The translations under genes and the position numbers were made by a program. Shown here one piece after another: positions 1 through 64,000 of a stretch of DNA of 64,000 nucleotides (positions are counted from its first letter, which is position 1; each line of letters begins with the position of its first letter). The notes beneath the pieces are model-generated. The model had not been told where the DNA came from, did not search any database, and worked only from the letters and a program-made list of their open reading frames with translations. The stretch comes from Ohtaekwangia koreensis (GTDB lineage: Bacteria; Bacteroidota; Bacteroidia; Cytophagales; Cyclobacteriaceae), in the NCBI RefSeq assembly GCF_900167975.1, contig NZ_FUZU01000001.1, positions 592,580-656,579 on the forward strand, read 5' to 3'.

Positions 1-1
1 A

Positions 2-157
2 CAAGATATGAGTGGCTATACTGTACTGCAGGATCTGCAACAGGATGTATCTGCGATCACACTTGATTTCGCAACGAAAAGAATTCCTTCCGGCATATAT
101 GTTATCACAGTAAATGCTGATGGTAAAGTTCTGAAGCAGCGCCTTGTGAAGAACTAA
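2..157 (+). CDS. C-terminal end of a T9SS-sorted secreted protein (partial)
   Basis: The reading frame enters from the left edge and ends with TAA at 155-157, giving 51 visible residues. The tail has the pattern of a type A C-terminal sorting domain of the Bacteroidota type IX secretion system: a short beta strand, then P-S-G-I-Y-V-I and the basic ending K-Q-R-L-V-K-N. In this family the domain directs export across the outer membrane and is removed at the surface. Nothing of the functional part of the protein lies in the window, so its role cannot be stated. A strong terminator follows directly. Confidence 0.8.
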   Translation, partial: QDMSGYTVLQDLQQDVSAITLDFATKRIPSGIYVITVNADGKVLKQRLVKN

Positions 158-184
158 TAGCTGATTACTCTCTGATTAAGCAAG

Positions 185-217
185 AAGGCTTGCCCCTGGA
201 AAGGGGCAAGCCTTTTT
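185..217 (+). terminator. Rho-independent terminator
   Basis: A perfect 12-bp stem (arms 186-197 and 202-213) closes a GGAA loop and is followed by a run of T. It lies 28 bases after the stop of the T9SS protein and isolates it from the convergent AraC gene. Confidence 0.9.
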
Positions 218-331
218 GTTGATATAACTTAAAGAATGATGGAGAATGAAATGTGAGGATATAACGTTCAAAGCATGATCGTCTTTTAAATTTATAGCTA
301 TACTTTCCTGGAGAATACTTAACAACCAAGA

Positions 332-1144
332 TCAACCCTTCCCGGCAAGAATAACCGTAGAGTCTTTCATGTCGAAGGCAGAAGGAGAGAGGCCTGTAAA
401 GAATTTGAAATCTCTTACGAAGTGAGACTGATCGAAGTATCCCGAACGATACGCGATGGATGTAAGTGATTCTTCTTTATTGGACGTGAGTATAAGACTC
501 TTCTGAAAGCGATTTATTTTATAGTATAGCTTGGGGGAGAGGCCGGTATAGTGTAGAAATAATTTTTGAAGGTAGCGAGAGCTTATTCCATACCGGAAGG
601 CAACATCCTCTATGGTGTCACAAAAGTCTTCGCTTTTCATCTCTGCAATCACATTGTTGACTACCTGGAATATTGTGTTCTTCTTTTGAAAAGCAGGAAG
701 CTTTTTTAATAAAAATGATTCAAGCAGTGCAAGTTGCTGGCTGAGATGTGGCGCGTTTAATAATTGTTCGTGAAGCTGCTTTACTTCTGCGCCACCCAAT
801 GCAGTAAAGTCCGTAACCTGGTCGTTAAAAATATCGATGCGATCGTTTAGCACCAGCGATGCAGTGTGTGGATAAAAGCGAATTCCAAGCATCTTGTTTT
901 TCCCAAGCGACTTAAAATTCAGCGGATTGATAATCTGGCCCCAGAGCTCTACCCGTGGCGTTGTATCAAAACTATTTTCACGTCCGGTTTGAAAGGAGCC
1001 AGTGCCCAGGTTGAACATGATCTCCATGTTCCCGGTAGCACAAGCTTTGTCTTCGAACACTATATCTGTATCGTATTCACACACGTAAAAGCATTTTACA
1101 AATGCTCTTAAATTCTCGCTTGGTGTATATTCCTGATACGTCAT
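332..1144 (-). CDS. AraC-family transcriptional regulator
   Basis: The 270-residue product has an N-terminal beta-rich sensing domain of the DUF6597 type (roughly residues 1-130) and a C-terminal AraC DNA-binding domain with two helix-turn-helix units (roughly 170-255). The second unit ends with the family signature G-Y-F-D-Q-S-H-F-x-R-x-F-K-x-x-x-G-x-S-P. ATG start at 1144. It is a single minus-strand gene, converging on the terminator at 185-217. Its effector and targets cannot be read from the sequence. A second AraC gene lies 93 bp upstream, but its domain layout differs, so the two are not a simple duplication. Confidence 0.88.
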   Translation of the reverse strand: MTYQEYTPSENLRAFVKCFYVCEYDTDIVFEDKACATGNMEIMFNLGTGSFQTGRENSFDTTPRVELWGQIINPLNFKSLGKNKMLGIRFYPHTASLVLNDRIDIFNDQVTDFTALGGAEVKQLHEQLLNAPHLSQQLALLESFLLKKLPAFQKKNTIFQVVNNVIAEMKSEDFCDTIEDVAFRYGISSRYLQKLFLHYTGLSPKLYYKINRFQKSLILTSNKEESLTSIAYRSGYFDQSHFVRDFKFFTGLSPSAFDMKDSTVILAGKG

Positions 1145-1237
1145 GCCGGTTTTAAAGATAAGAATATAACGCCAAACTTAGCGCAGGCAAATGGCAAAGG
1201 CTTGTACAAATCGGAACACGTGAAAAAATATGCAACA

Positions 1238-2149
1238 TCAATTAAACGACTGCCGATATTCTAAAGGCGACTGACTTGTTTTTCTTTTGAACAGTTTATT
1301 GAAAGATTGTGGGTGCTCGAACCCCAACTGATAAGCGACCTGTGCAACGGATAGGGTACTGGTAGAGAGAACTTCTTTTGCTTTCTCTATGAGTTTATTG
1401 TGAATGTGCTGCTGCGCATTTTGTCCGGTTAACGAACGTAGCATATCACTCAGGTAATGAGGCGATACATTTAATTCTTCCGCTAAATATAGCACGGTAG
1501 GTAATCCTTTTACGGAGGCTGTATCGTTGTTGAAATAATCGTTCAGAAGATCGTCGAGCTTCGTGAGCAGATCGTGGTTCACTGCCTTCCGCGTAATGAA
1601 CTGACGCTTGTAAAAGCGATTGCTATAGTTTAGCAGCAATTCAATTTGAGTAATGATTACATCCTGGCTATATTCATCAATCGATGATTTCAACTCATCG
1701 TCAATGTTGTGAAGTATATTCAGGACGATGACGCGCTCTTTGTCAGATAAATGTAAAGCCTCATGAACATCATACGAAAAGAAGCCAAGGTTCCGGATGC
1801 TTTTCCCCAACGGATAATTCCGGATGAAGTCAGGGTGGAACAGTAAAGTATATCCCAAGTATTCGGTATCATCTGTTATTGCCAGCAATTGATTGGGCGA
1901 AGTAAACACGAGGCCGCCCTCATCGAAATCATAGTAGTGCTGACCGTATCGAATTTTCCCGTTCAACCCTTTTTTATACGACACCTTGTAAAAGTTGAGT
2001 AAAAAAGATGTCGGCAGGTTTTGCTTTTCTACAGAGATAGTGGAATTGTCTACCAGGCTTACCAGCGGATGCAAAGGCTTGGCTAAGCCCAGCACCCGGT
2101 GTAAGTCTGATATAGAATTGAACTTATAAGGATTCTCTTCTTTCTTCAC
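1238..2149 (-). CDS. AraC-family transcriptional regulator next to an SDR gene
   Basis: The product has 303 residues with a GTG start. The N-terminal half resembles a cupin-like effector domain; the C-terminal part (about 219-300) holds two helix-turn-helix units ending in the typical Q-x-F-N-K-L-F-K-R-K-T-x-x-S-P-L-E-Y-R pattern. It follows the short-chain dehydrogenase gene on the same strand with an 18-bp gap, so the two are probably co-transcribed from the promoter region above 2965. A pair of direct repeats at 3021-3057 looks like its operator. AraC plus SDR pairs of this kind are common in Bacteroidota; the metabolite involved is unknown. Confidence 0.88.
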   Translation of the reverse strand: MKKEENPYKFNSISDLHRVLGLAKPLHPLVSLVDNSTISVEKQNLPTSFLLNFYKVSYKKGLNGKIRYGQHYYDFDEGGLVFTSPNQLLAITDDTEYLGYTLLFHPDFIRNYPLGKSIRNLGFFSYDVHEALHLSDKERVIVLNILHNIDDELKSSIDEYSQDVIITQIELLLNYSNRFYKRQFITRKAVNHDLLTKLDDLLNDYFNNDTASVKGLPTVLYLAEELNVSPHYLSDMLRSLTGQNAQQHIHNKLIEKAKEVLSTSTLSVAQVAYQLGFEHPQSFNKLFKRKTSQSPLEYRQSFN

Positions 2150-2167
2150 AGTATAAAGATAATTGAT

Positions 2168-2965
2168 TTAGTCGCCCAGAAACATCTGAGCCATTTGTTT
2201 TCTGAACTTCTCATCGCCAACCTGCAGTCGTTGCGCATAGAGTGTTTTTGCATCCTCACCGGCTACATAGCGCAATATATCTTTTCCATCGGTAGCCGCT
2301 TCATATACCACCTCGGCAATTTGCTCTGCCGTGCTAAAGGTATCTTCATGTATAGCGCCCATTAGTTTAGCAACCCGTTGGTCGTATGCAGGGTGCGATG
2401 GCATTTCGATGGAGCGGTTTAGAAAATCTGTTTTGATACCGCCAGGCGAAACGGTTTTTATACCTATACCAATCTTGTTCAACTCGAACGCCATACTTTC
2501 AGCCCAACCCTCCAATGCCCATTTGGTAGCATGGTATACCGAGCTGAACGGAAATGTAAGCAAGCCACCCATGGAGGTAGTATTGATAAACAAGCCGCTT
2601 TGTTTTTCGCGGAAGTATGGTATAAATGCTTGCGTAACGCGTATAACACCCAGCAGGTTTGTATTGAGCTGCCGTACCAGCTGCTCATCCGATATAGCTT
2701 CGAGCGGACCTATCAATCCATAGCCTGCGTTGTTAAACACAATATCAATGTTACCGGATGCTATAGCCTTTTGCGTGGTGTCTTTGATCTGCTCAAGGTT
2801 CGTGACATCCAGCGGCAACACGGTAACGTTGGCTATACCATTCAATTCTTTTTCGTTTTCTGGTTTACGCATAGTCGCGATTACATTCCAGCCGTGTGAT
2901 GCAAATAATTTTGCTACTGCTTTTCCCAGGCCTGTAGAGGCTCCTGTGATGAAAATTGTTTTCAT
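2168..2965 (-). CDS. Short-chain dehydrogenase/reductase (SDR)
   Basis: A 265-residue classical SDR: the Rossmann cofactor motif T-G-A-S-T-G-L-G is near residue 7, the N-N-A-G-Y-G motif near 80, and the catalytic Y-x3-K (Y-H-A-T-K) near 150. The ATG at 2965 was chosen because the cofactor motif then starts at residue 7 as usual; a longer in-frame start reaches only into promoter sequence. It should act as an NAD(P)-dependent oxidoreductase in the cytoplasm, substrate unknown. It is first of a two-gene unit with the AraC regulator downstream. Confidence 0.88.
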   Translation of the reverse strand: MKTIFITGASTGLGKAVAKLFASHGWNVIATMRKPENEKELNGIANVTVLPLDVTNLEQIKDTTQKAIASGNIDIVFNNAGYGLIGPLEAISDEQLVRQLNTNLLGVIRVTQAFIPYFREKQSGLFINTTSMGGLLTFPFSSVYHATKWALEGWAESMAFELNKIGIGIKTVSPGGIKTDFLNRSIEMPSHPAYDQRVAKLMGAIHEDTFSTAEQIAEVVYEAATDGKDILRYVAGEDAKTLYAQRLQVGDEKFRKQMAQMFLGD

Positions 2966-3020
2966 GATTGTTTTAATTAAACTTTTATACAACAAAAGTC
3001 GAAGTACCCCGGCCAAATGG

Positions 3021-3057
3021 TGTAGCCAAAATGGAGTTTGTTGTAGCTCAAATGGAG
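3021..3057. promoter_or_regulatory. Candidate AraC operator (two direct half-sites)
   Basis: Two 16-base direct repeats, 3021-3036 (TGTAGCCAAAATGGAG) and 3042-3057 (TGTAGCTCAAATGGAG), match at 14 of 16 positions and start exactly 21 bp apart, two helical turns. AraC-family activators typically bind direct half-sites with this phasing. The pair sits 56 bp above the SDR start and 54 bp before the divergent gene at 3112. Assignment to the nearby regulator is inference. Confidence 0.55.
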
Positions 3058-3111
3058 CGGAGATGAAGTTTATATTTTGCTATCGGGAAATACTATATTT
3101 GGTAAGACCTG

Positions 3112-4089
3112 ATGAGACTATACGGAATCATATTGCTTTATTTTCTATCGCTGCCTGCCTGGGCGCAGTTTGATAAAGATTTTTTGGGACTATCAGCTGA
3201 AGAAAATTTGATCCTTAAAAGTATCACTGCCTATGATGTTGTGAAAACTGACACAACAGGCCGGCTTACTCAAATCTGGCTGGAAATTGATTCGCAATTA
3301 TGCTCTTTGAGCGAGAGGATGTCGGCACAAAAGCTTTTGGCGCTAACGTATCATGATAAACCCATAATAAGATGTCGTGCGTTTCATGTGTTGGTTGATG
3401 AATATGAAGGAGACGCTCTTTCTATTATTCAAGAACATATGCAGGATACCGCGGTGGTCCATTCTTTTCCCGGGAGTTGTTTGCCTATGAAGGCGTATGT
3501 AGGCGATTATTTTGTAGAGGTATATCGAAGGAAATGCTTTTTCGCTCGTGACTCTATACAAAGGGGCAAGCTTGATAGCATTGTTATATTTGCCCCAAAT
3601 AAATTAAGCGCACGACATTTCGCTATGTACCGTGCTGCAAATGCCGGAAAGTTTTACAATAAGATAAGGGAAATTGTGATGGAAGCTGAGGTTTCGGGGC
3701 AAGGTATTATTACCCTTGCCAAGTTTCGCAGGGAGCAGGATATAGATTTGATTATGAATTGGAAAAGCTCTGATCATCTTCACCGTGACAGAAACGCTAG
3801 TTGTACTTTTTTTGCTATTGCAGAATTTCCGCATCCTGCTTTCTCTCCGTTCCTTCAACAGTATATTAAAAAGGCTATACTTGCAAAACCAGATGTATCG
3901 TGCCACTTGTTGTATTTTGCTATCGCTAACTATAACAATAAGACTTCGCACGATCTTCTGTCACTTCCGTTTCAAATCGCAGATAAAAGCATACGGACCG
4001 AACATCTAGAAAAGCTATCAGAAGCTTTAAAGATGAATTCTAATCCGATCTATAATGATCTCCGATCTCGGTTGAAGGGGTATAAGTAA
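3112..4089 (+). CDS. Secreted protein of unknown function
   Basis: The 325-residue product starts with a clear signal peptide (about residues 1-19, ending P-A-W-A-Q), so it is exported to the periplasm or beyond. The remainder shows no motif I recognise; it is mixed alpha/beta in character with scattered cysteines (near residues 63, 76 and 124) and no lipobox. The start codon is only about 10 bases after TATATTTG at 3094-3101, which matches the Bacteroidota -7 promoter consensus TAnnTTTG, so the mRNA leader may be very short. It is divergent from the SDR gene and followed by REP repeats. Confidence 0.65.
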   Translation: MRLYGIILLYFLSLPAWAQFDKDFLGLSAEENLILKSITAYDVVKTDTTGRLTQIWLEIDSQLCSLSERMSAQKLLALTYHDKPIIRCRAFHVLVDEYEGDALSIIQEHMQDTAVVHSFPGSCLPMKAYVGDYFVEVYRRKCFFARDSIQRGKLDSIVIFAPNKLSARHFAMYRAANAGKFYNKIREIVMEAEVSGQGIITLAKFRREQDIDLIMNWKSSDHLHRDRNASCTFFAIAEFPHPAFSPFLQQYIKKAILAKPDVSCHLLYFAIANYNNKTSHDLLSLPFQIADKSIRTEHLEKLSEALKMNSNPIYNDLRSRLKGYK

Positions 4090-4180
4090 TATGGCAGTAT
4101 TACGGCTTGATAGAGTTCGCTATAATTTCACCCTTTTGATTTATACTATAGTTGCTGCTTTTGATATCAATCTTGAACCC

Positions 4181-4212
4181 CATCAGAGTCACCGGTCTCC
4201 GGGACTCTGATG
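4181..4212 (+). repeat. REP-like hairpin, copy 1 (forward)
   Basis: Arms CATCAGAGTC and GACTCTGATG enclose an inner CCGG-TCT-CCGG stem with one bulged A: a 14-bp imperfect hairpin. An exact copy is at 7788-7819 and an exact inverted copy at 5038-5069. Confidence 0.93.
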
Positions 4213-4329
4213 CTCTGAGACGCAATCAACGAATGGAAAATATAGTTTAACTATTCTCGCCTTGCCTTCTTCTACTTACGCCCATTGCCGTGATGACGTT
4301 GGATTTTACAACGACTATATATTAATCCC
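4213..4329 (-). pseudogene. Decayed copy of the nuclease gene 3' end within the REP unit
   Basis: This spacer is homologous to the 3' end of the nuclease gene at 11626-12108 plus its 33-bp 3' flank (GAGACGCAATCAACGAATGG is shared). Read on the minus strand it keeps the N-P-T and Q-W codons of the nuclease tail, but one extra base breaks the frame and an in-frame TAG follows. Homology stops at a TATAT junction that is the same in the other copies. Confidence 0.8.
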
Positions 4330-4361
4330 CATCAGAGTCACCGGCTTCCGGAACTCTGATG
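4330..4361 (+). repeat. REP-like hairpin, copy 2 (forward), just 3' of the RAYT gene
   Basis: Same arms as copy 1 with loop CTT and one substitution (G to A) in the right arm base. It ends 28 bp beyond the stop codon of the transposase gene and is followed by the conserved flank (CGAGACGGAACCGCCGAATG), so it may also act as the gene's 3' hairpin. Confidence 0.92.
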
Positions 4362-4389
4362 CTCCGAGACGGAACCGCCGAATGGAAAC

Positions 4390-4953
4390 CTAACCGTTAA
4401 CCGACTTATAATGACAAATCGCTATATCTCCAACCTCACCTAACTCATAGTACCGCGCACTGGAGTGTTGATACTCTGTAAAGTCATTTGCCAGATTCCA
4501 TTTATTGCGAACAGGATTATGATGTATATATTCCAATTTTTGTTCGATCATCTTTTCATCATAACATTTACGCGCATCAAAAGATAATTTGAATACCTGA
4601 TGGTTCTTGCCCTTCAACTGCTCTGCACGTTCAACGCCTTTAGCCAGTATTTCCAACATAGCAGTTTTGCCTTGTTTCTTCAACCCACTTACGATAGAGT
4701 ATGCCATAAACCGTTTGCCATTGCCTATAATTTTACTTAGCGATGTACCACTATGAGTAGGAAAAAGTAAAACATGAAAGTGATTGGGCATGATAACGTA
4801 ACCTAGCAGTAAGCAGCCATCGTGCTTCAAATTATTAAACCATCTATAAACACTGGCGTACGCATCAGCTTCTTCGAATAAAGGCAGCCAATTATAACAA
4901 GTAACGGTACAGAAATATACTTCATGTAATTCTGTTTGTAGCGTGTGTAACAT
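4390..4953 (-). CDS. REP-associated tyrosine transposase (RAYT, Y1_Tnp family)
   Basis: A 187-residue IS200-like single-strand DNA transposase. The metal-binding histidine pair is in M-P-N-H-F-H-V-L-L (His58 and His60); the conserved helix E-Y-I-H-H-N-P-V-R (141-149) holds the probable catalytic Tyr142. Length and the Y-I-x-x-N-P-V-R helix are typical of RAYTs rather than of IS200 transposases (about 150 residues). It is flanked by REP hairpins: two in forward orientation beyond its 3' end and two in inverted orientation beyond its 5' end, the layout of known REP-RAYT units. Known RAYTs bind and cleave their cognate REP as single-stranded DNA; that it acts on this hairpin is inference. The gene looks intact. 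Confidence 0.9.
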   Translation of the reverse strand: MLHTLQTELHEVYFCTVTCYNWLPLFEEADAYASVYRWFNNLKHDGCLLLGYVIMPNHFHVLLFPTHSGTSLSKIIGNGKRFMAYSIVSGLKKQGKTAMLEILAKGVERAEQLKGKNHQVFKLSFDARKCYDEKMIEQKLEYIHHNPVRNKWNLANDFTEYQHSSARYYELGEVGDIAICHYKSVNG

Positions 4954-5037
4954 TTTGATAACGGTATAGATTTGTAAAATAGAGGGTTTAAACTGCTAAT
5001 ACAAATTGAACCGGTGAAATTTTGTAAGGCTCGTATA

Positions 5038-5069
5038 CATCAGAGTCCCGGAGACCGGTGACTCTGATG
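5038..5069 (-). repeat. REP-like hairpin, copy 3 (inverted), 5' side of the RAYT gene
   Basis: Exact reverse complement of copy 1. It is followed by GGGGTGGTAA, a flank also seen (GGGGCGGTAA) after the inverted copy at 8612-8644. Confidence 0.93.
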
Positions 5070-5085
5070 GGGTGGTAAGAATCCC

Positions 5086-5128
5086 CGTCAGAGTTACCAG
5101 CTTCCGCCGGAGACCGATGACTCTGATA
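5086..5128. repeat. REP-like hairpin, copy 4 (degenerate, chimeric)
   Basis: The left part (GTCAGAGTTACCAGCTTCCG) resembles the left half of a forward copy, while the right part (CCGGAGACCGATGACTCTGA) resembles the right half of an inverted copy. This suggests fusion of two halves by deletion or strand switching. The outer arms can still pair with mismatches. Confidence 0.75.
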
Positions 5129-5276
5129 GGCTGTAGTGTATAGCATGCTTATTTCCGATAGCGAACAAATTTATACGAATTCGAACGTACTCAGGGAAGA
5201 AATCTGGGTTTCAACCGCGTCTTACTGGTGGCGCAATAATTGCAAAGGACGGATGACCACCGCTTAATCTTCGTCT

Positions 5277-7676
5277 ATGTTCAGAAATTATATCACAGCC
5301 GCACTGCGGAATTTATTAAGAGAGAGAACCAGTACTCTCCTTAACATCGCGGGTTTAACCCTTGGTATAGCTGGAAGCATTATTCTTTTTCTTATTGTTC
5401 GAAACGGAAATTCGTATGATCACTACCACTCGAAGTTCGACCGCATTTATCGTATAGTAACGGAATCGAAAGGAAACAACGGTGATACTTTTACGCAAGG
5501 TGTTCCACCTATATTGTCCGATGCTTTCCGGAACGACTTCCCTGAAGCTGAAGAAGTGGCTTTCACATCTTATAGAAGAGGCAGCATGGTGAGCGTAGTG
5601 CAGCGTAATGGACAATTAAAAAAATATGAAGAACCAACAGGTGTTGTGTTCACACAATCTTCATTTTTTAGAATCTTCGATCGGTCTATACTAATCGGTT
5701 CAAGCGACAAAGGGTTGGATGAACCGAATAATGCAATTATTTCCAGACGATGGGCCATTAAATATTTCGGCAAGGAAGATGTAGTTGGTGAGATCCTCAG
5801 GTATGACAACAATGATTTTAAAATTTCTGCGGTAATGGAAGATTTTCCTCCCACTACAGACTTCCCTTTTGAACTCATGCTCTCTTATACCACTATTGAA
5901 AAGTCAATGGAGAAAGGCGGATGGGGCGGTATCTCAGATTCAGATAACTGTTACTTTCTGTTAAAAGAGGGTGAACTTATCGACAAGGTTGATCAACGAA
6001 TGTCGGCCTTCGCAAAAAAATATATAGGTATAGGAGATAATGGCAGTGCGGGCTCAAATTTTTTAATTCAACCCCTCGCCGAAATACATTTCGATATGAG
6101 GTTCGGCAACTATAACAAGAGGATGCCTCAAGCAGCAAGCATTGCCTTCACGGTCATAGGTATATTTCTTCTGATTACAGCCTGTATTAATTTTATCAAC
6201 CTTACTACAGCGGAAGTAATCAAGCGAACCAAAGAAGTCGGTATACGCAAGGCGCTGGGAAGCTCACGCGCAGAGTTGATTATAAAATATCTGCTCGAAA
6301 CATCGCTCGTTACTATAGCGGCAGTGTTTCTCGCTATCTCAATTGCTCAACTGGCGCTTGGATTTCTGAATCCGTTTCTTGAGCTGTCACTTTCGCTCGA
6401 CGTTGTTACAGACATCACACTTTGGGGATTTCTAATTTTTATTACTGTTATAGTTTCATTGTTGTCAGGATTGTACCCGGCCATTGCAGTATCATCCCTT
6501 AGGCCTGTGATGGCGTTGAAAAATCAAGTCAGCGGCACACCTTTATCTGGTACAAATTTTCGCAAAGGACTCGTGGTATTGCAATTTTTCATTTCGCAGT
6601 TCTTCATTATCAGCACCATCGTAATTGCAGAACAAATGAATTTCATACTGAGTCAGGATATAGGGTTTAATAAGGACGCGATCATAACAGTTCCCATTCC
6701 GGTCGCAGACGGCAGCAATGACCCAGGTAAAATGCGTGCGTTAAAAAATGAGATCCTTGCATTGCCTGGTGTTGAAAAGGCTACATTGAATGCTACACCT
6801 CCAAGCGCTAATAGTGTAACCGGCACAGATTTCAAAATCGTAGGTAATGAAGAAGATTTCAAGACTCAGATTAAACAGATAGACGGTGACTATTTGGAAG
6901 TTTTTGGCGTAGAGGTTATCGCAGGCCAGGGCCTTTTGGATTCCGACACAATCAACGGGCTTATGGTAAATGAGAGATTAGCAAAAATTGCTGGCTTTGA
7001 TAACATTGATGAAATTGTCGGAAAGGAGATAGAGCTTTCCGGACAGCATCTTACGGTGAAAGGTGTAGTAAAAGATTTTAATACAACAAGCCTGGAAAAA
7101 CCGATCGAGCCGGTTATTCTATTTACAAACATCAATGATTTTCGGAAACTCTCTATCAAATTAAAACCAACGGATATTGAAGAAACGCTCCTTGCTATAC
7201 AGGCGAAGTGGTCACAAATATACCCGGAGTATATATTCAGTTACAATTTTCTTGACGAACAGATTTATAATTTATACCGTGGAGAACGAAAGATGTCGAC
7301 ACTACTGACTATTTTTTCATTCATCGCAGTCTTCATTGGGTGTCTGGGATTATTCGGACTAGTAACTTTTATGGCCAATCGTAAAACAAAAGAGATCGGT
7401 CTCAGAAAAGTGCTGGGTGCGTCAGTGCAAAGTATTATGCTGTTATTCTCAAAGGAATTTGTAAAACTGTTGCTGATCGCATTTCTCATCGCTGCACCAG
7501 CAGCAGGCTTCATGATGCACACAGTTCTTCAGGAATTTGCATATCGCATTCAACTGGGTCCTGTGGTTTTCCTTACCGGATTGAGTGCTACATTCTTAAT
7601 AGCTTTCCTTACAGTGGGATATAGATCGTTTAAATCTGCCAGTGCAAATCCGGTCGATTCGTTAAGATCGGAGTAG
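5277..7676 (+). CDS. ABC transporter permease, MacB/FtsX type
   Basis: The 799-residue membrane protein has the layout of large Bacteroidota MacB-like permeases: an N-terminal transmembrane helix near residues 21-42, a periplasmic MacB_PCD domain (about 50-270), an FtsX domain with three helices (about 285-415), a second N-terminal-like helix (about 430-450), a second periplasmic domain (about 460-670) and a final FtsX domain (about 675-795). The K-E-V/I-G-x-R-K-x-L-G-A/S sequence before each FtsX core is typical and occurs twice. The ATPase partner is not in the window, so the substrate (peptide, lipid or lipoprotein) is unknown. It is a single plus-strand gene between REP blocks. Confidence 0.88.
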   Translation: MFRNYITAALRNLLRERTSTLLNIAGLTLGIAGSIILFLIVRNGNSYDHYHSKFDRIYRIVTESKGNNGDTFTQGVPPILSDAFRNDFPEAEEVAFTSYRRGSMVSVVQRNGQLKKYEEPTGVVFTQSSFFRIFDRSILIGSSDKGLDEPNNAIISRRWAIKYFGKEDVVGEILRYDNNDFKISAVMEDFPPTTDFPFELMLSYTTIEKSMEKGGWGGISDSDNCYFLLKEGELIDKVDQRMSAFAKKYIGIGDNGSAGSNFLIQPLAEIHFDMRFGNYNKRMPQAASIAFTVIGIFLLITACINFINLTTAEVIKRTKEVGIRKALGSSRAELIIKYLLETSLVTIAAVFLAISIAQLALGFLNPFLELSLSLDVVTDITLWGFLIFITVIVSLLSGLYPAIAVSSLRPVMALKNQVSGTPLSGTNFRKGLVVLQFFISQFFIISTIVIAEQMNFILSQDIGFNKDAIITVPIPVADGSNDPGKMRALKNEILALPGVEKATLNATPPSANSVTGTDFKIVGNEEDFKTQIKQIDGDYLEVFGVEVIAGQGLLDSDTINGLMVNERLAKIAGFDNIDEIVGKEIELSGQHLTVKGVVKDFNTTSLEKPIEPVILFTNINDFRKLSIKLKPTDIEETLLAIQAKWSQIYPEYIFSYNFLDEQIYNLYRGERKMSTLLTIFSFIAVFIGCLGLFGLVTFMANRKTKEIGLRKVLGASVQSIMLLFSKEFVKLLLIAFLIAAPAAGFMMHTVLQEFAYRIQLGPVVFLTGLSATFLIAFLTVGYRSFKSASANPVDSLRSE

Positions 7677-7735
7677 TTTAATGTTGGACAAGCCTGGTCT
7701 GTAGCAAAAAGATACAGCCGAATTGATTAAGACGA

Positions 7736-7787
7736 AAGCTTATACCGTTTGCCATGGCGTTGGATCTGCAGCGACTATATATTACCC
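7736..7787 (-). pseudogene. Truncated nuclease-tail fragment (REP unit)
   Basis: The stretch matches the inner half of the nuclease-tail spacer (TTGCCATGGCGTTGGAT then CGACTATATATTACCCC) and abuts the hairpin at 7788, but its own left hairpin is missing. It is a broken copy of the 147-bp unit. Confidence 0.65.
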
Positions 7788-7819
7788 CATCAGAGTCACC
7801 GGTCTCCGGGACTCTGATG
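7788..7819 (+). repeat. REP-like hairpin, copy 5 (forward)
   Basis: Identical to copy 1 over all 32 bases, although the flanking spacer has diverged. Confidence 0.93.
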
Positions 7820-7933
7820 CCTCTGAGACGTAATCAACGAATGGAAATATAGTTTAACTATTCTTGTATACTTTCTTCTGTTTGCACCATTGCCATGGGG
7901 CGTTGGTTTTTTGCAACGACTATATATTAACCC
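7820..7933 (-). pseudogene. Decayed copy of the nuclease gene 3' end within the REP unit
   Basis: Read on the minus strand it preserves W-Q-W-C-K-Q-K-K-x-Y-K-N-S and the stop codon, matching the end of the nuclease (W-Q-W-R-K-Q-K-K-A-S-K-N-S), but a one-base deletion in the proline codons breaks the frame upstream. It is bounded by hairpins at 7788 and 7934. Confidence 0.82.
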
Positions 7934-7957
7934 CATCAGAGGCCGGTGACTCTGATG
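7934..7957 (-). repeat. REP-like hairpin, copy 6 (internally deleted)
   Basis: A 24-base version, CATCAGAG then GCCGG then TGACTCTGATG, that has lost half of the inner stem. The right half matches the inverted orientation, and the GGAGCGGTAA flank fits inverted copies. A further isolated half-arm, ACTCTGATG, follows at 7980-7988. Confidence 0.82.
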
Positions 7958-8042
7958 GGAGCGGTAATCTAATCTGGCTACTCTGATGGAGGATGGATGA
8001 ATAGGAAAAGCAGTAATAGAAATTCGTTGTAGCCGACAGGGA

Positions 8043-8504
8043 CTACTCAACAAAAGCGGCCAGTTTTTCAAGCGTAGATATAGTTCCGGCTTCATTGTCT
8101 TCGGGCTTGATGCCGCGGGGTATATTTTTAAAATGGAACGTTACTTCTGTTCCGTCCTGGTGCAAGGCAAACGTTACTTCCATAATCATTTCACCAGCAA
8201 AGTCAGCCTCGTTTGTTTCAAAATTTACGGCCTCAACAATTTTCTTGTTCGGTATAATCTCTATATAGCGTGATGAGAATTTGTCCTCCTTGCCGGCTGT
8301 CTTCCCTTTAACGTTTACTTCGCTCTCGGGGTAAAACAACGACATGGTATATCCGCCACCCGCACGGAAGTTGAAGTTGTGTACTTTACCAACCATATCG
8401 TTGGGCGCCAGCCAGGCTTCCAACGCTTTTGCGTTCGAGAATGCTTCGAATACTTTCTCTATCGTGGCGTGAATGATTCGGGAGTTTTTTGTTGTTTGTG
8501 GCAT
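8043..8504 (-). CDS. SRPBCC (AHSA1/START-like) domain protein
   Basis: A 153-residue single-domain protein of the activator-of-Hsp90-ATPase (AHSA1-like) group of SRPBCC folds. Typical features are the opening helix region (A-T-I-E-K-V-F-E-A-F-S-N) and A-L-E-A-W-L-A-P near residue 28, the central beta strands, and a C-terminal helix ending L-E-K-L-A-A-F-V-E. Members form a hydrophobic ligand pocket; many are stand-alone proteins of unknown ligand, often beside ArsR regulators, none of which is seen here. It is a lone minus-strand gene flanked by REP copies on both sides (7934 and 8612). Confidence 0.85.
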   Translation of the reverse strand: MPQTTKNSRIIHATIEKVFEAFSNAKALEAWLAPNDMVGKVHNFNFRAGGGYTMSLFYPESEVNVKGKTAGKEDKFSSRYIEIIPNKKIVEAVNFETNEADFAGEMIMEVTFALHQDGTEVTFHFKNIPRGIKPEDNEAGTISTLEKLAAFVE

Positions 8505-8611
8505 AGCGATGTTTTTATTATAGTAAATAAAAAAGTATACCGGATCAGTCCGAAATGACGGTACAGCTAAGCGAAAAAGGGATTTTTAGATGTGGCGTGT
8601 GCGTCACGAAG

Positions 8612-8644
8612 CATCAGAGTCCCGGAGGGCCGGTGACTCTGATG
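8612..8644 (-). repeat. REP-like hairpin, copy 8 (inverted)
   Basis: A 33-base variant with intact outer arms and GGAGGG in place of GGAGA in the centre. The flank GGGGCGGTAA matches the one after copy 3. It stands alone between the SRPBCC and CHASE2 genes. Confidence 0.88.
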
Positions 8645-8702
8645 GGGCGGTAAAAATAGTCCCATTTATAGTCTGTTGAATTTGTGGGCAAAACTTACCG
8701 CC

Positions 8703-8721
8703 AACGTTGGCTATAAGGCGT
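8703..8721. repeat. Boundary motif R, copy 1
   Basis: AACGTTGGCTATAAGGCGT lies 35 bp beyond the stop of the CHASE2-like gene. A close match, AACGTTTAGCTATAAGACGT, is at 10340-10359 on the far side of the RraB-like gene. Together with motif L it outlines two gene units. Confidence 0.55.
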
Positions 8722-8755
8722 TGCCTTACCAAAAATAAACATTAAAGGCAAATGA

Positions 8756-9748
8756 CTATAGACTTTGTTGTAGGCTGGTGCCTTGTCTGCTCTTTGTATT
8801 CCAGTAGATTGAAACTATAGCTGAAATTATCAAAACGACAGTCACCTCGTTAAGTTCAAGGTAATAGTTTTCCGAAAAGGCAAAGACTATTATGTAGGAA
8901 CTTAGTCCGTTAAGAACAATCAGAATTACCAGCCCGAGAAGAAAATTAACAACGTTGTACTTTGTTCGAACGAGCCTGATTAGTACAGTGCATAAAAGAC
9001 CTGCTGCCAAGATAATTAACACACGAAACAGTGGATTAACTTCATTAATAAATTCATTTCTGTTTATAGTTGAAATTATGTTAGCTGAAATCTGAGCGTC
9101 AGACATGTCACCTATATTGTCTCCAGGTCTGCCATACCAATAATTCATCGGTGTAACTAAGCTGTCCCGTAGAAACCCTATAAGAATAGTTTTATCCTTG
9201 AGAACTTCTGGGACTATATTTTCAATCTCGCTCAGCGGTGCACGGAAATATCTGTCTGTTCCCCTGAAATTGATTCTTTCTTTATTGTTTCCTCTTTCCT
9301 TAAGTCCATTTAAATTGTCGGAAAGTTGTAATTCAAAATAGGAGTTTTTGTCTGTTTTAAAATGAGTTATTTCATTTTTAGGAGTCAGAATTCCGCTTGT
9401 TCTTTTATTTGAATTTTTGTCACAGTCGCACGTAATTATATTTTTACTTTCACTAAGATACTTGTTAAGAATTTCACTGGTGTCCTCAATATTGCAAAGA
9501 TTAACTCCAATCGACTTTGGCTCGAATGACTCCAATAGCTCAATGTAAGTCTTCACTGTATCCAAGTCAATATACTCAATGTCCAATAGTACGATTTCGG
9601 TTTCCACTCCCGGATCAGTCCTTAGGCTTTTAAATAGTTCAGCGCTAACCCTGCGAGGTAAGTCTATTGCAAATAAATTGATATCAATAAACTGATAGAG
9701 AATTATGATTGTCAGCGTAAATGCTGTCGAGATAATCAGTCGTTTCAT
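8756..9748 (-). CDS. CHASE2-like sensor domain protein without output domain
   Basis: The 330-residue protein has an N-terminal transmembrane helix (about 5-22), an extracytoplasmic region (about 25-235) and three C-terminal helices (about 238-312). The extracytoplasmic part resembles CHASE2: an early V-L-L-D-I-E-Y-I-D strand, L-K-D-K-T-I-L-I-G-F near 183-192, T-P-M-N-Y-W near 199, and A-Q-I-S-A-N-I-I-S-T-I near 218, matching the I-H-A-N-x-I-x-T-I signature. CHASE2 normally precedes a kinase, cyclase or phosphatase domain, but here the protein ends after the last helix with a short cytoplasmic tail. It could be a sensor acting through partners, or a truncated one. AT-rich and isolated. Confidence 0.68.
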   Translation of the reverse strand: MKRLIISTAFTLTIIILYQFIDINLFAIDLPRRVSAELFKSLRTDPGVETEIVLLDIEYIDLDTVKTYIELLESFEPKSIGVNLCNIEDTSEILNKYLSESKNIITCDCDKNSNKRTSGILTPKNEITHFKTDKNSYFELQLSDNLNGLKERGNNKERINFRGTDRYFRAPLSEIENIVPEVLKDKTILIGFLRDSLVTPMNYWYGRPGDNIGDMSDAQISANIISTINRNEFINEVNPLFRVLIILAAGLLCTVLIRLVRTKYNVVNFLLGLVILIVLNGLSSYIIVFAFSENYYLELNEVTVVLIISAIVSIYWNTKSRQGTSLQQSL

Positions 9749-9840
9749 TCTCTATTGTTAATCGTAATTATTTTTCGGCACTTGTCCTCAGAAGCATGCC
9801 GGCAATCCAAATTAATAATTAATAATCAACTCTGCCGGCT

Positions 9841-9860
9841 TGATTTATATACATTGTTGT
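9841..9860. repeat. Boundary motif L, copy 1
   Basis: TGATTTATATACATTGTTGT, on the 5' side of the CHASE2-like gene. It recurs with one mismatch at 9952-9971. The intervening 91 bases begin with CGGTAG and end with CTACCG (an inverted pair). Confidence 0.6.
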
Positions 9861-9951
9861 CGGTAGTTCTCTTACCCTACACTTAATACAACAACTTGAT
9901 TGTCTCCGGTCAATTGGTCCAAACTGTCACAAATCACAAATTCTACCGCCA

Positions 9952-9971
9952 TGATTTATATACATCGTTGT
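9952..9971. repeat. Boundary motif L, copy 2
   Basis: TGATTTATATACATCGTTGT, 14 bases from the 3' end of the RraB-like gene. It overlaps CGTTGTGCGC (9966-9975), whose exact reverse complement GCGCACAACG lies at 10334-10343 on the other side of that gene, so the gene is framed by a 10-bp inverted repeat. Confidence 0.6.
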
Positions 9972-9984
9972 GCGCTGTTGTGGT

Positions 9985-10308
9985 CTACTCGAAAGCTCCC
10001 CATCCGTCATACTTGAAACCGTGCTTGTTAGCGAAATACGTTAACGATGATTCAATCGCTAACATCTTGTCTTTGTCGAGCTTCATGTCGATGATCACCA
10101 ATATATCCGAGCCGCTCGTTTTTAAATTTTTGAAAGTTATTTCATTCTGATTCAAAAAAGAATCGATTGAATTCTGTGTCGAAGAGTCGGCATGAGCAAT
10201 AACGAATTCGACTTCATAAGTCTTTTCTAACCCAGGATCATTTGGTCTAAATCTGTCGATTGCATCAAGAGTCGCTTGTATTTCGTTCTTTGTTAATTCT
10301 GATTTCAT
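9985..10308 (-). CDS. RraB-like protein
   Basis: A 107-residue small soluble protein. The opening D-P-G-L-E-K-T-Y-E-V-E-F strand and the C-terminal F-K-Y-D-G-W-G-A-F-E match the RraB (regulator of ribonuclease E activity B) domain, whose members end with G-x-Y-D-G-W-x-A. In E. coli RraB binds RNase E; a Bacteroidota target is not established, and many family members occur beside toxin- or immunity-like genes. ATG at 10308 was chosen because the domain then begins normally; an 11-residue upstream extension lies in the inverted-repeat boundary. The gene is framed by short inverted repeats, suggesting it was acquired as a unit. Confidence 0.68.
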   Translation of the reverse strand: MKSELTKNEIQATLDAIDRFRPNDPGLEKTYEVEFVIAHADSSTQNSIDSFLNQNEITFKNLKTSGSDILVIIDMKLDKDKMLAIESSLTYFANKHGFKYDGWGAFE

Positions 10309-10339
10309 ATGGATTCTCTGTCCAGCCACAATTGCGCAC

Positions 10340-10359
10340 AACGTTTAGCTATAAGACGT
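10340..10359. repeat. Boundary motif R, copy 2
   Basis: AACGTTTAGCTATAAGACGT, 31 bp above the RraB-like start; pairs with 8703-8721. The next 200 bases up to 10573 contain a short open frame without recognisable similarity and no start context, so no gene is called there. Confidence 0.55.
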
Positions 10360-10573
10360 ATGCGTGTAAGTACCTAAATCTTTGTCCCACGTTGCTACCG
10401 AAATTTACTAGCACACACGTTAAGAACCTACGGATACAGTTACGTTGTCGTTGACTTGTCTCAAGTCGACCGTTACTATTTTGTTGGCGTGAACGAGTCC
10501 ACGTTTATAAAACTGTCGGAAGAATTCGGTTTAAAGTCGGCCGTCATTCTCCGGGGTGTTGTAAGCGGTTTGC

Positions 10574-11308
10574 TCAGTGATATAACCAGAAAGCTGCTAT
10601 TGCTCCATTTAAATTGTCTAACTTTTTCTTTGTCAATTTATCAAGAAGATAGTAAGTGTCTAACTTATTATCTTGATATAGAATGTACTTCCCGTTTAAG
10701 GAATATGAGGCATTTTTTCCTTTTGCAATTAAAGATTTATCTCCTGTTTGCATATCAAATTCGTAAATTCTATTATTTCCACCAACGAACATTCTAGTAT
10801 CCATACCTTCTAATAGAATCTTGTCCAAGGTTGGCGAAATTTGTGGGTGGCAGAAGCCATATAGATAGTCAATTCGGGAGCTATCAGCATTCCTTTCACT
10901 TAGATTTTTATCTGTACTCCAGGCTATTTTATTGTTTTTATAAAGTCTTACCCAGTTGCCATTTACATTGAGTTCATATTCAGAAAAAAAGAATTGGCGA
11001 GTCGCTATATGTTTTTCTTCAAACTCAGGTTTCATTAAGATAGGATAGGAACTGATCTTTTTAAATACATGACTTTTGAATTTTTGGGTTATCAACTTTC
11101 CTCGGATTTGGAAATAGCATACTAAACTATCGTCTTTTAAATCATATCCTACGAGTTTACCAAACGCATCCCCCGAAAGTTTTTGTGTTTGATTAGCAGT
11201 TAAGTCTAATAAATTTAAAGCTTCGTTGTTTCCCTGATATAACAAAATTTGTGAATGCAGAATTAGATTGAAGCTTAGGAAAATTAATAGACAAAAAAAG
11301 TATCGCAT
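10574..11308 (-). CDS. Secreted protein of unknown function, possible beta-propeller
   Basis: The 244-residue product carries a signal peptide (about residues 1-19, ending L-I-L-H-S-Q). Repeated short strands with L-L-D-L-T-A-N-Q-T-Q-K-L, I-S-P-T-L-D-K-I-L-L-E and S-Y-S-L-N-G-K-Y-I-L-Y resemble the TolB/WD40-like pattern in which 'S-P-D-G-K-x-I' recurs, but no full blade set is visible. A periplasmic or surface binding role is possible; nothing more specific can be supported. AT-rich, between the RraB-like gene and a REP block. Confidence 0.6.
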   Translation of the reverse strand: MRYFFCLLIFLSFNLILHSQILLYQGNNEALNLLDLTANQTQKLSGDAFGKLVGYDLKDDSLVCYFQIRGKLITQKFKSHVFKKISSYPILMKPEFEEKHIATRQFFFSEYELNVNGNWVRLYKNNKIAWSTDKNLSERNADSSRIDYLYGFCHPQISPTLDKILLEGMDTRMFVGGNNRIYEFDMQTGDKSLIAKGKNASYSLNGKYILYQDNKLDTYYLLDKLTKKKLDNLNGAIAAFWLYH

Positions 11309-11415
11309 AGAGTTTCAATTTTTATGGGGTTACGATTATGGCTAGCAATGCCAAAGTACAAAAACTTTTTGGTCCAAGCCGTCACTCTCCTCGTGCATGT
11401 GCCATTATTAATCCC

Positions 11416-11447
11416 CATCAGAGTCACCGGCCTCCGGGACTCTGATG
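11416..11447 (+). repeat. REP-like hairpin, copy 9 (forward)
   Basis: Intact outer arms; inner loop CCT instead of TCT. First of two tandem units at the nuclease locus, spaced 145 bp from the next. Confidence 0.92.
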
Positions 11448-11560
11448 TTCTGAGACGCAATCATCAAATGGAAATATAGGCTAACTATTCTTGCTAACCT
11501 CTTCTGCTTACGCCATTGTCATGTGGGCATTAGGATTTTGCTGCGACTATATATTAACCC
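11448..11560 (-). pseudogene. Decayed copy of the nuclease gene 3' end within the REP unit
   Basis: Near-identical flank (TTCTGAGACGCAATCATCAA) and a recognisable tail (N-P then Q-W-R-K-Q-K) on the minus strand, with a one-base loss that breaks the frame. It joins the next hairpin through CGACTATATATTAACCCC, the same junction as the copies at 4213 and 7820. Confidence 0.82.
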
Positions 11561-11592
11561 CATCAGCGTCACCGGTCTCCGGGACTCTGATG
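11561..11592 (+). repeat. REP-like hairpin, copy 10 (forward), just 3' of the nuclease gene
   Basis: One substitution in the left arm (CATCAGCGTC). It ends 33 bp beyond the stop codon of the intact nuclease and is probably the source from which the tail-carrying repeat unit arose. Confidence 0.92.
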
Positions 11593-11625
11593 TTCTGAGA
11601 CGCAATCAACGAATGGAAATATAGT

Positions 11626-12108
11626 TTAACTATTCTTGCTTGCCTTCTTCTGCTTGCGCCATTGCCACGGTGGTGTTGGGTTTTGCATCGACCATATTTT
11701 GCGGTGGTGACTTTTTGCCTGATGCTCAAGCTCGGCCCAGTGTTGCGTGTTGTCGTATTGTTTATAGTGCCACGCCAGACCTGCGCGCAATAGCGATTCG
11801 TTTACGTTGGTGGTGTCTACTTTTACGATGGCAACCGTGCGGCCATAGCGATCTTTCTTGGTAGTTAGTATCGTTACGGATTTACCTGCGATGAGGTTGG
11901 ATATATACTCTTTTGCTACGTTGCCGAAGTCTTGTCCTTTTTCGGGGCAGTCTACACCGTGCAGACGGATTCGTTTTTTCTGGTGGTTGTTTAATAGAAT
12001 CGTGAACGTGTCGCCATCGGCTATCTTTACTACTTTGCCCGTGAGGGTTTGTGCGTGCAGTAAAACATGGACAAAAAACAGGAGTGTGAATAAAAGGACT
12101 ATGCGCAT
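11626..12108 (-). CDS. Secreted thermonuclease (SNase-like)
   Basis: A 160-residue staphylococcal-nuclease homologue. A signal peptide covers residues 1-19; the OB-fold nuclease domain follows. Expected catalytic residues are present: D-G-D-T at 31-34, Arg48 and Glu56 in R-L-H-G-V-D-C-P-E with Asp53, and Arg90 in D-R-Y-G-R. The family's C-terminal N-P-x-P-P-W-x-W-R motif is at 143-151, showing that the tail is native to the gene and not contributed by the repeat. It should cut extracellular DNA/RNA with Ca2+. The last 20 or so codons and the 3' flank have been copied at three or four other places in the window along with the downstream hairpin. Confidence 0.92.
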   Translation of the reverse strand: MRIVLLFTLLFFVHVLLHAQTLTGKVVKIADGDTFTILLNNHQKKRIRLHGVDCPEKGQDFGNVAKEYISNLIAGKSVTILTTKKDRYGRTVAIVKVDTTNVNESLLRAGLAWHYKQYDNTQHWAELEHQAKSHHRKIWSMQNPTPPWQWRKQKKASKNS

Positions 12109-12165
12109 TGGGCTGCTAAACTATAAATAATAAATAAACGAATGGTAACGATTTTATTTTATAGC

Positions 12166-12468
12166 CTATTGTTTTTGTTTTAAAAGCTCGCTATATATTT
12201 CTGTGGCGAGTTGGGTTAGTTGTTTTTCACGTTGCGTGATGTTGGTTAAGTCGATGGTTTCACTTTGCCGGGTGAGGTTGTAATATAGGTTGAGGATGGC
12301 ATCATTCTCTGTATCGAGGCCGATGAGGTTGAGAATGGTTTCGCTCAGGTGCAAGTGATAATCGCCAGCACCAAGCCCAAGTGTATTTAACCCGTTGATG
12401 AGTTTGTTGCTGATGAGGTCGTCTTTGATGAGAGATAAGATTAACTGATTGGTATATTTTTGAATCAT
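12166..12468 (-). CDS. Small helical protein of unknown function
   Basis: The 100-residue product is almost entirely predictable as alpha helix, rich in Leu, Ile, Asn and Thr, without a signal peptide, membrane segment or cysteine. ATG start at 12468. It ends 57 bp before the nuclease start on the same strand and is divergent from the XRE regulator at 12623, with an AT-rich 154-bp region between them that probably holds both promoters. Function unknown. Confidence 0.6.
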   Translation of the reverse strand: MIQKYTNQLILSLIKDDLISNKLINGLNTLGLGAGDYHLHLSETILNLIGLDTENDAILNLYYNLTRQSETIDLTNITQREKQLTQLATEIYSELLKQKQ

Positions 12469-12622
12469 GACTTAATTTTTATGATTCAATACTACATAAA
12501 AATGATTAAATACGAAATAAGTATTTCGTTTATAGTCATGTTTAGTTCGTTTTAAATCATTTAATTGTCTGGCTATCAGTACGTAGTTTTGGCTGGTAGT
12601 TGAGTTACTTTAGATTATATCC

Positions 12623-12832
12623 ATGCCAAAAAAAGAGATCAACAGAATTAAGCTTGTGCTTGTTGAGAAGAAGAGAACTAATAAATGGTTAGCAGAACAA
12701 TTAGAGATTGATCCTTCCACCGTTTCTCGTTGGTGTACAAATGATATGCAACCTTCATTAGAAACTCTTGTTGCAGTTGCAAAGGTTCTTGATGTTGATG
12801 CAAGGGAGTTGATTGTATCGACTAAGAAGTAA
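12623..12832 (+). CDS. Small XRE-family (Cro/C1-type) DNA-binding protein
   Basis: A 69-residue protein consisting of a single Cro/C1 helix-turn-helix (about residues 8-63): N-K-W-L-A-E-Q-L, then the recognition helix D-P-S-T-V-S-R-W-C-T-N, then P-S-L-E-T-L-V-A-V-A-K-V-L-D-V. No extra domain. Such proteins act as local repressors or toxin-antitoxin partners. The divergent 100-residue gene at 12166 shares the intergenic region and is the obvious candidate target. A hairpin follows at 12869. Confidence 0.88.
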   Translation: MPKKEINRIKLVLVEKKRTNKWLAEQLEIDPSTVSRWCTNDMQPSLETLVAVAKVLDVDARELIVSTKK

Positions 12833-12868
12833 ATATTATTTTACTTGTCTTCGCATGTACTATAAAGA

Positions 12869-12897
12869 GAAAGGGCTTCTTTCGTAGAAGCCCTTTC
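12869..12897. terminator. Hairpin terminator after the XRE gene
   Basis: A perfect 12-bp stem (GAAAGGGCTTCT and AGAAGCCCTTTC) with loop TTCGT, 36 bp past the stop. The downstream T run is weak, so termination strength is uncertain. Confidence 0.7.
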
Positions 12898-13250
12898 AAT
12901 CCATTCATTTTTTAAACTTGATTCGGATTCTCTTAATCCTAGAAATCAATACGATTAATGCGATTATTACTATTTTTAGCATAAATCTGCGTTAAGTATA
13001 ATTCCGCACGAGGAGGAAGTAAGCGGAAATTATTACCAACACATTGCATGCAAAATGTTAACCTATCCACTTCCCCTTGGAATGGGATTTAGTATCATTA
13101 TGTAACTTTTGCAACTTAAAGTAAATCCAGTAAAATTGTCGACTCAGAATAATATTGTTCGACTGTAATGATTGTAAATTTGCGTAAATAGTCGCTCTTC
13201 GTGTCTTTAGTCCCGTCTAACGTTTTTTGTAATGCAAGGTTTCGCTAATT
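12898..13250. other. Intergenic region without a recognised gene
   Basis: AT-rich spacer between the XRE gene and the 3' end of the HNH gene. No reading frame with coding character, hairpin repeat or RNA gene was recognised in it. Confidence 0.5.
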
Positions 13251-14207
13251 CTATTTTCTGAAGCTTTTAAGCCACGAAAAAACTTTTAGGGGATCGGTAA
13301 GAAAATTGTCCTCTGTAAATTTTTCACTTAAGGAGAATGTAACTTTTGTTTGAGAAGCGAACTTCTTGTAGAAGGTCTCAGCATCCGTGAATGGCGATGG
13401 GATAAATACTAGCACTTTTTGTATTTTGTCTCTAATCTTTAAATCAAAATTTACAATAAAGCAATTTAGTTTTCTGTCAATATATATTCCTTCAGATGTC
13501 TGAATTTTTCGCATTGCTTCTAATTTTAAAATTCCATACGATTGAAGTACATCTAAGTCCGTGAAGAGTATTTGTTTTCTTATTGCATTATAGTTGCTAT
13601 TGAAACTAATTAGATGTCCAAATTTTTGAAACAGCAAAAGATAAGCAATTCTTAATATGGCTATGTTGACAATTTTAATAGGCGGTGAATGAAAGTGGAA
13701 ATCTATTCCTGTAGTTAATATTTTATCCAATTGCCGAAATTTGTCGTGACGTTGTTCGCCTTTTTTAATGTTGACTTTAAATAAGAAAGTATCATTGTTG
13801 TGTATTGATAAATTTGCAGAGCAAGTAATTTTCCCTCCAGTATAATTTAATGTAGTCGAGGGAATTCTGATTTCAGCACCGATATCACCAGTAAGGAATG
13901 ACTGTACTTTTATATACTCAATTAACTGTGCATCCATTTTATGGCCCGAAAAATTGTTGCATAGCTTGCATGTAAGAATGATGGGTTTCCCGCCTAGTTG
14001 AGCTGGCGGTACGTCTTCGAGTGTTAAGTGATTTTCTCTTGTAGTATCAAGGTAATCCTTTGTGAAAAATTTACCGCACAGTGGGCACATTATTGTGTCA
14101 TCAAGCAAAGTTGGTGGAGGTATCGTAAATTTGTATTCTGCTTTGGTAATTTTCCAGTTTTTGTTATAGATCTGGAAGAGTTTCTCTCGCTTATCACTGC
14201 CTTTCAT
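13251..14207 (-). CDS. HNH-type zinc/nuclease domain protein
   Basis: The 318-residue protein has near its N-terminus C-P-L-C-G (about residues 40-44), then L-T-L-E-D-V-P-P-A-Q-L-G-G-K and T-C-K-L-C-N-N-F-S-G-H-K (about 78-90). This is the pattern of HNH_5-like nucleases: two CxxC zinc knuckles around an E-D/H-V-P core and the C-x2-C-N-N-x-x-G ending. The usual H of E-H-V-P is D here, so nuclease activity is uncertain. The remaining 220 residues are unrecognised. ATG at 14207 is preferred to a TTG seven codons upstream. AT-rich and isolated, consistent with acquired defence or mobile-element cargo. Confidence 0.66.
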   Translation of the reverse strand: MKGSDKREKLFQIYNKNWKITKAEYKFTIPPPTLLDDTIMCPLCGKFFTKDYLDTTRENHLTLEDVPPAQLGGKPIILTCKLCNNFSGHKMDAQLIEYIKVQSFLTGDIGAEIRIPSTTLNYTGGKITCSANLSIHNNDTFLFKVNIKKGEQRHDKFRQLDKILTTGIDFHFHSPPIKIVNIAILRIAYLLLFQKFGHLISFNSNYNAIRKQILFTDLDVLQSYGILKLEAMRKIQTSEGIYIDRKLNCFIVNFDLKIRDKIQKVLVFIPSPFTDAETFYKKFASQTKVTFSLSEKFTEDNFLTDPLKVFSWLKSFRK

Positions 14208-14315
14208 ATCTATATTATATAGGTACAATCATGTAAGTGTAATGTATAGCATATTTATAATGTGAGCAATTCAAAAGATTTTTTTTAGTATATTTATAAT
14301 ATATCAAAAATTAAG

Positions 14316-14617
14316 ATGATTAAAGATATAGAGCAGTATGGCGAAAAGACATGGTGCTTTAAAGAGTGTTTTTTTTAAAAAAACTTGTTGGTAATCTAAC
14401 TAATGATATGATCCTTTCGATGGAAAGCAAAGGCTATATTGATAGAATTGAGTATTGTTCACCAAACGAGATGGATAAACTTAAAAGACATATTCAAGAT
14501 GGTGATCTTTGTGAGATAGTTGATAAGGATTTAAAGGCTATTTTTCTTGTTTTCAATGTTAAATTTTTTGATGCCAATGGTATACGATTTACCTTAGGCT
14601 TAGTTCGTCTATTGTAA
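14316..14617 (+). CDS. Small gene split by a frameshift at T8A7
   Basis: An ATG at 14316 opens a 20-codon frame that stops at 14376-14378 immediately after a run of eight T, followed by seven A. The downstream frame continues without a stop to 14617. A shift of one base back at the run joins the two into a protein of about 100 residues (M-I-K-D-I-E-Q-Y-G... then F-L-K-K-L-V-G-N-L). Alternatives: a sequencing or assembly error in the homopolymer, a decayed gene, or slippage during transcription or translation. The product is not recognised; it is soluble, ending in a hydrophobic strand. Confidence 0.55.
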
Positions 14618-14643
14618 AAAAAAGAAGTACTCTCTCGATTGAT

Positions 14644-14868
14644 ATGAAAACTAACCTTGACGGAGTTAAGTTAAAGATGTTTTCGCTGTTGAAAATTTTA
14701 TCCTACTTGGTAATTTCCATCATTCTACTTTTCATGGCCGCCTCCCAATCAGGCGCTGTATTCTCTCCTAAAGTTCATTTGTGTGTTTATGCGCTCTCAG
14801 ACGCAGCTATAGCATTCGTGGTTGCTTGGATATTTATAAGAGCAGAACGAATCTTTAAGAGACTATAA
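14644..14868 (+). CDS. Small membrane protein of unknown function
   Basis: A 74-residue product with two hydrophobic segments (about residues 15-35 and 45-66) and a basic C-terminus (R-A-E-R-I-F-K-R-L). It begins 26 bp after the frameshifted gene and may share its transcript. Function unknown. Confidence 0.55.
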   Translation: MKTNLDGVKLKMFSLLKILSYLVISIILLFMAASQSGAVFSPKVHLCVYALSDAAIAFVVAWIFIRAERIFKRL

Positions 14869-15092
14869 ATTGATTTGGAAACTCGATACGCTCTTAAAGT
14901 TCTTCAAAGGTATAGTAATAGGTGTTGCCAGTTTTTTGCAATCGTACAGTGTTGCTTGTCGGGGTTTATTTAACCGAGCGGTATACTAAAATGAATAAGA
15001 AAACCGAATAGGTAATTGTTGTGATAATGGCCACTCAGTTGTTAGCAATTGTTAAATTACGATATTTGATTTTTCAACCTTGCACATATAAA

Positions 15093-16322
15093 ATGAATGT
15101 ATATTTATCTAAGTTGCTTCTGTTGCTCTTAGTTGTTTTTTCATTGGACGGATTCTCACAGTCTAATTTGATTCCGATGATTTATGTGAACGGGAATCCG
15201 CAAGTTTATATTCAGGATATCAATATTGTTAGTGATAAAGTATTTTTAGTTGACGGCCTGTACACAGGTGATGTTTTGCTAGGAAAAGATACGTTGCGAT
15301 CTAGTATGGAAAACCCTAAGCGATTTGTCAGTCAGCTCAAGAACGAAACTCTTCAGCGTTCTATGGTTAGCGATGGTGTCGTGTTAGGGGTGACGAAAAA
15401 CGCCTTTTGCGTTGTGGGGGATGGTAATTCATTCCATGGGAAGAGTATATCAAAATTTAACCTAAAGAATGAACTAATATGGAAGTATAACCTTTTACTT
15501 TCTGATTCCTCTTCTCATATGGTGGCGGTAGCGGATATCTGTTTTGATGACGAAGGAAATACGTACATGTTGTTTACGGCAGATGTTCATGGGGTTGTCA
15601 GGTTAGGTAACGATAAAGTTACAGGCCCGAGTACTTTTGTTGCTAAAATTGGAATAGCCGGAAATCTAGTATCCTATCGTAAGATTGCCGATAAATATTA
15701 TTGCTATAACAGAATGCTAATTAAGGACGATAAAGTTTGTGCATACTCAACTAATCAGTTTTATCCTGCCGCCTGTGTTTTAGATATGAATTTGAGTGAA
15801 GAAATCCAAGATAAAAATCTTGTGCAGTTTTGTAAGTATAAAGTCTGGGATAAGACTAGTTATTATAGAATGATAGAAGCTGGGAAGCGACCCGAACGAT
15901 TATTTTTAGTCGAAAAATATAACGCTAAAGAAAAGGATTTTGTTAGAAATGAAGTGTTTCGGGATACGCTCCGCTTTCAAGACGAGATATATCAATACGA
16001 ACTCTTTGATTTTAGTAAGACTGAAATAGTTGTAGTGTATATATCTCGAGGAATAATAACGCCAGGTCCTCGGTGTAACCAATATGTCAATGTATTGAAG
16101 ATTCGTAAAAAGAATCTTGCTATTTCTGAACGCACTGTAATTGAGTGCGATTGGCTTCGTGGAAATGACGATGTTGTTTTCTCCCTATCAGGAAGTTACT
16201 TATATATTGGGCACGAGTATAATCCGAGTCGTAAGCTCAAAATTGGAAATCTTGAGTTTGTGGATAATACCAATGGAACTGCATCAAAATCATTTTTTAT
16301 TGTAAAGCTACCGTTAAAGTAA
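15093..16322 (+). CDS. Secreted protein of unknown function
   Basis: The 409-residue product has a clear signal peptide (about 1-22, ending D-G-F-S-Q). ATG at 15093 was chosen because it places the signal peptide at the N-terminus; upstream in-frame codons lie in noncoding sequence. The body consists of repeated beta-strand segments (for example 'D-I-C-F-D-D-E-G-N-T-Y-M-L-F'), suggesting a beta-propeller like those of Bacteroidota SBBP or PQQ-like repeats, but blades are not regular enough to be sure. No C-terminal sorting domain is visible. Last gene of the accessory region. Confidence 0.62.
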   Translation: MNVYLSKLLLLLLVVFSLDGFSQSNLIPMIYVNGNPQVYIQDINIVSDKVFLVDGLYTGDVLLGKDTLRSSMENPKRFVSQLKNETLQRSMVSDGVVLGVTKNAFCVVGDGNSFHGKSISKFNLKNELIWKYNLLLSDSSSHMVAVADICFDDEGNTYMLFTADVHGVVRLGNDKVTGPSTFVAKIGIAGNLVSYRKIADKYYCYNRMLIKDDKVCAYSTNQFYPAACVLDMNLSEEIQDKNLVQFCKYKVWDKTSYYRMIEAGKRPERLFLVEKYNAKEKDFVRNEVFRDTLRFQDEIYQYELFDFSKTEIVVVYISRGIITPGPRCNQYVNVLKIRKKNLAISERTVIECDWLRGNDDVVFSLSGSYLYIGHEYNPSRKLKIGNLEFVDNTNGTASKSFFIVKLPLK

Positions 16323-16463
16323 ACTTATATTCATCGACCGCCACCGTTCGCCAGTGTATATACCGTTCGCGTAGCATCGCCGTTCCTTCTATAGGAGGTA
16401 GCGACAGAAAGCTCGAAGCGAGGCTGAGTACGGTCTACTAGTATCAACTCATTCGGTATATAT

Positions 16464-17537
16464 TTACCCCATAATCCTAGACGTCTCCTCAATCAATGAC
16501 TTCATAAGCGCTTCAGCTTTTGTATGCTTGAGTATAGGTGCAATTTGTCCGCCCCAGAACAAGATCATACTCCACTTCTCTTTTTCAATGGCCGCTTTTC
16601 GTAACGATGACATAAACGTTGTTTGCAACGGGAAGGGAAGAAACTCGCTTTCTTTTCCAAGTAGTTCTGTCGTGATGCTGTTCGCGATGCCGCGGCCGAG
16701 TCTGCCGGTAAACGCGCGTGTTAATGTAGTATACTTTGCAGCATCGGAGAATAACATTTGCCTGTGCACCGGCAACGCTCCGGATTCATCGCACGCCAAA
16801 AATGCAGTACCGATTTGCACGGCATCTGCCCCTAACATAAATGCGGCTGCAACGCCCCGGCTATCTGCTATACCACCGGCAGCGATAACCGGTATCTTTA
16901 CTTTTTCGCGGATCAGTTGAAGTAGCACAAACGTACCGGTGATGGATTGCTCGGCACGTGCTAAAAAAGAAGGACGATGACCACCTGCTTCAAAACCGGA
17001 AGCAACGATCATGTCTACTCCGGCAGCTTCCAGGGCAATGGCTTCGTCAAGTGTAGTAGCAGCGCCCACGGTTTTTATACCGAGCTTCCGACATTGCTCA
17101 AGTATATCTGCTGAAGGTATACCAAATACAAAGCTGAATACTTTTGGTCGCGTATGCAGTATAACATCCACCTGGTTTTCGAAACGCGATGTAAAGGGTG
17201 CAGGCTTTTCGGGTAACGGAATTCCGGCTTCATCGAAGTATGGTTTGAACAGTTGCTTCGCAGCATCAAAATGTTCATCTGAAATTGTACCGCCAGGTGC
17301 ATCGGTATCAGATACCCAGAGGTTAATATTATAGGGCTTGTTTGTGGCTGCTTTTATCTGCTTGTCGATCGCATATATATCCTGCGGATTTAAAGTATAT
17401 GCGCCATAACCACCGAGCCCGCCAGCATTTGATACAGCCGCTACCAGTGCCGGAGATGAAAGACCACCACCGAAGGGCCCTTGCATAATCGGGTAATCGA
17501 TCCCCAGCATTTCTGTTGCTTTTGTTTCATACCACAT
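16464..17537 (-). CDS. Nitronate monooxygenase family protein (2-nitropropane dioxygenase)
   Basis: The 357-residue FMN-dependent TIM-barrel protein shows the family landmarks: Y-P-I-M-Q-G-P-F-G-G-G near the N-terminus, the A-S-G-F-E-A-G-G-H sequence near residue 185 that contains the conserved histidine, and I-A-A-G-G-I-A-D near 220 with G-A-D-A-V-Q-I-G-T-A near 240 for phosphate binding of FMN. The family oxidises alkyl nitronates or related propionate 3-nitronate; some members are enoyl-type reductases. It is the last gene of the minus-strand cluster under the Crp-like sites, 11 bp after the NTF2-like gene. Confidence 0.88.
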   Translation of the reverse strand: MWYETKATEMLGIDYPIMQGPFGGGLSSPALVAAVSNAGGLGGYGAYTLNPQDIYAIDKQIKAATNKPYNINLWVSDTDAPGGTISDEHFDAAKQLFKPYFDEAGIPLPEKPAPFTSRFENQVDVILHTRPKVFSFVFGIPSADILEQCRKLGIKTVGAATTLDEAIALEAAGVDMIVASGFEAGGHRPSFLARAEQSITGTFVLLQLIREKVKIPVIAAGGIADSRGVAAAFMLGADAVQIGTAFLACDESGALPVHRQMLFSDAAKYTTLTRAFTGRLGRGIANSITTELLGKESEFLPFPLQTTFMSSLRKAAIEKEKWSMILFWGGQIAPILKHTKAEALMKSLIEETSRIMG

Positions 17538-17548
17538 CGCTTTACAAT

Positions 17549-17998
17549 TTACTTGTTAATATCGCTCATCATCTTGTTTACGAGAAACCATTTGCCATCG
17601 ATCTGATGGAAGGAAAGAAATTCATGATAATGGAAATCATACATTCTCACCTTCAGCTCCGCCATGGCGATAGAATTTACTACTTTGATTGATATAATTT
17701 CATGGATAAATATTTTTCCGGAGTCTTTCGGACTCTGACGGTTTTTAACACCCTCGATATATTGACTAAGCGTTTTCGCGTAAGGCTGTCCTTTTACATC
17801 GCCAAACAGTAACGTGCCGGGGTGGTATAGCTCCTTCAAAAGATCCAGGTCACCTTCATATATACCTTTAAAGTAATTGTTTTCAAGCAGCTTGGTAATG
17901 GTTGCTTTGTCGTCCTCGTTTTTCATTGTGAATGTTGGTTGTGCTTTTATACCCTGCCCTGCGCAGAGTATAAAAGCGGTTATAAGAAATGTTTTCAT
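17549..17998 (-). CDS. Exported NTF2-like (lumazine-binding/SnoaL type) protein
   Basis: A 149-residue protein with a signal peptide (about 1-19, ending I-K-A-Q). The rest fits the NTF2 cone fold: an N-terminal helix pair (I-T-K-L-L-E-N-N-Y-F-K-G-I-Y-E-G-D), L-K-E-L-Y-H-P-G-T at about 56-64, and a curved sheet ending F-L-S-F-H-Q-I-D-G-K-W-F-L-V-N-K. It belongs to the 'putative lumazine-binding' group common in Bacteroidota, for which no reaction is established. Its start is one base from the stop of the SDR gene, so the two are translationally close. Confidence 0.78.
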   Translation of the reverse strand: MKTFLITAFILCAGQGIKAQPTFTMKNEDDKATITKLLENNYFKGIYEGDLDLLKELYHPGTLLFGDVKGQPYAKTLSQYIEGVKNRQSPKDSGKIFIHEIISIKVVNSIAMAELKVRMYDFHYHEFLSFHQIDGKWFLVNKMMSDINK

Positions 17999-17999
17999 G

Positions 18000-18734
18000 T
18001 CAGTTTAAATTATGCCCGGCTGCTATACCTCCGTCTACGTTGATGATCGCTCCAGTTATAAAATTGCTCTTGGCCACCGTGTATACCATCTGTGCTATAT
18101 CTTCCACCTCACCAACACGGTTCACCAAATGCAGACCTGCGCTTTCATCAGCATCACCGCTGTGCATGGGCGTACGGATAAAGCCGGGTGCAACGGTATT
18201 GACGCGGATGTTGTGCTTTCCAAATTCGGCAGCCAGCTGAATGGTAAGTGAATGTATAGCGCCTTTGCTCGAGAGCGGTGCGGTGGTGGGCACGCCACCA
18301 AAAGCATGATTCACAATGGGCGTACCTATATTGATGACAACGCCATCGTGTTGCTTCAGCATTTGTGGTATCACGGCTTGTGTAGTGAAGTATGTACCCT
18401 TCAGGTTTGTATTCAGAAATTTATCCAGGTGTGCTTCGTCTACTTCCAGAAAAGGGCGGGTCTCAAATATACCTGCGTTGTTTACCAGTACATCGGCAGA
18501 GCCAAATTTTTCTACTGCTGTTGCCACCAGTTGCTCGCCCGTATGTTTGTTGCTTACATTGCCGGCAACCATCGCCAGGTTATCGCCTGCACCAAGTTCT
18601 GCGAAAGCCTTTTCAAGTTTATCTGCTGTTGCTGAATTGATCACCACATTATCACCCCGCTCTAAAAAGTAACGGGCTATTTCTTTTCCTATACCGGACG
18701 ATGCTCCGGTAACAATGATCGTTTGCTTTTTCAT
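18000..18734 (-). CDS. Short-chain dehydrogenase/reductase (SDR)
   Basis: A 244-residue classical SDR. T-G-A-S-S-G-I-G at residues 9-16 binds the cofactor, N-N-A-G near 86-89 is present, and the C-terminal half has the F-x-R-T-P and F-I-T-G-A-I-I-N-V-D-G-G signatures. The usual Y-x3-K is replaced: the position reads P-L-S-S-K-G-A, so the catalytic tyrosine appears to be missing while the lysine is kept. It may therefore be weakly active or use another residue. ATG at 18734, 4 bp from the tautomerase stop, gives the normal N-terminus. Confidence 0.84.
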   Translation of the reverse strand: MKKQTIIVTGASSGIGKEIARYFLERGDNVVINSATADKLEKAFAELGAGDNLAMVAGNVSNKHTGEQLVATAVEKFGSADVLVNNAGIFETRPFLEVDEAHLDKFLNTNLKGTYFTTQAVIPQMLKQHDGVVINIGTPIVNHAFGGVPTTAPLSSKGAIHSLTIQLAAEFGKHNIRVNTVAPGFIRTPMHSGDADESAGLHLVNRVGEVEDIAQMVYTVAKSNFITGAIINVDGGIAAGHNLN

Positions 18735-18738
18735 ACGC

Positions 18739-18957
18739 TTATTTTTTATCGGCTGTGATACCTTTCTCGCGTAGCACCGATACTTGTTCACCGGCATATC
18801 CCCAATTGTCCAGATCGATTTCCTGTATCGCTATATGTGTCAGGTGCGGATCTTTGTTCAGCGTTTCTGTGATCAGGTCTGTTATACCTTTGATCAGAAT
18901 TTGTTTTTGTTCACGCGTAACGCCTTCACGCGTTAACTCAATTTTTACGTATGGCAT
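18739..18957 (-). CDS. 4-oxalocrotonate tautomerase family protein
   Basis: A 72-residue protein of the 4-OT/DmpI fold. The initiating Met is followed by Pro (M-P-Y-V-K-I-E-L), and Pro2 becomes the N-terminal catalytic base after Met removal. The T-R-E-Q-K-Q-I-L-I-K-G-I-T-D-L helix and the closing beta strand match the family. It should form small oligomers catalysing keto-enol tautomerisation; the physiological substrate is unknown. It lies between the YceI and SDR genes, within one transcription unit. Confidence 0.9.
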   Translation of the reverse strand: MPYVKIELTREGVTREQKQILIKGITDLITETLNKDPHLTHIAIQEIDLDNWGYAGEQVSVLREKGITADKK

Positions 18958-18974
18958 GACTTTACAAGTTTCGT

Positions 18975-19520
18975 TTAAATTACTGCGACAGCAGCTTTTG
19001 CAGTGATGCTTACATTCAGCTCAAACTCATTGTATATAAGTGTATCGCCGAGGTCTTTAAAGAAGTTACCGGAGCGAAAACGCATGCCGTACTTGGTGCG
19101 ATCGATCACGATGTTGCCATGGGCTGTGATCCGATCGTTCGTGTTGTCAATTTGCGCATCAAAGGAGATGGGATGTGTAATGCCTTTGATGGTAAGATCA
19201 CCGATGATGTGATGAACTTTGTCGGAGACCCGTTTTGAAGAAGTGATTGCCAGCTCAGCTTCAGTATATATAGCGGAGTTGAAAAAATCATCGGATGCCA
19301 GGTGGCCCGCAAACTGTGCGTTGGTAGCAGGGTCTGTTACATCGAGTATCTTAATAGAAGTAGTATCGATGATTACCTTACCACTTTTAAGCTGACCGTT
19401 TACAAAGGTTAGTGAACCTTCTTTAAGCGCTATAGTTCCGTTGTGTGCGCCTGTTACTTTGCGCCCGATCCAGTCGATGTTACTGTGGGCGTTTACAATT
19501 TCAAATGTTTTAATTTCCAT
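18975..19520 (-). CDS. YceI-family lipid-binding-like protein
   Basis: A 181-residue YceI/lipocalin-like barrel: N-A-H-S-N-I-D-W-I-G-R-K at residues 10-21, G-S-L-T-F-V-N-G-Q-L near 37, then H-H-I-I-G-D-L-T-I-K-G-I-T-H-P near 112-126, the family's core signature, and D-R-T-K-Y-G-M-R-F-R-S near 148. No signal peptide is present with the ATG at 19520, so this version is probably cytoplasmic. YceI proteins bind long isoprenoid or lipid ligands. It is the first gene of the cluster and directly follows two Crp-type sites. Confidence 0.9.
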   Translation of the reverse strand: MEIKTFEIVNAHSNIDWIGRKVTGAHNGTIALKEGSLTFVNGQLKSGKVIIDTTSIKILDVTDPATNAQFAGHLASDDFFNSAIYTEAELAITSSKRVSDKVHHIIGDLTIKGITHPISFDAQIDNTNDRITAHGNIVIDRTKYGMRFRSGNFFKDLGDTLIYNEFELNVSITAKAAVAVI

Positions 19521-19574
19521 GTTTGTTTTGTTTTTATTACAACACAAACTTGGCGCGTTGTGATCAGGAACTTA

Positions 19575-19590
19575 CGTGACCTACATCACA
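19575..19590. promoter_or_regulatory. Crp-type operator, site 2
   Basis: CGTGACCTACATCACA matches TGTGA-N6-TCACA at 9 of 10 positions. It is 55 bp above the YceI start and 23 bp from site 1. Confidence 0.6.
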
Positions 19591-19612
19591 ATCTAAAAGC
19601 ATAATGAACGTA

Positions 19613-19628
19613 TGTGATGTACATCACA
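19613..19628. promoter_or_regulatory. Crp-type operator, site 1 (perfect palindrome)
   Basis: TGTGATGTACATCACA is a perfect 16-bp palindrome identical in both half-sites to the E. coli CRP consensus TGTGA-N6-TCACA. It lies 3 bp past the stop of the Crp/Fnr gene and 93 bp above the YceI start. Confidence 0.75.
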
Positions 19629-19631
19629 TTT

Positions 19632-20204
19632 TCAGGGATTATACAGGCGACTAAGTGTTTCTCTTGAAACGCCCAGGTAAGCGGCTATTAAATGTTTCGG
19701 CACCATGTTATATAGCGCAGGGTATTGCGCCAGCAATTCTTCATAGCGATGTTTGGCGTCATTGTTCATAAAGGACAATAATCTCTTCTGACTCGCAACG
19801 TACCCTCTATTGGTGCGCCAGCGAAAAAAGTGCTCAACCTCGTGTATCTCTTTGCAGAGCTTTTCGCGGTCGCTGTTTGATATATAGAGCACTTCGGCAT
19901 TGGTAACACAATCTATATTTATAGTGGCCTTAACACCGCTATAGAGGGCGTTGTAATCGGATGTCCACCAGGTGGGCATAGCAAATTGAAGGATGAACAT
20001 TTTCTGATCATCGTTGATATAAAAAGATTTGAGACAGCCATCCAGTACAAAGTATTCACGCTCCACTGTATCACCGGCTGCTAGAATTACCTGTCCTTTT
20101 TTAAAGGATTGGGATTTGAAATGTGAAAAGAAATAGTCGAACTGATCATCCGTCAGCGCTATAGTTTTAGCAATGTGCTCTTTTAAGATTTGATGTGATT
20201 GCAT
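19632..20204 (-). CDS. Crp/Fnr-family transcriptional regulator
   Basis: A 190-residue regulator with an N-terminal cyclic-nucleotide-binding-like barrel (about 10-120) and a short C-terminal winged helix-turn-helix. The recognition helix G-V-S-R-E-T-L-S-R-L (178-187) has Arg181, Glu182 and Arg186 in the same register as the three CRP residues that read GTGA, which fits the TGTGA half-sites around this gene. The barrel lacks the conserved R-S of true cAMP sites, as usual in this Bacteroidota group, so the effector is unknown. It precedes the YceI cluster on the same strand; one site overlaps its own start codon. Confidence 0.9.
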   Translation of the reverse strand: MQSHQILKEHIAKTIALTDDQFDYFFSHFKSQSFKKGQVILAAGDTVEREYFVLDGCLKSFYINDDQKMFILQFAMPTWWTSDYNALYSGVKATINIDCVTNAEVLYISNSDREKLCKEIHEVEHFFRWRTNRGYVASQKRLLSFMNNDAKHRYEELLAQYPALYNMVPKHLIAAYLGVSRETLSRLYNP

Positions 20205-20209
20205 TCACC
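20194..20209. promoter_or_regulatory. Crp-type operator, site 3, over the regulator's start codon
   Basis: TGTGATTGCATTCACC matches the TGTGA-N6-TCACA pattern at 9 of 10 positions and covers the start codon (20202-20204) of the Crp/Fnr gene, a position suited to self-repression. Confidence 0.55.
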
Positions 20210-20308
20210 AAATTAATAACAATCATGTGATATTAACCGATGTGTATTGAAAAATAGCGAAGTCCCGTGTTCAGTGCAAGTAATTGTTGATGTCCGGGAT
20301 ATAGTATA

Positions 20309-20337
20309 AAGGCGCCTCCGGTTAAGGGAGACGCCTT
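20309..20337 (-). terminator. Terminator after the GH5 gene
   Basis: AAGGCG/CGCCTT plus an inner 4-bp stem with one mismatch; on the minus strand it is followed by TTT. It lies 60 bp past the GH5 stop. Confidence 0.6.
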
Positions 20338-20396
20338 GGTTTAGTACCCAACGATATTAAAGTAAAGTATATATGCAGATCATCTGCGATCGTTCT

Positions 20397-21446
20397 CTAT
20401 AATAATCCCCAGCCAAATCTTACGCGGAATACACCGGAAGCATTTACAGTTGATATGGTGATGTTGTTACCGCTGCCGCCACGTCTTAGTAAGCTATAGG
20501 AGTCATCGTCACGTAAACCTGGCCAATAAACGCTTGCTACCTGGTCGTTGCGGAATACATTGCTGCCGCCTACTATATATGCAATCTCATTTTCAGATTG
20601 TGGACCGTTGCGATAATCTTTGCGTGTACTCATAGGCGCACCAAATTCAGTAACTACAATTCTGTTTTTATAATTCCCCATGCGGCTTCTCCAATCTTTT
20701 TCCCACCCTGCAGTAGAGCGTTTTCCCCACCATGCATAGTTGTGAAGTGATAACAGGCAGCTGCTAAAACGTTTATCTGCACCTACACCGGTAACATTTT
20801 CAGAATAGCCCGTACCTGATAATAGAATTCTGCCTCTTGGTACATTCGGGAATTTGGAAAGAAACTCCGCATATATACCGGTTAGTTGCGACAGTGAATA
20901 GCCGTGTGGCTCGTTGAATACTTCGAAGTATACATTGTTATTGCCCCCATATTTTTTAATTACGGTTGTCCACATTTTCCAGAATGCGGTATTGTTATCA
21001 ATCCTTCCATCCTTCGATGAGGATGATTCCCAGCAAGCCAGTATAACTTTCATTCCTTTGTTAAGTGTCTTATCGATGGCTCCGGTATAACTTCCCCACC
21101 ATCTCTCTGCAACAGAAGGCGGATTAATAGGCAGACGTATCGTATTGACACCGGATAGATTTTTTATAATACCTGAAACAACAGCGTCAGCCTTCGCGGA
21201 GGCACTATTATAGCTATCATTGCTGGTAAGACCGGATGGAATAACCCAGCCATCTACAAAATTATCGCGGCCATCGGCCCAGTTTACACCTGAAATTCCG
21301 GCAGCTCCTACTTTCGCATTACTTTGATCGACCGTAGTGGTAGTAGTTGTGCTGGTGTTGTCAGGAGTTACGAGCTCTTCACTTACACAGGCATGTAATA
21401 GAGTGAAGAGCGTGAATGCTACAACGGGTAGAATTAGTTTTTTCAT
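20397..21446 (-). CDS. GH5-family glycoside hydrolase lipoprotein (endoglucanase-like)
   Basis: The 349-residue product has a lipoprotein signal with lipid-attachment Cys20 (L-L-H-A-C), a Thr-rich linker (about 29-40) and a GH5 TIM barrel. The acid/base is Glu179 in V-F-N-E-P-H-G and the nucleophile Glu267 in V-T-E-F-G-A; T-I-R-L-P-I-N near 102-108 and H-N-Y near 235 are also family landmarks. It should cut beta-1,4-glucan or mannan and is anchored in a membrane. Monocistronic, with its own terminator. The ATG at 21446 is the one that starts the signal peptide. Confidence 0.88.
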   Translation of the reverse strand: MKKLILPVVAFTLFTLLHACVSEELVTPDNTSTTTTTTVDQSNAKVGAAGISGVNWADGRDNFVDGWVIPSGLTSNDSYNSASAKADAVVSGIIKNLSGVNTIRLPINPPSVAERWWGSYTGAIDKTLNKGMKVILACWESSSSKDGRIDNNTAFWKMWTTVIKKYGGNNNVYFEVFNEPHGYSLSQLTGIYAEFLSKFPNVPRGRILLSGTGYSENVTGVGADKRFSSCLLSLHNYAWWGKRSTAGWEKDWRSRMGNYKNRIVVTEFGAPMSTRKDYRNGPQSENEIAYIVGGSNVFRNDQVASVYWPGLRDDDSYSLLRRGGSGNNITISTVNASGVFRVRFGWGLL

Positions 21447-21763
21447 ACGTTCTGGTTTTAAGTTTATGATGATGCAAAGTAGGCCTACCAAGGCTGCGCG
21501 AGCGGGGACGATTCGATACTTCTTAGGGGGCAGTTGAGGATTATCGTAATCGATTGAAACAAGGTTAAACGAATAGTCTACAAAGAGTGGACTACGTACG
21601 TACTAAGACTACCAATCACTTTTAATGGCAACCAACGAAGCAGATATATAGTAGGTGTATAAATCTGTTGTTTTTATAATAACCTTATTAGTGGTATATA
21701 TTTAATTGGTTATATATACTATATAAAAGTATATACAATATGATGCGAAACGTGATATACGCA
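21447..21763. other. AT-rich intergenic region
   Basis: The 317-bp spacer between the GH5 and FGE-like genes becomes very AT-rich, with a run of TATA-type steps at 21640-21745. It should hold the GH5 promoter in its left part. No gene or strong hairpin seen. Confidence 0.5.
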
Positions 21764-22804
21764 TCAGTCTTTAACGCATCGAAATCCGATGTGCGATAAA
21801 CCGCTGTCAAATGCTGTTCCCTGACGCGCGCTGGGTCTGTAGTTTAGACAATAGTTATTCGCGCATAGAAACGATCCCCCTTTTGTAACTCGCTTATGAG
21901 CATAGGGTTCATTCGGATCGAAAGACTTTTCCGGACCTTTTGGATTTTCGGTTAGAGCATTCCTGGCAAGTGTCTCAAAATAATTTGCATCGTACCAATC
22001 GCTGGTCCACTCCCAAACATTGCCGATCATATCATATAGTCCATATTCGTTGGCGGGAAATGTTTTTACAGGAGCAGATCCTTCGAAGCCATCTTCTTTT
22101 AAGTTGTTAGCCGGGAAGCTTCCTTGAAACGTATTCGCCATAAACTTTCCTTGCGGATTTACATCGTTACCCCAGCTATAGCGTTGCTGCTCTTTTCCTC
22201 CGCGTGAAGCAAACTCCCACTCTGCTTCAGTAGGTAAACGTTTGCCGGCCCAGGTTGCATAGGCCAATGCATCTTCGTACGAAACATGTACTACAGGGTG
22301 ATTCCATTTTCCATCCAAATTACTTTGTGGTCCTTCAGGGTGTTTCCAGTCTACGCCTGTCTTCCATTCCCACCACAATGTATAGTCATTGGACATAACG
22401 GGTTGGGTAGGCGCATGGAATACCAGTGAGCCAGGCATCAACACACTGTCGGGCGGCTTTGGTGTATCGGGCGGAAGTTGTTTGCGTAATTCTTCCCATA
22501 CCGGTTTGCGTTCGGCTGTAGTTATATAGTGTGTTGCTTCGGTAAAAATCTTGAACAGCTCGTTGGTAACTTCGGTCTCATCCATCCAGAAGCCTTTTAC
22601 TTTTACACGATGCGCGGGTCGCTCGTGTTCATAGGTGTCCAATTCATCAGAGCCCATTATAAATTCGCCTCCCGGAATCCATACCATACCTTCCGGCTTT
22701 TCTTCGGAGGAAGAATTCGCTGAAGCATCTTCACTGCTTTTTGATTTGTCTGTGGTACAGCTTATCAGAAAAGGTAGAATTAAGAACAGGAGTGTGGCTC
22801 TCAT
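21764..22804 (-). CDS. Formylglycine-generating enzyme (SUMF1/FGE) family lipoprotein
   Basis: The 346-residue product starts with a lipoprotein signal (L-P-F-L-I-S-C, Cys16), followed by a Ser/Glu-rich linker and an FGE-sulfatase domain (about 38-345). Landmarks include W-I-P-G-G-E-F-I-M-G-S, R-L-P-T-E-A-E-W-E-F-A, N-V-W-E-W-T-S-D-W and, near the end, G-G-S-F-L-C-A-N-N-Y-C with Cys314 and Cys319 in the C-x4-C spacing of the copper-binding active cysteines of human FGE (Cys336/Cys341). Many Bacteroidota homologues, such as the GldK/GldJ relatives, lack these cysteines. The domain therefore looks catalytically competent for converting a sulfatase cysteine to formylglycine, but no sulfatase is in the window. 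Confidence 0.86.
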   Translation of the reverse strand: MRATLLFLILPFLISCTTDKSKSSEDASANSSSEEKPEGMVWIPGGEFIMGSDELDTYEHERPAHRVKVKGFWMDETEVTNELFKIFTEATHYITTAERKPVWEELRKQLPPDTPKPPDSVLMPGSLVFHAPTQPVMSNDYTLWWEWKTGVDWKHPEGPQSNLDGKWNHPVVHVSYEDALAYATWAGKRLPTEAEWEFASRGGKEQQRYSWGNDVNPQGKFMANTFQGSFPANNLKEDGFEGSAPVKTFPANEYGLYDMIGNVWEWTSDWYDANYFETLARNALTENPKGPEKSFDPNEPYAHKRVTKGGSFLCANNYCLNYRPSARQGTAFDSGLSHIGFRCVKD

Positions 22805-22876
22805 ACAAAGGGTTTATAAAGTATAGGATGAAGTATAGGTTGACAATAAACGTAAGCTATATTTTAATACTATAGA

Positions 22877-23848
22877 TTAATTCGCAGGTGCTTTTCGAAT
22901 TGCTTTCAGATACTCCTGGTAATACTCGTTGGGTGCATCCAGCTGTTGCCGGAGAAGTCCTTTTCTTTTCTCAGCATCTTTCTCCCACCGGAAGAACCAC
23001 GAGAATCCATAGGGCCCTGCATAGTAATCCGTTTGTTTATATACTTTATCGGCCAGTGCAGTGGTGAGATCTGAAAATGTATACCCTTTCTTTTTCAGTT
23101 GCTCCAGTAAGGTATCAAGGTAATCAGCATGTAATGCATTCACGTGTCCTAAAAATATCTGCGGAACCTTTCTGCCGTATAGCTGTATAGACAGATTTTC
23201 AAAATAGTCGAATGAAGAAAGCGTATAGTCGATATAGGCTTGTGCTATACGTTGCGCCTTGGCTTTGTCATTACCATCCAATGCCTGTTGATAAAGCGTA
23301 TTGAAAAGATAGTCTGAGCTCTCTATGGTAAACGGAGTATTAATATACCCTCTCGCGGTTAAGAAAGATTGCATCTCTGCTTTTGTTATACTGTCTTTGC
23401 CCAACGCATTGAAAGGGAAACGAAAGTAAAGCAACGTTTTGTTGGTGCCTTCCAGTAGTTTTTTAGTAATCACTTCGCCCTTTATGATTTCGTCTTTAAA
23501 CTCAGCAGGCTTGATGCTGGTATAATTCAAATGACTGTAGGAATGGTTCCCCGCGGTAATCAATGGATTGATGAGCCATTGTTTCAATATAGCGATGCGT
23601 GCATCAGTTTCGCCTTCGCGGATCAGGGGGCTTTCGTTTATAAATATAGTAACGGGTGCTTTATGGTGCTCGATAGCCTGGAGTATTTTATGGTTGGCTT
23701 GTTCGATGGTCTTCAGTGATGTCTTCTCACTCCAGGCTGTAAACGGCACATCATCCAGTGTGATGGTCACTTGTTTTGATTGCGCTATACTTTGTATGCA
23801 GAGTAAAATTGTAAGACAGACGAGGGGTATATATTTTTTGAAATGCAT
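22877..23848 (-). CDS. Secreted polysaccharide deacetylase
   Basis: A 323-residue product with a signal peptide (about 1-22, ending S-I-A-Q) and a NodB-type deacetylase domain. Motif 1 is T-L-D-D-V-P-F (Asp pair) near residue 31 and motif 2 is H-S-Y-S-H, giving the metal-binding H-x3-H near 119-123; F-R-F-P-F near 160 corresponds to motif 3. It should remove acetyl groups from a periplasmic or surface polysaccharide. It is in the same strand run as the FGE-like gene, with 72 bp between them, and could be co-transcribed. Confidence 0.87.
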   Translation of the reverse strand: MHFKKYIPLVCLTILLCIQSIAQSKQVTITLDDVPFTAWSEKTSLKTIEQANHKILQAIEHHKAPVTIFINESPLIREGETDARIAILKQWLINPLITAGNHSYSHLNYTSIKPAEFKDEIIKGEVITKKLLEGTNKTLLYFRFPFNALGKDSITKAEMQSFLTARGYINTPFTIESSDYLFNTLYQQALDGNDKAKAQRIAQAYIDYTLSSFDYFENLSIQLYGRKVPQIFLGHVNALHADYLDTLLEQLKKKGYTFSDLTTALADKVYKQTDYYAGPYGFSWFFRWEKDAEKRKGLLRQQLDAPNEYYQEYLKAIRKAPAN

Positions 23849-23897
23849 CTTCTAAAATAGAAGTAATTTCAACTACAGGCAATGTATAAATCGGATT

Positions 23898-25067
23898 TCA
23901 GGAAGTCGCTTTGATAGACGGGCGATGGAGCATGAGAAAGATAAACGCCATGGCTGCAAAAGCGCAGCAAACCGTGAAGATCGCAAAGAAGTTTGTCGGG
24001 TTGTTTCCATATATAATTCCCGAAGTCAACGCACCAACACCGATACCCAGTTCCATAAATATATAGAGTGATGCGACACCGCGTCCTTTGTGATGCTCAT
24101 GACTGAGGTCTGTTGCCCAGGCGAGCAGGGTGGGAGAGGTGGCACCTTGTGCAAAGCCATACATCACCACACCGCAGATAAGCATACCTAAAGAATCTGC
24201 GAATGCGATCACCAGCATGGCTATAGCGATCAGGCTTGTAGACACACGAAGAACAGGCTTGCGTCCCCACCGGTCCGATGCTTTTCCTCCAAGCAATCTT
24301 ACCAGTAAAGATGCTATGGTGAGATACGCGAAGAGTCCACCCTTATTTTTAATTCCCATAAACTCCCCTATATCTGGCATCATGGTATACATGGCGCCGT
24401 AGGCATACGCACTCAAGCCCATTACAATACAAGGCACCCACACGCGTGGTTCGAACAAGTCGTGTCCTTTTACTTTCAATACCGATACATGGAATTTATG
24501 TTTGTCGCTTAGTGTCTCGCGGATGCCAGCCAGTATAAGTATAGAGAGAATGGCAAAGGCAGAAGAGCAATAGAACATGGCATTCAATCCGAAGTTGTTT
24601 GCAATGGTACCTCCAACGGCAGGGCCACACGCAGAACCCAATGTTCCGGCAGTGCCTAATAAGCCCATCGCTTCTCCTCTTCGTTGAGCCGGTATAATAT
24701 CGGATAAGTATGCTGACTGCCCCGTAGGCGTAAAGCCAGTTGAAAAGCCGTGCACCAATCGCAGTAATAAAAATCCAGATATAGAAGTGAGTACAGGATA
24801 TACCAGGCTGCAGATAAAACATACGGCAGAGCCAAACATCATAACGGGTACACGCCCAATCTTGTCTGCTAACTTGCCACTGAAAGGACGCGAGAGCATT
24901 GCTGTTACCGTGAAGAGCGCGATGATGAGTCCTTTATAGTTAGCACCACCAAGCTTTGAAAGATACGCGGGCAATTCCGGAACGATCATGTTGAAGCTCG
25001 CGAAGAACAAGAGCGAACTAACGCATACGAGCCAGAATTGAGGAGTGTAGATTTTAGTGTTAATCAA
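23898..25067 (-). CDS. Major facilitator superfamily transporter
   Basis: The 389-residue protein has about twelve hydrophobic segments. The loop 2-3 signature G-K-L-A-D-K-I-G-R-V-P-V appears near residue 65, with the equivalent G-G-K-A-S-D-R-W-G-R-K-P-V in the second half, typical of MFS drug/metabolite antiporters. Substrate unknown; efflux is likely from general similarity. The start used is TTG, the only start codon that precedes the first helix. A hairpin separates it from prfB upstream. Confidence 0.85.
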   Translation of the reverse strand: MINTKIYTPQFWLVCVSSLLFFASFNMIVPELPAYLSKLGGANYKGLIIALFTVTAMLSRPFSGKLADKIGRVPVMMFGSAVCFICSLVYPVLTSISGFLLLRLVHGFSTGFTPTGQSAYLSDIIPAQRRGEAMGLLGTAGTLGSACGPAVGGTIANNFGLNAMFYCSSAFAILSILILAGIRETLSDKHKFHVSVLKVKGHDLFEPRVWVPCIVMGLSAYAYGAMYTMMPDIGEFMGIKNKGGLFAYLTIASLLVRLLGGKASDRWGRKPVLRVSTSLIAIAMLVIAFADSLGMLICGVVMYGFAQGATSPTLLAWATDLSHEHHKGRGVASLYIFMELGIGVGALTSGIIYGNNPTNFFAIFTVCCAFAAMAFIFLMLHRPSIKATS

Positions 25068-25078
25068 CGAAGTAGGGA

Positions 25079-25106
25079 AGTGTCTGCAACTATCGCTGCA
25101 GACACT
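25079..25106 (-). terminator. Hairpin after prfB
   Basis: A perfect 10-bp stem (AGTGTCTGCA and TGCAGACACT) with an 8-base loop, between the prfB stop and the MFS start. The T run on the minus strand is weak. Confidence 0.6.
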
Positions 25107-25124
25107 GTTAATTATAAAACTATC

Positions 25125-26223
25125 TTACGCTTGTTGAGGCTGTTCTTGTGCGCCTAACAAAAACGCTTTTATAAAATCATCGAGGTCGCCATCGAGAACG
25201 GTTTGTGCATCATGACGTTCTACACCTGTGCGTGCATCCTTCACAAGTTTATAAGGATGTAGTACATAGTTCCGGATCTGCGAACCGAAATCAATTTTCA
25301 TTTTGCCCGCTTCAATCTTATCACGCTCGGCATGTCGTTTTTCCATTTCGAGCTGATATAGTTTTGACTTCAGCATTTGCATGGCACGTTCACGGTTGGC
25401 ATGTTGAGAGCGTTCCACCTGGCAGACGATTACTATACCGGTTGGCTTGTGTGTGAGTTGAACTTTCGTTTCAACCTTGTTAACGTTCTGACCACCGGCA
25501 CCTCCTGAGCGTGACGTTTGAATTTCAATGTCAGCAGGATTGATGTCGATCTGAATAGAGTCGTCAACTTTCGGGTATACAAATATCGAAGCAAAGGAAG
25601 TATGTCTTCGCTGGTTCGAATCGAACGGAGAGATGCGTACCAGTCGATGTACACCAATCTCAGCTTTGAGTTTACCGTACGCGAAAGGTCCGTCAATTTC
25701 GAGTGTAGCAGATTTTATACCGGCAACATCACCACTTTGATAATCGATCTGCGATACTTTATAGCCGCTCTTCTCGCCCCACATTATATACATGCGGTTT
25801 AGCATCTCGGCCCAATCCTGACTTTCAGTTCCACCCGCTCCGGGGTTAATTTCAACAACGGCACTGAGCTGATCTTCTTCTTTGCTCAGCATCTTTTTGA
25901 ACTCGAGCTCTTCAATGGCCTTTGATGTCTTTTGATATTCAAGCTCAAGCTCGTCTTCACCGACATCGCCAGCTTCATGAAATTCATTGAGTACATCCAG
26001 GTCGTCCATTAATTTGGAGACGTGTTCAAATGCATCAGTCCAGATTTTTTTGGCGCGGATGTTTTTTAAAATGACCTCAGCTTGTTTAGGGTTGTTCCAG
26101 AAATCGGCTTGCCGAGTGATAAGTTCTTCATCGTTTACTTCGAGGCTCTTACGATCGTAGTCAAAGATACCTCCTCAAGGCACTAACACGAGCCTTCAAA
26201 TCTTTCAACTGTTCAGTTGTCAT
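25125..26223 (-). CDS. prfB: Peptide chain release factor 2, with programmed +1 frameshift
   Basis: RF2 releases finished peptides at UGA and UAA. The gene opens with ATG at 26223, runs 20 codons to an in-frame TGA at 26161-26163, and continues in the +1 frame for 345 codons; joined length is 365 residues, as in E. coli. The anticodon-like tripeptide S-P-F is at about 198-200 and the catalytic G-G-Q at about 243-245. The CTT-TGA-C slip site preceded by AGGAGG shows that synthesis is autoregulated by RF2 level. Divergent from the barrel protein at 26264. An annotation that begins at the internal ATG at 26009 would lose the first 71 residues. Confidence 0.96.
26161..26175 (-). promoter_or_regulatory. 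RF2 programmed +1 frameshift site
   Basis: On the minus strand the sequence reads AGGAGG-TAT-CTT-TGA-C: a Shine-Dalgarno-like element three bases before the CTT slip codon and the in-frame TGA. This matches the classical prfB element (AGGGGG-TAT-CTT-TGA-C). Confidence 0.95.
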
Positions 26224-26263
26224 CCAGATTTTTGTTTAAATTAGGTTGCAAATATATCCGATT

Positions 26264-27070
26264 ATGAGAAATACCCTTCTGTTGATTTTTATTTTCGGGG
26301 CTTTTATAACCGATGCCCAAATAAAACGAGTGGCTATTACTGCTGCAGCAAACTATCCGTCTATCCCCAATGTAACCAATACGTATAGCATGCAAACTAC
26401 TATTCCCACGAGCACCGGGTATGGTATCATGCTTTCATCCGGAAGCTTTGAACAACAATACGATGAAAAGCCAGGCTTTGATTTCTCAGGCCGCGCGGAT
26501 TATACTTTGTCACGCAGATTTTTTGTAAGCTCGGGTCTGGGTGTTTCGTATAATCGTTTTAAGAGAACTGGATCTATACTCAGCCTCGAAGATTTTGCAA
26601 CGCAAAGCGGTGTTACCGGTGTGACAGTATATAATGGTGTACCCGTTGGTTCATTTTATGGAGTGACACCGATACGGAACATTTCTGTTTTTCATCCGTC
26701 GGAAAATCTTGGCAAAACTTCCGTGGTATATATTCAGGTGCCGGTGATGGCCGGTGTTAGTTTACTAAGAGACAAGCTTTTAGTGCGTGGGGGTGCTACG
26801 TTTTCCGGATTGATCCATGCCTCTGAATATAAGCAGCGCTATGAGGCATCCGATGGATCATTTCATGATTATAAAGACAATAATAAGGACGGGTTTAACA
26901 GTATGCTCGCGGGCTTAACCTTGAATGTGAGTTATTATATAGTTCCTTCGTTAGGGATTGATCTTACCGCGAACAAATTTCTCTCTTCTATCTATAATAT
27001 AGACGATGAATCAGATAAGGCAAAAATGACCTTACTGTCGTTAGGCGTAAGTTACTCTATTGTTAAATAA
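26264..27070 (+). CDS. Outer-membrane beta-barrel protein
   Basis: The 268-residue product starts with a signal peptide (about 1-18, ending I-T-D-A-Q). The rest alternates short amphipathic strands with turns (Y-T-L-S-R-R-F-F-V-S-S-G-L-G-V-S-Y and the C-terminal L-L-S-L-G-V-S-Y-S-I-V-K), the pattern of small Bacteroidota barrels of the PorT/OMP_b-brl type, ending in an alternating aromatic/aliphatic strand as expected for a barrel. Function unknown. ATG at 26264 is chosen so that the signal peptide is terminal. Confidence 0.75.
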   Translation: MRNTLLLIFIFGAFITDAQIKRVAITAAANYPSIPNVTNTYSMQTTIPTSTGYGIMLSSGSFEQQYDEKPGFDFSGRADYTLSRRFFVSSGLGVSYNRFKRTGSILSLEDFATQSGVTGVTVYNGVPVGSFYGVTPIRNISVFHPSENLGKTSVVYIQVPVMAGVSLLRDKLLVRGGATFSGLIHASEYKQRYEASDGSFHDYKDNNKDGFNSMLAGLTLNVSYYIVPSLGIDLTANKFLSSIYNIDDESDKAKMTLLSLGVSYSIVK

Positions 27071-27184
27071 AGTCTGATAAGTCTATATTGATCTGAGAAA
27101 ATTATCGTTTCAGAGTCACTTTGTGATATTTAATAGTGTCAACGACCGATTTCTGGAAAATTTTCGTTTAGATTTGCCGGCAGT

Positions 27185-27535
27185 ATGAAGAGTGAAATAG
27201 AGAAAATGAAACCGATCGTGAGCCTCTTTCTGGAGGGGTTGATGCTTGTTTTTATTTTTGTTTACTCTCAGAATAACATAGCACCTTCAGCACATCACAC
27301 AGACGACTCACCTTTACGAGGTATATTGTCTTTTCATGAAGTTGTATTGCGTTCAGGTTGGTCATCTGAATCTATAAACAAACAACTTCCTCAACAGCCT
27401 ACTATTCTTACTAATATATTCCCACCCGTTACAACTGATGAGACTAACATTACTCTGGCGATGAGTGATGCTCTTTCAGTCAATTCATTTGAACGTAATA
27501 CTTTTTACATCACTGCGTCAGATAACGTCCCGTAA
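27185..27535 (+). CDS. Small hypothetical protein with one hydrophobic segment
   Basis: The 116-residue product has a single hydrophobic stretch (about 10-28) that may be a signal peptide or anchor, followed by a low-complexity, Thr/Asn/Pro-rich tail with no recognised motif. Coding is supported only by the length of the frame and a plausible start. It may be a short lineage-specific gene or a chance frame. Confidence 0.4.
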   Translation: MKSEIEKMKPIVSLFLEGLMLVFIFVYSQNNIAPSAHHTDDSPLRGILSFHEVVLRSGWSSESINKQLPQQPTILTNIFPPVTTDETNITLAMSDALSVNSFERNTFYITASDNVP

Positions 27536-27640
27536 GTCCGGTTGACCTGCTATTGTTGCGCTTTTGTAAAAAAAATCAACATCCAAATCGAAAACTTATA
27601 TATTTAAAATTCTTTGGCTAATAGTATTAGCTAAGTGGCT

Positions 27641-28270
27641 ATGATTTCAACGGCTTTTTTATTTGTGGACTTGCTCAATCCGGAGGAGATTATTAAGTGG
27701 GGTGGTTTGACGCTTCTTCTCTTTATTATTTTTGCCGAGACTGGTTTGTTCTTTGGTTTTTTTCTTCCAGGCGACTCTCTGTTATTTATAGCAGGTATCC
27801 TGAGCGACTCTGAATATCTGTCCATTAACGTATGGGTGTTGGTTCTTTTGCTCACCGTGTGTGCCGTTGCCGGTACATCTGTAGGATACGGATTTGGCCG
27901 CTGGGCAGACGGATATTTAAAGAATAGAAAGGAGAATTTCTTTTATAAGAAAAAATACATGGATCTGGCTCAAGACTTTTACAATCGCTATGGAATGATG
28001 GCCTTTGTAATGGGTAGATTTTTGCCCATAGTCCGTACATTCGTTCCTATCCTTGCCGGAATGGTTCGAATTGAATTTGGAAAATTCTTTTTTTTCAACG
28101 CGGTAGGGGCAGCGGTCTGGATTATTGTCATGGTAATGGCAGGACATTTATTGGGAAATATTTTCCCGACCATTACTGACCACTTAGAAATCATTGTAGC
28201 TGGAATGGTTTTACTTACGGCCATACCGCTCATTATTTCATGGCAACGAAACCGAAGTGTTGAAAAATGA
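27641..28270 (+). CDS. DedA/VTT-family membrane protein
   Basis: A 209-residue polytopic membrane protein. The DedA core signature is clear: E-x-G-x-F-x-G-F-F-L-P-G-D-S-L-L near residues 33-50, and the second signature with R-F-L-P-I-V-R-T-F-V-P-I-L-A-G near 126-140, with G-A-x-x-W after it. DedA proteins are proton-dependent lipid transporters; bacterial members include undecaprenyl-phosphate flippases. ATG at 27641 preferred over GTG two codons upstream. Single gene; no terminator visible. Confidence 0.9.
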   Translation: MISTAFLFVDLLNPEEIIKWGGLTLLLFIIFAETGLFFGFFLPGDSLLFIAGILSDSEYLSINVWVLVLLLTVCAVAGTSVGYGFGRWADGYLKNRKENFFYKKKYMDLAQDFYNRYGMMAFVMGRFLPIVRTFVPILAGMVRIEFGKFFFFNAVGAAVWIIVMVMAGHLLGNIFPTITDHLEIIVAGMVLLTAIPLIISWQRNRSVEK

Positions 28271-28397
28271 GATGAGGAAAACGAACCGAAATAAATTTGA
28301 AATATTTAATTGTATTCTGTGACTATTGCACACTCTTTAAATTATTATAATACGCAAAATTTCCTAAACTAAAAACCATTAACAATTAACATTCACT

Positions 28398-29231
28398 ATG
28401 AAAACTACACAAACTTCTTCTTCTTCTTCTTTATCTGAGAGCTTGAAGTCTGGATTTGCGGCATCTGTAATCCTGATAGAACTCGTTATAGGCTTTCTTA
28501 TCTGGAAATTTGTGCTGGGTAATCCCGCAAACTTTGAAGGTGGCGATCCTGCCTCTCACCCGCTTGAAGGAAACTTCTTAGGTATTTTCTATAAAGGAGG
28601 ATATTTAGTACCGTTGGCGATCGGTATGTTATTGATGGCTTTCACATTCGCTATTGAACGTGCATTTACCATTGGCCGCGCGAAAGGTAAAGGTAATGTA
28701 AAGGCTTTCGTTCAACGCATTCGCTTATTAGTAGCAGGTGGTAACATCTCTCAGGCAATTGCTGAGTGCGATAAGCAAAAAGGTTCTGTAGCGAACGTAG
28801 TAAAAGCTGGTCTTGTTAAATACAACGAACTGGTAAATAATAATACGATTGAAGCAGAAAAGAAAATCGCGATGATCCAGAAGGACATTGAAGAAACGAC
28901 ACAGCTTGAAATGCCAATGCTTGAAAAGAACCTGGTAATTCTTGCAACGATCGCTTCTATCGCTACGCTGATCGGTCTTTTGGGAACTGTATTGGGTATG
29001 ATCACGGCCTTCGCTTCTATGGCACAAGCTGGTGCTCCTGACTCAGTAGGTTTGGCGAACGGTATCTCTGAAGCTCTTATCAATACAGCGCTTGGTATCG
29101 GTACATCTGCAGTAGCAATCATTTTCTATAACCTGTTCACAAGCAAGATCGATGCATTGACATACGGTATTGATGAAGCTGGTTATAGCATCGTGCAGAA
29201 CTTTACTGCTACGCAACAAGGAAAGCATTAA
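28398..29231 (+). CDS. exbB: ExbB/TolQ/MotA-type proton channel protein
   Basis: A 277-residue inner-membrane protein with three transmembrane regions: residues 18-38, 65-85 and a long C-terminal pair (about 180-210 and 225-250), and a cytoplasmic domain between. N-L-V-I-L-A-T-I-A-S-I-A-T-L-I-G-L-L-G-T-V-L-G-M is the MotA_ExbB signature. The N-terminus carries a Ser run encoded by a TTC/TCT microsatellite. With the two ExbD proteins and TonB immediately downstream it makes the motor that uses the proton gradient to power outer-membrane transporters. First gene of the block 28398-32353. Confidence 0.92.
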   Translation: MKTTQTSSSSSLSESLKSGFAASVILIELVIGFLIWKFVLGNPANFEGGDPASHPLEGNFLGIFYKGGYLVPLAIGMLLMAFTFAIERAFTIGRAKGKGNVKAFVQRIRLLVAGGNISQAIAECDKQKGSVANVVKAGLVKYNELVNNNTIEAEKKIAMIQKDIEETTQLEMPMLEKNLVILATIASIATLIGLLGTVLGMITAFASMAQAGAPDSVGLANGISEALINTALGIGTSAVAIIFYNLFTSKIDALTYGIDEAGYSIVQNFTATQQGKH

Positions 29232-29257
29232 TATATAACTAAACGAATAAGTGACGT

Positions 29258-29857
29258 ATGGGAAAAGCAAAAGTACATAGGACGCCTCCTTCACTGGATA
29301 TGACGCCTATGGTAGATTTGGGCTTCCTGTTGGTGACATTCTTTATGCTCACGGCAACAGCAGCGCCCGATGAACCGGTAGCGGTGGATATGCCTTCGTC
29401 TGTTTCGGAAATCAAAATGCCGGAAACGGATATTCTCCTGATCACTGTTGCAGATGATGGTAAAGTATTCTTTAACATGGACGGTAAATACAATCGTCAG
29501 GAATTGTTAAGGAGTATGGGAGAGCGCTACAATATTCAATTTTCAGATGATGAGATAGCGCGCTTTGCAGTAATGTCAACTTTCGGATTGCCAATTGGAC
29601 AATTGAAAGAGTTCATTAATCTTAAACCAGATGAGCGTAAGCAGATTAATCAGCCAGGCGTTCCGGTAGATTCATTGAACAATCAATTGAAAGACTGGAT
29701 CATCTTCTCTCGTATGGCAAATCCGAAGCTTCGGATTGCTATTAAAGGTGACTCTGATACCAACTATCCGGTAGTAGAAAAAGTGATCAATACGCTGATT
29801 GATAATAAAGTCAATCGCTTCAACCTGATCACGAACATGGAAAGAAATCCTTCATAA
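29258..29857 (+). CDS. exbD: ExbD-family protein, first copy
   Basis: A 199-residue protein with one transmembrane helix (about 19-38). S-L-D-M-T-P-M-V-D-L-G-F-L-L contains the conserved aspartate of the proton path. The periplasmic part is longer than usual (about 130 residues before the last strand, versus about 100), as in other Bacteroidota that carry two exbD genes. It lies 26 bp after exbB. Confidence 0.9.
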   Translation: MGKAKVHRTPPSLDMTPMVDLGFLLVTFFMLTATAAPDEPVAVDMPSSVSEIKMPETDILLITVADDGKVFFNMDGKYNRQELLRSMGERYNIQFSDDEIARFAVMSTFGLPIGQLKEFINLKPDERKQINQPGVPVDSLNNQLKDWIIFSRMANPKLRIAIKGDSDTNYPVVEKVINTLIDNKVNRFNLITNMERNPS

Positions 29858-29875
29858 TATTTAAACCCTACAGAA

Positions 29876-30394
29876 ATGGCAGAAGTAAGTCAAGGTGGTG
29901 GCGGTGGTGGTCATAAAAAAGGTGGTAAAGTCAGAGCCAAAAAAGCGTCAACCAAAATTGATATGACGCCGATGGTGGATTTAGCATTCTTGTTGTTGAC
30001 CTTCTTCATGCTTACCACGACTTTCAATAAGCCTCAGACCATGGAAATCACCATGCCTGAGAAACCCAAGCCGGAAGACAAGCTTCCGGAAGTGAACGAA
30101 AAGAAAGTAGTTACGCTTGTTTTAGGAGACAATGATAAAATCTACTGGTACCACGGTATCACAGATCCTAAAATCGAAGTAACTGATTTTTCAGCAAATG
30201 GTATTCGTAAAGTGTTGATGACACAGAGTTCGCAGATACCAGGTATGATTCTTCTGATTAAACCATCTGAAGAGTCGCGCTACAAAAACATGGTGGATAT
30301 ACTCGATGAGATGAATATCACTAACATGCAGCGTTATGCCCTGGTGCCCATTACACCTACGGATAAGGAACTCATAAAAGAATCTAATTTATGA
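29876..30394 (+). CDS. exbD: ExbD-family protein, second copy
   Basis: A 172-residue protein with a Gly-rich, basic cytoplasmic N-terminus (six glycines, then K-K-G-G-K) and a single transmembrane helix at about 33-52. K-I-D-M-T-P-M-V-D-L-A-F-L-L-L holds the conserved aspartate. It overlaps tonB by four bases (ATGA), indicating translational coupling. The two ExbD copies differ enough to suggest a heteromeric complex. Confidence 0.91.
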   Translation: MAEVSQGGGGGGHKKGGKVRAKKASTKIDMTPMVDLAFLLLTFFMLTTTFNKPQTMEITMPEKPKPEDKLPEVNEKKVVTLVLGDNDKIYWYHGITDPKIEVTDFSANGIRKVLMTQSSQIPGMILLIKPSEESRYKNMVDILDEMNITNMQRYALVPITPTDKELIKESNL

Positions 30395-31191
30395 AAGCAG
30401 AACAATTAAAACCGCAGCAGTGGGAAGACATCATCTTCGAATATCGTAATAAGGAATACGGTGCATACGAAAACCGTAAGTCTTATTCGAAGCATGTGCT
30501 TCTGGCGGCTCTCATTACGGTGTTGACCGCAGCACTTGTACTGGCTTATCCTAAAATCGTAGAATGGATCAAAGGCCAGCAAGAGCAGGAGGAACCTGTG
30601 TTGAAGACTGTAAAGTATACAGATCTGGCACCACCTCCACCAATTCAAAATACTCCTCCTCCACCACAGGTGAACATTCCACCTCCAGTGAAGACAATCA
30701 TCAAATATTTACCTCCACAGGTAACAGATAAAGAGATTGTTGAAGAGGAAGAGATGCCAACCATCGAAGAAGTAAAACAAAACGATGTTGGTTCCGAAAA
30801 CATTGAAGGTACTGGTGAAGTAGTATTCGATGAACCTGTTCAGGAAGTTGTTGCAGAAACAGAAGATGAAGACAAGATCTTCATGGTTGTTGAGCAGCAA
30901 GCTGAATATCCAGGTGGTTTGGAATCTATGGCTAAATTTCTTCAGAAGAACGTGAAGTATCCTGCAGCTGCACGAAGAATGGGCATTGAAGGCTCAGTAT
31001 TCGTAAGCTTCGTAGTGGATAAAGAAGGTAAGATCAGCGATCCTCAGGTAGTAAAAGGTATCAGCGCAGAATGCGATAAAGAAGCGATCCGCGTTGTAAA
31101 CCTGATGCCACCATGGAAACCTGGTAAGCAAAACGGCAGAGCTGTAAAATCTCGCTTCGTGTTGCCTATCAAGTTTAAGTTGGCAACCTAA
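30391..31191 (+). CDS. tonB: TonB energy-transducing protein
   Basis: A 266-residue protein with a cytoplasmic N-terminus, one transmembrane helix (about 33-53), a Pro-rich and then Glu-rich periplasmic spacer (about 72-165; P-P-P-P-I-Q, P-P-P-P-Q), and the TonB C-terminal domain (about 175-265) with K-Y-P-A-A-A-R-R-M-G-I-E-G-S-V-F-V-S-F near 189-207. It carries the force from ExbB/ExbD to TonB-dependent receptors. Overlaps exbD upstream and meets the next gene at one base. Confidence 0.94.
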   Translation: MKAEQLKPQQWEDIIFEYRNKEYGAYENRKSYSKHVLLAALITVLTAALVLAYPKIVEWIKGQQEQEEPVLKTVKYTDLAPPPPIQNTPPPPQVNIPPPVKTIIKYLPPQVTDKEIVEEEEMPTIEEVKQNDVGSENIEGTGEVVFDEPVQEVVAETEDEDKIFMVVEQQAEYPGGLESMAKFLQKNVKYPAAARRMGIEGSVFVSFVVDKEGKISDPQVVKGISAECDKEAIRVVNLMPPWKPGKQNGRAVKSRFVLPIKFKLAT

Positions 31192-31415
31192 TGAAAACGG
31201 AAACAGACGAGTATAAGATGACAGGTATGGATATGGTCATCAAATACTTTGGACTAATCATGGCAGCCGCCTATATAGGTATAGGCGCTGCCCTGATTAC
31301 TCGCCCCGACATCATTAATATTAATGGGGCTTATGCTCTGCCTTTAGGAATTCTTCTTATTGCGTATGGTTTATTCAGAGCATTTAAAGTTTACCAGCGA
31401 TATTTTCAGAAGTAG
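31191..31415 (+). CDS. Small membrane protein in the TonB block
   Basis: A 74-residue protein with two transmembrane helices (about 14-34 and 45-63) and a basic tail. Its start overlaps the tonB stop (TAATG), and it ends two bases before the PstS-like gene, so it belongs to the operon. No recognised family; similar small genes occur at this place in related exbBD-tonB clusters. Confidence 0.72.
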   Translation: MKTETDEYKMTGMDMVIKYFGLIMAAAYIGIGAALITRPDIININGAYALPLGILLIAYGLFRAFKVYQRYFQK

Positions 31416-31417
31416 AT

Positions 31418-32353
31418 ATGAAGATTGTTTTTCATAGTTTCATTATAGTATTCTTAATAGTTGGAGCCTGCTCGCAGCGTGATAAAAAGGGAAGACCTTT
31501 GGATACGCCTACGTCAGGCTCCATCACTATTGCTGTAGACGAGTCCTTGAAACCTTTGCTCGATACAGAGGTTGATACTTTCATGGGCCTTTACAAACGC
31601 GCTCATGTTAAAGTAATATATACTTCGGAAGCAGAAGCCATGCGACAGCTCTTGCTGGATAGTGTGCGACTTGCAGTCATCACGAGGAAGTTGGAAAGTG
31701 AGGAAATTGAAACTTTCAAAGCCCAGACGATTAAGCCTCGGCTGGTAACGGTAGCAAAAGAAGGGATCGCCTTGATCCTCAACAATGCTAATCCTGATAG
31801 TACCATTACTATCCCACAACTTAAGGACATTCTAACTGGTAAAATTACCAAGTGGAATCAGCTTGATCCGAAAGGAAAAGCTACTCCTATTGAAATTGTA
31901 TTCGATCAGCCTACATCAGGTATACTACGATATTTAAAAGATTCTCTTTCCATTGATTCACTCCCTGCAAACTGCTTCGCAGTTAATAACAATCCTGCGG
32001 TAGTGGACTATGTATCCAAAAAAGAAAATGCAATCGGATTGATTGGCGTAAGTTGGATCAGCGATAAAGATGATTCGACCACTAATGTTTTTTCGAATGC
32101 TGTACACATTGCCGAGCTTTCAAACGATGGTGTCGAATATTTCCAACCGTATCAGGCATATATTGCTCAAAAACAATATCCTTTGGTACGAGAAATCACG
32201 ATTGTTAGTCGTGAAGCCCGCGCAGGCCTTGGAAGTGGTTTTATGGCCTTTGTCGCAGGTGAAAAAGGACAACGGATTATTTTGAAAGCAGGTCTGGTTC
32301 CGGTCACAATGCCCGTACGTATTGTAGAAATTAATCGCCAACCATTATTTTAG
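31418..32353 (+). CDS. PstS-like substrate-binding lipoprotein
   Basis: The 311-residue product has a lipoprotein signal (V-G-A-C, Cys18) and a PBP-like/PstS fold: I-T-I-A-V-D-E-S-L at the start of lobe 1, a central I-P-Q-L-K-D-I-L-T-G-K-I-T-K-W-N-Q-L signature near 129-146, and the T-S-G-I-L-R phosphate-site-like loop near 168-173. No pst transport genes are nearby; placement between tonB and a TPR gene is common in Bacteroidota, where its ligand is not established. A hairpin follows. Confidence 0.86.
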   Translation: MKIVFHSFIIVFLIVGACSQRDKKGRPLDTPTSGSITIAVDESLKPLLDTEVDTFMGLYKRAHVKVIYTSEAEAMRQLLLDSVRLAVITRKLESEEIETFKAQTIKPRLVTVAKEGIALILNNANPDSTITIPQLKDILTGKITKWNQLDPKGKATPIEIVFDQPTSGILRYLKDSLSIDSLPANCFAVNNNPAVVDYVSKKENAIGLIGVSWISDKDDSTTNVFSNAVHIAELSNDGVEYFQPYQAYIAQKQYPLVREITIVSREARAGLGSGFMAFVAGEKGQRIILKAGLVPVTMPVRIVEINRQPLF

Positions 32354-32375
32354 CATCCAGATTGTCCGTAATTTT

Positions 32376-32406
32376 CATTCTCTAAGCGTGCCAACACCAG
32401 AGAATG
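32376..32406 (+). other. Intergenic hairpin between the PstS-like and TPR genes
   Basis: CATTCTCT pairs with AGAGAATG (8 bp), with an inner GTG/CAC, in a loop of 15 bases. No T run follows, so it may be an RNA-stabilising or processing site rather than a terminator. Confidence 0.5.
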
Positions 32407-32456
32407 TGATATGGCATCGTGTTTGTTTACGTAACATCTAAACTTAAAATAAACTC

Positions 32457-34091
32457 ATGAAAGAATTAATGAAACGAGCATGGAGCGGAGGGTTAATGCT
32501 CTTATTCTTCATCGCTGCTGCCACGCTTGCTGTAGCTCAGGAGCTCCCGGTTGTTAAACAAGCCCGTCAACAGATTGAAATTGAACAAACCAATAAGGCA
32601 GTTGCTACGCTTACAGAAGCTGTAAAAGCAAACCCTGCTGATGCATCTTTATTATACTACCTCGGAGAAGCTCAAATCGCGAATGGCGAAAAAGAGAAAG
32701 CTGAGATTTCTTTTCAGAAGGGACTTGAAGTAAATGCTAAAGAAGCTTTGAACCTGGCAGGTAAAGGACATCTGCGCATGCTTGAAAACAATGTAGCAGA
32801 AGCAAAGACTTTGTTGGATCAGGCATTGGCTCAAACAAAATCTAAAAATCCTGCTGTATTGAAGGCTGTAGCAAATGCGTATCTGGCAAATGATAAATTT
32901 ACCAATGATGCATTAACGTTGTTACAGAAAGCTAAATCTATCAATAGCTCAGACTATGAAACTTTCATCCTGTTGGGTGATGCATATACTAAACTTGTAA
33001 AAGGTGGTGATGCTGTAAGCGCATTTGAAACTGCTGCATCGTTAGATCCTAAAGGCGGAACACCACAGTATAAAATTGGCGTGGTATATCAACGCTCCAA
33101 AAACCTGACCTCTGCAGAAGAACATTTCAACAAAGCTATAGCAGCGGATCCAAACTATGCTTTGGCATATAAAGAATTGGGTGAATTGTACTATGCTCAG
33201 AAGAAAGCACCGGATGCGGTAAAGGCGTATGAGAAATACTTGGCGCTTACTGAAAGACCTGAGCCTGCAAAACTTCGCTTTGCGTTCTTCCTCTTTATGG
33301 CAAAAGACTACAAGAGAGCGAACGCTATATTTGATGAATTGCTGAAGCGTCCTGATGTATCGCCTACGGTATATAAATATGCTGCGTATGCCGCAGTTGA
33401 ATCAGGTGACTTAGAGAAGAGCGAGAAATTATTTGAACAGTATTTTGCGAAAGCACCGCAGACGGAAATCCAGGCGAGTGACTATGTATATGTAGCGAAA
33501 ATGTATCAGAAGCAAACTAAAGATTCTTTAGCGATCATCAACTTCAAAAAGAGTTTAGAGCTTGAGAAAAATCCTGAAATTGCAGCGACTGTAGCGGATG
33601 CATTCTATAAGCAGAAAAAATATCCGGAAGCTATTGATGCCTATAAACAACTTAGAGGTATTAAGACCAAGTTAACAGCAACAGAATTGTTTGCTTTAGG
33701 AAAAGCATACTATTTCAATAAGCAGTTCAATGAGGCGGATACTACATTTGGACAATTGATCGAAGCGCAACCTGCTATTACAACAGGATATGCATGGAGA
33801 GCAAAATCAGTTGCTAACCTTGACCCGGAATTAAAGCAAGGTCTTGCCAAGCCATACTTTGATAAAGTAGTTGAGATTGGTGAAGCGAATCCTGACAAAG
33901 GCAAACCCGATTTGATAGAAGCATATTCATATCTTGGTTATTACTATGATACGAAAGGAGATTTTGCCGCAGCTAAAGCTACATTTGAGAAGCTGAAGGC
34001 AATCGATCCGACGAACGAAAAGTCGAAGGCTTATCTTGAAGCGCTGAAGCAAGCGAAAGCTCAACAGAAGAAGCCGAAGCCAACCAACTAA
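32457..34091 (+). CDS. Exported tetratricopeptide-repeat protein
   Basis: A 544-residue protein with a signal peptide (about 1-27, ending V-A-Q) and TPR units along most of its length: A-x-x-L-Y-Y-L-G-E-A-Q near 63, and several A-Y-K-E-L-G-E-L-Y-Y-A-Q / P-N-Y-A-L type repeats. Ends with an Ala/Lys-rich, positively charged tail. It is likely a periplasmic scaffold for the TonB or PstS-like components upstream. A weak terminator follows, and a second ExbB/ExbD pair begins 138 bp downstream. Confidence 0.86.
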   Translation: MKELMKRAWSGGLMLLFFIAAATLAVAQELPVVKQARQQIEIEQTNKAVATLTEAVKANPADASLLYYLGEAQIANGEKEKAEISFQKGLEVNAKEALNLAGKGHLRMLENNVAEAKTLLDQALAQTKSKNPAVLKAVANAYLANDKFTNDALTLLQKAKSINSSDYETFILLGDAYTKLVKGGDAVSAFETAASLDPKGGTPQYKIGVVYQRSKNLTSAEEHFNKAIAADPNYALAYKELGELYYAQKKAPDAVKAYEKYLALTERPEPAKLRFAFFLFMAKDYKRANAIFDELLKRPDVSPTVYKYAAYAAVESGDLEKSEKLFEQYFAKAPQTEIQASDYVYVAKMYQKQTKDSLAIINFKKSLELEKNPEIAATVADAFYKQKKYPEAIDAYKQLRGIKTKLTATELFALGKAYYFNKQFNEADTTFGQLIEAQPAITTGYAWRAKSVANLDPELKQGLAKPYFDKVVEIGEANPDKGKPDLIEAYSYLGYYYDTKGDFAAAKATFEKLKAIDPTNEKSKAYLEALKQAKAQQKKPKPTN

Positions 34092-34122
34092 TTCCGATAC
34101 AATAATCCTTTGAAAGCACTCG

Positions 34123-34141
34123 TTCTCTAAGAGAATTTTTT
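34123..34141 (+). terminator. Terminator-like hairpin after the TPR gene
   Basis: A short 5-bp stem (TTCTC/GAGAA, loop TAA) followed directly by six T, 31 bp past the TPR stop. Confidence 0.55.
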
Positions 34142-34170
34142 ACAGTGCTTCCCGACATAAAATCTTACAA

Positions 34171-34207
34171 ATGGTGATAGTAGCAAGTAATTTGCTACTA
34201 TTGCCAT
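34171..34207 (+). promoter_or_regulatory. Strong hairpin in the leader of the second exbB
   Basis: Arms 34171-34186 and 34192-34207 pair over 16 bp (14 Watson-Crick and two G-U) around the loop GTAAT. The structure ends 22 bases before the exbB start codon. No T run follows, so a role in mRNA stability or translation is more likely than termination. Confidence 0.6.
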
Positions 34208-34229
34208 TAAAATAATCCCAAGTCTTACA

Positions 34230-34922
34230 ATGCTCAGCATCCTGACTATTCTTTTGCAGATATCCACATCCGTGGATACTACTTCTGTAACCACTTCTGC
34301 TGATTCGTTATCTCTATTGGATATGGTTATGAAAGGCGGTGTGATCATGATCCCGATCGCTATCCTCGGTTTCATTGCCACATACTTTTTCTTCGAACGA
34401 TTTTTATACCTCAATACTGTTACAAAAGAAAAGAAGGAGTTCGTAGCCTCTATTAAGCAATATCTGAAGAATGCAGACATAAAGAGCGCGCGGATGTATG
34501 CTGCTCAGGATGGATCTGCTACAGGTAAAATTCTACAGGTTGGTCTCGAACACATCGGGAAGCCTATGAAGGAACTCGAAAGCATGATGGAATCGGCCGC
34601 TAATATTGAAGTAGCAGAGATGGAGAAGAACATGGGCTATCTCGGTATCATTGCTGGTGTAGCGCCGATGCTTGGATTCATTGGTACAATCTCCGGTATC
34701 ATTCACATCTTCTATAATATCTCACAAACAGATAACATCACGATTGGTATTATCGCGGGTGGTCTGTATGAAAAGATGATCACCAGTGGTGCAGGTCTCT
34801 TTGTAGGTGTAATATCCTATTGCGCATATCACATTCTGCAACAGCGTGTAAACATCTTTACTCTCAAAATGCAGAAAGATGTTTTTGAGTTTATGCGTTC
34901 CATCCTTACTCCAGAGTCATGA
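34230..34922 (+). CDS. exbB: ExbB/TolQ-type proton channel protein, second system
   Basis: A 230-residue ExbB/TolQ homologue with transmembrane regions at about 34-55, 130-155 and 170-195. M-G-Y-L-G-I-I-A-G-V-A-P-M-L-G-F-I-G-T is the MotA_ExbB signature. Shorter than the copy at 28398 and without a Ser-rich N-terminus, so not a recent duplicate. It overlaps the following exbD by four bases. The pair has no TonB of its own and may form a TolQR-like system or share TonB. Confidence 0.91.
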   Translation: MLSILTILLQISTSVDTTSVTTSADSLSLLDMVMKGGVIMIPIAILGFIATYFFFERFLYLNTVTKEKKEFVASIKQYLKNADIKSARMYAAQDGSATGKILQVGLEHIGKPMKELESMMESAANIEVAEMEKNMGYLGIIAGVAPMLGFIGTISGIIHIFYNISQTDNITIGIIAGGLYEKMITSGAGLFVGVISYCAYHILQQRVNIFTLKMQKDVFEFMRSILTPES

Positions 34923-35317
34923 AGATCAGACACCGGAAACAGTTTGCTCATGAAGTGGCGACATCCTCGCTCAATGATATCATGTTCTTTTTGCTGCTGT
35001 TCTTTCTGATTATATCAACCGTAACCAATCCGGCCGTTATTAAAGTGCCGTTGCCAAAATCTGGCGCCAACCAAAGTGTTAATCGGTCGCCCATCGCCCT
35101 CGTTGTAACCGAAGACAAACGCTACTTTATCAATAAGCAACAGGTCGGCTTCAGCCAACTTGAATCTACCCTCATCAAACAATGTGCTGGCATGGCAGAT
35201 CCCACTGTTGTGGTGCATATTCCCTATGGAGCTTCTGTCCAGGATTTGGTGAGTGTTGTAGAAATTGGCGCCAAGAATAAAATCCGGATGGTGCTGGCAA
35301 CAGAGAAGCCAAAGTAA
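34919..35317 (+). CDS. exbD: ExbD/TolR-type protein, second system
   Basis: A 132-residue protein with an N-terminal transmembrane helix (about 20-38) and a compact periplasmic domain. The usual M-T-P-M-V-D is replaced by L-N-D-I-M-F-F-L-L, with the key aspartate at residue 20. Of normal ExbD/TolR size (about 130 residues). Overlaps exbB (ATGA). A 7-bp inverted repeat lies 11 bp past its stop, but without a T run. Confidence 0.9.
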   Translation: MKIRHRKQFAHEVATSSLNDIMFFLLLFFLIISTVTNPAVIKVPLPKSGANQSVNRSPIALVVTEDKRYFINKQQVGFSQLESTLIKQCAGMADPTVVVHIPYGASVQDLVSVVEIGAKNKIRMVLATEKPK

Positions 35318-35669
35318 TTTACTCTCGGTCTCGTATCCGCGCAACGAGACTCCTACGCTACAGAGTACATTTTCTAATCTTCTTCTAATTCTCAAGAGAA
35401 ATATAGCTTGCTATTTATAATCAATCTATATAACAATGATTGTGTCCAATAAACACATCAATCAGAATTTTATTTCATCTAACAATGGTATAGCTTTCAT
35501 AAGCTTTGCCCTATACAAATAGCATAGAAGCATTATTCTTGGTGTGCAGCATGTGTGAACTTTCCCACGCTATAGAGTGTAATATTTCAAGAAAGATAGT
35601 GTCGAAATTATTATTCTTCTTTTGTGGAGTTTGAAGGATAAAAAACGAAATTTACCGCATTCTAACGCT
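35318..35669. other. Promoter region of the nuo operon
   Basis: The 352-bp region between exbD and nuoA contains no recognised gene. A 7-bp stem (GTCTCGT/ACGAGAC, 35328-35350) lies near the exbD end. The right half is AT-rich and must contain the operon's promoter, though no clear TAnnTTTG box could be fixed. Confidence 0.5.
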
Positions 35670-36041
35670 ATGGAGAATTCAGATTTAGCACAATACCTTC
35701 CGATCGGATTAATGTTTCTTTTCGCGATGGGTTTCATAGTAGTCACCATGATTGCTACACATGCACTTGGTCCAAAACGCAAAAGCGCAGTGAAGCTCGA
35801 TACATTTGAATGTGGTATTGAAGCTAAGGGTAACGCCAGAGTTCCATTCAACATAAAGTACTTTCTGGTAGCGATCCTGTTTGTTTTATTTGATGTCGAA
35901 GTGATCTTTATGTACCCTTGGGCTGTTAACTTCAAAGAGCTCGGAGTAACAGGGTTCATTGAGATGGTCACCTTTATCGCTTTGCTCCTGGTAGGATTTT
36001 TCTACCTGATTAAAAAAGGCGCATTGAAGTGGGAAGATTAA
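35670..36041 (+). CDS. nuoA: NADH-quinone oxidoreductase subunit A
   Basis: A 123-residue membrane subunit of complex I with three helices. The conserved loop with F-E-C-G-I-E near residues 49-54 and F-D-V-E-V-I-F-M-Y-P-W near 80-90 are family signatures. ATG at 35670 chosen because it matches the family length (about 120-130); a longer TTG frame has no support. First gene of the fourteen-gene nuo operon. Confidence 0.93.
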   Translation: MENSDLAQYLPIGLMFLFAMGFIVVTMIATHALGPKRKSAVKLDTFECGIEAKGNARVPFNIKYFLVAILFVLFDVEVIFMYPWAVNFKELGVTGFIEMVTFIALLLVGFFYLIKKGALKWED

Positions 36042-36070
36042 GAGAGGTTGGAAATTAAAAACTTGAAGCT

Positions 36071-36631
36071 ATGGAATCAACAAGCATACAACAAGGTATA
36101 ACGGTAGGAGCTAAGCCCGAAGGCTATGAAGGTGCAGGCTTCTTTGCTACCAGTCTCGATAAGGTAGTAGGACTTGCCCGAAAGAATTCGATCTGGCCTT
36201 TACCATTTGCTACTTCATGTTGTGGCATTGAGTTCATGGCAACGATGGCTTCACACTACGACCTGGCACGCTTCGGTTCAGAACGACTAAGCTTCTCACC
36301 ACGCCAGGCTGATTTACTAATGGTGATGGGAACCATCGCTAAGAAAATGGGACCGATCCTTCGTCAGGTGTATGAACAAATGGCTGAGCCGCGTTGGGTA
36401 ATTTCCGTAGGTGCCTGTGCGTGCAGCGGTGGTATCTTTGATACCTATAGCGTACTACAAGGCATCGATAGAATTATACCGGTAGATGTATATGTACCCG
36501 GTTGCCCACCACGCCCTGAACAGATCATTGATGGTATATTGAAAATACAACACCTTGTAGAGACGGAATCACTTCGCAGAAGAGACTCTGAGGAGTACAA
36601 GGCTATGTTGAACAAGTACGGAATAGAATAA
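36071..36631 (+). CDS. nuoB: NADH-quinone oxidoreductase subunit B
   Basis: A 186-residue subunit carrying the terminal 4Fe-4S cluster N2. The cysteine ligands are visible: T-S-C-C-G-I-E-F near 49-51, G-A-C-A-C-S near 115-119 and V-P-G-C-P-P-R-P near 143-149. It hands electrons to ubiquinone/menaquinone at the NuoD interface. 29 bp after nuoA. Confidence 0.96.
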
Positions 36632-36726
36632 GCATAGTTCGCTTTACAACTTCACGATCTAGCATAGTGAGATTGCAAATAGGACAGTGATAAACGGATA
36701 ACTCAAATAAACCGAAACCGAACCCA

Positions 36727-37227
36727 ATGGAAGGTTCTACTCAGGACAAAATCATTACTGCGCTTAAAGACAGATATGAAGATCAAATCCTTCATATAGA
36801 CACTCCATACGATTTTCTTACAGTTTCACTGAAGAAAGAGAAGATCGTAGAAATCATTCAATTCCTTTACAACCACCCGGACACGAAGTTTCAATACCTC
36901 ACAACCTTGTGTGGTATACATTATCCGGAGTTGAATCAGATTGCAGTAATGTATCAGCTTCATAACCTGGTAGCGAATCAGCGTATCCGTCTGAAGATTT
37001 ATCTTCCGGCAGAGAACCCGGTAACGCCAACCATCACTCCCATTTTTGCAGGAGCAAATTGGCTGGAGCGCGAGACGTATGATTTCTTCGGAGTAATCTT
37101 CGAAGGACATCCGAACTTGAAGCGTATACTCAATGTAGAGGATATGATCATCTTCCCGCTACGTAAAGAATTCCCGCTGGAAGATCAGAGACGAGAAGAC
37201 AAGAACGATACTATGTTTGGACGATAA
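36727..37227 (+). CDS. nuoC: NADH-quinone oxidoreductase subunit C
   Basis: A 166-residue 30-kDa subunit of the peripheral arm. The signature E-R-E-T-Y-D-F-F-G-V-x-F-x-G-H-P near 119-134 and the E-F-P-L near 150 are present. It is separate from NuoD rather than fused. The 95-bp gap before it contains GATAAAC-GGATAAC and an AACCGAA-ACCGAAC stretch, a weaker form of the heptad arrays before nuoE, nuoK and nuoM. Confidence 0.95.
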   Translation: MEGSTQDKIITALKDRYEDQILHIDTPYDFLTVSLKKEKIVEIIQFLYNHPDTKFQYLTTLCGIHYPELNQIAVMYQLHNLVANQRIRLKIYLPAENPVTPTITPIFAGANWLERETYDFFGVIFEGHPNLKRILNVEDMIIFPLRKEFPLEDQRREDKNDTMFGR

Positions 37228-37231
37228 TTTT

Positions 37232-38452
37232 ATGAATGTGAATCAACCGGTTATCGAGCAGGAAGAAAAGGCAGAAGAGAAGCAATACTCATACTTGAAT
37301 CTCGGTCCTACGCACCCCGCCACGCATGGTATATTTCAAAATGTACTGAAGATGGATGGTGAGATCATCGTGGAGGCTGAACCTACGATCGGCTATATTC
37401 ACCGGGCATTCGAAAAGTTAGCAGAGCGCAGACCATTCTATCAGATCACTCCATTGACCGATCGGATGAACTATTGTTCATCACCGATTAATAACATGGG
37501 ATGGCACATGACGGTTGAAAAACTGATTGGACTTGAAATTCCAAAACGTGTACAATACCTCCGTGTTATCATCATGGAGTTGGCGCGTATCTCCGACCAT
37601 ATTATTTGCAACACTATTATAGGACAAGATACAGGTGCAACAACCGGCTTCCTATATCTTTTCCAGATGCGTGAGAAGATCTATGAGATCTTTGAAGAAA
37701 TCTGTGGTGCGCGCCTTACTACAAACATCGGCCGCATCGGTGGGCTTGAGCGAGATATACCTCAGAAAGCATGGGATAAAATTGACAAGTTCCTGGTTGA
37801 ATTTCCAGTTGCATTCAAGGAGTTTACAAGCCTGTTAGAGCGCAACCGGATTTTTATGGACCGCACCATTGGCTGTGGCCCTATATCTGCGGAACGTGCA
37901 CTTAGTTATAGCTTCTCAGGTCCTAACCTGAGAGCAGCAGGAGTAGATTACGATGTACGCGTAATGACTCCGTATTCATCATACGAAGAATTTGATTTTA
38001 TTATCCCGGTAGGGAGCAATGGCGATACCTACGATCGCTTCATGGTTCGTCAGGAAGAAATGTGGCAGAGCCTGAGCATCATCAAACAAGCTATTGAAAA
38101 AGTAAAGAAAGAGCCTGCCGGAATTTTCAGTGCACGAACTCCTGAGTTCTGTCTTCCTCCAAAAGAGGAAGTATATAATGACATGGAAGCATTGATCTAT
38201 CACTTTAAGATTGTGATGGGCGAAACAGAAATTCCGAAAGGAGAAGTATATCATTGTGTTGAAGGCGGTAATGGAGAATTAGGTTTTTACCTGATCAGTG
38301 ACGGTGGAAGAACACCTTATAGACTTCAATTCAGAAGACCTTGTTTTATATACTATCAGGCATACCCTGAAATGATCAAAGGCTCTATGTTATCGGATGC
38401 CGTGATCACGATGAGTAGTATGAATGTAATTGCAGGAGAACTTGATGCATAG
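37232..38452 (+). CDS. nuoD: NADH-quinone oxidoreductase subunit D
   Basis: A 406-residue 49-kDa subunit forming the quinone site with NuoB. G-P-T-H-P-A-T-H-G near residue 26 holds the quinone-site histidine, and the F-R-R-P-C-F C-terminal signature is present. Start at ATG 37232, four bases after the nuoC stop; a TTG at 37217 that overlaps nuoC is less likely. Confidence 0.95.
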   Translation: MNVNQPVIEQEEKAEEKQYSYLNLGPTHPATHGIFQNVLKMDGEIIVEAEPTIGYIHRAFEKLAERRPFYQITPLTDRMNYCSSPINNMGWHMTVEKLIGLEIPKRVQYLRVIIMELARISDHIICNTIIGQDTGATTGFLYLFQMREKIYEIFEEICGARLTTNIGRIGGLERDIPQKAWDKIDKFLVEFPVAFKEFTSLLERNRIFMDRTIGCGPISAERALSYSFSGPNLRAAGVDYDVRVMTPYSSYEEFDFIIPVGSNGDTYDRFMVRQEEMWQSLSIIKQAIEKVKKEPAGIFSARTPEFCLPPKEEVYNDMEALIYHFKIVMGETEIPKGEVYHCVEGGNGELGFYLISDGGRTPYRLQFRRPCFIYYQAYPEMIKGSMLSDAVITMSSMNVIAGELDA

Positions 38453-38456
38453 AAAC

Positions 38457-38512
38457 CGTTGTCAGTATCCGTTAAAAGTTAAACGGATAACAGATAACGA
38501 TTAACGGATAAA
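38457..38512 (+). repeat. Heptad array in the nuoD-nuoE gap
   Basis: Eight seven-base units in register fill the 62-bp gap: CGTTGTC, AGTATCC, GTTAAAA, GTTAAAC, GGATAAC, AGATAAC, GATTAAC, GGATAAA, then AG and the nuoE ATG. The left units are inverted relative to the right ones: TATCCGTT (38466-38473) can pair with AACGGATA at 38482-38489 or at 38503-38510. Confidence 0.65.
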
Positions 38513-38514
38513 AG

Positions 38515-39063
38515 ATGAGTGAACAGAAAATAAACCAGGTACAATTTTCAGCGGAGACGATGGAACTCGTTCAACGCATCATAAAACGGTATCCCGAAGG
38601 AAAACAAAAGTCTGCTTTACTACCGGTATTGCACCTGGCACAAGCCGAGTTTGATGGCTGGCTCAGTGCACCGGTGATGGATTATGTAGCGTCTATCCTT
38701 TCAATCAAACCGATTGAAGTATATGAAGTTGCTTCATTCTATTCTATGTATAACCTGGAGCCTGTTGGAAAATGTCTGATTGAAGTTTGCCAGACAGGAC
38801 CATGCTGGTTACGCGGCTCCGATGATATAGTGGATCACCTGGAGAAGAAGTTGAATATAAAAGTTGGAGAGACCACAGCCGATGGAATGTTCACACTGAA
38901 AACAGTAGAGTGTTTGGGCTCTTGCGGAACAGCTCCTATGCTGCAATGTGGTTCTGATTACTATGAAAACCTGACGACTGAAAAAGTAGATACCTTGATT
39001 GAAAAATTAAGAGGCTCTGATCAGCGGAGTACATATATGAAATCTAACATGCAGGAGATTTAA
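38515..39063 (+). CDS. nuoE: NADH-quinone oxidoreductase subunit E
   Basis: A 182-residue thioredoxin-like subunit with a 2Fe-2S cluster (N1a). Ligand cysteines are in V-C-Q-T-G-P-C-W near 96-101 and C-L-G-S-C-G near 133-137. Binds NuoF in the NADH dehydrogenase module. The start is preceded by the heptad array. Confidence 0.94.
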   Translation: MSEQKINQVQFSAETMELVQRIIKRYPEGKQKSALLPVLHLAQAEFDGWLSAPVMDYVASILSIKPIEVYEVASFYSMYNLEPVGKCLIEVCQTGPCWLRGSDDIVDHLEKKLNIKVGETTADGMFTLKTVECLGSCGTAPMLQCGSDYYENLTTEKVDTLIEKLRGSDQRSTYMKSNMQEI

Positions 39064-39065
39064 TC

Positions 39066-40418
39066 ATGGCAAGACTTTTAGAACATATAAATGTACCCGG
39101 CATCGAAACGTTCGATGTATATAGGAAGCATGGCGGGTATAAATCTGTGGAGAAAGCGTTGAAGACGATGACTCCCGATGAAGTAACAGAAGAAGTAAAG
39201 AAGTCTGGTTTACGTGGTAGAGGTGGTGCTGGTTTCCCTGCTGGTATGAAGTGGAGTTTCCTCGATCGTAAATCTGATAAACCTCGCTATCTCGTTTGTA
39301 ATGCTGATGAAAGTGAGCCAGGTACATTCAAGGATCGTTACCTGATGGAGAAGATCCCTCACGTGCTTATTGAAGGAATGATTACATCAAGCTATGCGCT
39401 GGGTGCAAAAACTTCCTATATATATGTGCGCGGTGAGTATATGTATATCATCCGCATTTTAGAAAAGGCAATTCAGGAAGCACATGCCAATGGGTTTCTC
39501 GGTAAAAATATATTAGGAACAGATTATTCATTAGAGCTATATGTACAGCCAGGTGGTGGTGCCTATATCTGTGGTGAAGAGACTGCATTGCTTGAGTCGC
39601 TCGAAGGCAAGCGCGGTAACCCACGCCTGAAGCCTCCATTCCCTGCAGTAGCAGGTTTGTATGCTAGCCCTACCGTTGTAAATAACGTGGAGACGATTTC
39701 TGCAGTGTGCTCCATTGTTAACGAGAGTGGTGACGAGTATGCAAAGATCGGTATTGGTAAAAGTACAGGCACAAAACTTATCTCTGCCAGCGGGCACATC
39801 AATAAGCCAGGGGTATACGAGATAGATTTAGGATTGCCCGTAGAAGAGTTTATATACTCTGATAAATATTGTGGAGGTATCTGGAAGGGAAGAAAACTTA
39901 AAGCTGTTGTAGCCGGAGGTTCTTCTGTGCCGATTCTTCCTGCCGATCTTATTCTGAAAACAGCCAAAGGCGAACCCCGCTTAATGTCATACGAATCATT
40001 ATCGGATGGTGGTTTTGCAACGGGTACAATGTTGGGCTCCGGTGGTTTCATTGTCATGGATGAAACAGCATGTATAGTCCGTAATCTGTGGACATTCACA
40101 CGCTTCTATCACCATGAATCTTGTGGTCAATGTAGCCCTTGCCGCGAAGGCACAGGCTGGATGGAGAAAGTTCTTCATCGTATCGAGCATGGTCATGGCC
40201 ACATGGAAGATATAGACTTGTTAGTAGATGTTGCCAAGAAGATAGAAGGGAATACAATTTGTCCGTTGGGAGATGCAGCAGCCTGGCCAGTAGCCAGTGC
40301 GATACGTCACTTCCGCGAAGAGTTTGAGTATCACGTACGCTATCCCGAAAAGGTAAAGAATCCAAAGCATTTTGAGTTGGAACCATTCCGTTCGGAGAAA
40401 GTGCTGGCAACGGTATAG
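39066..40418 (+). CDS. nuoF: NADH-quinone oxidoreductase subunit F
   Basis: A 450-residue subunit that oxidises NADH. R-G-R-G-G-A-G-F-P-A-G near 49 (NADH/FMN loop), C-N-A-D-E-S-E-P-G-T near 78 (FMN) and E-S-C-G-Q-C-S-P-C-R-E-G near 350 (4Fe-4S N3) are intact. Begins two bases after the nuoE stop. Confidence 0.97.
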   Translation: MARLLEHINVPGIETFDVYRKHGGYKSVEKALKTMTPDEVTEEVKKSGLRGRGGAGFPAGMKWSFLDRKSDKPRYLVCNADESEPGTFKDRYLMEKIPHVLIEGMITSSYALGAKTSYIYVRGEYMYIIRILEKAIQEAHANGFLGKNILGTDYSLELYVQPGGGAYICGEETALLESLEGKRGNPRLKPPFPAVAGLYASPTVVNNVETISAVCSIVNESGDEYAKIGIGKSTGTKLISASGHINKPGVYEIDLGLPVEEFIYSDKYCGGIWKGRKLKAVVAGGSSVPILPADLILKTAKGEPRLMSYESLSDGGFATGTMLGSGGFIVMDETACIVRNLWTFTRFYHHESCGQCSPCREGTGWMEKVLHRIEHGHGHMEDIDLLVDVAKKIEGNTICPLGDAAAWPVASAIRHFREEFEYHVRYPEKVKNPKHFELEPFRSEKVLATV

Positions 40419-40445
40419 AGTTAAACTATAAATAAACTTAGCGAA

Positions 40446-41450
40446 ATGGCTAAAGTAACGATAGATGGTATTGAAGTAGAAGTTGCTGATGGAACAACCA
40501 TTCTGAACGCAGCCCGTCAGATTGGTGGTGAAGTTGTACCTCCGGCAATGTGTTACTATTCTTCTTTGAAAGATACCGGTGGAAAGTGCCGTGTATGTTT
40601 AGTAAAAGTAACACAGGGGTCTGCTAAAGATCCGCGCCCTATGCCGAAGCTTGTAGCATCATGCCGCACACCTGTTATGGATGGCATGGTGGTACAGAAT
40701 ATAACTTCGCCAGAAGTTTTGGAAGCACGTAAAGGCGTTGTTGAATTTCTGTTGATCAATCACCCGCTCGATTGCCCTATATGTGATCAGGCCGGGGAAT
40801 GTGATCTGCAAAATTTAGCATACGAACATGGCGCTGGTAAAACACGCTATGAAGAAGAACGCAGAACATTCGAGAAAGTAGATATAGGAGATAAAATCAA
40901 GTTACACATGACGCGTTGCATCCTTTGCTACCGCTGTACATTTGTAGCCGATCAACTTACAAATGAACGCGTTCACGGAGTGTTGAATCGTGGCGATGCT
41001 TCCGAGATCAGCACCTATATAGAAAAAGCAGTAGAGAATGATTTCTCCGGAAACATGATTGATGTTTGCCCGGTAGGAGCATTGACTGATAAAACCTTCC
41101 GCTTTAAAAGCAGAGTATGGTTTACAAAACCTCTGGATGCACATCGTAACTGTACCAAGTGCAGTGGCAAAGTAGTTCTCTGGTCGAAAGGTGATGATGT
41201 ACTTCGCGTATCAGCACGCAAAGATGAATTTGGTGAAGTGAAAGAGTATATCTGTAACGAGTGCCGCTACGATCATAAGAATATGAGCGATTGGACAATT
41301 GAAGGTCCGCGTCACATCGATAAAAATTCAGTGATCTCACAAAATCACTATGAAAAAATCGATATGCAGAAATTGAAACTCGACATCGAACGTCAAATCC
41401 AGTTTCAAAAAGGAAAGCAATTACCGGAAACTAACCAATCACCAGCATGA
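40446..41450 (+). CDS. nuoG: NADH-quinone oxidoreductase subunit G, short form
   Basis: A 334-residue subunit with the N-terminal 2Fe-2S domain (C-Y-Y and G-K-C-R-V-C, about 36-53), the His/Cys 4Fe-4S motif region (C-P-I-C-D-Q-A-G-E-C-D near 111-121), the C-I-L-C-Y-R-C 4Fe-4S site near 159 and a further Cys set near 240-280. The large C-terminal molybdopterin-like domain of E. coli NuoG (910 residues) is missing, as in other Bacteroidota short forms. The stop overlaps nuoH by four bases. Confidence 0.94.
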   Translation: MAKVTIDGIEVEVADGTTILNAARQIGGEVVPPAMCYYSSLKDTGGKCRVCLVKVTQGSAKDPRPMPKLVASCRTPVMDGMVVQNITSPEVLEARKGVVEFLLINHPLDCPICDQAGECDLQNLAYEHGAGKTRYEEERRTFEKVDIGDKIKLHMTRCILCYRCTFVADQLTNERVHGVLNRGDASEISTYIEKAVENDFSGNMIDVCPVGALTDKTFRFKSRVWFTKPLDAHRNCTKCSGKVVLWSKGDDVLRVSARKDEFGEVKEYICNECRYDHKNMSDWTIEGPRHIDKNSVISQNHYEKIDMQKLKLDIERQIQFQKGKQLPETNQSPA

Positions 41451-42493
41451 CCGAATTTTTGATATATAAACTGATTCTGGTAGGCTCCGTGTTTGGTATA
41501 ACACTTTTTGTTGCTGCATACTCAACGTATGCCGAACGTAAAGTGGCAGCATTCTTACAAGATCGTGTAGGTCCTGATCGTGCAGGTCCATTCGGGATCT
41601 TTCAACCCCTTGCCGATGGAATGAAATTCATCTACAAAGAAGAAATCATTCCAGTAGTATCAAATAAATTTCTGTTTATACTCGGGCCATGTCTCGCGAT
41701 GCTCACAGCAATGATGGCAGGTGTATTAATTCCCTGGGGAGATACACTGATCATTGGTGGAAAAACATATTCACTGCAGATCGCTGATCTCAATGTAGGT
41801 GTACTATATGTATTTGGAGTTGTATCCATCGGAGTATACGGTATCATGATCGGTGGTTGGGCATCGAATAATAAGTTCTCTTTGTTGGGTGCGATTCGTG
41901 CATCTGCACAGATGATCAGTTATGAGATCGCGATGGGCTTATCCATCATTGCATTTGTAATCATGACGGGGACATTAAGTCTTGGTGAGATAAGTGCACA
42001 ACAGGCCGGTGGTGTTGGTGGTGACTGGAACATGTGGAATGTAGTATATCAACCACTTGGATTTTTAATTTTCATAGTCTGTGCTTTCGCGGAATGTAAC
42101 CGTACGCCGTTCGATTTGCCAGAATGTGAGACAGAGTTAGTCGGTGGCTACCATACGGAATATAGCAGTATGAAATTAGGCTTCTACCTCTTCGCTGAAT
42201 ACATCAATATGTTTGTTTCATCGGCGATGATCTCAACGCTTTATTTCGGAGGATATAACTTTCCATTCATGAATGATCTTGGATTGGATCATAACACGAT
42301 ATCTATCATAGGAACACTGATGTTGTTCGCCAAGATTTCATTCTTCATCTTCTTCTTTATGTGGATCCGTTGGACAATCCCACGCTTCCGCTACGATCAG
42401 TTGATGAATCTGGGATGGAAAGTATTGATACCACTCTCTGTAGCGAATATTTTCATTACCGGATTGGTGATGTTATTAATAGATAAACTTTAA
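41447..42493 (+). CDS. nuoH: NADH-quinone oxidoreductase subunit H
   Basis: A 348-residue membrane subunit (about eight helices) linking the quinone chamber to the pump modules. A-E-R-K-V-A-A-F-L-Q-D-R-x-G-P near residue 29 and the F-D-L-P-E-C-E-T-E-L loop with its conserved acidic residues near 222 are present. Overlaps nuoG. Confidence 0.96.
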   Translation: MTEFLIYKLILVGSVFGITLFVAAYSTYAERKVAAFLQDRVGPDRAGPFGIFQPLADGMKFIYKEEIIPVVSNKFLFILGPCLAMLTAMMAGVLIPWGDTLIIGGKTYSLQIADLNVGVLYVFGVVSIGVYGIMIGGWASNNKFSLLGAIRASAQMISYEIAMGLSIIAFVIMTGTLSLGEISAQQAGGVGGDWNMWNVVYQPLGFLIFIVCAFAECNRTPFDLPECETELVGGYHTEYSSMKLGFYLFAEYINMFVSSAMISTLYFGGYNFPFMNDLGLDHNTISIIGTLMLFAKISFFIFFFMWIRWTIPRFRYDQLMNLGWKVLIPLSVANIFITGLVMLLIDKL

Positions 42494-42556
42494 TGGAGTC
42501 GATTCCTGAATTTCAGGAACGAATTTTCAACATAGTATAAATGTGAATAAAACCAC

Positions 42557-43123
42557 ATGCAATTAACGAATCGATCAAAGCTTGTTGTAAAGAAAGAGAT
42601 GACCTTCGCAGAGAAGATTTATCTCCCGGCCATATTAAGTGGTGTTGTAATTACGATCAAGCACTTATTCAGAAAAAAGGCAACGGTAAAATATCCTGAA
42701 AAAAAACGCGAGATCAGCGAGATCTGGCGTGGTCAACACGTGTTGAAGCGTGATGATAAAGGAGCCGAGCGTTGCACAGCCTGCGGGTTGTGTGCAGTGG
42801 CTTGTCCTGCCGAAGCAATTACCATGGTAGCGGCAGAGCGCAAGAAAGGCGAAGAGAATTTATACCGCGAAGAGAAATATGCTGCAACGTATGAGATCAA
42901 TATGCTGCGCTGCATTTTCTGCGGATTATGCGAAGAAGCTTGTCCCAAGGAAGCGATCTTCCTGACAGATCGTATAGTTTCAACCGACTATGAGCGCAAC
43001 GGATTTATCTACGGAAAAGACAAGCTGGTAGAAGATGTGAATGAGCGCATTGATGTAACGGTAAGACAAACACCAGCCGTGTTAGCTTTCAAAGAGCAGA
43101 AAAAATTAAGTCATAATAAATAG
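42557..43123 (+). CDS. nuoI: NADH-quinone oxidoreductase subunit I
   Basis: A 188-residue ferredoxin-like subunit with two 4Fe-4S motifs: C-T-A-C-G-L-C-A-V-A-C-P near 72-83 and C-I-F-C-G-L-C-E-E-A-C-P near 117-128. Carries clusters N6a and N6b. The 63-bp gap after nuoH has a small TTCCTG/CAGGAA hairpin. Confidence 0.95.
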   Translation: MQLTNRSKLVVKKEMTFAEKIYLPAILSGVVITIKHLFRKKATVKYPEKKREISEIWRGQHVLKRDDKGAERCTACGLCAVACPAEAITMVAAERKKGEENLYREEKYAATYEINMLRCIFCGLCEEACPKEAIFLTDRIVSTDYERNGFIYGKDKLVEDVNERIDVTVRQTPAVLAFKEQKKLSHNK

Positions 43124-43133
43124 TATTTCAGCA

Positions 43134-43631
43134 GTGACGCTCAATCTATTCTACTTCCTTTCGTTCCTGGCAATCATGTCAGCCATCATGGTTGTTTTGT
43201 CAAAGAACCCTGTATATAGTGTACTATATCTCATTATTACTTTTTTCTGTATAGCGGGCCACTATATGTTAATGAATGCACAGTTTCTGGCAATCGTTCA
43301 CATTATAGTATATGCAGGCGCCATCATGGTTTTGTTTCTGTATGTGATCATGCTCCTCAACCTGAATAAGGAATCGGAACCTCATAAAAGTACCTTACAA
43401 AAGATCGCAGCTACGATCTGTGCAGGTCTGGTAATGATTGTACTGGTAGGTTCTCTGAAAGGAACAGAAGGTATGATTCAACAACAACCTGCAGCAGCAG
43501 ATATAGGTCTTGTAAAAGCATTAGGGCAAGTAATGTTTACAAAATTTTTACTTCCCTTCGAGATAACTTCTGTATTACTCTTGGCAGCAATGGTGGGAGC
43601 CGTTATGCTGGGTAAACCAGAGAAACGTTAA
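43134..43631 (+). CDS. nuoJ: NADH-quinone oxidoreductase subunit J
   Basis: A 165-residue membrane subunit with five helices. S-K-N-P-V-Y-S-V-L-Y-L near 23-33 and the Y-A-G-A-I-M-V-L-F-L-Y-V motif near 61-72 (the pi-bulge helix) mark the family. The start is GTG; no ATG is suitably placed. The stop codon itself lies in the first unit of the heptad array. Confidence 0.93.
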   Translation: MTLNLFYFLSFLAIMSAIMVVLSKNPVYSVLYLIITFFCIAGHYMLMNAQFLAIVHIIVYAGAIMVLFLYVIMLLNLNKESEPHKSTLQKIAATICAGLVMIVLVGSLKGTEGMIQQQPAAADIGLVKALGQVMFTKFLLPFEITSVLLLAAMVGAVMLGKPEKR

Positions 43632-43709
43632 TCGTTATCCGTTGCCAAGTAACAGATAACAATAAACAATACTGAACGAACTGATAACGAATAACCGATA
43701 ACGGATAAA
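43626..43709 (+). repeat. Heptad array in the nuoJ-nuoK gap
   Basis: Twelve seven-base units in unbroken register (84 bases) run from the last codons of nuoJ to the nuoK ATG: CGTTAAT, CGTTATC, CGTTGCC, AAGTAAC, AGATAAC, AATAAAC, AATACTG, AACGAAC, TGATAAC, GAATAAC, CGATAAC, GGATAAA. The first three are inverted relative to the NNATAAC units; TTATCCGTT (43635-43643) is the exact reverse complement of AACGGATAA (43700-43708). Confidence 0.7.
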
Positions 43710-44021
43710 ATGATCAAAACAATACCACTTGATTATTACCTGTGGCTGGCAGCAACACTCTTTACAATTGGAGTGTTGGGCGTGCTATACCGCAGAAATG
43801 CTATTATCATTTTTATGTGCATTGAACTTATGTTGAATGCTGTAAATCTTTTATTGGTGGCATTCTCCACGTATCTGAACGATGCTTCCGGACAAGTATT
43901 TGTATTTTTTATTATGGCAGTAGCTGCGGCTGAAGTAGCCGTAGGTTTGGCTATACTGGTGATGATGTACCGGAATACAAAATCGGTTGATATTAACATT
44001 TTGAATCGCTTAAAATGGTAA
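43710..44021 (+). CDS. nuoK: NADH-quinone oxidoreductase subunit K
   Basis: A 103-residue subunit with three helices. [15 protein letters not shown] near 33-47 carries the conserved membrane glutamate of the proton path; a second glutamate is in A-A-E-V-A-V-G-L near 72. Overlaps nuoL by seven bases. Confidence 0.95.
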
Positions 44022-45928
44022 GTATAGATTTATTGGTAAGCCTTGTACCACTGTTCCCGTTACTGGGCTTTTTGTTCGTAGCACTGAATACGCGTAGACT
44101 CACTCAAGGTGTCACTGCATTTATAGCCTGCGGTTCAGTTTTGTTTTCATTCATCATTTCAATTGCACTCTTCGTTACCCTGTTGGGAATGCCGGAAGGC
44201 GATCGTTCAATCTCTGTAACGCTTTTCAACTGGATCGCAGCCGGAGATTTCTCAGCATCCATAAGCTTCCTCGTAGATCCGCTATCATCTTTATTTCTAT
44301 TGATCATTACCGGAGTTGGATTTTTGATCCACGTTTACTCGATCGGGTATATGCATCACGATGAAGGCTTCAACCGCTTCTTTTCGTATTTGAATTTGTT
44401 TGTGTTCTTCATGCTTTTACTCGTGATGGGTGCAAACTATCTGTTGATGTTTGTAGGATGGGAAGGCGTTGGTCTCTGCTCATATTTACTCATCGGATTC
44501 TGGTTTAAAAACCAGGACTATAACAATGCTGCAAACAAGGCATTCATCATGAACCGTATCGGTGATTTGGGAATGTTACTCGGTGTGATTTTGATCTTCG
44601 TTCACTTCGGAAGCATTCAGTATACCGAAGTATTTTCAAAAGCAACGTCAATTGATACAACGACATTGACGCTTATCACAATCCTGCTGTTTGTTGGCGC
44701 GATGGGTAAGAGTGCGCAGCTTCCACTATATACCTGGTTGCCGGATGCGATGGCGGGTCCTACACCTGTATCAGCATTGATTCACGCAGCAACCATGGTA
44801 ACGGCAGGTGTATATATGGTTTGTCGTAACAACTTGCTCTATGCATTATCACCGGCAACACTTGAGTTGATTGTGATCGTTGGTTTGGCAACAGCACTGT
44901 TTGCAGCCACCATCGCGATCGCGCAGAATGATATAAAGAAAGTACTCGCATACTCTACCGTAAGTCAATTAGGTTTGATGTTCCTCGCCTTGGGGCTCGG
45001 AGCGTTTACGAGTGGTATATTTCATATGGCAACACACGCATTCTTTAAAGCATTGTTGTTTTTGGGTGCAGGTAGCGTGATTCACGCGTTAAGTGGCGAA
45101 CAGGATATTCGTAACATGGGAGGATTAAAGAAGTATCTTCCTGTAACCTATATTACTTTCTTTACAGGTGTACTCGCAATATCGGGTATACCTCCGTTTG
45201 CAGGTTTCTTTTCAAAGGATGAAATTTTGGCAAGCGCATTTGCACATAACAAAATTGTGTGGGCCGTTGCTGTGATCGCATCGTTACTTACAGCCTTCTA
45301 CATGTTCCGTCTTTTCTTCCTTACATTCTTTGGAAAAGAAAGAGCCAGCAAACATGCTATGGAACATATTCATGAATCTCCTAAAAGTATAACGATACCA
45401 TTGATAGCATTAGCGGCACTGAGTGTAGTCGGTGGATTTATGGGAGTGCCCGAAGCATTAGGAGGATCGCATTGGTTATCGCACTACCTGCATCCTGTAT
45501 TTGCTTCTTCACATGATCTTATTCAAACACATCACCTCAGTCATACAACCGAATATATATTGATGGGCACCGTGGTTGCTTTCACGATTGTAATGATCGT
45601 CATTGCCTATACCATGTATATAGGTAAAGAGCAGGTGCCAGCCGCAGAAGGTCAACCAATAGGTGGGCTTCAGCGTACGCTTGCCAATAAGTATTATGTG
45701 GATGAAATATATAATGCCATTATCGTAAAGCCATTGTATTGGATCTCCGGAGTTTTGGATGCAGTGATCGAACGTTTAGGAATCGATAAACTGGTCAATG
45801 CTTTTGGAGGAAGTGTAGTGGAGGGAAGCAAGATCACACGACTCTTGCAGAACGGAGGAATCGGATACTATATCTTCGTAATGGTAATTGGTATTGTGAT
45901 CATTCTGGCTTACGCAGTTATTCGTTAG
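44015..45928 (+). CDS. nuoL: NADH-quinone oxidoreductase subunit L
   Basis: A 637-residue antiporter-like proton pump (about 16 helices) with the long C-terminal lateral helix. [16 protein letters not shown] near 149-164 and [16 protein letters not shown] near 242-257 are typical; key Glu and Lys residues of the proton channel are in these segments. Confidence 0.96.
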
Positions 45929-45987
45929 TGACTTTCGTGAGTGTTGAGCAATATCAATCGCTTGACATAACGAATATAGTATACAAT

Positions 45988-46038
45988 GAATAACCATTAA
46001 CAGGACAACGGATAACTAATAATAGATAACGACTAACG
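45988..46038 (+). repeat. Heptad array in the nuoL-nuoM gap
   Basis: Seven-base units precede the nuoM ATG: GAATAAC, CATTAAC, (A), GGACAAC, GGATAAC, TAATAAT, AGATAAC, GACTAAC, then G and ATG. One unit boundary has an extra base; otherwise register is kept. ACATAAC at 45965-45971 is an outlying unit. Confidence 0.6.
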
Positions 46039-47511
46039 ATGCTAACGCTACTTCTTATATTTTTTCCACTGGCCGCAGCGCTATTGCTTTTCGTATTCAG
46101 ACCACAGAATGCAAAGGTGGTTGCACTGATCGCTGCACTGATTGAATTAATTATTTCATTGGTGATAGTGACTCAGTTCGATAAAACTGGTGCACCTCAG
46201 TTTAGTATAGACATTCCGTGGATCACTTCATTAGGATTAAGCTTATCGGTAGCGATTGATGGCATCAGCTTATTACTTGTATTATTGACAACGGTATTAG
46301 TACCGTTTATTATACTGTCTTCATTTAGCCACACATACGAGAAGCCTTCTACTTTCTATGGACTCATCCTCACCATGCAGATGGCATTGGTCGGAGTATT
46401 TGTAGCACGCGATGGCTTGTTATTCTACCTTTTCTGGGAAGTAGCTTTGATTCCGATATACTTTATCTGTCTCATTTGGGGTGGAGAAGATCGTGGACGC
46501 ATTACATTCAAGTTCTTTGTATATACGCTGGCAGGAAGTTTATTCATGCTGGTTGGATTGGTATATCTATATTTCCAAACGCCAGGTTCACATACCTTTG
46601 CTATACAAGCGCTGTATGAAGCCGGCCGTTCATTATCAGCAACCGAACAATCACTTCTTTTCTGGGCATTGTTTGTAGCCTTCGCGATCAAGATGCCTGT
46701 ATTTCCTTTCCACACCTGGCAACCGGATACCTATACCGTTTCTCCGGTACAGGGCACTATGTTACTTTCGGGAATCATGTTGAAGATGGGTATATATGGT
46801 GTGATCCGCTGGTTGATTCCAGTGGTACCCAGTGGTGTTGCTCAGTGGGGCATGACTGCTGTTATCATTTCTGTAATCGGAATTATCTATGCTTCCTGTA
46901 TAGCCATTGTTCAAAAGGATTTTAAACGATTGATTGCATATTCCTCCATTGCACACGTAGGCCTTATATCAGCCGGTATATTTACGCTTAGTGCTATTGG
47001 TATTCAAGGGGCTATGATTCAGATGCTGAGTCACGGTATAATTGTATTTGCATTGTTCTATATCATCGAAATTATTTTCGATCGCACCAAAACCAGAACG
47101 TTATCAGAACTTGGAGGTATACGCAATGTAGCGCCATTCCTGACTACAGTATTTGTGATCACCATGCTGGGCAGTGTTGCCTTGCCTTTCACAAGCGGCT
47201 TTGTTGGCGAGTTCCTGTTGATCAACGCAGTTTTTCAATATCAGGCTGCTTTAGGGGCTATCGCGGGTGTAACTATAATTCTGGGCGCAGTATATATGCT
47301 GAGAACGTTCCAGAAGTCAATGTCAGGTGAAACGAATAACAGAACATCGTCATTCGTTGATCTTACAGGTCAGGAAAAGTTGGTGCTTTATCCGATCGTT
47401 ATACTGATCATCCTTATCGGTGTATATCCAACGCCGTTGTTGGAGATTTCCGAATCGGCTGTCAATACTCTTTTACATTCAATTACAGAAGTTACTGCTT
47501 CCGCTAACTAA
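46039..47511 (+). CDS. nuoM: NADH-quinone oxidoreductase subunit M
   Basis: A 490-residue antiporter-like subunit with about 14 helices. F-W-E-V-A-L-I-P-I-Y-F near 135-145 and P-F-H-T-W-Q-P-D-T-Y near 223-232 are the family signatures; the first contains the conserved glutamate. Confidence 0.96.
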   Translation: MLTLLLIFFPLAAALLLFVFRPQNAKVVALIAALIELIISLVIVTQFDKTGAPQFSIDIPWITSLGLSLSVAIDGISLLLVLLTTVLVPFIILSSFSHTYEKPSTFYGLILTMQMALVGVFVARDGLLFYLFWEVALIPIYFICLIWGGEDRGRITFKFFVYTLAGSLFMLVGLVYLYFQTPGSHTFAIQALYEAGRSLSATEQSLLFWALFVAFAIKMPVFPFHTWQPDTYTVSPVQGTMLLSGIMLKMGIYGVIRWLIPVVPSGVAQWGMTAVIISVIGIIYASCIAIVQKDFKRLIAYSSIAHVGLISAGIFTLSAIGIQGAMIQMLSHGIIVFALFYIIEIIFDRTKTRTLSELGGIRNVAPFLTTVFVITMLGSVALPFTSGFVGEFLLINAVFQYQAALGAIAGVTIILGAVYMLRTFQKSMSGETNNRTSSFVDLTGQEKLVLYPIVILIILIGVYPTPLLEISESAVNTLLHSITEVTASAN

Positions 47512-47514
47512 TAT

Positions 47515-48894
47515 ATGAACGCATTATTTGTTATCACTGGCTTAGGTATATTTTCACTTCTTGCTGAATTCGGCAATCTGAAAAAGTGGCTTACGGGCTT
47601 TGTAGTTGCAGGCCTTGCAGCAGCCGTTGTGCTCGCTGCCCTGGATTGGAATACAGCGGTGCCATATTTCAGTCACATGCTGGTGTTCGATAACCTGGCA
47701 CTTGCGTTTACTGCACTGATCTCAATTTTAACCATCATCTGGTTCTGGCTTTCAGCCGATTATTTTACAACCGGCACGCATCGTACAGACCGCACTTCTC
47801 TTATCGTATTTGCTGTAGTAGGCGCAGTGATTATGGCATCGTTCAACAACATGGCCATGTTATTCCTGGGTATTGAAATCCTGTCTATGTCGCTATATGT
47901 ATTGGCAGGTAGCAGAAAAGATAGCTTGTCATCAACAGAAGCTGCGTTCAAATATTTCCTGATGGGCTCCTTTGCAACCGGGTTTTTATTATTCGGTATA
48001 GCACTGGTATATGGAGCTACCGGATCATTTCATCTACATACTATAGCAGAGACCCTGGCAGCAAATCCATCCGGTTTACCTTCGTTCTTTTATGCAGGGG
48101 TATTAATGATGTTGATAGGTCTGGCCTTTAAGATTTCTGCAGTACCATTTCATTTTTGGGCACCCGATGTATATAGCGGTTCGCCCACTACCATCACAGC
48201 GTTCATGTCGACTGTTGTTAAAGTAGCAGCGATAGCAGCCTTTGTCCGCTTGTTCTCTACATGCTTCCTGGTGGTTGAACCAACATGGAGTAAAGTACTA
48301 CAAGTTATAACGGTGTTAACATTGGTGATTCCGAACGTAACAGCAGTATACCAGAACAATGTAAAGCGTATGCTTGCATACTCAAGTGTTGGTCACGTAG
48401 GGTATATACTTCTTGCCTTTATAGCAAGCCCAAGTGAAACCGGAACAATCTTCTATTACCTCACTACATACTCAGTTTCATCATTGGCAGCATTCAGTGT
48501 ACTTCATTTGGTTGAGGGAAATTCAGAGGAGGTAACGATAAGTTATTTCAACGGACTCTTTAAAAGAAATGCATGGCTGGCAGTAACCATTACGATCGCA
48601 ATGCTTTCGCTGGCGGGTATACCACCACTGGCAGGTTTCTTCGGAAAGTATATGGTGTTTGCACAGGCTATCCGCAATGGATATACCGGCATGGTGATCG
48701 TAGCCGTGATCACATCGCTGATAGGAGTATACTATTATTTTAAGGTAATCATTGCCATGTACTTCAATGAATCAACAACGCCACCGGTTATTGAACTTCG
48801 CGCGTCCCACAAAACATTGCTGTTTGTATTGATTGCTCTGACTTTTGCTCTGGGATTATTTCCCGATATGATTATGTCACTATTCCTGGCATAA
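47515..48894 (+). CDS. nuoN: NADH-quinone oxidoreductase subunit N
   Basis: A 459-residue antiporter-like subunit, last of the operon. L-G-I-E-I-L-S-M-S-L-Y-V near 118-129 and P-F-H-F-W-A-P-D-V-Y near 208-217 are present. Begins three bases after nuoM. A strong terminator follows. Confidence 0.95.
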   Translation: MNALFVITGLGIFSLLAEFGNLKKWLTGFVVAGLAAAVVLAALDWNTAVPYFSHMLVFDNLALAFTALISILTIIWFWLSADYFTTGTHRTDRTSLIVFAVVGAVIMASFNNMAMLFLGIEILSMSLYVLAGSRKDSLSSTEAAFKYFLMGSFATGFLLFGIALVYGATGSFHLHTIAETLAANPSGLPSFFYAGVLMMLIGLAFKISAVPFHFWAPDVYSGSPTTITAFMSTVVKVAAIAAFVRLFSTCFLVVEPTWSKVLQVITVLTLVIPNVTAVYQNNVKRMLAYSSVGHVGYILLAFIASPSETGTIFYYLTTYSVSSLAAFSVLHLVEGNSEEVTISYFNGLFKRNAWLAVTITIAMLSLAGIPPLAGFFGKYMVFAQAIRNGYTGMVIVAVITSLIGVYYYFKVIIAMYFNESTTPPVIELRASHKTLLFVLIALTFALGLFPDMIMSLFLA

Positions 48895-48919
48895 TAATTT
48901 TAGCATTTCATGATATTAA

Positions 48920-48952
48920 ATAGCCTGTCCGGAAGACAGGCTATTGTTTTTT
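48920..48952 (+). terminator. Terminator of the nuo operon
   Basis: Stem ATAGCCTGTC/GACAGGCTAT (10 bp) with loop CGGAA, followed by TGTTTTTT, 25 bp past the nuoN stop. Confidence 0.92.
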
Positions 48953-48996
48953 CTATCCGAAAAGATTACCTTCAATCGATTGCTAATACTTATACT

Positions 48997-49428
48997 ATGG
49001 GAAAAGTAAAAGATATTCTCGATTCTAAAGGAAATGCGGTTTATGCTGTATCACCTGACGTAACAGTCTACCACGCCATCGAAGTGATGTGCGAAAAAAA
49101 TATTGGTGGACTCATCATCATGGAAGACGGGAAAATGGTCGGAATTTTTACCGAACGAGATTATGCCCGAAAGCTTATTCTGAAAGGAAAATCTTCCAAA
49201 GACACATCTATAAGAGAACTTATGACCACGAAAGTATTTACGGTAACACCGGATACTTCCATTGAAGAATGCATGTGGATTATGAGCAATCGAAAATTCC
49301 GTCACCTTCCTGTCGAAGAGAATGGTGAACTGGTAGGTGTCATTTCCATTAGCGATGTTGTGCGTACGGTGATCAATGAACAGAAATCCATCATCGAGCA
49401 TTTAGAACAATATATAGCGGGTCAGTAG
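48997..49428 (+). CDS. CBS-domain pair protein
   Basis: A 143-residue protein made of two CBS domains: I-L-D-S-K-G-N-A-V-Y-A-V-S-P-D-V-T near the start, G-I-F-T-E-R-D-Y-A-R-K near 50-60, and the second unit ending G-V-I-S-I-S-D-V-V-R-T near 114-124. Such stand-alone pairs bind adenine nucleotides or NAD and regulate partners. The ATG at 48997 is used; an earlier in-frame ATG would translate through the nuo terminator. Confidence 0.88.
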   Translation: MGKVKDILDSKGNAVYAVSPDVTVYHAIEVMCEKNIGGLIIMEDGKMVGIFTERDYARKLILKGKSSKDTSIRELMTTKVFTVTPDTSIEECMWIMSNRKFRHLPVEENGELVGVISISDVVRTVINEQKSIIEHLEQYIAGQ

Positions 49429-49490
49429 ATTTTAGCAAAACAAAAGGAGATATTCAGAGTTTGTAAGGCTCGGGATATAGACTTTCTGTT

Positions 49491-50408
49491 ATGCTATTAA
49501 AACAAAATCTACGCTTGCACAGAATCCTTCTGATAACCTGGAAGGTTGATCTCATCATGCTCATCAGTTGCGTAGTAGCTCATTATGCAGACATTATATT
49601 ATTGAAAGAAGTTACCATCCCGGCTGCATTACCAACTCTGCTGGGTACAGCAATCGCTTTCTTTATAGGTTTCAACAACAATCAGGCATATGACCGCTGG
49701 TGGGAAGCAAGGATTATATGGGGTGCATTGGTAAATGATTCGCGCACATGGGCCAGAAATCTGCTGGCATATTTTTCGGAAGCTTCTGAAAGTAAAATTA
49801 TAGGTGAAGATCTTCGTCAGTGTCAACGGACAATGATCTATAGGCACATCGCTTTTCTATATGCACTGAAAGCGTCTCTTCGTAAATGTGATTATTCTGA
49901 TTACGAAAAATTTCTTTCACGTGAAGAAGTCGAGAAAGTTAAGACATTCTCAAATATACCGAATGCTATACTTGATCTACAGAGCCATGATCTGCAAAGA
50001 ATATCAAAGGAAGGTATCATAGATGGATTTCGTTTTCTTCCTATGAATGACTTACTGCGAAGCTTCTGTGATGGAATGGGGAAATCCGAAAGGATAAACA
50101 ATACGGTATTCCCGACCACCTATGTTTACTTTACACGACTTTTTATCTGGATGTTTGTAGTGCTTACAACCATGTCTATTGCCGGCAGTGTTGGACATTG
50201 GTCTATATTTCTTGGCTTTATGGTAGGATTTGTTTTTCACACCTCGCATATAAATGGTATGAGCATCATGAATCCATTTGAAAATACAACCGCGGGTGTC
50301 CCCATCAGCAGCATCACGCGCACCATTGAAATTAATCTCCTTCAGGCGTTAGGCGAACAGGACATTCCAGAGCCTGTAAAACCGGTTGATGGAGAATATA
50401 TATTGTAG
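49491..50408 (+). CDS. Bestrophin-family (UPF0187/YneE) channel protein
   Basis: A 305-residue membrane protein. L-G-T-A-I-A-F-F-I-G-F-N-N-N-Q-A-Y-D-R-W-W-E-A-R near 50-73 is the bestrophin signature; four to five hydrophobic segments and a C-terminal I-x-x-D-P-F-like stretch (M-N-P-F-E-N) near 257 follow. Bacterial homologues form pentameric ion channels. Single gene. Confidence 0.9.
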   Translation: MLLKQNLRLHRILLITWKVDLIMLISCVVAHYADIILLKEVTIPAALPTLLGTAIAFFIGFNNNQAYDRWWEARIIWGALVNDSRTWARNLLAYFSEASESKIIGEDLRQCQRTMIYRHIAFLYALKASLRKCDYSDYEKFLSREEVEKVKTFSNIPNAILDLQSHDLQRISKEGIIDGFRFLPMNDLLRSFCDGMGKSERINNTVFPTTYVYFTRLFIWMFVVLTTMSIAGSVGHWSIFLGFMVGFVFHTSHINGMSIMNPFENTTAGVPISSITRTIEINLLQALGEQDIPEPVKPVDGEYIL

Positions 50409-50568
50409 TTATACCCCATTTATACCCGGATTTCCAAACGATCATACACGAAGTATATCAGCGGTATCGGTCGCATACACCGTTTAGTCTACACATACAA
50501 TCCTTTCATCTATTTCCTGATCACTACTGGATATGCTTTGGCTATCTATAGCGTTTTACAGGCAAGTC

Positions 50569-53500
50569 ATGAAAAATTACGTGAACAACCGGTTAGCGCG
50601 CTCCCTGAAAATATTGTCTTTACTTTTATTTTTGATTCTGACAATAACATCGCAGGCCCTGGCGACTTCAGGTTTTGTGGAGAACAAAGGACAGTGGCCC
50701 GCACAGGTATTATTTGCAGCTGATATTCCCGGTGGAAAATTATACGTGGAGCAAACACGTTTATTGTATTCTTTTTTTGAATCTCCTGAAAGCCATCATG
50801 CTGCTATACATGAACCGGGTAAAGATGTATCCGGATATCATACCGGCACTATACTCGCGCATGCTTTCGAAATCAAATTCCTGCACGCTAACAATATAAT
50901 TCAAGCTCAGGGTACAAATGCCTTGCAGACTCGGTATAACTATATATATGGCGATAATCCTTCTTCCTGGTTCCAGGATGCAAAGGCTTATGAAACGATT
51001 ATCATTCACGATCTCTATGATGGCGTTGATATGAAGCTGTATACCAACGGTTCTTCCATAAAGTACGACCTCATTGTTAATCCGGGAGGGAACATAAACA
51101 GGATTGAACTTGAATATAGCGGTTTGGATAGTCTCCATTTAAAAGATAAAAACCTCCATTTAAAAACCAGGCTCGGTGAGCTGATTGAAATGGAACCTTA
51201 TGTTTACCAGCTTACCGATGGCAGGAAGAAAGAGATATCTTGCAAATTCATGTTAAAGAATAACCGTCTCCGGTTTGACTTTGAACATCGGCCTGATCCT
51301 GCAAATACATTGGTGATCGATCCGCTCATTATATTCTCAGCGTATTCAGGATCCACCACCGACAATTGGGGTAACACCGCTACCTATGATGATGCCGGTA
51401 ATGCATATTCCGGAGGTATAGTATATGGTGTAGGATATCCTACGAAGACGGGCGCATACCAGGTATCCTATGCCGGTGGTATATGGGACATTGGTATAAT
51501 GAAATTCGATTCTGCAGGAAGTAAATTGCTATACGCTACATACCTCGGAGGAAATGGTTCCGAAACGCCACAAAGCCTCGTGGTAAATCACGCAGGTGAA
51601 TTGCTTATTCTAGGGTCAACCAGCTCTACAAATTTCCCGGTCACCAATAATTCTCATTTTTCAGGAGGCACAAACTTTACACCCATGGATGGTGTACCCT
51701 ATACCAACGGGTCTGACTTATTTGTTGCCAAACTGAGCAGTGACGGAAGACAATTGCTTGGCTCCACGTATATAGGAGGGAGTAGTAATGATGGTGTAAA
51801 TTTCGTCTCCGGAACATTTGATTCCCAGAGCATGGTGCAAAGTCCGATATGTAAAAATTACGGTGATCAATTTCGAGGCGATATTATTACGGATGCCGAT
51901 GATAATGTATATATAGCCTCCAATACAACTTCCACGAACGTTACACAAAAAGTGGTGGACTACGCTGGCGGAACGCACGATGCTATTGTTGTAAAACTTC
52001 CATCCGATCTTTCAGCAATTACATGGAGCCGTTACTTGGGAGGTTCGGGTACAGATGCTGCCTATTCCCTGAAACTCGACAGTAACAATACCATCTTCGT
52101 GGCCGGTGGAACTACCAGTACAAATTTCGCAGGCATCAATGGTTATAAAAAAACAAAGGGTACAGATATAGATGGATGGATCGCACAGCTTTCCAACGAT
52201 GGCTTGCAAATCATGAACGCTACATATCTTGGCACCTCGGCTTATGACCAGGTATATTTTGTAGACATCAACACTACACAGGATATATATGTACTGGGCC
52301 AGACGCAGGGTAGTTATCCGGTTACGTCTGGTGTTTTCTCCCAAAGCGGTGGTGGACAGTTCATACATAAACTTTCACACGACCTGCAGTCTTCTGTTTT
52401 CTCAACCGTGTTTGGTTCGGGTAACAATAGTCCCAATATTTCGCTCACCGCATTTCTGGTGAACGACTGTAACAAGATCTATATATCCGGTTGGGGTGGC
52501 TCATTAAATGCTACAACCATTCGGTATCGTGCGCAGAGTGGACAGATCGTTACCATTACACGAAATTTTGTTGGAGGCAGTACAACAGGGCTTCGGGTTT
52601 CGGCAGATGCGTATCAAAGCGCTACCTCCGGAAATGATTTTTACCTGATGGTACTCGATACCGATGCATCTGCTTTTTTGTATGGTACTTTCCTCGGAGG
52701 CAATCAATCGGTAACGCATGTTGACGGAGGCACAAGTCGATTCGATAAACGAGGTATAGTATATCATGCGGTATGTGCCGGTTGTGGAGGATACTCGGAT
52801 TTTCCTTCGGTCAATGCACCCGCAGGGCACGCTACCAATGCTGCACGCACCTATGCCGGTTGTAATAACGCTATATTTAAATTCGACCTTGCCACACTGC
52901 GGGCTACGCTGCAAACAAACTCGGTAGCACTTGATAACCCCGGTATGGACACTGTGTGTTATCCTTCTTCGATCGTGTTCCAAAACCTGAGCAATGGCGC
53001 CAAGTATTTTGTGTGGAATATGGGCGATGGCACAGAGATCACCAAACAAGACACAAGTTCAGTCGTACATACCTACGAAGTTCCGGGTGTTTATCTGGTT
53101 ACTCTCACGGCTTACAATGCTGAAACGTGTGAAGGTAAAGATATAGCCTCTGTTGTGGTCTCAGTTTTTGATCCTGAAATACAGGTAGTGGATGATGGAT
53201 CAATCTGCAAGGGTAGCAGCTATCAGTTGTCGGCTAGTGGTGGAGTTTTGTATCAATGGACCAGTGATACTGGAGATTTTGCATCTTCACTCGCAAACCC
53301 GAAGGTTACTCCAACCGATACAACGGTATACTATATCACCATTCAGGACGAAGTAGGTTGTGAGATTTCAGATTCCGTAAAAGTAAATGTTATACCCGCA
53401 CCGGACTATATATTACATTTTGAAAAACACTATGACTGCTGGAACAGACCAACCGTACGATTCACGTATACATCAAAAGATGGGTATACTTATACCTGGG

Positions 53501-53874
53501 ACCTCGGTGATGGAACAATGTCCACTGAAAAAGATTTCAAACATAATTATCCTGCCGATGGAACGTACAATGTATTGTTCCGTAGCACCAACGCATATTG
53601 TTCTTATGATGAGAACATCACGATGAATATTGTTACCATTAAGATTCCCAACGTTATTACCGCCAACAGCGATGAACGAAATGATACACTGGTGATACAA
53701 GCCCCCGACCAGGTTGATCTGAAAGTATACAACCTATGGGGTACCCTCATTTTTCATGATGATAATTATAAAAACACATGGACTGGTGCAGGATTAAGCC
53801 AGGGCGTTTACTACTATAAAGCCGCCATCCAAAACGAAGCCTCGTGTAAAGGGTGGGTACATGTAATCAAGTAG
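50569..53874 (+). CDS. Large secreted SBBP/PKD protein with gliding-type C-terminal domain
   Basis: The 1101-residue product has a signal peptide (about 1-33), a DUF7948-type N-terminal domain (F-V-E-N-K-G-Q-W-P near 36), a set of SBBP beta-propeller repeats (about 270-750) each ending in Y-L-G-G-x-G or Y-I-G-G-S (for example L-G-G-S-G-T-D-A-A-Y-S), two PKD-like domains (about 800-880 and 960-1020; W-D-L-G-D-G-T), and a CHU_C-type type IX sorting domain with P-N-V-I-T-A-N-S-D near 1030 and G-V-Y-Y-Y-K-A at the end. Expected to be exported by the T9SS and anchored at the cell surface, perhaps as an adhesin. Confidence 0.9.
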   Translation: MKNYVNNRLARSLKILSLLLFLILTITSQALATSGFVENKGQWPAQVLFAADIPGGKLYVEQTRLLYSFFESPESHHAAIHEPGKDVSGYHTGTILAHAFEIKFLHANNIIQAQGTNALQTRYNYIYGDNPSSWFQDAKAYETIIIHDLYDGVDMKLYTNGSSIKYDLIVNPGGNINRIELEYSGLDSLHLKDKNLHLKTRLGELIEMEPYVYQLTDGRKKEISCKFMLKNNRLRFDFEHRPDPANTLVIDPLIIFSAYSGSTTDNWGNTATYDDAGNAYSGGIVYGVGYPTKTGAYQVSYAGGIWDIGIMKFDSAGSKLLYATYLGGNGSETPQSLVVNHAGELLILGSTSSTNFPVTNNSHFSGGTNFTPMDGVPYTNGSDLFVAKLSSDGRQLLGSTYIGGSSNDGVNFVSGTFDSQSMVQSPICKNYGDQFRGDIITDADDNVYIASNTTSTNVTQKVVDYAGGTHDAIVVKLPSDLSAITWSRYLGGSGTDAAYSLKLDSNNTIFVAGGTTSTNFAGINGYKKTKGTDIDGWIAQLSNDGLQIMNATYLGTSAYDQVYFVDINTTQDIYVLGQTQGSYPVTSGVFSQSGGGQFIHKLSHDLQSSVFSTVFGSGNNSPNISLTAFLVNDCNKIYISGWGGSLNATTIRYRAQSGQIVTITRNFVGGSTTGLRVSADAYQSATSGNDFYLMVLDTDASAFLYGTFLGGNQSVTHVDGGTSRFDKRGIVYHAVCAGCGGYSDFPSVNAPAGHATNAARTYAGCNNAIFKFDLATLRATLQTNSVALDNPGMDTVCYPSSIVFQNLSNGAKYFVWNMGDGTEITKQDTSSVVHTYEVPGVYLVTLTAYNAETCEGKDIASVVVSVFDPEIQVVDDGSICKGSSYQLSASGGVLYQWTSDTGDFASSLANPKVTPTDTTVYYITIQDEVGCEISDSVKVNVIPAPDYILHFEKHYDCWNRPTVRFTYTSKDGYTYTWDLGDGTMSTEKDFKHNYPADGTYNVLFRSTNAYCSYDENITMNIVTIKIPNVITANSDERNDTLVIQAPDQVDLKVYNLWGTLIFHDDNYKNTWTGAGLSQGVYYYKAAIQNEASCKGWVHVIK

Positions 53875-53976
53875 GAATGATTTATAGTATCCGTTGGTTT
53901 ATCTGGTAAAACTTGGTGACCCTTGATGGTGTCTTGAGGTCTCGTGCATTTGGATTTTCAGGATTAACCACAACGA

Positions 53977-54402
53977 CTAACGTTCCAACATCGCTTTGCA
54001 CCACTCCACTGCCGCCTCTACATCAGGGAACAAATTAATCACCAGGGGATCTTTACTCTGTTTATGTGCCTCCATATATTCTTCAAGATTTATAGCAGTA
54101 AAGGTGCTCTGTGGTAATACCAATGCATAGTATAGGATACCGTTCTCGTGTGCGTTTGGATTCCAATACTCGCTGACCCATTTCACATCATCATCGTTAA
54201 AAATTTCTGATTTTGTCAGGTCGGTTATCCAGGCTATCTTACCATGCTCTGCAACGTTCGCTTTAATCTGTATAAGCCCTTCTTCGCACAACGCACGAAA
54301 ATCTTTTGATAGTATAAAGCCCGTAAAAGTTGAAAGAATACATGGAACGGAAGCATCAAAATCGAGCGATGCACCTTCGATCGTAAAAAGTCTTGTAGTC
54401 AT
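53977..54402 (-). CDS. SpoIIAA/STAS-like domain protein
   Basis: A 141-residue protein with a predicted alternating beta/alpha fold (I-A-W-I-T-D-L-T-K-S near 60; Y-A-L-V-L-P near 95) and an ending in D-V-E-A-A-V-E-W-C-K, typical of Bacteroidota STAS-like/SpoIIAA-like proteins. No transmembrane segment. Start at ATG 54402; a longer start would add an atypical Phe-rich stretch. Function unknown; lone gene between two plus-strand genes. Confidence 0.7.
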   Translation of the reverse strand: MTTRLFTIEGASLDFDASVPCILSTFTGFILSKDFRALCEEGLIQIKANVAEHGKIAWITDLTKSEIFNDDDVKWVSEYWNPNAHENGILYYALVLPQSTFTAINLEEYMEAHKQSKDPLVINLFPDVEAAVEWCKAMLER

Positions 54403-54823
54403 TGATATATACTGTTTGAAAAAAAAGAATTCAAAAGTATATCTTACCATGAACAAGAGGCATCCGTATTTTTCCCTGTCAGGAGATAAATAAACGCAGA
54501 GACCCGAATCCGTAATCTTACTGTAGTTTTTTATATGTACATTTTGTATCTATATATTAAAATTCGGGAGATCAAAAATAATGAGATGAATATGCCAATT
54601 GATGCGGTCAATCTCCTCGTGTAATTTCGTGCTTCCCCAACGCCTTCGTGGATAAGGATTCAAGAACCTCGTATTCACTCATCAAAACTTTTAATGCAAA
54701 AACCGGAAATGTGTTTAAATTAGGGAAGCTTTAATATTTCTTTAATTACTACAACCACTTAACAAAGATACCCGCGCGCTGATGGCTATCAGAGTATACA
54801 GCGAGTGGTATACGTTCCGTATA
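54403..54823. other. Intergenic region before glpK
   Basis: The 421-bp AT-rich spacer between the STAS-like gene and glpK holds the promoters of both divergent genes. No repeat or RNA gene recognised. GTGTTTAAATTAG at about 54710 lies in a plausible glpK promoter position, but no box could be fixed. Confidence 0.5.
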
Positions 54824-56317
54824 ATGAAAAAATATATTCTTGCACTCGATCAGGGTACCACCAGTTCACGCGCGATTGTCTTCGATCAGGAAGGCACTAT
54901 TCAATCCGTGGCGCAAAAAGAATTTCAACAGATATTTCCTAAGCCCGGTTGGGTAGAGCATGATCCGAATGATATATGGGCGTCACAAGCCGGTGTTGCT
55001 GCAGAAGCAATTTCCAAGATCGGCATCAACGGAAAATATCTTTCTGCCATTGGTATTACCAACCAACGCGAAACAACACTGGTGTGGGATCGGGAAACAA
55101 GCCAGCCGGTATATAATGCCATCGTGTGGCAAGACCGCAGAACCTCATCTTACTGTGATGAACTCAAAGCTCAAGGCCTTGCAGAAACCATCAAACAAAA
55201 AACAGGTTTGTTCATCGATGCTTACTTTTCTGCTTCAAAGATTAAATGGATCTTGGACAACGTAGAGGGTGCACGCACAAAAGCAGAGCAAGGCAAACTT
55301 GCTTTTGGCACCGTAGACACCTGGCTTACCTGGAAGTTAACAAATGGTAAAGTACATGTTACGGATGTAACGAATGCCAGCCGCACGATGATCTTTAATA
55401 TACATACACTGTCGTGGGACAAAGAATTATTAAAGATCTTTAACATTCCGGAAAATATGTTGCCGGAAGTTCGCTCCTGCAGTGAAGTATATGGAGAGAC
55501 AGGCACAACGCTTTTCGCAAGCAAAGTTCCCATCGCAGGTATAGCGGGCGATCAGCAGGCGGCTCTATTCGGACAAGCTTGCTTCGAGCCCGGTATGATA
55601 AAAAATACGTACGGCACCGGATGTTTTATAGTCGCCAACATTGGCACAAAACCAGTGATGACGAAAGATTTACTGACGACCATCGGCTGGAAGATCGGCA
55701 ATGAAACTATATATGCGGTAGAGGGTTCTATATTTATAGGAGGTGCTATCATTCAGTGGCTTCGCGATGGGCTTGGGTTGTTTACCTCTTCGGCAGAGGT
55801 TGAAAAGCTCGCACAACGTGTAGAAGATTCAGATGGAGTATATCTTGTACCGGCACTCTCAGGTTTAGGTGCACCGCATTGGGATCCGTATGCCCGTGGT
55901 ATGATGATAGGACTTACGCGAGGCACAACCAAAGCGCACATAAGCAGAGCTGCCTTGGATGCTATAACGTTTGATGTGAAGAGTATAACGGATTGTATAT
56001 TGGAAGAGACCGGCATTCAGTTCAAAGAACTTCGTGTGGATGGAGGCGCATCCGTAAACAACATGCTCATGCAATTGCAAGCCGATGTTATGGATAGAAT
56101 TGTTGTACGACCCAAGATAACAGAGACTACGGCGTTGGGTGCTGCATACCTCGCAGGCCTTGCCGTGGGATATTGGAACAACGTGAATGAGATACAAAAA
56201 TATTGGCAGGAGGATAAACGTTTTACTCCTGGTATAGGGAGAGAAAAACAACAAAAGCAATATCGAACTTGGCAACGTGCCGTAGAGCGTTCGAAGGGCT
56301 GGGCAAATGAAGAGTAA
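54824..56317 (+). CDS. glpK: Glycerol kinase
   Basis: A 497-residue FGGY-family kinase, equal in length to E. coli Glp[11 protein letters not shown] near residue 7 binds ATP phosphate, N-Q-R-E-T near 78-82 binds glycerol, W-Q-D-R-R near 100 is family-typical, and A-G-D-Q-Q-A-A near 241 holds the catalytic aspartate. The ATG at 54824 gives the normal start; a 14-codon upstream extension is unlikely. It phosphorylates glycerol to sn-glycerol 3-phosphate and forms an operon with glpD 27 bp downstream. No glpF facilitator is seen. Confidence 0.96.
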
Positions 56318-56344
56318 TAATTTCAGGTATATAAACAGCAACGC

Positions 56345-57910
56345 ATGAACAGACCCTCGATGATCGAAGCGCTTCAAGAGCAAGGAAGTATCCCCTGGGA
56401 TGTTTTGATCATTGGCGGTGGCGCCACAGGATTAGGGGCTGCCGTGGAAGCAGCTTCGCGTGGTTTAAAAACGTTGCTGGTAGAGCAGCACGATTTTGCA
56501 AAAGGAACATCGAGTCGTAGCACAAAATTGATTCATGGTGGTGTTCGCTATTTGCAGCAAGGTGATATAGGTCTTGTACTGGAAGCCCTGCATGAACGCG
56601 GACTGCTTCGGCAGAATGCGCCACACCTGGTACGCAACCAACAGTTTATTATTCCAAATTACGAATGGTGGAATGGTCCGTTCTATACCATTGGCATGAA
56701 GGTATATGATATGATGTCCGGCTCACTGGGCTTGGGCACTTCCGAGCACATCTCCAAAGAAGAAACGATGGAAGCCATCGCGAATCTGAAGGAAGATGGA
56801 TTGCGTGGCGGTGTTATATACTATGATGGACAGTTTGATGATGCAAGGCTCGCCATTAACCTCGCACAGACAGCAGTGAACCAGGGTGGTGTTGTGATCA
56901 ACTACATGAAGGTTACTTCGTTGTTGAAAGATGCAAAGGATTTTGTTATAGGAGCCACCGCTATTGATATGGAGAGCAGGGTGGCACATACTATATATGC
57001 AAAATCGGTGATCAATTGTACCGGAGTGTTTGCCGATGCCATTCTTCGCATGGATGATCCGCAGGCGAGCAAATCGATTGTGCCAAGCCAGGGTGTACAT
57101 ATTGTACTGGATCGTGAATTCTTACAAGGCGATGCAGCGATTATGATTCCTAAAACTTCGGATGGACGTGTGTTGTTCGCAGTACCGTGGCACGATAAAG
57201 TGGTGGTGGGCACAACGGATACGCTGGTGGAAAACGAAAGCCTGGAGCCGCGTGCTTTGAAAGAGGAGATTGATTTCATTTTGAATACAGCAAGTTTATA
57301 CCTGACCCGTAAACCTGTACGCAGTGATGTGAAGAGTATATTTGCCGGACTACGTCCGCTTACTGCATCTGCGAACGGCAAGGCAACAAAAGAAATTTCA
57401 CGTAGTCATAAAATCCTCGTATCGCTCTCCGGATTAATCACAGTTATAGGAGGCAAGTGGACAACCTATCGAAAGATGGGAGAGGACACCATTGACAGAG
57501 CCATTATCGTTGGCAGTTTGCCTGAACATAGCTCGATCACAAAACAACTTCGGATTCATGGCGCAACGGACTATATAAACCCGATTGACCCGCTATATTT
57601 CTATGGCAGTGACAAAAAATATATTGAAGATCTTATTCGTGAACGTCCTGCGCTAGCAGAAAAAATTAATCCTGCTTTAAATACTATACATGCTGAAGTA
57701 GTGTGGGCAGCGAAAGCAGAGATGGCACGAACCGTGGAAGATGTATTGGCGCGTAGAACCCGTGGACTTTTTCTGGATGCCGCTGCAAGTATTGAAATGG
57801 CGCCCACCGTTGCTCGATTGTTAGCAGATTCACTCGGGTATGACGAAGCGTGGCAGCGCGAACAGATAGAAGAGTATACGCAGCTTGCAAACGGATACAG
57901 GTTGCTATAG
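56345..57910 (+). CDS. glpD: Glycerol-3-phosphate dehydrogenase (FAD, quinone-linked)
   Basis: A 521-residue flavoprotein. V-L-I-I-G-G-G-A-T-G-L-G-A-A near residue 20 is the FAD-binding motif, and R-S-T-K-L-I-H-G-G-V-R-Y near 58-69 with G-L-R-P-L near 337 are GlpD family signatures. It oxidises glycerol 3-phosphate to dihydroxyacetone phosphate at the inner membrane, feeding quinone. Operon partner of glpK. Confidence 0.94.
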   Translation: MNRPSMIEALQEQGSIPWDVLIIGGGATGLGAAVEAASRGLKTLLVEQHDFAKGTSSRSTKLIHGGVRYLQQGDIGLVLEALHERGLLRQNAPHLVRNQQFIIPNYEWWNGPFYTIGMKVYDMMSGSLGLGTSEHISKEETMEAIANLKEDGLRGGVIYYDGQFDDARLAINLAQTAVNQGGVVINYMKVTSLLKDAKDFVIGATAIDMESRVAHTIYAKSVINCTGVFADAILRMDDPQASKSIVPSQGVHIVLDREFLQGDAAIMIPKTSDGRVLFAVPWHDKVVVGTTDTLVENESLEPRALKEEIDFILNTASLYLTRKPVRSDVKSIFAGLRPLTASANGKATKEISRSHKILVSLSGLITVIGGKWTTYRKMGEDTIDRAIIVGSLPEHSSITKQLRIHGATDYINPIDPLYFYGSDKKYIEDLIRERPALAEKINPALNTIHAEVVWAAKAEMARTVEDVLARRTRGLFLDAAASIEMAPTVARLLADSLGYDEAWQREQIEEYTQLANGYRLL

Positions 57911-58005
57911 GATACTACTAATCGAAGTATCATTACGAATGTCACAATCTTGTATTGGTTCTACTGATTAGTGCTTAATATTGTGCTTACAAAAAATCTC
58001 TAAGC

Positions 58006-58665
58006 ATGAGTACTAAAGCGTTTATATTCGACCTCAACGGCACCATGATTGACGACATGCATTTTCATTTGAAGATCTGGCATGAAGTATTGACAAGCGA
58101 TCTGGGAGCAAAACTTACCATAGAAGAAACGCGCAGTAATATGTATGGCAAGAATGACGAGCTGTTGGCGCGTGTATTCGGAGAGGGCCATTTCACTGCG
58201 GAAGAAGTAACTGCAATCTCGCAACGGAAGGAAGAAAAATATCAGGAGATCTATAAACCTCACCTTGATCTGCTACCAGGCCTATTTGATTTTTTAGAAG
58301 ATGCACACCAGGCAGGTATACGATTGGCGATTGGCTCTGCTGCTATACCTTATAATATAGACTTCGTGTTGGACAATCTTAACATTCGTCATTACTTTAA
58401 AGTGATTGTCAGTGCGCACGATGTGTTGCAAAGTAAACCGCATCCCGAAGTATTTTTAAAGGCTGCCGAATTATTAGGTGTAGCACCAGATTCATGTATT
58501 GTTTTTGAAGATGCACCGAAAGGAGTGGAAGCCGCAGAGACTGCAGGCATGCAAAGCGTAGTACTCACTACCATGCATACTACCGAAGAATTTAAGCGCT
58601 ACTCGAATATCATGCTATATACCAAGGATTATAAAAATCCTTTGTTGAAGGAGCTTATATCGTAA
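58006..58665 (+). CDS. HAD-superfamily hydrolase, beta-phosphoglucomutase-like
   Basis: A 219-residue subclass IA HAD protein with motif I F-D-L-N-G-T-M-I-D (7-15), motif II G-S-A near 108, motif III S-K-P-H-P near 144, and motif IV F-E-D-A-P-K-G near 167. The second acidic residue of motif I (D-x-D) is Asn here, so the usual acid/base is missing; this may lower phosphatase activity or favour a different reaction. Substrate is unknown; the neighbours suggest a sugar phosphate. Confidence 0.86.
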   Translation: MSTKAFIFDLNGTMIDDMHFHLKIWHEVLTSDLGAKLTIEETRSNMYGKNDELLARVFGEGHFTAEEVTAISQRKEEKYQEIYKPHLDLLPGLFDFLEDAHQAGIRLAIGSAAIPYNIDFVLDNLNIRHYFKVIVSAHDVLQSKPHPEVFLKAAELLGVAPDSCIVFEDAPKGVEAAETAGMQSVVLTTMHTTEEFKRYSNIMLYTKDYKNPLLKELIS

Positions 58666-58897
58666 TGCTTAAAAGTAAAATGCGCTCTGTCAATTTCTAA
58701 TAAGAGTCGTCTTTTTTAATATGACTTTTACATATAGTCAACCGGCCCGATAATTTCCTGGAGCGTTTAAAAATGCGTTTTTAAGGCATCAGGAAAACAT
58801 CGGGTAATTTTTTTAAAATATTTGTAAATGTTGATTATACACTTATAAAATTTATTGTATCTTAGCCAGCGTTTCAAACGATTGATTATCGAAGACT

Positions 58898-60592
58898 ATG
58901 GTTAAAGGATATGTTATTGGAGTGGATTATGGAACGGATTCCGTTCGCTCCATTATAGTAGAGGCAGCATCGGGAGCGGAGGTAGCATCTTCCGTTTTTT
59001 ATTATCCACGATGGCGCGATGGATTATTTTGTAATCCATCTAAAAATCAATTTCGTCAACATCCGAAAGATTATGTTGAAGGACTTGAACTCACCATTCA
59101 GCAATGCCTGCAACAAGCCGGGGCTTCGGTGCGAAGTAACATCAAAGCAATCGCGGTGGACACTACCGGTTCAACTCCGGTAGCCGTAGATAAAACAGGA
59201 ACACCACTCGCGCTCACTCCGGGTTTTGAAAATAATCCCAACGCGATGTTTGTACTTTGGAAGGATCATACATCCACCAAAGAAGCTGCAGAGATCAATG
59301 AACATGCTGAAAAGTTTGATGTAAATTATTTACAATTCGTTGGAGGTATATATTCATCCGAATGGTTTTGGGCAAAGCTTCTGCATGTACTTCGCGAAGA
59401 TGAAGCTGTGCGAAAAGCTTGCTACTCCTGGGTAGAGCATTGCGACTGGATTCCATATTTACTCACCGGTGGTAATGATGCGCGCAAATTAAAGCGTGGT
59501 GTATGTTCTGCCGGTCATAAAGCTTTGTGGTCTGCTGACTTCAATGGTTTACCACCTGACGAATTCTTTAGTTCACTCGATCCGTTGTTAAAGGGATTTA
59601 CGTCACAATTATTTACAGATACATATACATCGGATAAACCTGCTGGTACACTGAGTAAAGAATGGGCAGAGCGCTTAGGACTTTCAACAGATGTAGTTAT
59701 AGGTATAGGAGCTTTCGATTGTCACATGGGGGCCGTTGGCGGCCAGATTGAACCCTATCATCTTAGCAAAGTTATGGGCACTTCTACATGCGATATGATG
59801 GTAGTACCTATAAAAGATATGGAAGGTAAACTTGTGCGTGGTATATGCGGACAGGTAAACGGTTCGATCATTCCCGGTATGATTGGTCTTGAAGCAGGAC
59901 AATCTGCTTTTGGCGACACATATGCGTGGTTCAAAAATCTGCTCGCATGGCCACTTGAGACTTTATTGAAATCATCTTCCGTTGTCACTCCCGAAATAGC
60001 AGAGAAGCTTAAAGCTGAATTGCTTGATAAGATTGTTCCCGAGTTGACACGTCAGGCAGCAGCCCTTCCGTTGGATGTGAATAGCGAACTCGCTATAGAT
60101 TGGTTGAATGGAAGAAGGACTCCAGATGCAAACCAGGAACTGAAAGGTGCTATCACCGGATTAAGTTTAGGAACCGATGCACCGCGGCTTTTCAAAGCCT
60201 GGGTAGAAGCTACATGCTTTGGTGCCAAAGCCATCGTAGATCGTTTTAACAATGAAGGTGTTCCGGTAAAAGGATTGATCGGACTTGGGGGCGTTGCAAA
60301 AAAATCTCCCTATATCATGCAAGTCATGGCAGATGTTATGAACATGCCGATACGCATTCATAAATCAGAACAAACCTGCGCAGCAGGAGCCGCGATGTTT
60401 GCAGCAACCGCTGCAGGACTATATCCAACCGTAGAAGAAGCGATGAATACCATGGGACAGGGTTTCGATGCAGAGTATAAACCCAATCCAAACGCTGCTG
60501 CTATATATATCAAACGCTATAAACAATATCTGGAGACAGGCGACAAACTTGAAAAAGAACCGTCTGCAGCACCAACGTATACCAATGCCTGA
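58898..60592 (+). CDS. araB: Ribulokinase
   Basis: A 564-residue FGGY kinase. G-V-D-Y-G-T-D-S-V-R-S near residues 7-17 is the ATP site; the D-T-T-G-S-T-P-V near 84, W-V-E-H-C-D-W near 183 and G-A-F-D-C-H-M-G-A near 274 are ribulokinase landmarks. It phosphorylates L-ribulose to L-ribulose 5-phosphate. First of the ara operon, with a possible -7 box TATCTTAG at 58855-58862 (a partial match to TAnnTTTG). Confidence 0.95.
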   Translation: MVKGYVIGVDYGTDSVRSIIVEAASGAEVASSVFYYPRWRDGLFCNPSKNQFRQHPKDYVEGLELTIQQCLQQAGASVRSNIKAIAVDTTGSTPVAVDKTGTPLALTPGFENNPNAMFVLWKDHTSTKEAAEINEHAEKFDVNYLQFVGGIYSSEWFWAKLLHVLREDEAVRKACYSWVEHCDWIPYLLTGGNDARKLKRGVCSAGHKALWSADFNGLPPDEFFSSLDPLLKGFTSQLFTDTYTSDKPAGTLSKEWAERLGLSTDVVIGIGAFDCHMGAVGGQIEPYHLSKVMGTSTCDMMVVPIKDMEGKLVRGICGQVNGSIIPGMIGLEAGQSAFGDTYAWFKNLLAWPLETLLKSSSVVTPEIAEKLKAELLDKIVPELTRQAAALPLDVNSELAIDWLNGRRTPDANQELKGAITGLSLGTDAPRLFKAWVEATCFGAKAIVDRFNNEGVPVKGLIGLGGVAKKSPYIMQVMADVMNMPIRIHKSEQTCAAGAAMFAATAAGLYPTVEEAMNTMGQGFDAEYKPNPNAAAIYIKRYKQYLETGDKLEKEPSAAPTYTNA

Positions 60593-60641
60593 TTGCCAAC
60601 GCTTCATGCAAATGCCTATTCCCCCAATTTTTAAATAACGA

Positions 60642-61343
60642 ATGAGTAAATACGAATCAATCAAACAATCCGCTTACAATGCCAACATGCAACTGCCCAA
60701 ACTCGGGTTGGTGATTTTTACATTTGGAAACGTAAGTGCTGCGGATCGTGCCGAAGGTGTTTTTGCAATCAAGCCGAGTGGTGTTCCCTATGAAGAATTG
60801 TCTCCTGAGAAAATGGTGATTGTGGACTTCGATGGAAAAACCGTGGAAGGTAAACTTCGTCCGTCTTCCGATACAAAGACACATGCTGTGCTCTATAAGC
60901 ATTGGGAAAAGATAGGCGGTATAGTACATACACATTCCACCTATGCAACATCCTGGGCACAGTCCCAACGCGATATACCTATATTTGGAACAACACACGC
61001 AGATCACAACACTGTAGATATACCGTGTGCACCTCCTATGAGTGACAAAATGATCCAGGGAGACTATGAATATGAAACTGGTTTTCAGATCATGAATTGT
61101 CTCCAGGAGCGTTCTTTAAGTTATGAAGAAATAGAAATGATACTGGTCGGCAATCACGCGCCTTTTACCTGGGGAAAAACTCCTGAGAAAGCAGTATATA
61201 ACAGCGCTGTACTGGAATCCGTAGCACACATGGCGTTGCTCACCGAACAGATTAACCCGAAAGCACCACGCCTCAAGGACGCACTGATAAAAAAACATTT
61301 CGAACGCAAGCATGGCCCTGACTCATATTACGGTCAGAGCTAA
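60642..61343 (+). CDS. araD: L-ribulose-5-phosphate 4-epimerase
   Basis: A 233-residue class II aldolase-family epimerase. Zinc ligands correspond to His96 and His98 (H-T-H-S) and His172 (G-N-H-A-P-F); Asp77 and the G-T-T-H-A-D-H segment near 116-122 match E. coli AraD residues. It makes D-xylulose 5-phosphate. 49 bp after araB and 34 bp before the GH127 gene. Confidence 0.95.
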   Translation: MSKYESIKQSAYNANMQLPKLGLVIFTFGNVSAADRAEGVFAIKPSGVPYEELSPEKMVIVDFDGKTVEGKLRPSSDTKTHAVLYKHWEKIGGIVHTHSTYATSWAQSQRDIPIFGTTHADHNTVDIPCAPPMSDKMIQGDYEYETGFQIMNCLQERSLSYEEIEMILVGNHAPFTWGKTPEKAVYNSAVLESVAHMALLTEQINPKAPRLKDALIKKHFERKHGPDSYYGQS

Positions 61344-61377
61344 CAATTATATATACTACACCCTGTCAGAAAAATAT

Positions 61378-63387
61378 ATGAAGTCCCTACTTTTAGGTAT
61401 ACTCTTTTTAGTGGCACTAACCGCGTGGTCACAGCATCGTGACTACCCGATTCAGGCTGTTCCTTTCACGAATGTGAAATTGACTGACAACTTCTGGTTG
61501 CCACGAATCAAAACAAACCATACGGTAACCATACCAGCATCGTTCGAGCGCTGTGAAAGTACCGGCCGGGTAAAGAATTTTGAAATGGCCGCTGCCAAGA
61601 GTGGAAAGTTCTGCACCATTTTTCCATTTGACGACACCGATATATACAAGACCATTGAAGGTGCTTCTTTTTCATTGTCGCTATATCCCGATAAGAACCT
61701 GGAGCTATATATTGACACACTCATCACCAAGATCCTGGCTGCGCAGGAACCAGACGGGTATTTATATACGGCACGTACCATCAATCCAAAAGAGCCTCAT
61801 CATTGGGCTGGTCCAGAGCGATGGGTGAAAGAACGTGAACTCAGTCATGAACTTTATAATTCAGGCCACCTCTTTGAAGCTGCAGCCGCGCATTACCAGG
61901 CTACTGGTAAACGCAATCTGCTGGATATAGCATTGCGCAATGCAGACCTCATATGTTCAGTATTCGGCCCTGATAAAATGCATGTTGCGCCTGGCCACCA
62001 GGTTGTAGAAATGGGATTGGTAAAGCTATACCGCATCACGGGTAAAAAAGAATACTTGCAAACGGCAAAGTATTTCATTGAGGAGCGAGGCCATTATACT
62101 GGCTACGATCCCAAGAGTAAAGATCCCTGGAAAAGCGGAGCCTACTGGCAGGATCATAAACCTGTTACGGAACAAATGGAAGCTACAGGACACGCCGTCC
62201 GCGCTGGATATTTATATGCCGCCATGGCAGATATAGCAGCCTTAACCGATGATAAAGCTTTTCTGAATGCTATCGATTCTATCTGGAACAACGTTGTTAC
62301 CAAGAAGATCTATATACAAGGAGGCGTTGGCGCGATTGGTGATGGCGAACGTTTCGGTGAAAACTACGAATTGCCGAATGCAACGGCATACAATGAAACC
62401 TGTGCCGCGATTGCCAATGTATATTGGAACCACCGGATGTTCCTGTTACACGGTGATGCCAAGTATATAGATATACTCGAAAAATCTTTATACAACGGAT
62501 TGATCTCGGGCGTAGGCATGGATGGTAAATCGTTTTTCTATACCAATGCAATGGAAATCAAGAATAGCTTCCTGCATAAAGATATGGAAGCACAACGTTC
62601 AGGCTGGTTCCCATGTTCCTGCTGTCCTACAAACGTTACCCGGCTAATTCCCTCCGTGCCAGGCTATATATACGCGCAGAAAGGTAGCGATGTATATGTG
62701 AATCTGTTCATCAGCGGTACGTCCTCTATTACGGTGAATAACAAACCTGTACAGATTGAGCAGAAGAACAATTACCCATGGGATGGAAAACTGACGTTCG
62801 CCATAGCGCCCAAAACAGCGCAGGCATTTAATTTACTTGTGCGCCTTCCGGGATGGTCGCAGAACCAGGCCATGCCCTCCGATCTATATACTTTCGCAGA
62901 TGCTTCTGATAAAAAAGTAGTAATCACCGTCAACGGGAAACCTGAAAATTACACAGTGCAAAACGGTTACGCTGTATTGAATAAGAAATGGAAGAAAGGT
63001 GATGTAGTAGAAGTAAATCTGCCGATGGATGTCAGAAAGATTGTCGCCAATAAAAATGTTAAAAATGATATTGGGAAGATCGCGTTACAACGCGGCCCTA
63101 TAGTATACTGCGCAGAGTGGCCTGATAACAACGGAAAGACCAGCAACCTCATTATCCCTGCTGGGACATCTTTTACAACCGAGTATAAAGCTGATCTGCT
63201 GAATGGCGTTACCGTATTGAAGGGTGAGGCGACTGCTATAAAAGTTGATACGCAACATAACGCGGTATCAACTACAAAGCAAAACTTCACTGCGATTCCA
63301 TACTATGCCTGGGCACATCGCGGTAAAGGTGAAATGGCGATTTGGTTCCCGGTCACCATCACCGATATAGATATCATTTCAAAATAG
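61378..63387 (+). CDS. GH127 family glycoside hydrolase (beta-L-arabinofuranosidase-like)
   Basis: A 669-residue product with a signal peptide (about 1-19, ending A-W-S-Q) and an alpha/alpha-barrel catalytic domain followed by beta-sandwich domains. Characteristic zinc-cysteine segment [12 protein letters not shown] near residue 418 matches the Cys cluster with the nucleophilic cysteine of GH127. Lies inside the ara operon between araD and araA, so it most likely releases L-arabinose from surface or periplasmic glycans for the same pathway. Its ATG at 61378 keeps the signal peptide terminal. Confidence 0.9.
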
Positions 63388-63418
63388 TATATACTTTAAA
63401 AGAATAAACAATACATCG

Positions 63419-64000
63419 ATGACTGATCTGAAAAAATTGGAAGTGTGGTTTGTTACCGGTAGCCAGCATTTGTATGGTGAGGAGACCCTGAAGAAAGTAG
63501 CAGAACACTCGCAGCAGATTGCCCGCGAACTGGATGCTTCACCAGATATAGCTGTGAAAGTAATCTTCAAGCCGGTATTGAAATCACCGGAAGAAATATA
63601 CCAACTCTGTCAGGAAGTAAATACAGCAAAAAATTGCATCGGTATCATCGCATGGATGCATACATTCTCGCCTGCTAAAATGTGGATTGGCGGACTTAAA
63701 GTATTGCAGAAACCACTGCTTCATTTGCACACACAGTTCAACCGTGATATACCTTGGAAAGATATAGACATGGATTTCATGAACCTCAATCAAAGTGCGC
63801 ACGGTGACCGTGAATTCGGTTTCATTATGTCGCGTATGCGGTTGGAGCGTAAAGTCGTTGTAGGACATTGGCAGGATAAAGGTGTACAGGCAAAGTTAAA
63901 TGCATGGCTTCGCGCAGCCAGCGGATGGCACGATTGGCAAGGCGCTAAGTTTTGTCGCTTCGGAGATAACATGCGCCAGGTGGCCGTTACAGAAGGCGAT
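63419..64000 (+). CDS. araA: L-arabinose isomerase (partial, runs off the window)
   Basis: The first 194 codons are present, from ATG at 63419 to the window edge. [13 protein letters not shown] near residues 8-20 is the AraA N-terminal signature, and [11 protein letters not shown] near 77-87 and H-L-H-T-Q-F-N near 102 are conserved. It converts L-arabinose to L-ribulose, the first step of the pathway completed by AraB and AraD. 31 bp after the GH127 gene. Confidence 0.97.

Follow-up and report, generated by a model that had tools for sequence, protein, structure and literature searches.

Three full copies and one partial copy of the 3' end of a nuclease gene lie between REP hairpins in a 64,000-nucleotide stretch of the genome of Ohtaekwangia koreensis, which is called the window here (Table 1). 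We give an even chance to the explanation that a REP anchored a local duplication, perhaps through cleavage and joining by a RAYT, and that the copies were then split apart by inserted genes. The window's own genome is denoted G000, its sister G005, and two relatives G001 and G004. Gene-tail copying beside REP hairpins hints at a route by which REPs multiply, and their spread is called poorly understood in the abstract of PMC8266576.

Table 1. Features of the window between the 325-aa ORF and the nuclease gene, from left to right.
Feature	Positions	Strand	Remarks
325-aa ORF	3112-4089	+	Lies near the nuclease, and convergent with it, in G001 and G004
Decayed 3'-end copy of another gene (194-aa protein)	4077-4174	-	Near the GGGG foot of REP 4182; 86% over 98 bp to the gene intact in G005 C2 (L090 1606-1703)
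REP hairpin 1 (hairpin position 4182)	4178-4213	-	Folds to -23.3 kcal/mol (RNA parameters)
Nuclease-tail copy t4180	4213-4329	-	118-bp match to t7780, 82%; several indels
REP hairpin 2 (position 4331)	4327-4362	-	3' (right-end) side of the RAYT gene
RAYT-like gene	4390-4953	-	NHFH and YIHHNP motifs; NF047646
Inverted REP (position 5039)	5038-5073	+	5' (left-end) side of the RAYT gene; 100% complementary to 4177-4212
Degenerate REP (position 5087)	5083-5128	not assigned	
MacB/FtsX-type permease	5277-7676	+	PF12704, PF02687; within the block absent there in G001 and G004
Partial nuclease-tail copy	7745-7785	-	Missed by the initial annotation; similar truncated copy in G005 C68 (L085)
REP hairpin 3 (position 7789)	7785-7825	-	
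Nuclease-tail copy t7780	7821-7934	-	Frame kept except for the common TAG
REP hairpin 4, shortened (position 7935)	7935-7960	-	
AHSA1-type gene	8043-8504	-	
Inverted REP (position 8613)	8609-8648	+	Upstream of the AHSA1-type gene
REP hairpin 5 (position 11417)	11413-11448	-	
Nuclease-tail copy t11410	11447-11557	-	Groups with two G005 tail copies
REP hairpin 6 (position 11562)	11557-11593	-	Directly downstream of the nuclease
Donor stretch: nuclease 3' flank, stop, last 24 codons	11592-11700	-	
SNase-type nuclease, intact, 160 aa	11626-12108	-	PF00565, E 2e-24

The initial annotation placed hairpin pairs at 4181/4330, 7788/7934, and 11416/11561. They were found at most 1 nt away, and the spacings of 149, 146, and 145 bp were confirmed. 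The spacers are, as it had proposed, homologous to the nuclease tail and its 3' flank; the shared extent is 34 nt of flank plus the stop codon and the 24 codons before it (11626-11700). When the REPs are masked, 108-118 bp of each spacer still match another spacer or the gene tail at 82-86%. A whole-genome search with the leftmost unit as the query retrieved the other three places at E values of 1.4e-40 to 4e-51; therefore, chance similarity is excluded. A single-base frame break had been attributed to each copy. Breaks do exist in part of the copies, with several indels in the 4.2-kb copy and two compensating indels in the 11.4-kb copy, but the 7.8-kb copy keeps the frame and reads NI*SLQKTNAPWQWCKQKKVYKNS*. 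A TGG-to-TAG change is common to all three full copies. All nine aligned copies from the window and G005 have ATATATAGTCG after the REP foot, and this common junction supports the suggested single origin. In a FastTree analysis of 10 of the 13 rows of the copy alignment, t11410 forms a clade with C30t and C19_b of G005 (local support 0.90). The tree also joins the G000 and G004 genes (0.94) contrary to their overall identities, and the two fixed differences between gene and copies both lie at the junction; therefore, it is of limited use.

The nuclease scores 86.6 bits for PF00565 (cut-off 21). Its role as the donor, which the initial annotation had proposed, was upheld, because the intact nuclease of G004 has a homologous tail and no REP was found in the surrounding 16 kb. 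Similarity alone would also allow the repeat to have supplied the nuclease C-terminus. However, that direction is contradicted by the G004 gene, which possesses the tail without a nearby REP and carries the gene state at both fixed differences. It is further disfavored by the motif P-(W/F)-x-(W/F/Y/L)-(R/K), which occurs in the last 45 residues at 25 of 44 homologue loci, counting the gene in the window. This count omits L054-L056 (L054 and L056 duplicate L002 and L003, and L055 is the G005 C19 gene, which thus stands outside the 44 loci), and L005 and L059, one record with an N run, were scored as motif-less. A donating repeat is extremely improbable and was rejected.

In G004 (C3), the 325-aa ORF is located 1.3 kb from the nuclease, and in G001 (C164), the two lie on opposite sides of an N run. 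Roughly 7.4 kb that separates them in G000 is absent at this place in G001 and G004, and this block was presumably gained rather than lost elsewhere. The 3' flank of the G001 nuclease is hidden behind the N run.

The initial annotation had envisaged a mobile REP unit of 147 bp that captured the nuclease tail, transposed to three places, and spread with the hairpin. Multiple copies with one junction, placed between hairpins, would agree with this, as would a G005 copy (L071 2959-3051) that lies across the nuclease from the others, on its 5' side, and is the one sign of short-range movement. However, a search of G000, in which all 22 of 22 candidates were scored, found no tail copy outside the locus bounded by the nuclease and the 325-aa ORF, and the copies sit where the interval between near-neighbour genes of two relatives is expanded. 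In a second search, with 7 of 25 candidates scored, the G005 copies were on contigs C19, C30, and C68, all of which carry genes of the same region. Neither the G000 search nor these G005 candidates gave a copy at an unlinked site, as would be expected from gene-tail transduction. Genome-wide spread was rejected because G000 has no copy beyond this locus, and a capturing mobile unit is unlikely.

The REP is a short imperfect palindrome of about 34-36 nt, located between ORFs at the window sites. REPs usually exceed 100 per genome according to the abstract of PMC2817692; at up to 3 mismatches, only 10 matches were found in G000, 7 in G004, 14 in G001, and 15 in G005, with 0 in G002, G003, and G006, which is not a high copy number. 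The REP foot is GGGG. The tags of the window contain CGTC at a distance of 6 nt from the hairpin, but the right end of the G001 RAYT does not; the REP tags in PMC3733652 are GTAG or CGTC at one end. Against NCBIfam NF047646, the RAYT-like gene scores 72.2 bits (E 4e-20, residues 10-164) and misses the cut-off of 80, but is clearly homologous to this family. NHFH and YIHHNP in its translation represent a putative HUH motif and catalytic tyrosine. The inverted REPs that flank the gene (4331 and 5039, in opposite orientation) have counterparts at the relative in G001 C262. A PDB sequence search up to E 0.1 found no solved structure of a RAYT relative, and Rfam contained no known RNA element matching 3900-12700 up to E 1.

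The nuclease tail is not a special case. Elsewhere in the genus and family, REPs likewise adjoin duplicated pieces of other genes, including RDD-family, 194-aa, RAYT, DinB-type, and GMC-type genes. The RAYT tail is duplicated in G021 (217 bp at 98.6%). The tail of the RDD-family gene in G000 (L077, 97 bp at 91%) brackets a REP doublet, and that of the 194-aa gene in G005 (L090, 107 bp at 91%) brackets a 2.9-kb segment. By eye, this segment has REP-like ends; no REP in it exceeded the scan threshold. Direct repeats of 69 bp bracket a single REP in G004 (L092). Stretches at the heads of the DinB-type and GMC-type genes are duplicated in G001, and a stretch upstream of an ORF is duplicated in G004. 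REPs in tandem with their flanks were found in the window, G005, and G021. The copied sequence starts 2-4 nt after GGGG in five of seven independent cases; the exceptions are L092 (6-10 nt) and L097 (no GGGG, with the hairpin about 15 nt away). This rule is partly selected for, because the cases were picked by their nearness to REPs.

A mismatch scan located 78 REPs, and 50 of these (those with at most 5 mismatches at 18 genus loci; weaker REPs and three loci of G021 set aside) were used to count direct-repeat edges. An edge lay within 25 bp of 21 of the 50, and of 8 of the 37 that remain once the 13 REPs in nuclease-tail arrays are excluded; the flanking duplication was absent at 29 of the 50. 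The corresponding values for random positions were 1345/54000 (2.5%) at the same loci and 94/21000 (0.45%) at seven REP-free loci. Direct repeats of at least 60 bp were present at 16 of 28 RAYT loci and 2 of 29 nuclease loci, with REPs unmasked and REP arrays therefore included. The RAYT set comprised 28 of 29 loci (L125 and L105 are one contig), and the nuclease set comprised 29 of 30, leaving out the window's own L001; one of its two positive loci is the G005 nuclease array itself.

The proposed course of events starts from the right-end type REP, with its short tag, hairpin, and GGGG foot, that lies just after the nuclease stop; G004 lacks it. A segment reaching from within the last 24 codons across the 3' flank to include the REP would then have been copied. 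A copy beginning right after the GGGG foot would yield tail-REP-tail-REP in direct repeat, and this arrangement with the same junction is present in both G000 and G005. The duplication would predate the split of these sisters, and the array may have grown locally afterward. The RAYT element, the permease gene, the AHSA1-type gene, and other genes may have entered at the same REPs, and such insertions into the interval that separates the nuclease from the 325-aa ORF would have left the tail copies as seam markers. The same REP-anchored duplication would have struck other genes beside REPs.

The copying step was perhaps catalyzed by RAYT. The enzyme would nick the foot of the REP, and the resulting 3'-OH would be joined to a second, irregular break about 65-185 nt upstream on a sister strand, so that REP-adjacent DNA is duplicated. 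In PMC8266576, the E. coli enzyme is described as cutting and rejoining DNA close to REPs and also at some sites far from them. No common motif was seen at the upstream breakpoints. This specific chemistry, either a nick at the GGGG foot joined to an irregular break about 65-185 nt upstream or a staggered target, is advanced tentatively, and we would sooner doubt it than rely on it. A point against the proposed explanation is that plain hairpin slippage predicts much the same tandem product.

Passive duplication could also have produced the array: strong hairpins would have caused the tail-REP unit to be copied by replication slippage or unequal recombination, with RAYT as a bystander, and exchange between REPs would have moved segments later. 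The tandem units, the few common letters (AATA) at the nuclease junction, and the folding of the REP hairpin to -23 kcal/mol are consistent with this, and REP clusters that repeat together with their flanks are already published (Bertels and Rainey 2011, PMC3116915; Di Nocera et al. 2013, PMC3733652). However, such duplication occurred at only 1 of 15 non-REP hairpins, a small control, and slippage alone does not give repeats that bracket the doublet at L077 and the 2.9-kb segment at L090. A purely passive origin is possible but somewhat improbable.

These bracketing repeats at L092, L077, and L090 would instead be expected if REP-ended elements inserted with long target repeats of about 65-110 bp, doubling nearby gene ends. 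IS1549 and IS1634 are similar in that their insertions are flanked by direct repeats of tens to hundreds of bp (variable, 8-514 bp, in PMC2266710). They are likened here by the direct repeats, and the same source places them in a family separate from the IS4 elements. IS200/IS605 single-strand transposons resemble the present elements in their tyrosine HUH transposase and subterminal hairpins at the left and right ends; they are said in PMC2817692 not to make larger target duplications, whereas some of the REP-bearing inserts here have direct repeats of about 70-107 bp on either side. Moreover, at the nuclease and at the RAYT tail of G021, the REP is inside the repeated unit, and these two therefore represent tandem duplications; L090 has no REP at the scan threshold. 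No clean single-copy empty site was found for L077, L092, L097, or L094 in seven genus genomes each. The L077 site in G005 is without the repeat and insert, but the RDD gene is missing together with them, and it is therefore not a clean empty site. At the L097 site, G000 has no REP, and G004 and G001 have REPs but different duplications. L092 matches other genomes in the REP only, and the two flanks of L094 match separate contigs in G004. Long target duplication is a minority explanation.

If the tentative RAYT chemistry is correct, each REP event doubles the adjoining DNA, often a gene end, and REP arrays would consist of successive truncated copies of the gene that happened to adjoin the REP and would be a record of how RAYTs move REPs. 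The one-sided start and the identifiable gene ends would form a readable footprint that gives orientation, direction, breakpoint, and relative age from sequence. The duplications also suggest how REP sites may become places of gene accumulation between two convergent neighbours. The published REPIN and REP clusters (PMC3116915, PMC3733652) are similar in having REPs in tandem with flanking DNA. However, the repeated flank here takes in the coding ends of neighbour genes, the donor direction is set by an outgroup, and the array is interrupted by other genes. Coding-end duplications may be among the published clusters. A literature search on REP-linked duplication of gene fragments involving a transposase gave a single paper, whose abstract deals with another subject.

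REPIN clusters of P. fluorescens adjoin RAYT genes, and the RAYT-like gene of the window adjoins the nuclease-tail array. By resemblance, this gene may belong to RAYT/TnpA-REP subclass 2.6, which is described in Quentin et al. (2018, PMC6006769) as found in Bacteroidetes, with about 180 aa, atypical flanking hairpins, and NHxH and YIHxNP motifs. NHFH and YIHHNP of the window each differ by one residue from the NH[LIV]H and YIH[QN]NP given there.

The REP hairpins of the window (positions 592580–656579 of contig C6; the genome, G000, has 7.24 Mb in six contigs) belong to one family, which reads CCCC-ATCAGAGTCACCGG(C/T)CTCCGGGACTCTGAT in one direction. The spacers within the three hairpin pairs are homologous to one another and to the 3′ end of an SNase-type nuclease gene. 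With the REPs masked, the BLAST matches extend over 108–118 bp at 82–86%, and the homology to the gene comprises its last 24 codons, the stop codon and 34 nt of flank. The fourth, partial copy was absent from the initial annotation; a comparable truncated copy adjoins the permease gene on contig C68 of the sister genome G005.

REP hairpins, tail copies and the nuclease gene in the window
Feature	Position	Remark
REP pair, one direction	4182, 4331	bounds a tail-homologous spacer
REP pair, one direction	7789, 7935	bounds a tail-homologous spacer; 7935 shortened
REP pair, one direction	11417, 11562	bounds a tail-homologous spacer
REP, opposite direction	5039	
REP, opposite direction	8613	
Degenerate REP	5087	
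Partial (fourth) tail copy	~7745–7785	
SNase-type nuclease	11626–12108	PF00565

The direction of copying is established. The nuclease of the relative G004, 81% identical to that of the window, shares the homologous tail, and the 16 kb around it yielded no REP of the window's family. Of 44 homologue loci, including that of the window, 25 carry the motif P-(W/F)-x-(W/F/Y/L)-(R/K) in the last 45 residues. The nuclease is the donor, as the initial annotation had proposed. Two alignment positions separate all genes from all copies, and G004 has the gene state at both; because both sit at the junction, they add little on this point. The accompanying proposal of one capture event fits the alignment: ATATATAGTCG directly follows the REP foot in all nine aligned copies (G005 copy C19_d deviates in the letters before it), whereas the genes have ATATGGTCG there. 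The tail tree, with ~110 columns and several weak nodes (0.31–0.75), is too frail to lean on; it groups the gene of G000 with that of G004 (0.94) despite 98% identity between the proteins of G000 and G005, and it places G005 copy C19_c among the genes (0.60). The gene-adjoining copy clusters with two G005 copies (local support 0.90); therefore, the first tail duplication looks older than the split from G005.

Searching the whole of G000 with the leftmost unit produced 13 matches with E ≤ 0.001 (all 22 candidates scored). Four of them, all at the window locus, extend into the tail, and the rest are confined to the REP part; the unit at 11.4 kb gave the same picture (7 of 25 candidates scored). 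The tail copies are thus confined to one locus in this genome, and a spread of the gene tail around the genome by the repeat is not supported. The 325-aa ORF (window 3112–4089) has a homologue in G004 at 1.3 kb from the nuclease gene; in the relative G001, the two genes lie on opposite sides of an N run that obscures their distance. This run (locus L074, 4490–4551) covers the nuclease 3′ end and flank, and the assembly may have been interrupted there by a REP array. About 7.4 kb of the window (4.1–11.6 kb) are absent at the corresponding place in both relatives and may have been lost there rather than gained in G000. The tail copies thus lie at the seams of this intervening stretch, which parts two genes that are close together elsewhere. 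The region is divided among contigs C2, C68, C30 and C19 in G005; the permease, AHSA1-type and 244-aa genes are present, and the CHASE2 and RraB-type genes are missing between the latter two on C30. One G005 copy (L071, 2959–3051) lies 5′ of the nuclease, a position that an array confined strictly to one side leaves unexplained. This assembly holds two versions of the nuclease locus (L071 on C19 and L072 on C30), whose contigs both stop at the identical base within the AHSA1-type gene. The record titles give a coverage of ~3 for C19 against 14 for C30; therefore, C19 may be a strain variant.

Pieces of other genes are also duplicated beside REPs. A 194-aa gene, intact in G005 (L090, 1096–1680), has a decayed copy (86%) of its 3′ end in the window at 4077–4174, near the GGGG foot of REP 4182. 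In G005, a 107-bp repeat (91%) of this 3′ end starts right behind a GGGG of REP type; the REPs at L090 were identified by eye, and the REP scan detected none there. At L077 of G000, a 97-bp repeat (91%) on either side of a REP doublet comprises the end of an RDD-family gene, with its final 16 codons, stop codon and flank. In the genome G021, a tandem repeat of 217 bp (98.6%) contains the final 50 codons of a RAYT together with a REP. Gene starts are also involved: repeats of 67 and 78 bp next to REPs span the starts of DinB-type and GMC-type genes in G001, and two further RAYT-like genes in G000 have approximately their first 8–12 codons and left flank repeated upstream. In G004, a lone REP upstream of an ORF is flanked by a repeat of 69 bp. 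The RAYT at L091 of G021, whose own 3′ end is tandemly repeated downstream, has an eight-REP array (3454–4460, period ~125 bp) upstream. On contig C479 of the genome G130 (L105/L125), an intact RAYT is followed after ~1.3 kb by a second, broken RAYT stretch.

Ten junctions, chosen for proximity to REPs, represent seven independent cases, four being the same nuclease junction at different places. Judged by the match edges and the junction letters, the copied sequence begins 2–4 nt past GGGG in five of the seven (nuclease, G021 RAYT, 194-aa gene, RDD gene and L094), 6–10 nt past it in L092, and ~15 nt from a hairpin without GGGG in L097. REPs anchor duplication of adjacent DNA, with a preferred side. 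The RAYT element of G001 carries at its right end the ATTCGTTGATTG that is also present in the tag between the nuclease and its REP; therefore, the nuclease occupies the place of the RAYT gene in a complete RAYT element.

Among 50 REPs (≤5 mismatches, 18 genus loci), 21 had a direct repeat (≥45 bp, ≥73%, within 4 kb) whose edge lay at ≤25 bp; 13 of these are in nuclease-tail arrays, and 8/37 remain without the arrays. REPs of the same array are not mutually independent. In the same loci, random positions more than 1 kb away from any REP gave such an edge at 1345/54000 (2.5%), and those in seven REP-free loci at 94/21000 (0.45%). Direct repeats of ≥60 bp occur at 16/28 RAYT loci versus 2/29 nuclease loci, one of which is the G005 nuclease array itself; REPs were unmasked, so REP arrays are counted. 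Non-REP hairpins had such a duplication in 1/15 cases, a sample too small for much weight.

The putative cause of the duplications that we prefer is cleavage and joining between sister strands by the RAYT. The E. coli enzyme is described as cutting at C|T beside the REP and at discrete sites farther away, with strand transfer and priming both mentioned by the authors as possible routes of REP spread (PMC8266576). Slippage at the hairpin is a possible alternative. Long target-site duplication is another, and direct repeats of 8–514 bp are described for IS1549 and IS1634 (PMC2266710); a clean empty site was found at none of the four sites tested among the genomes compared. The RAYT of the window resembles subclass 2.6 as described in PMC6006769.

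The tail duplication is real, polarised and local, and does not represent the transport of a gene tail around the genome by a repeat. REPIN clusters of P. fluorescens are described as tandem repeats including flanking sequence (PMC3116915), and REP clusters of GTAG families as reiterated together with flanking segments (PMC3733652). A narrow search of titles and abstracts in the open literature found no report of REPs duplicating coding ends; the present case is therefore a variant of a known phenomenon. Such duplications are usable as a footprint of REP multiplication.

Other repeats were also noticed. Window 10339–10440 (~95 bp) and 9792–9858 (67 bp), in a stretch with small genes, are intergenic sequences that recur at many places in this and related genomes, with 78–92% identity among the matches listed, and form a dispersed family distinct from the REPs. 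At L077 (C5 of G000), a tandem array (8845–9570) of at least six copies with a period of ~107 bp and 84–93% identity lies 2.4 kb from the REP doublet.
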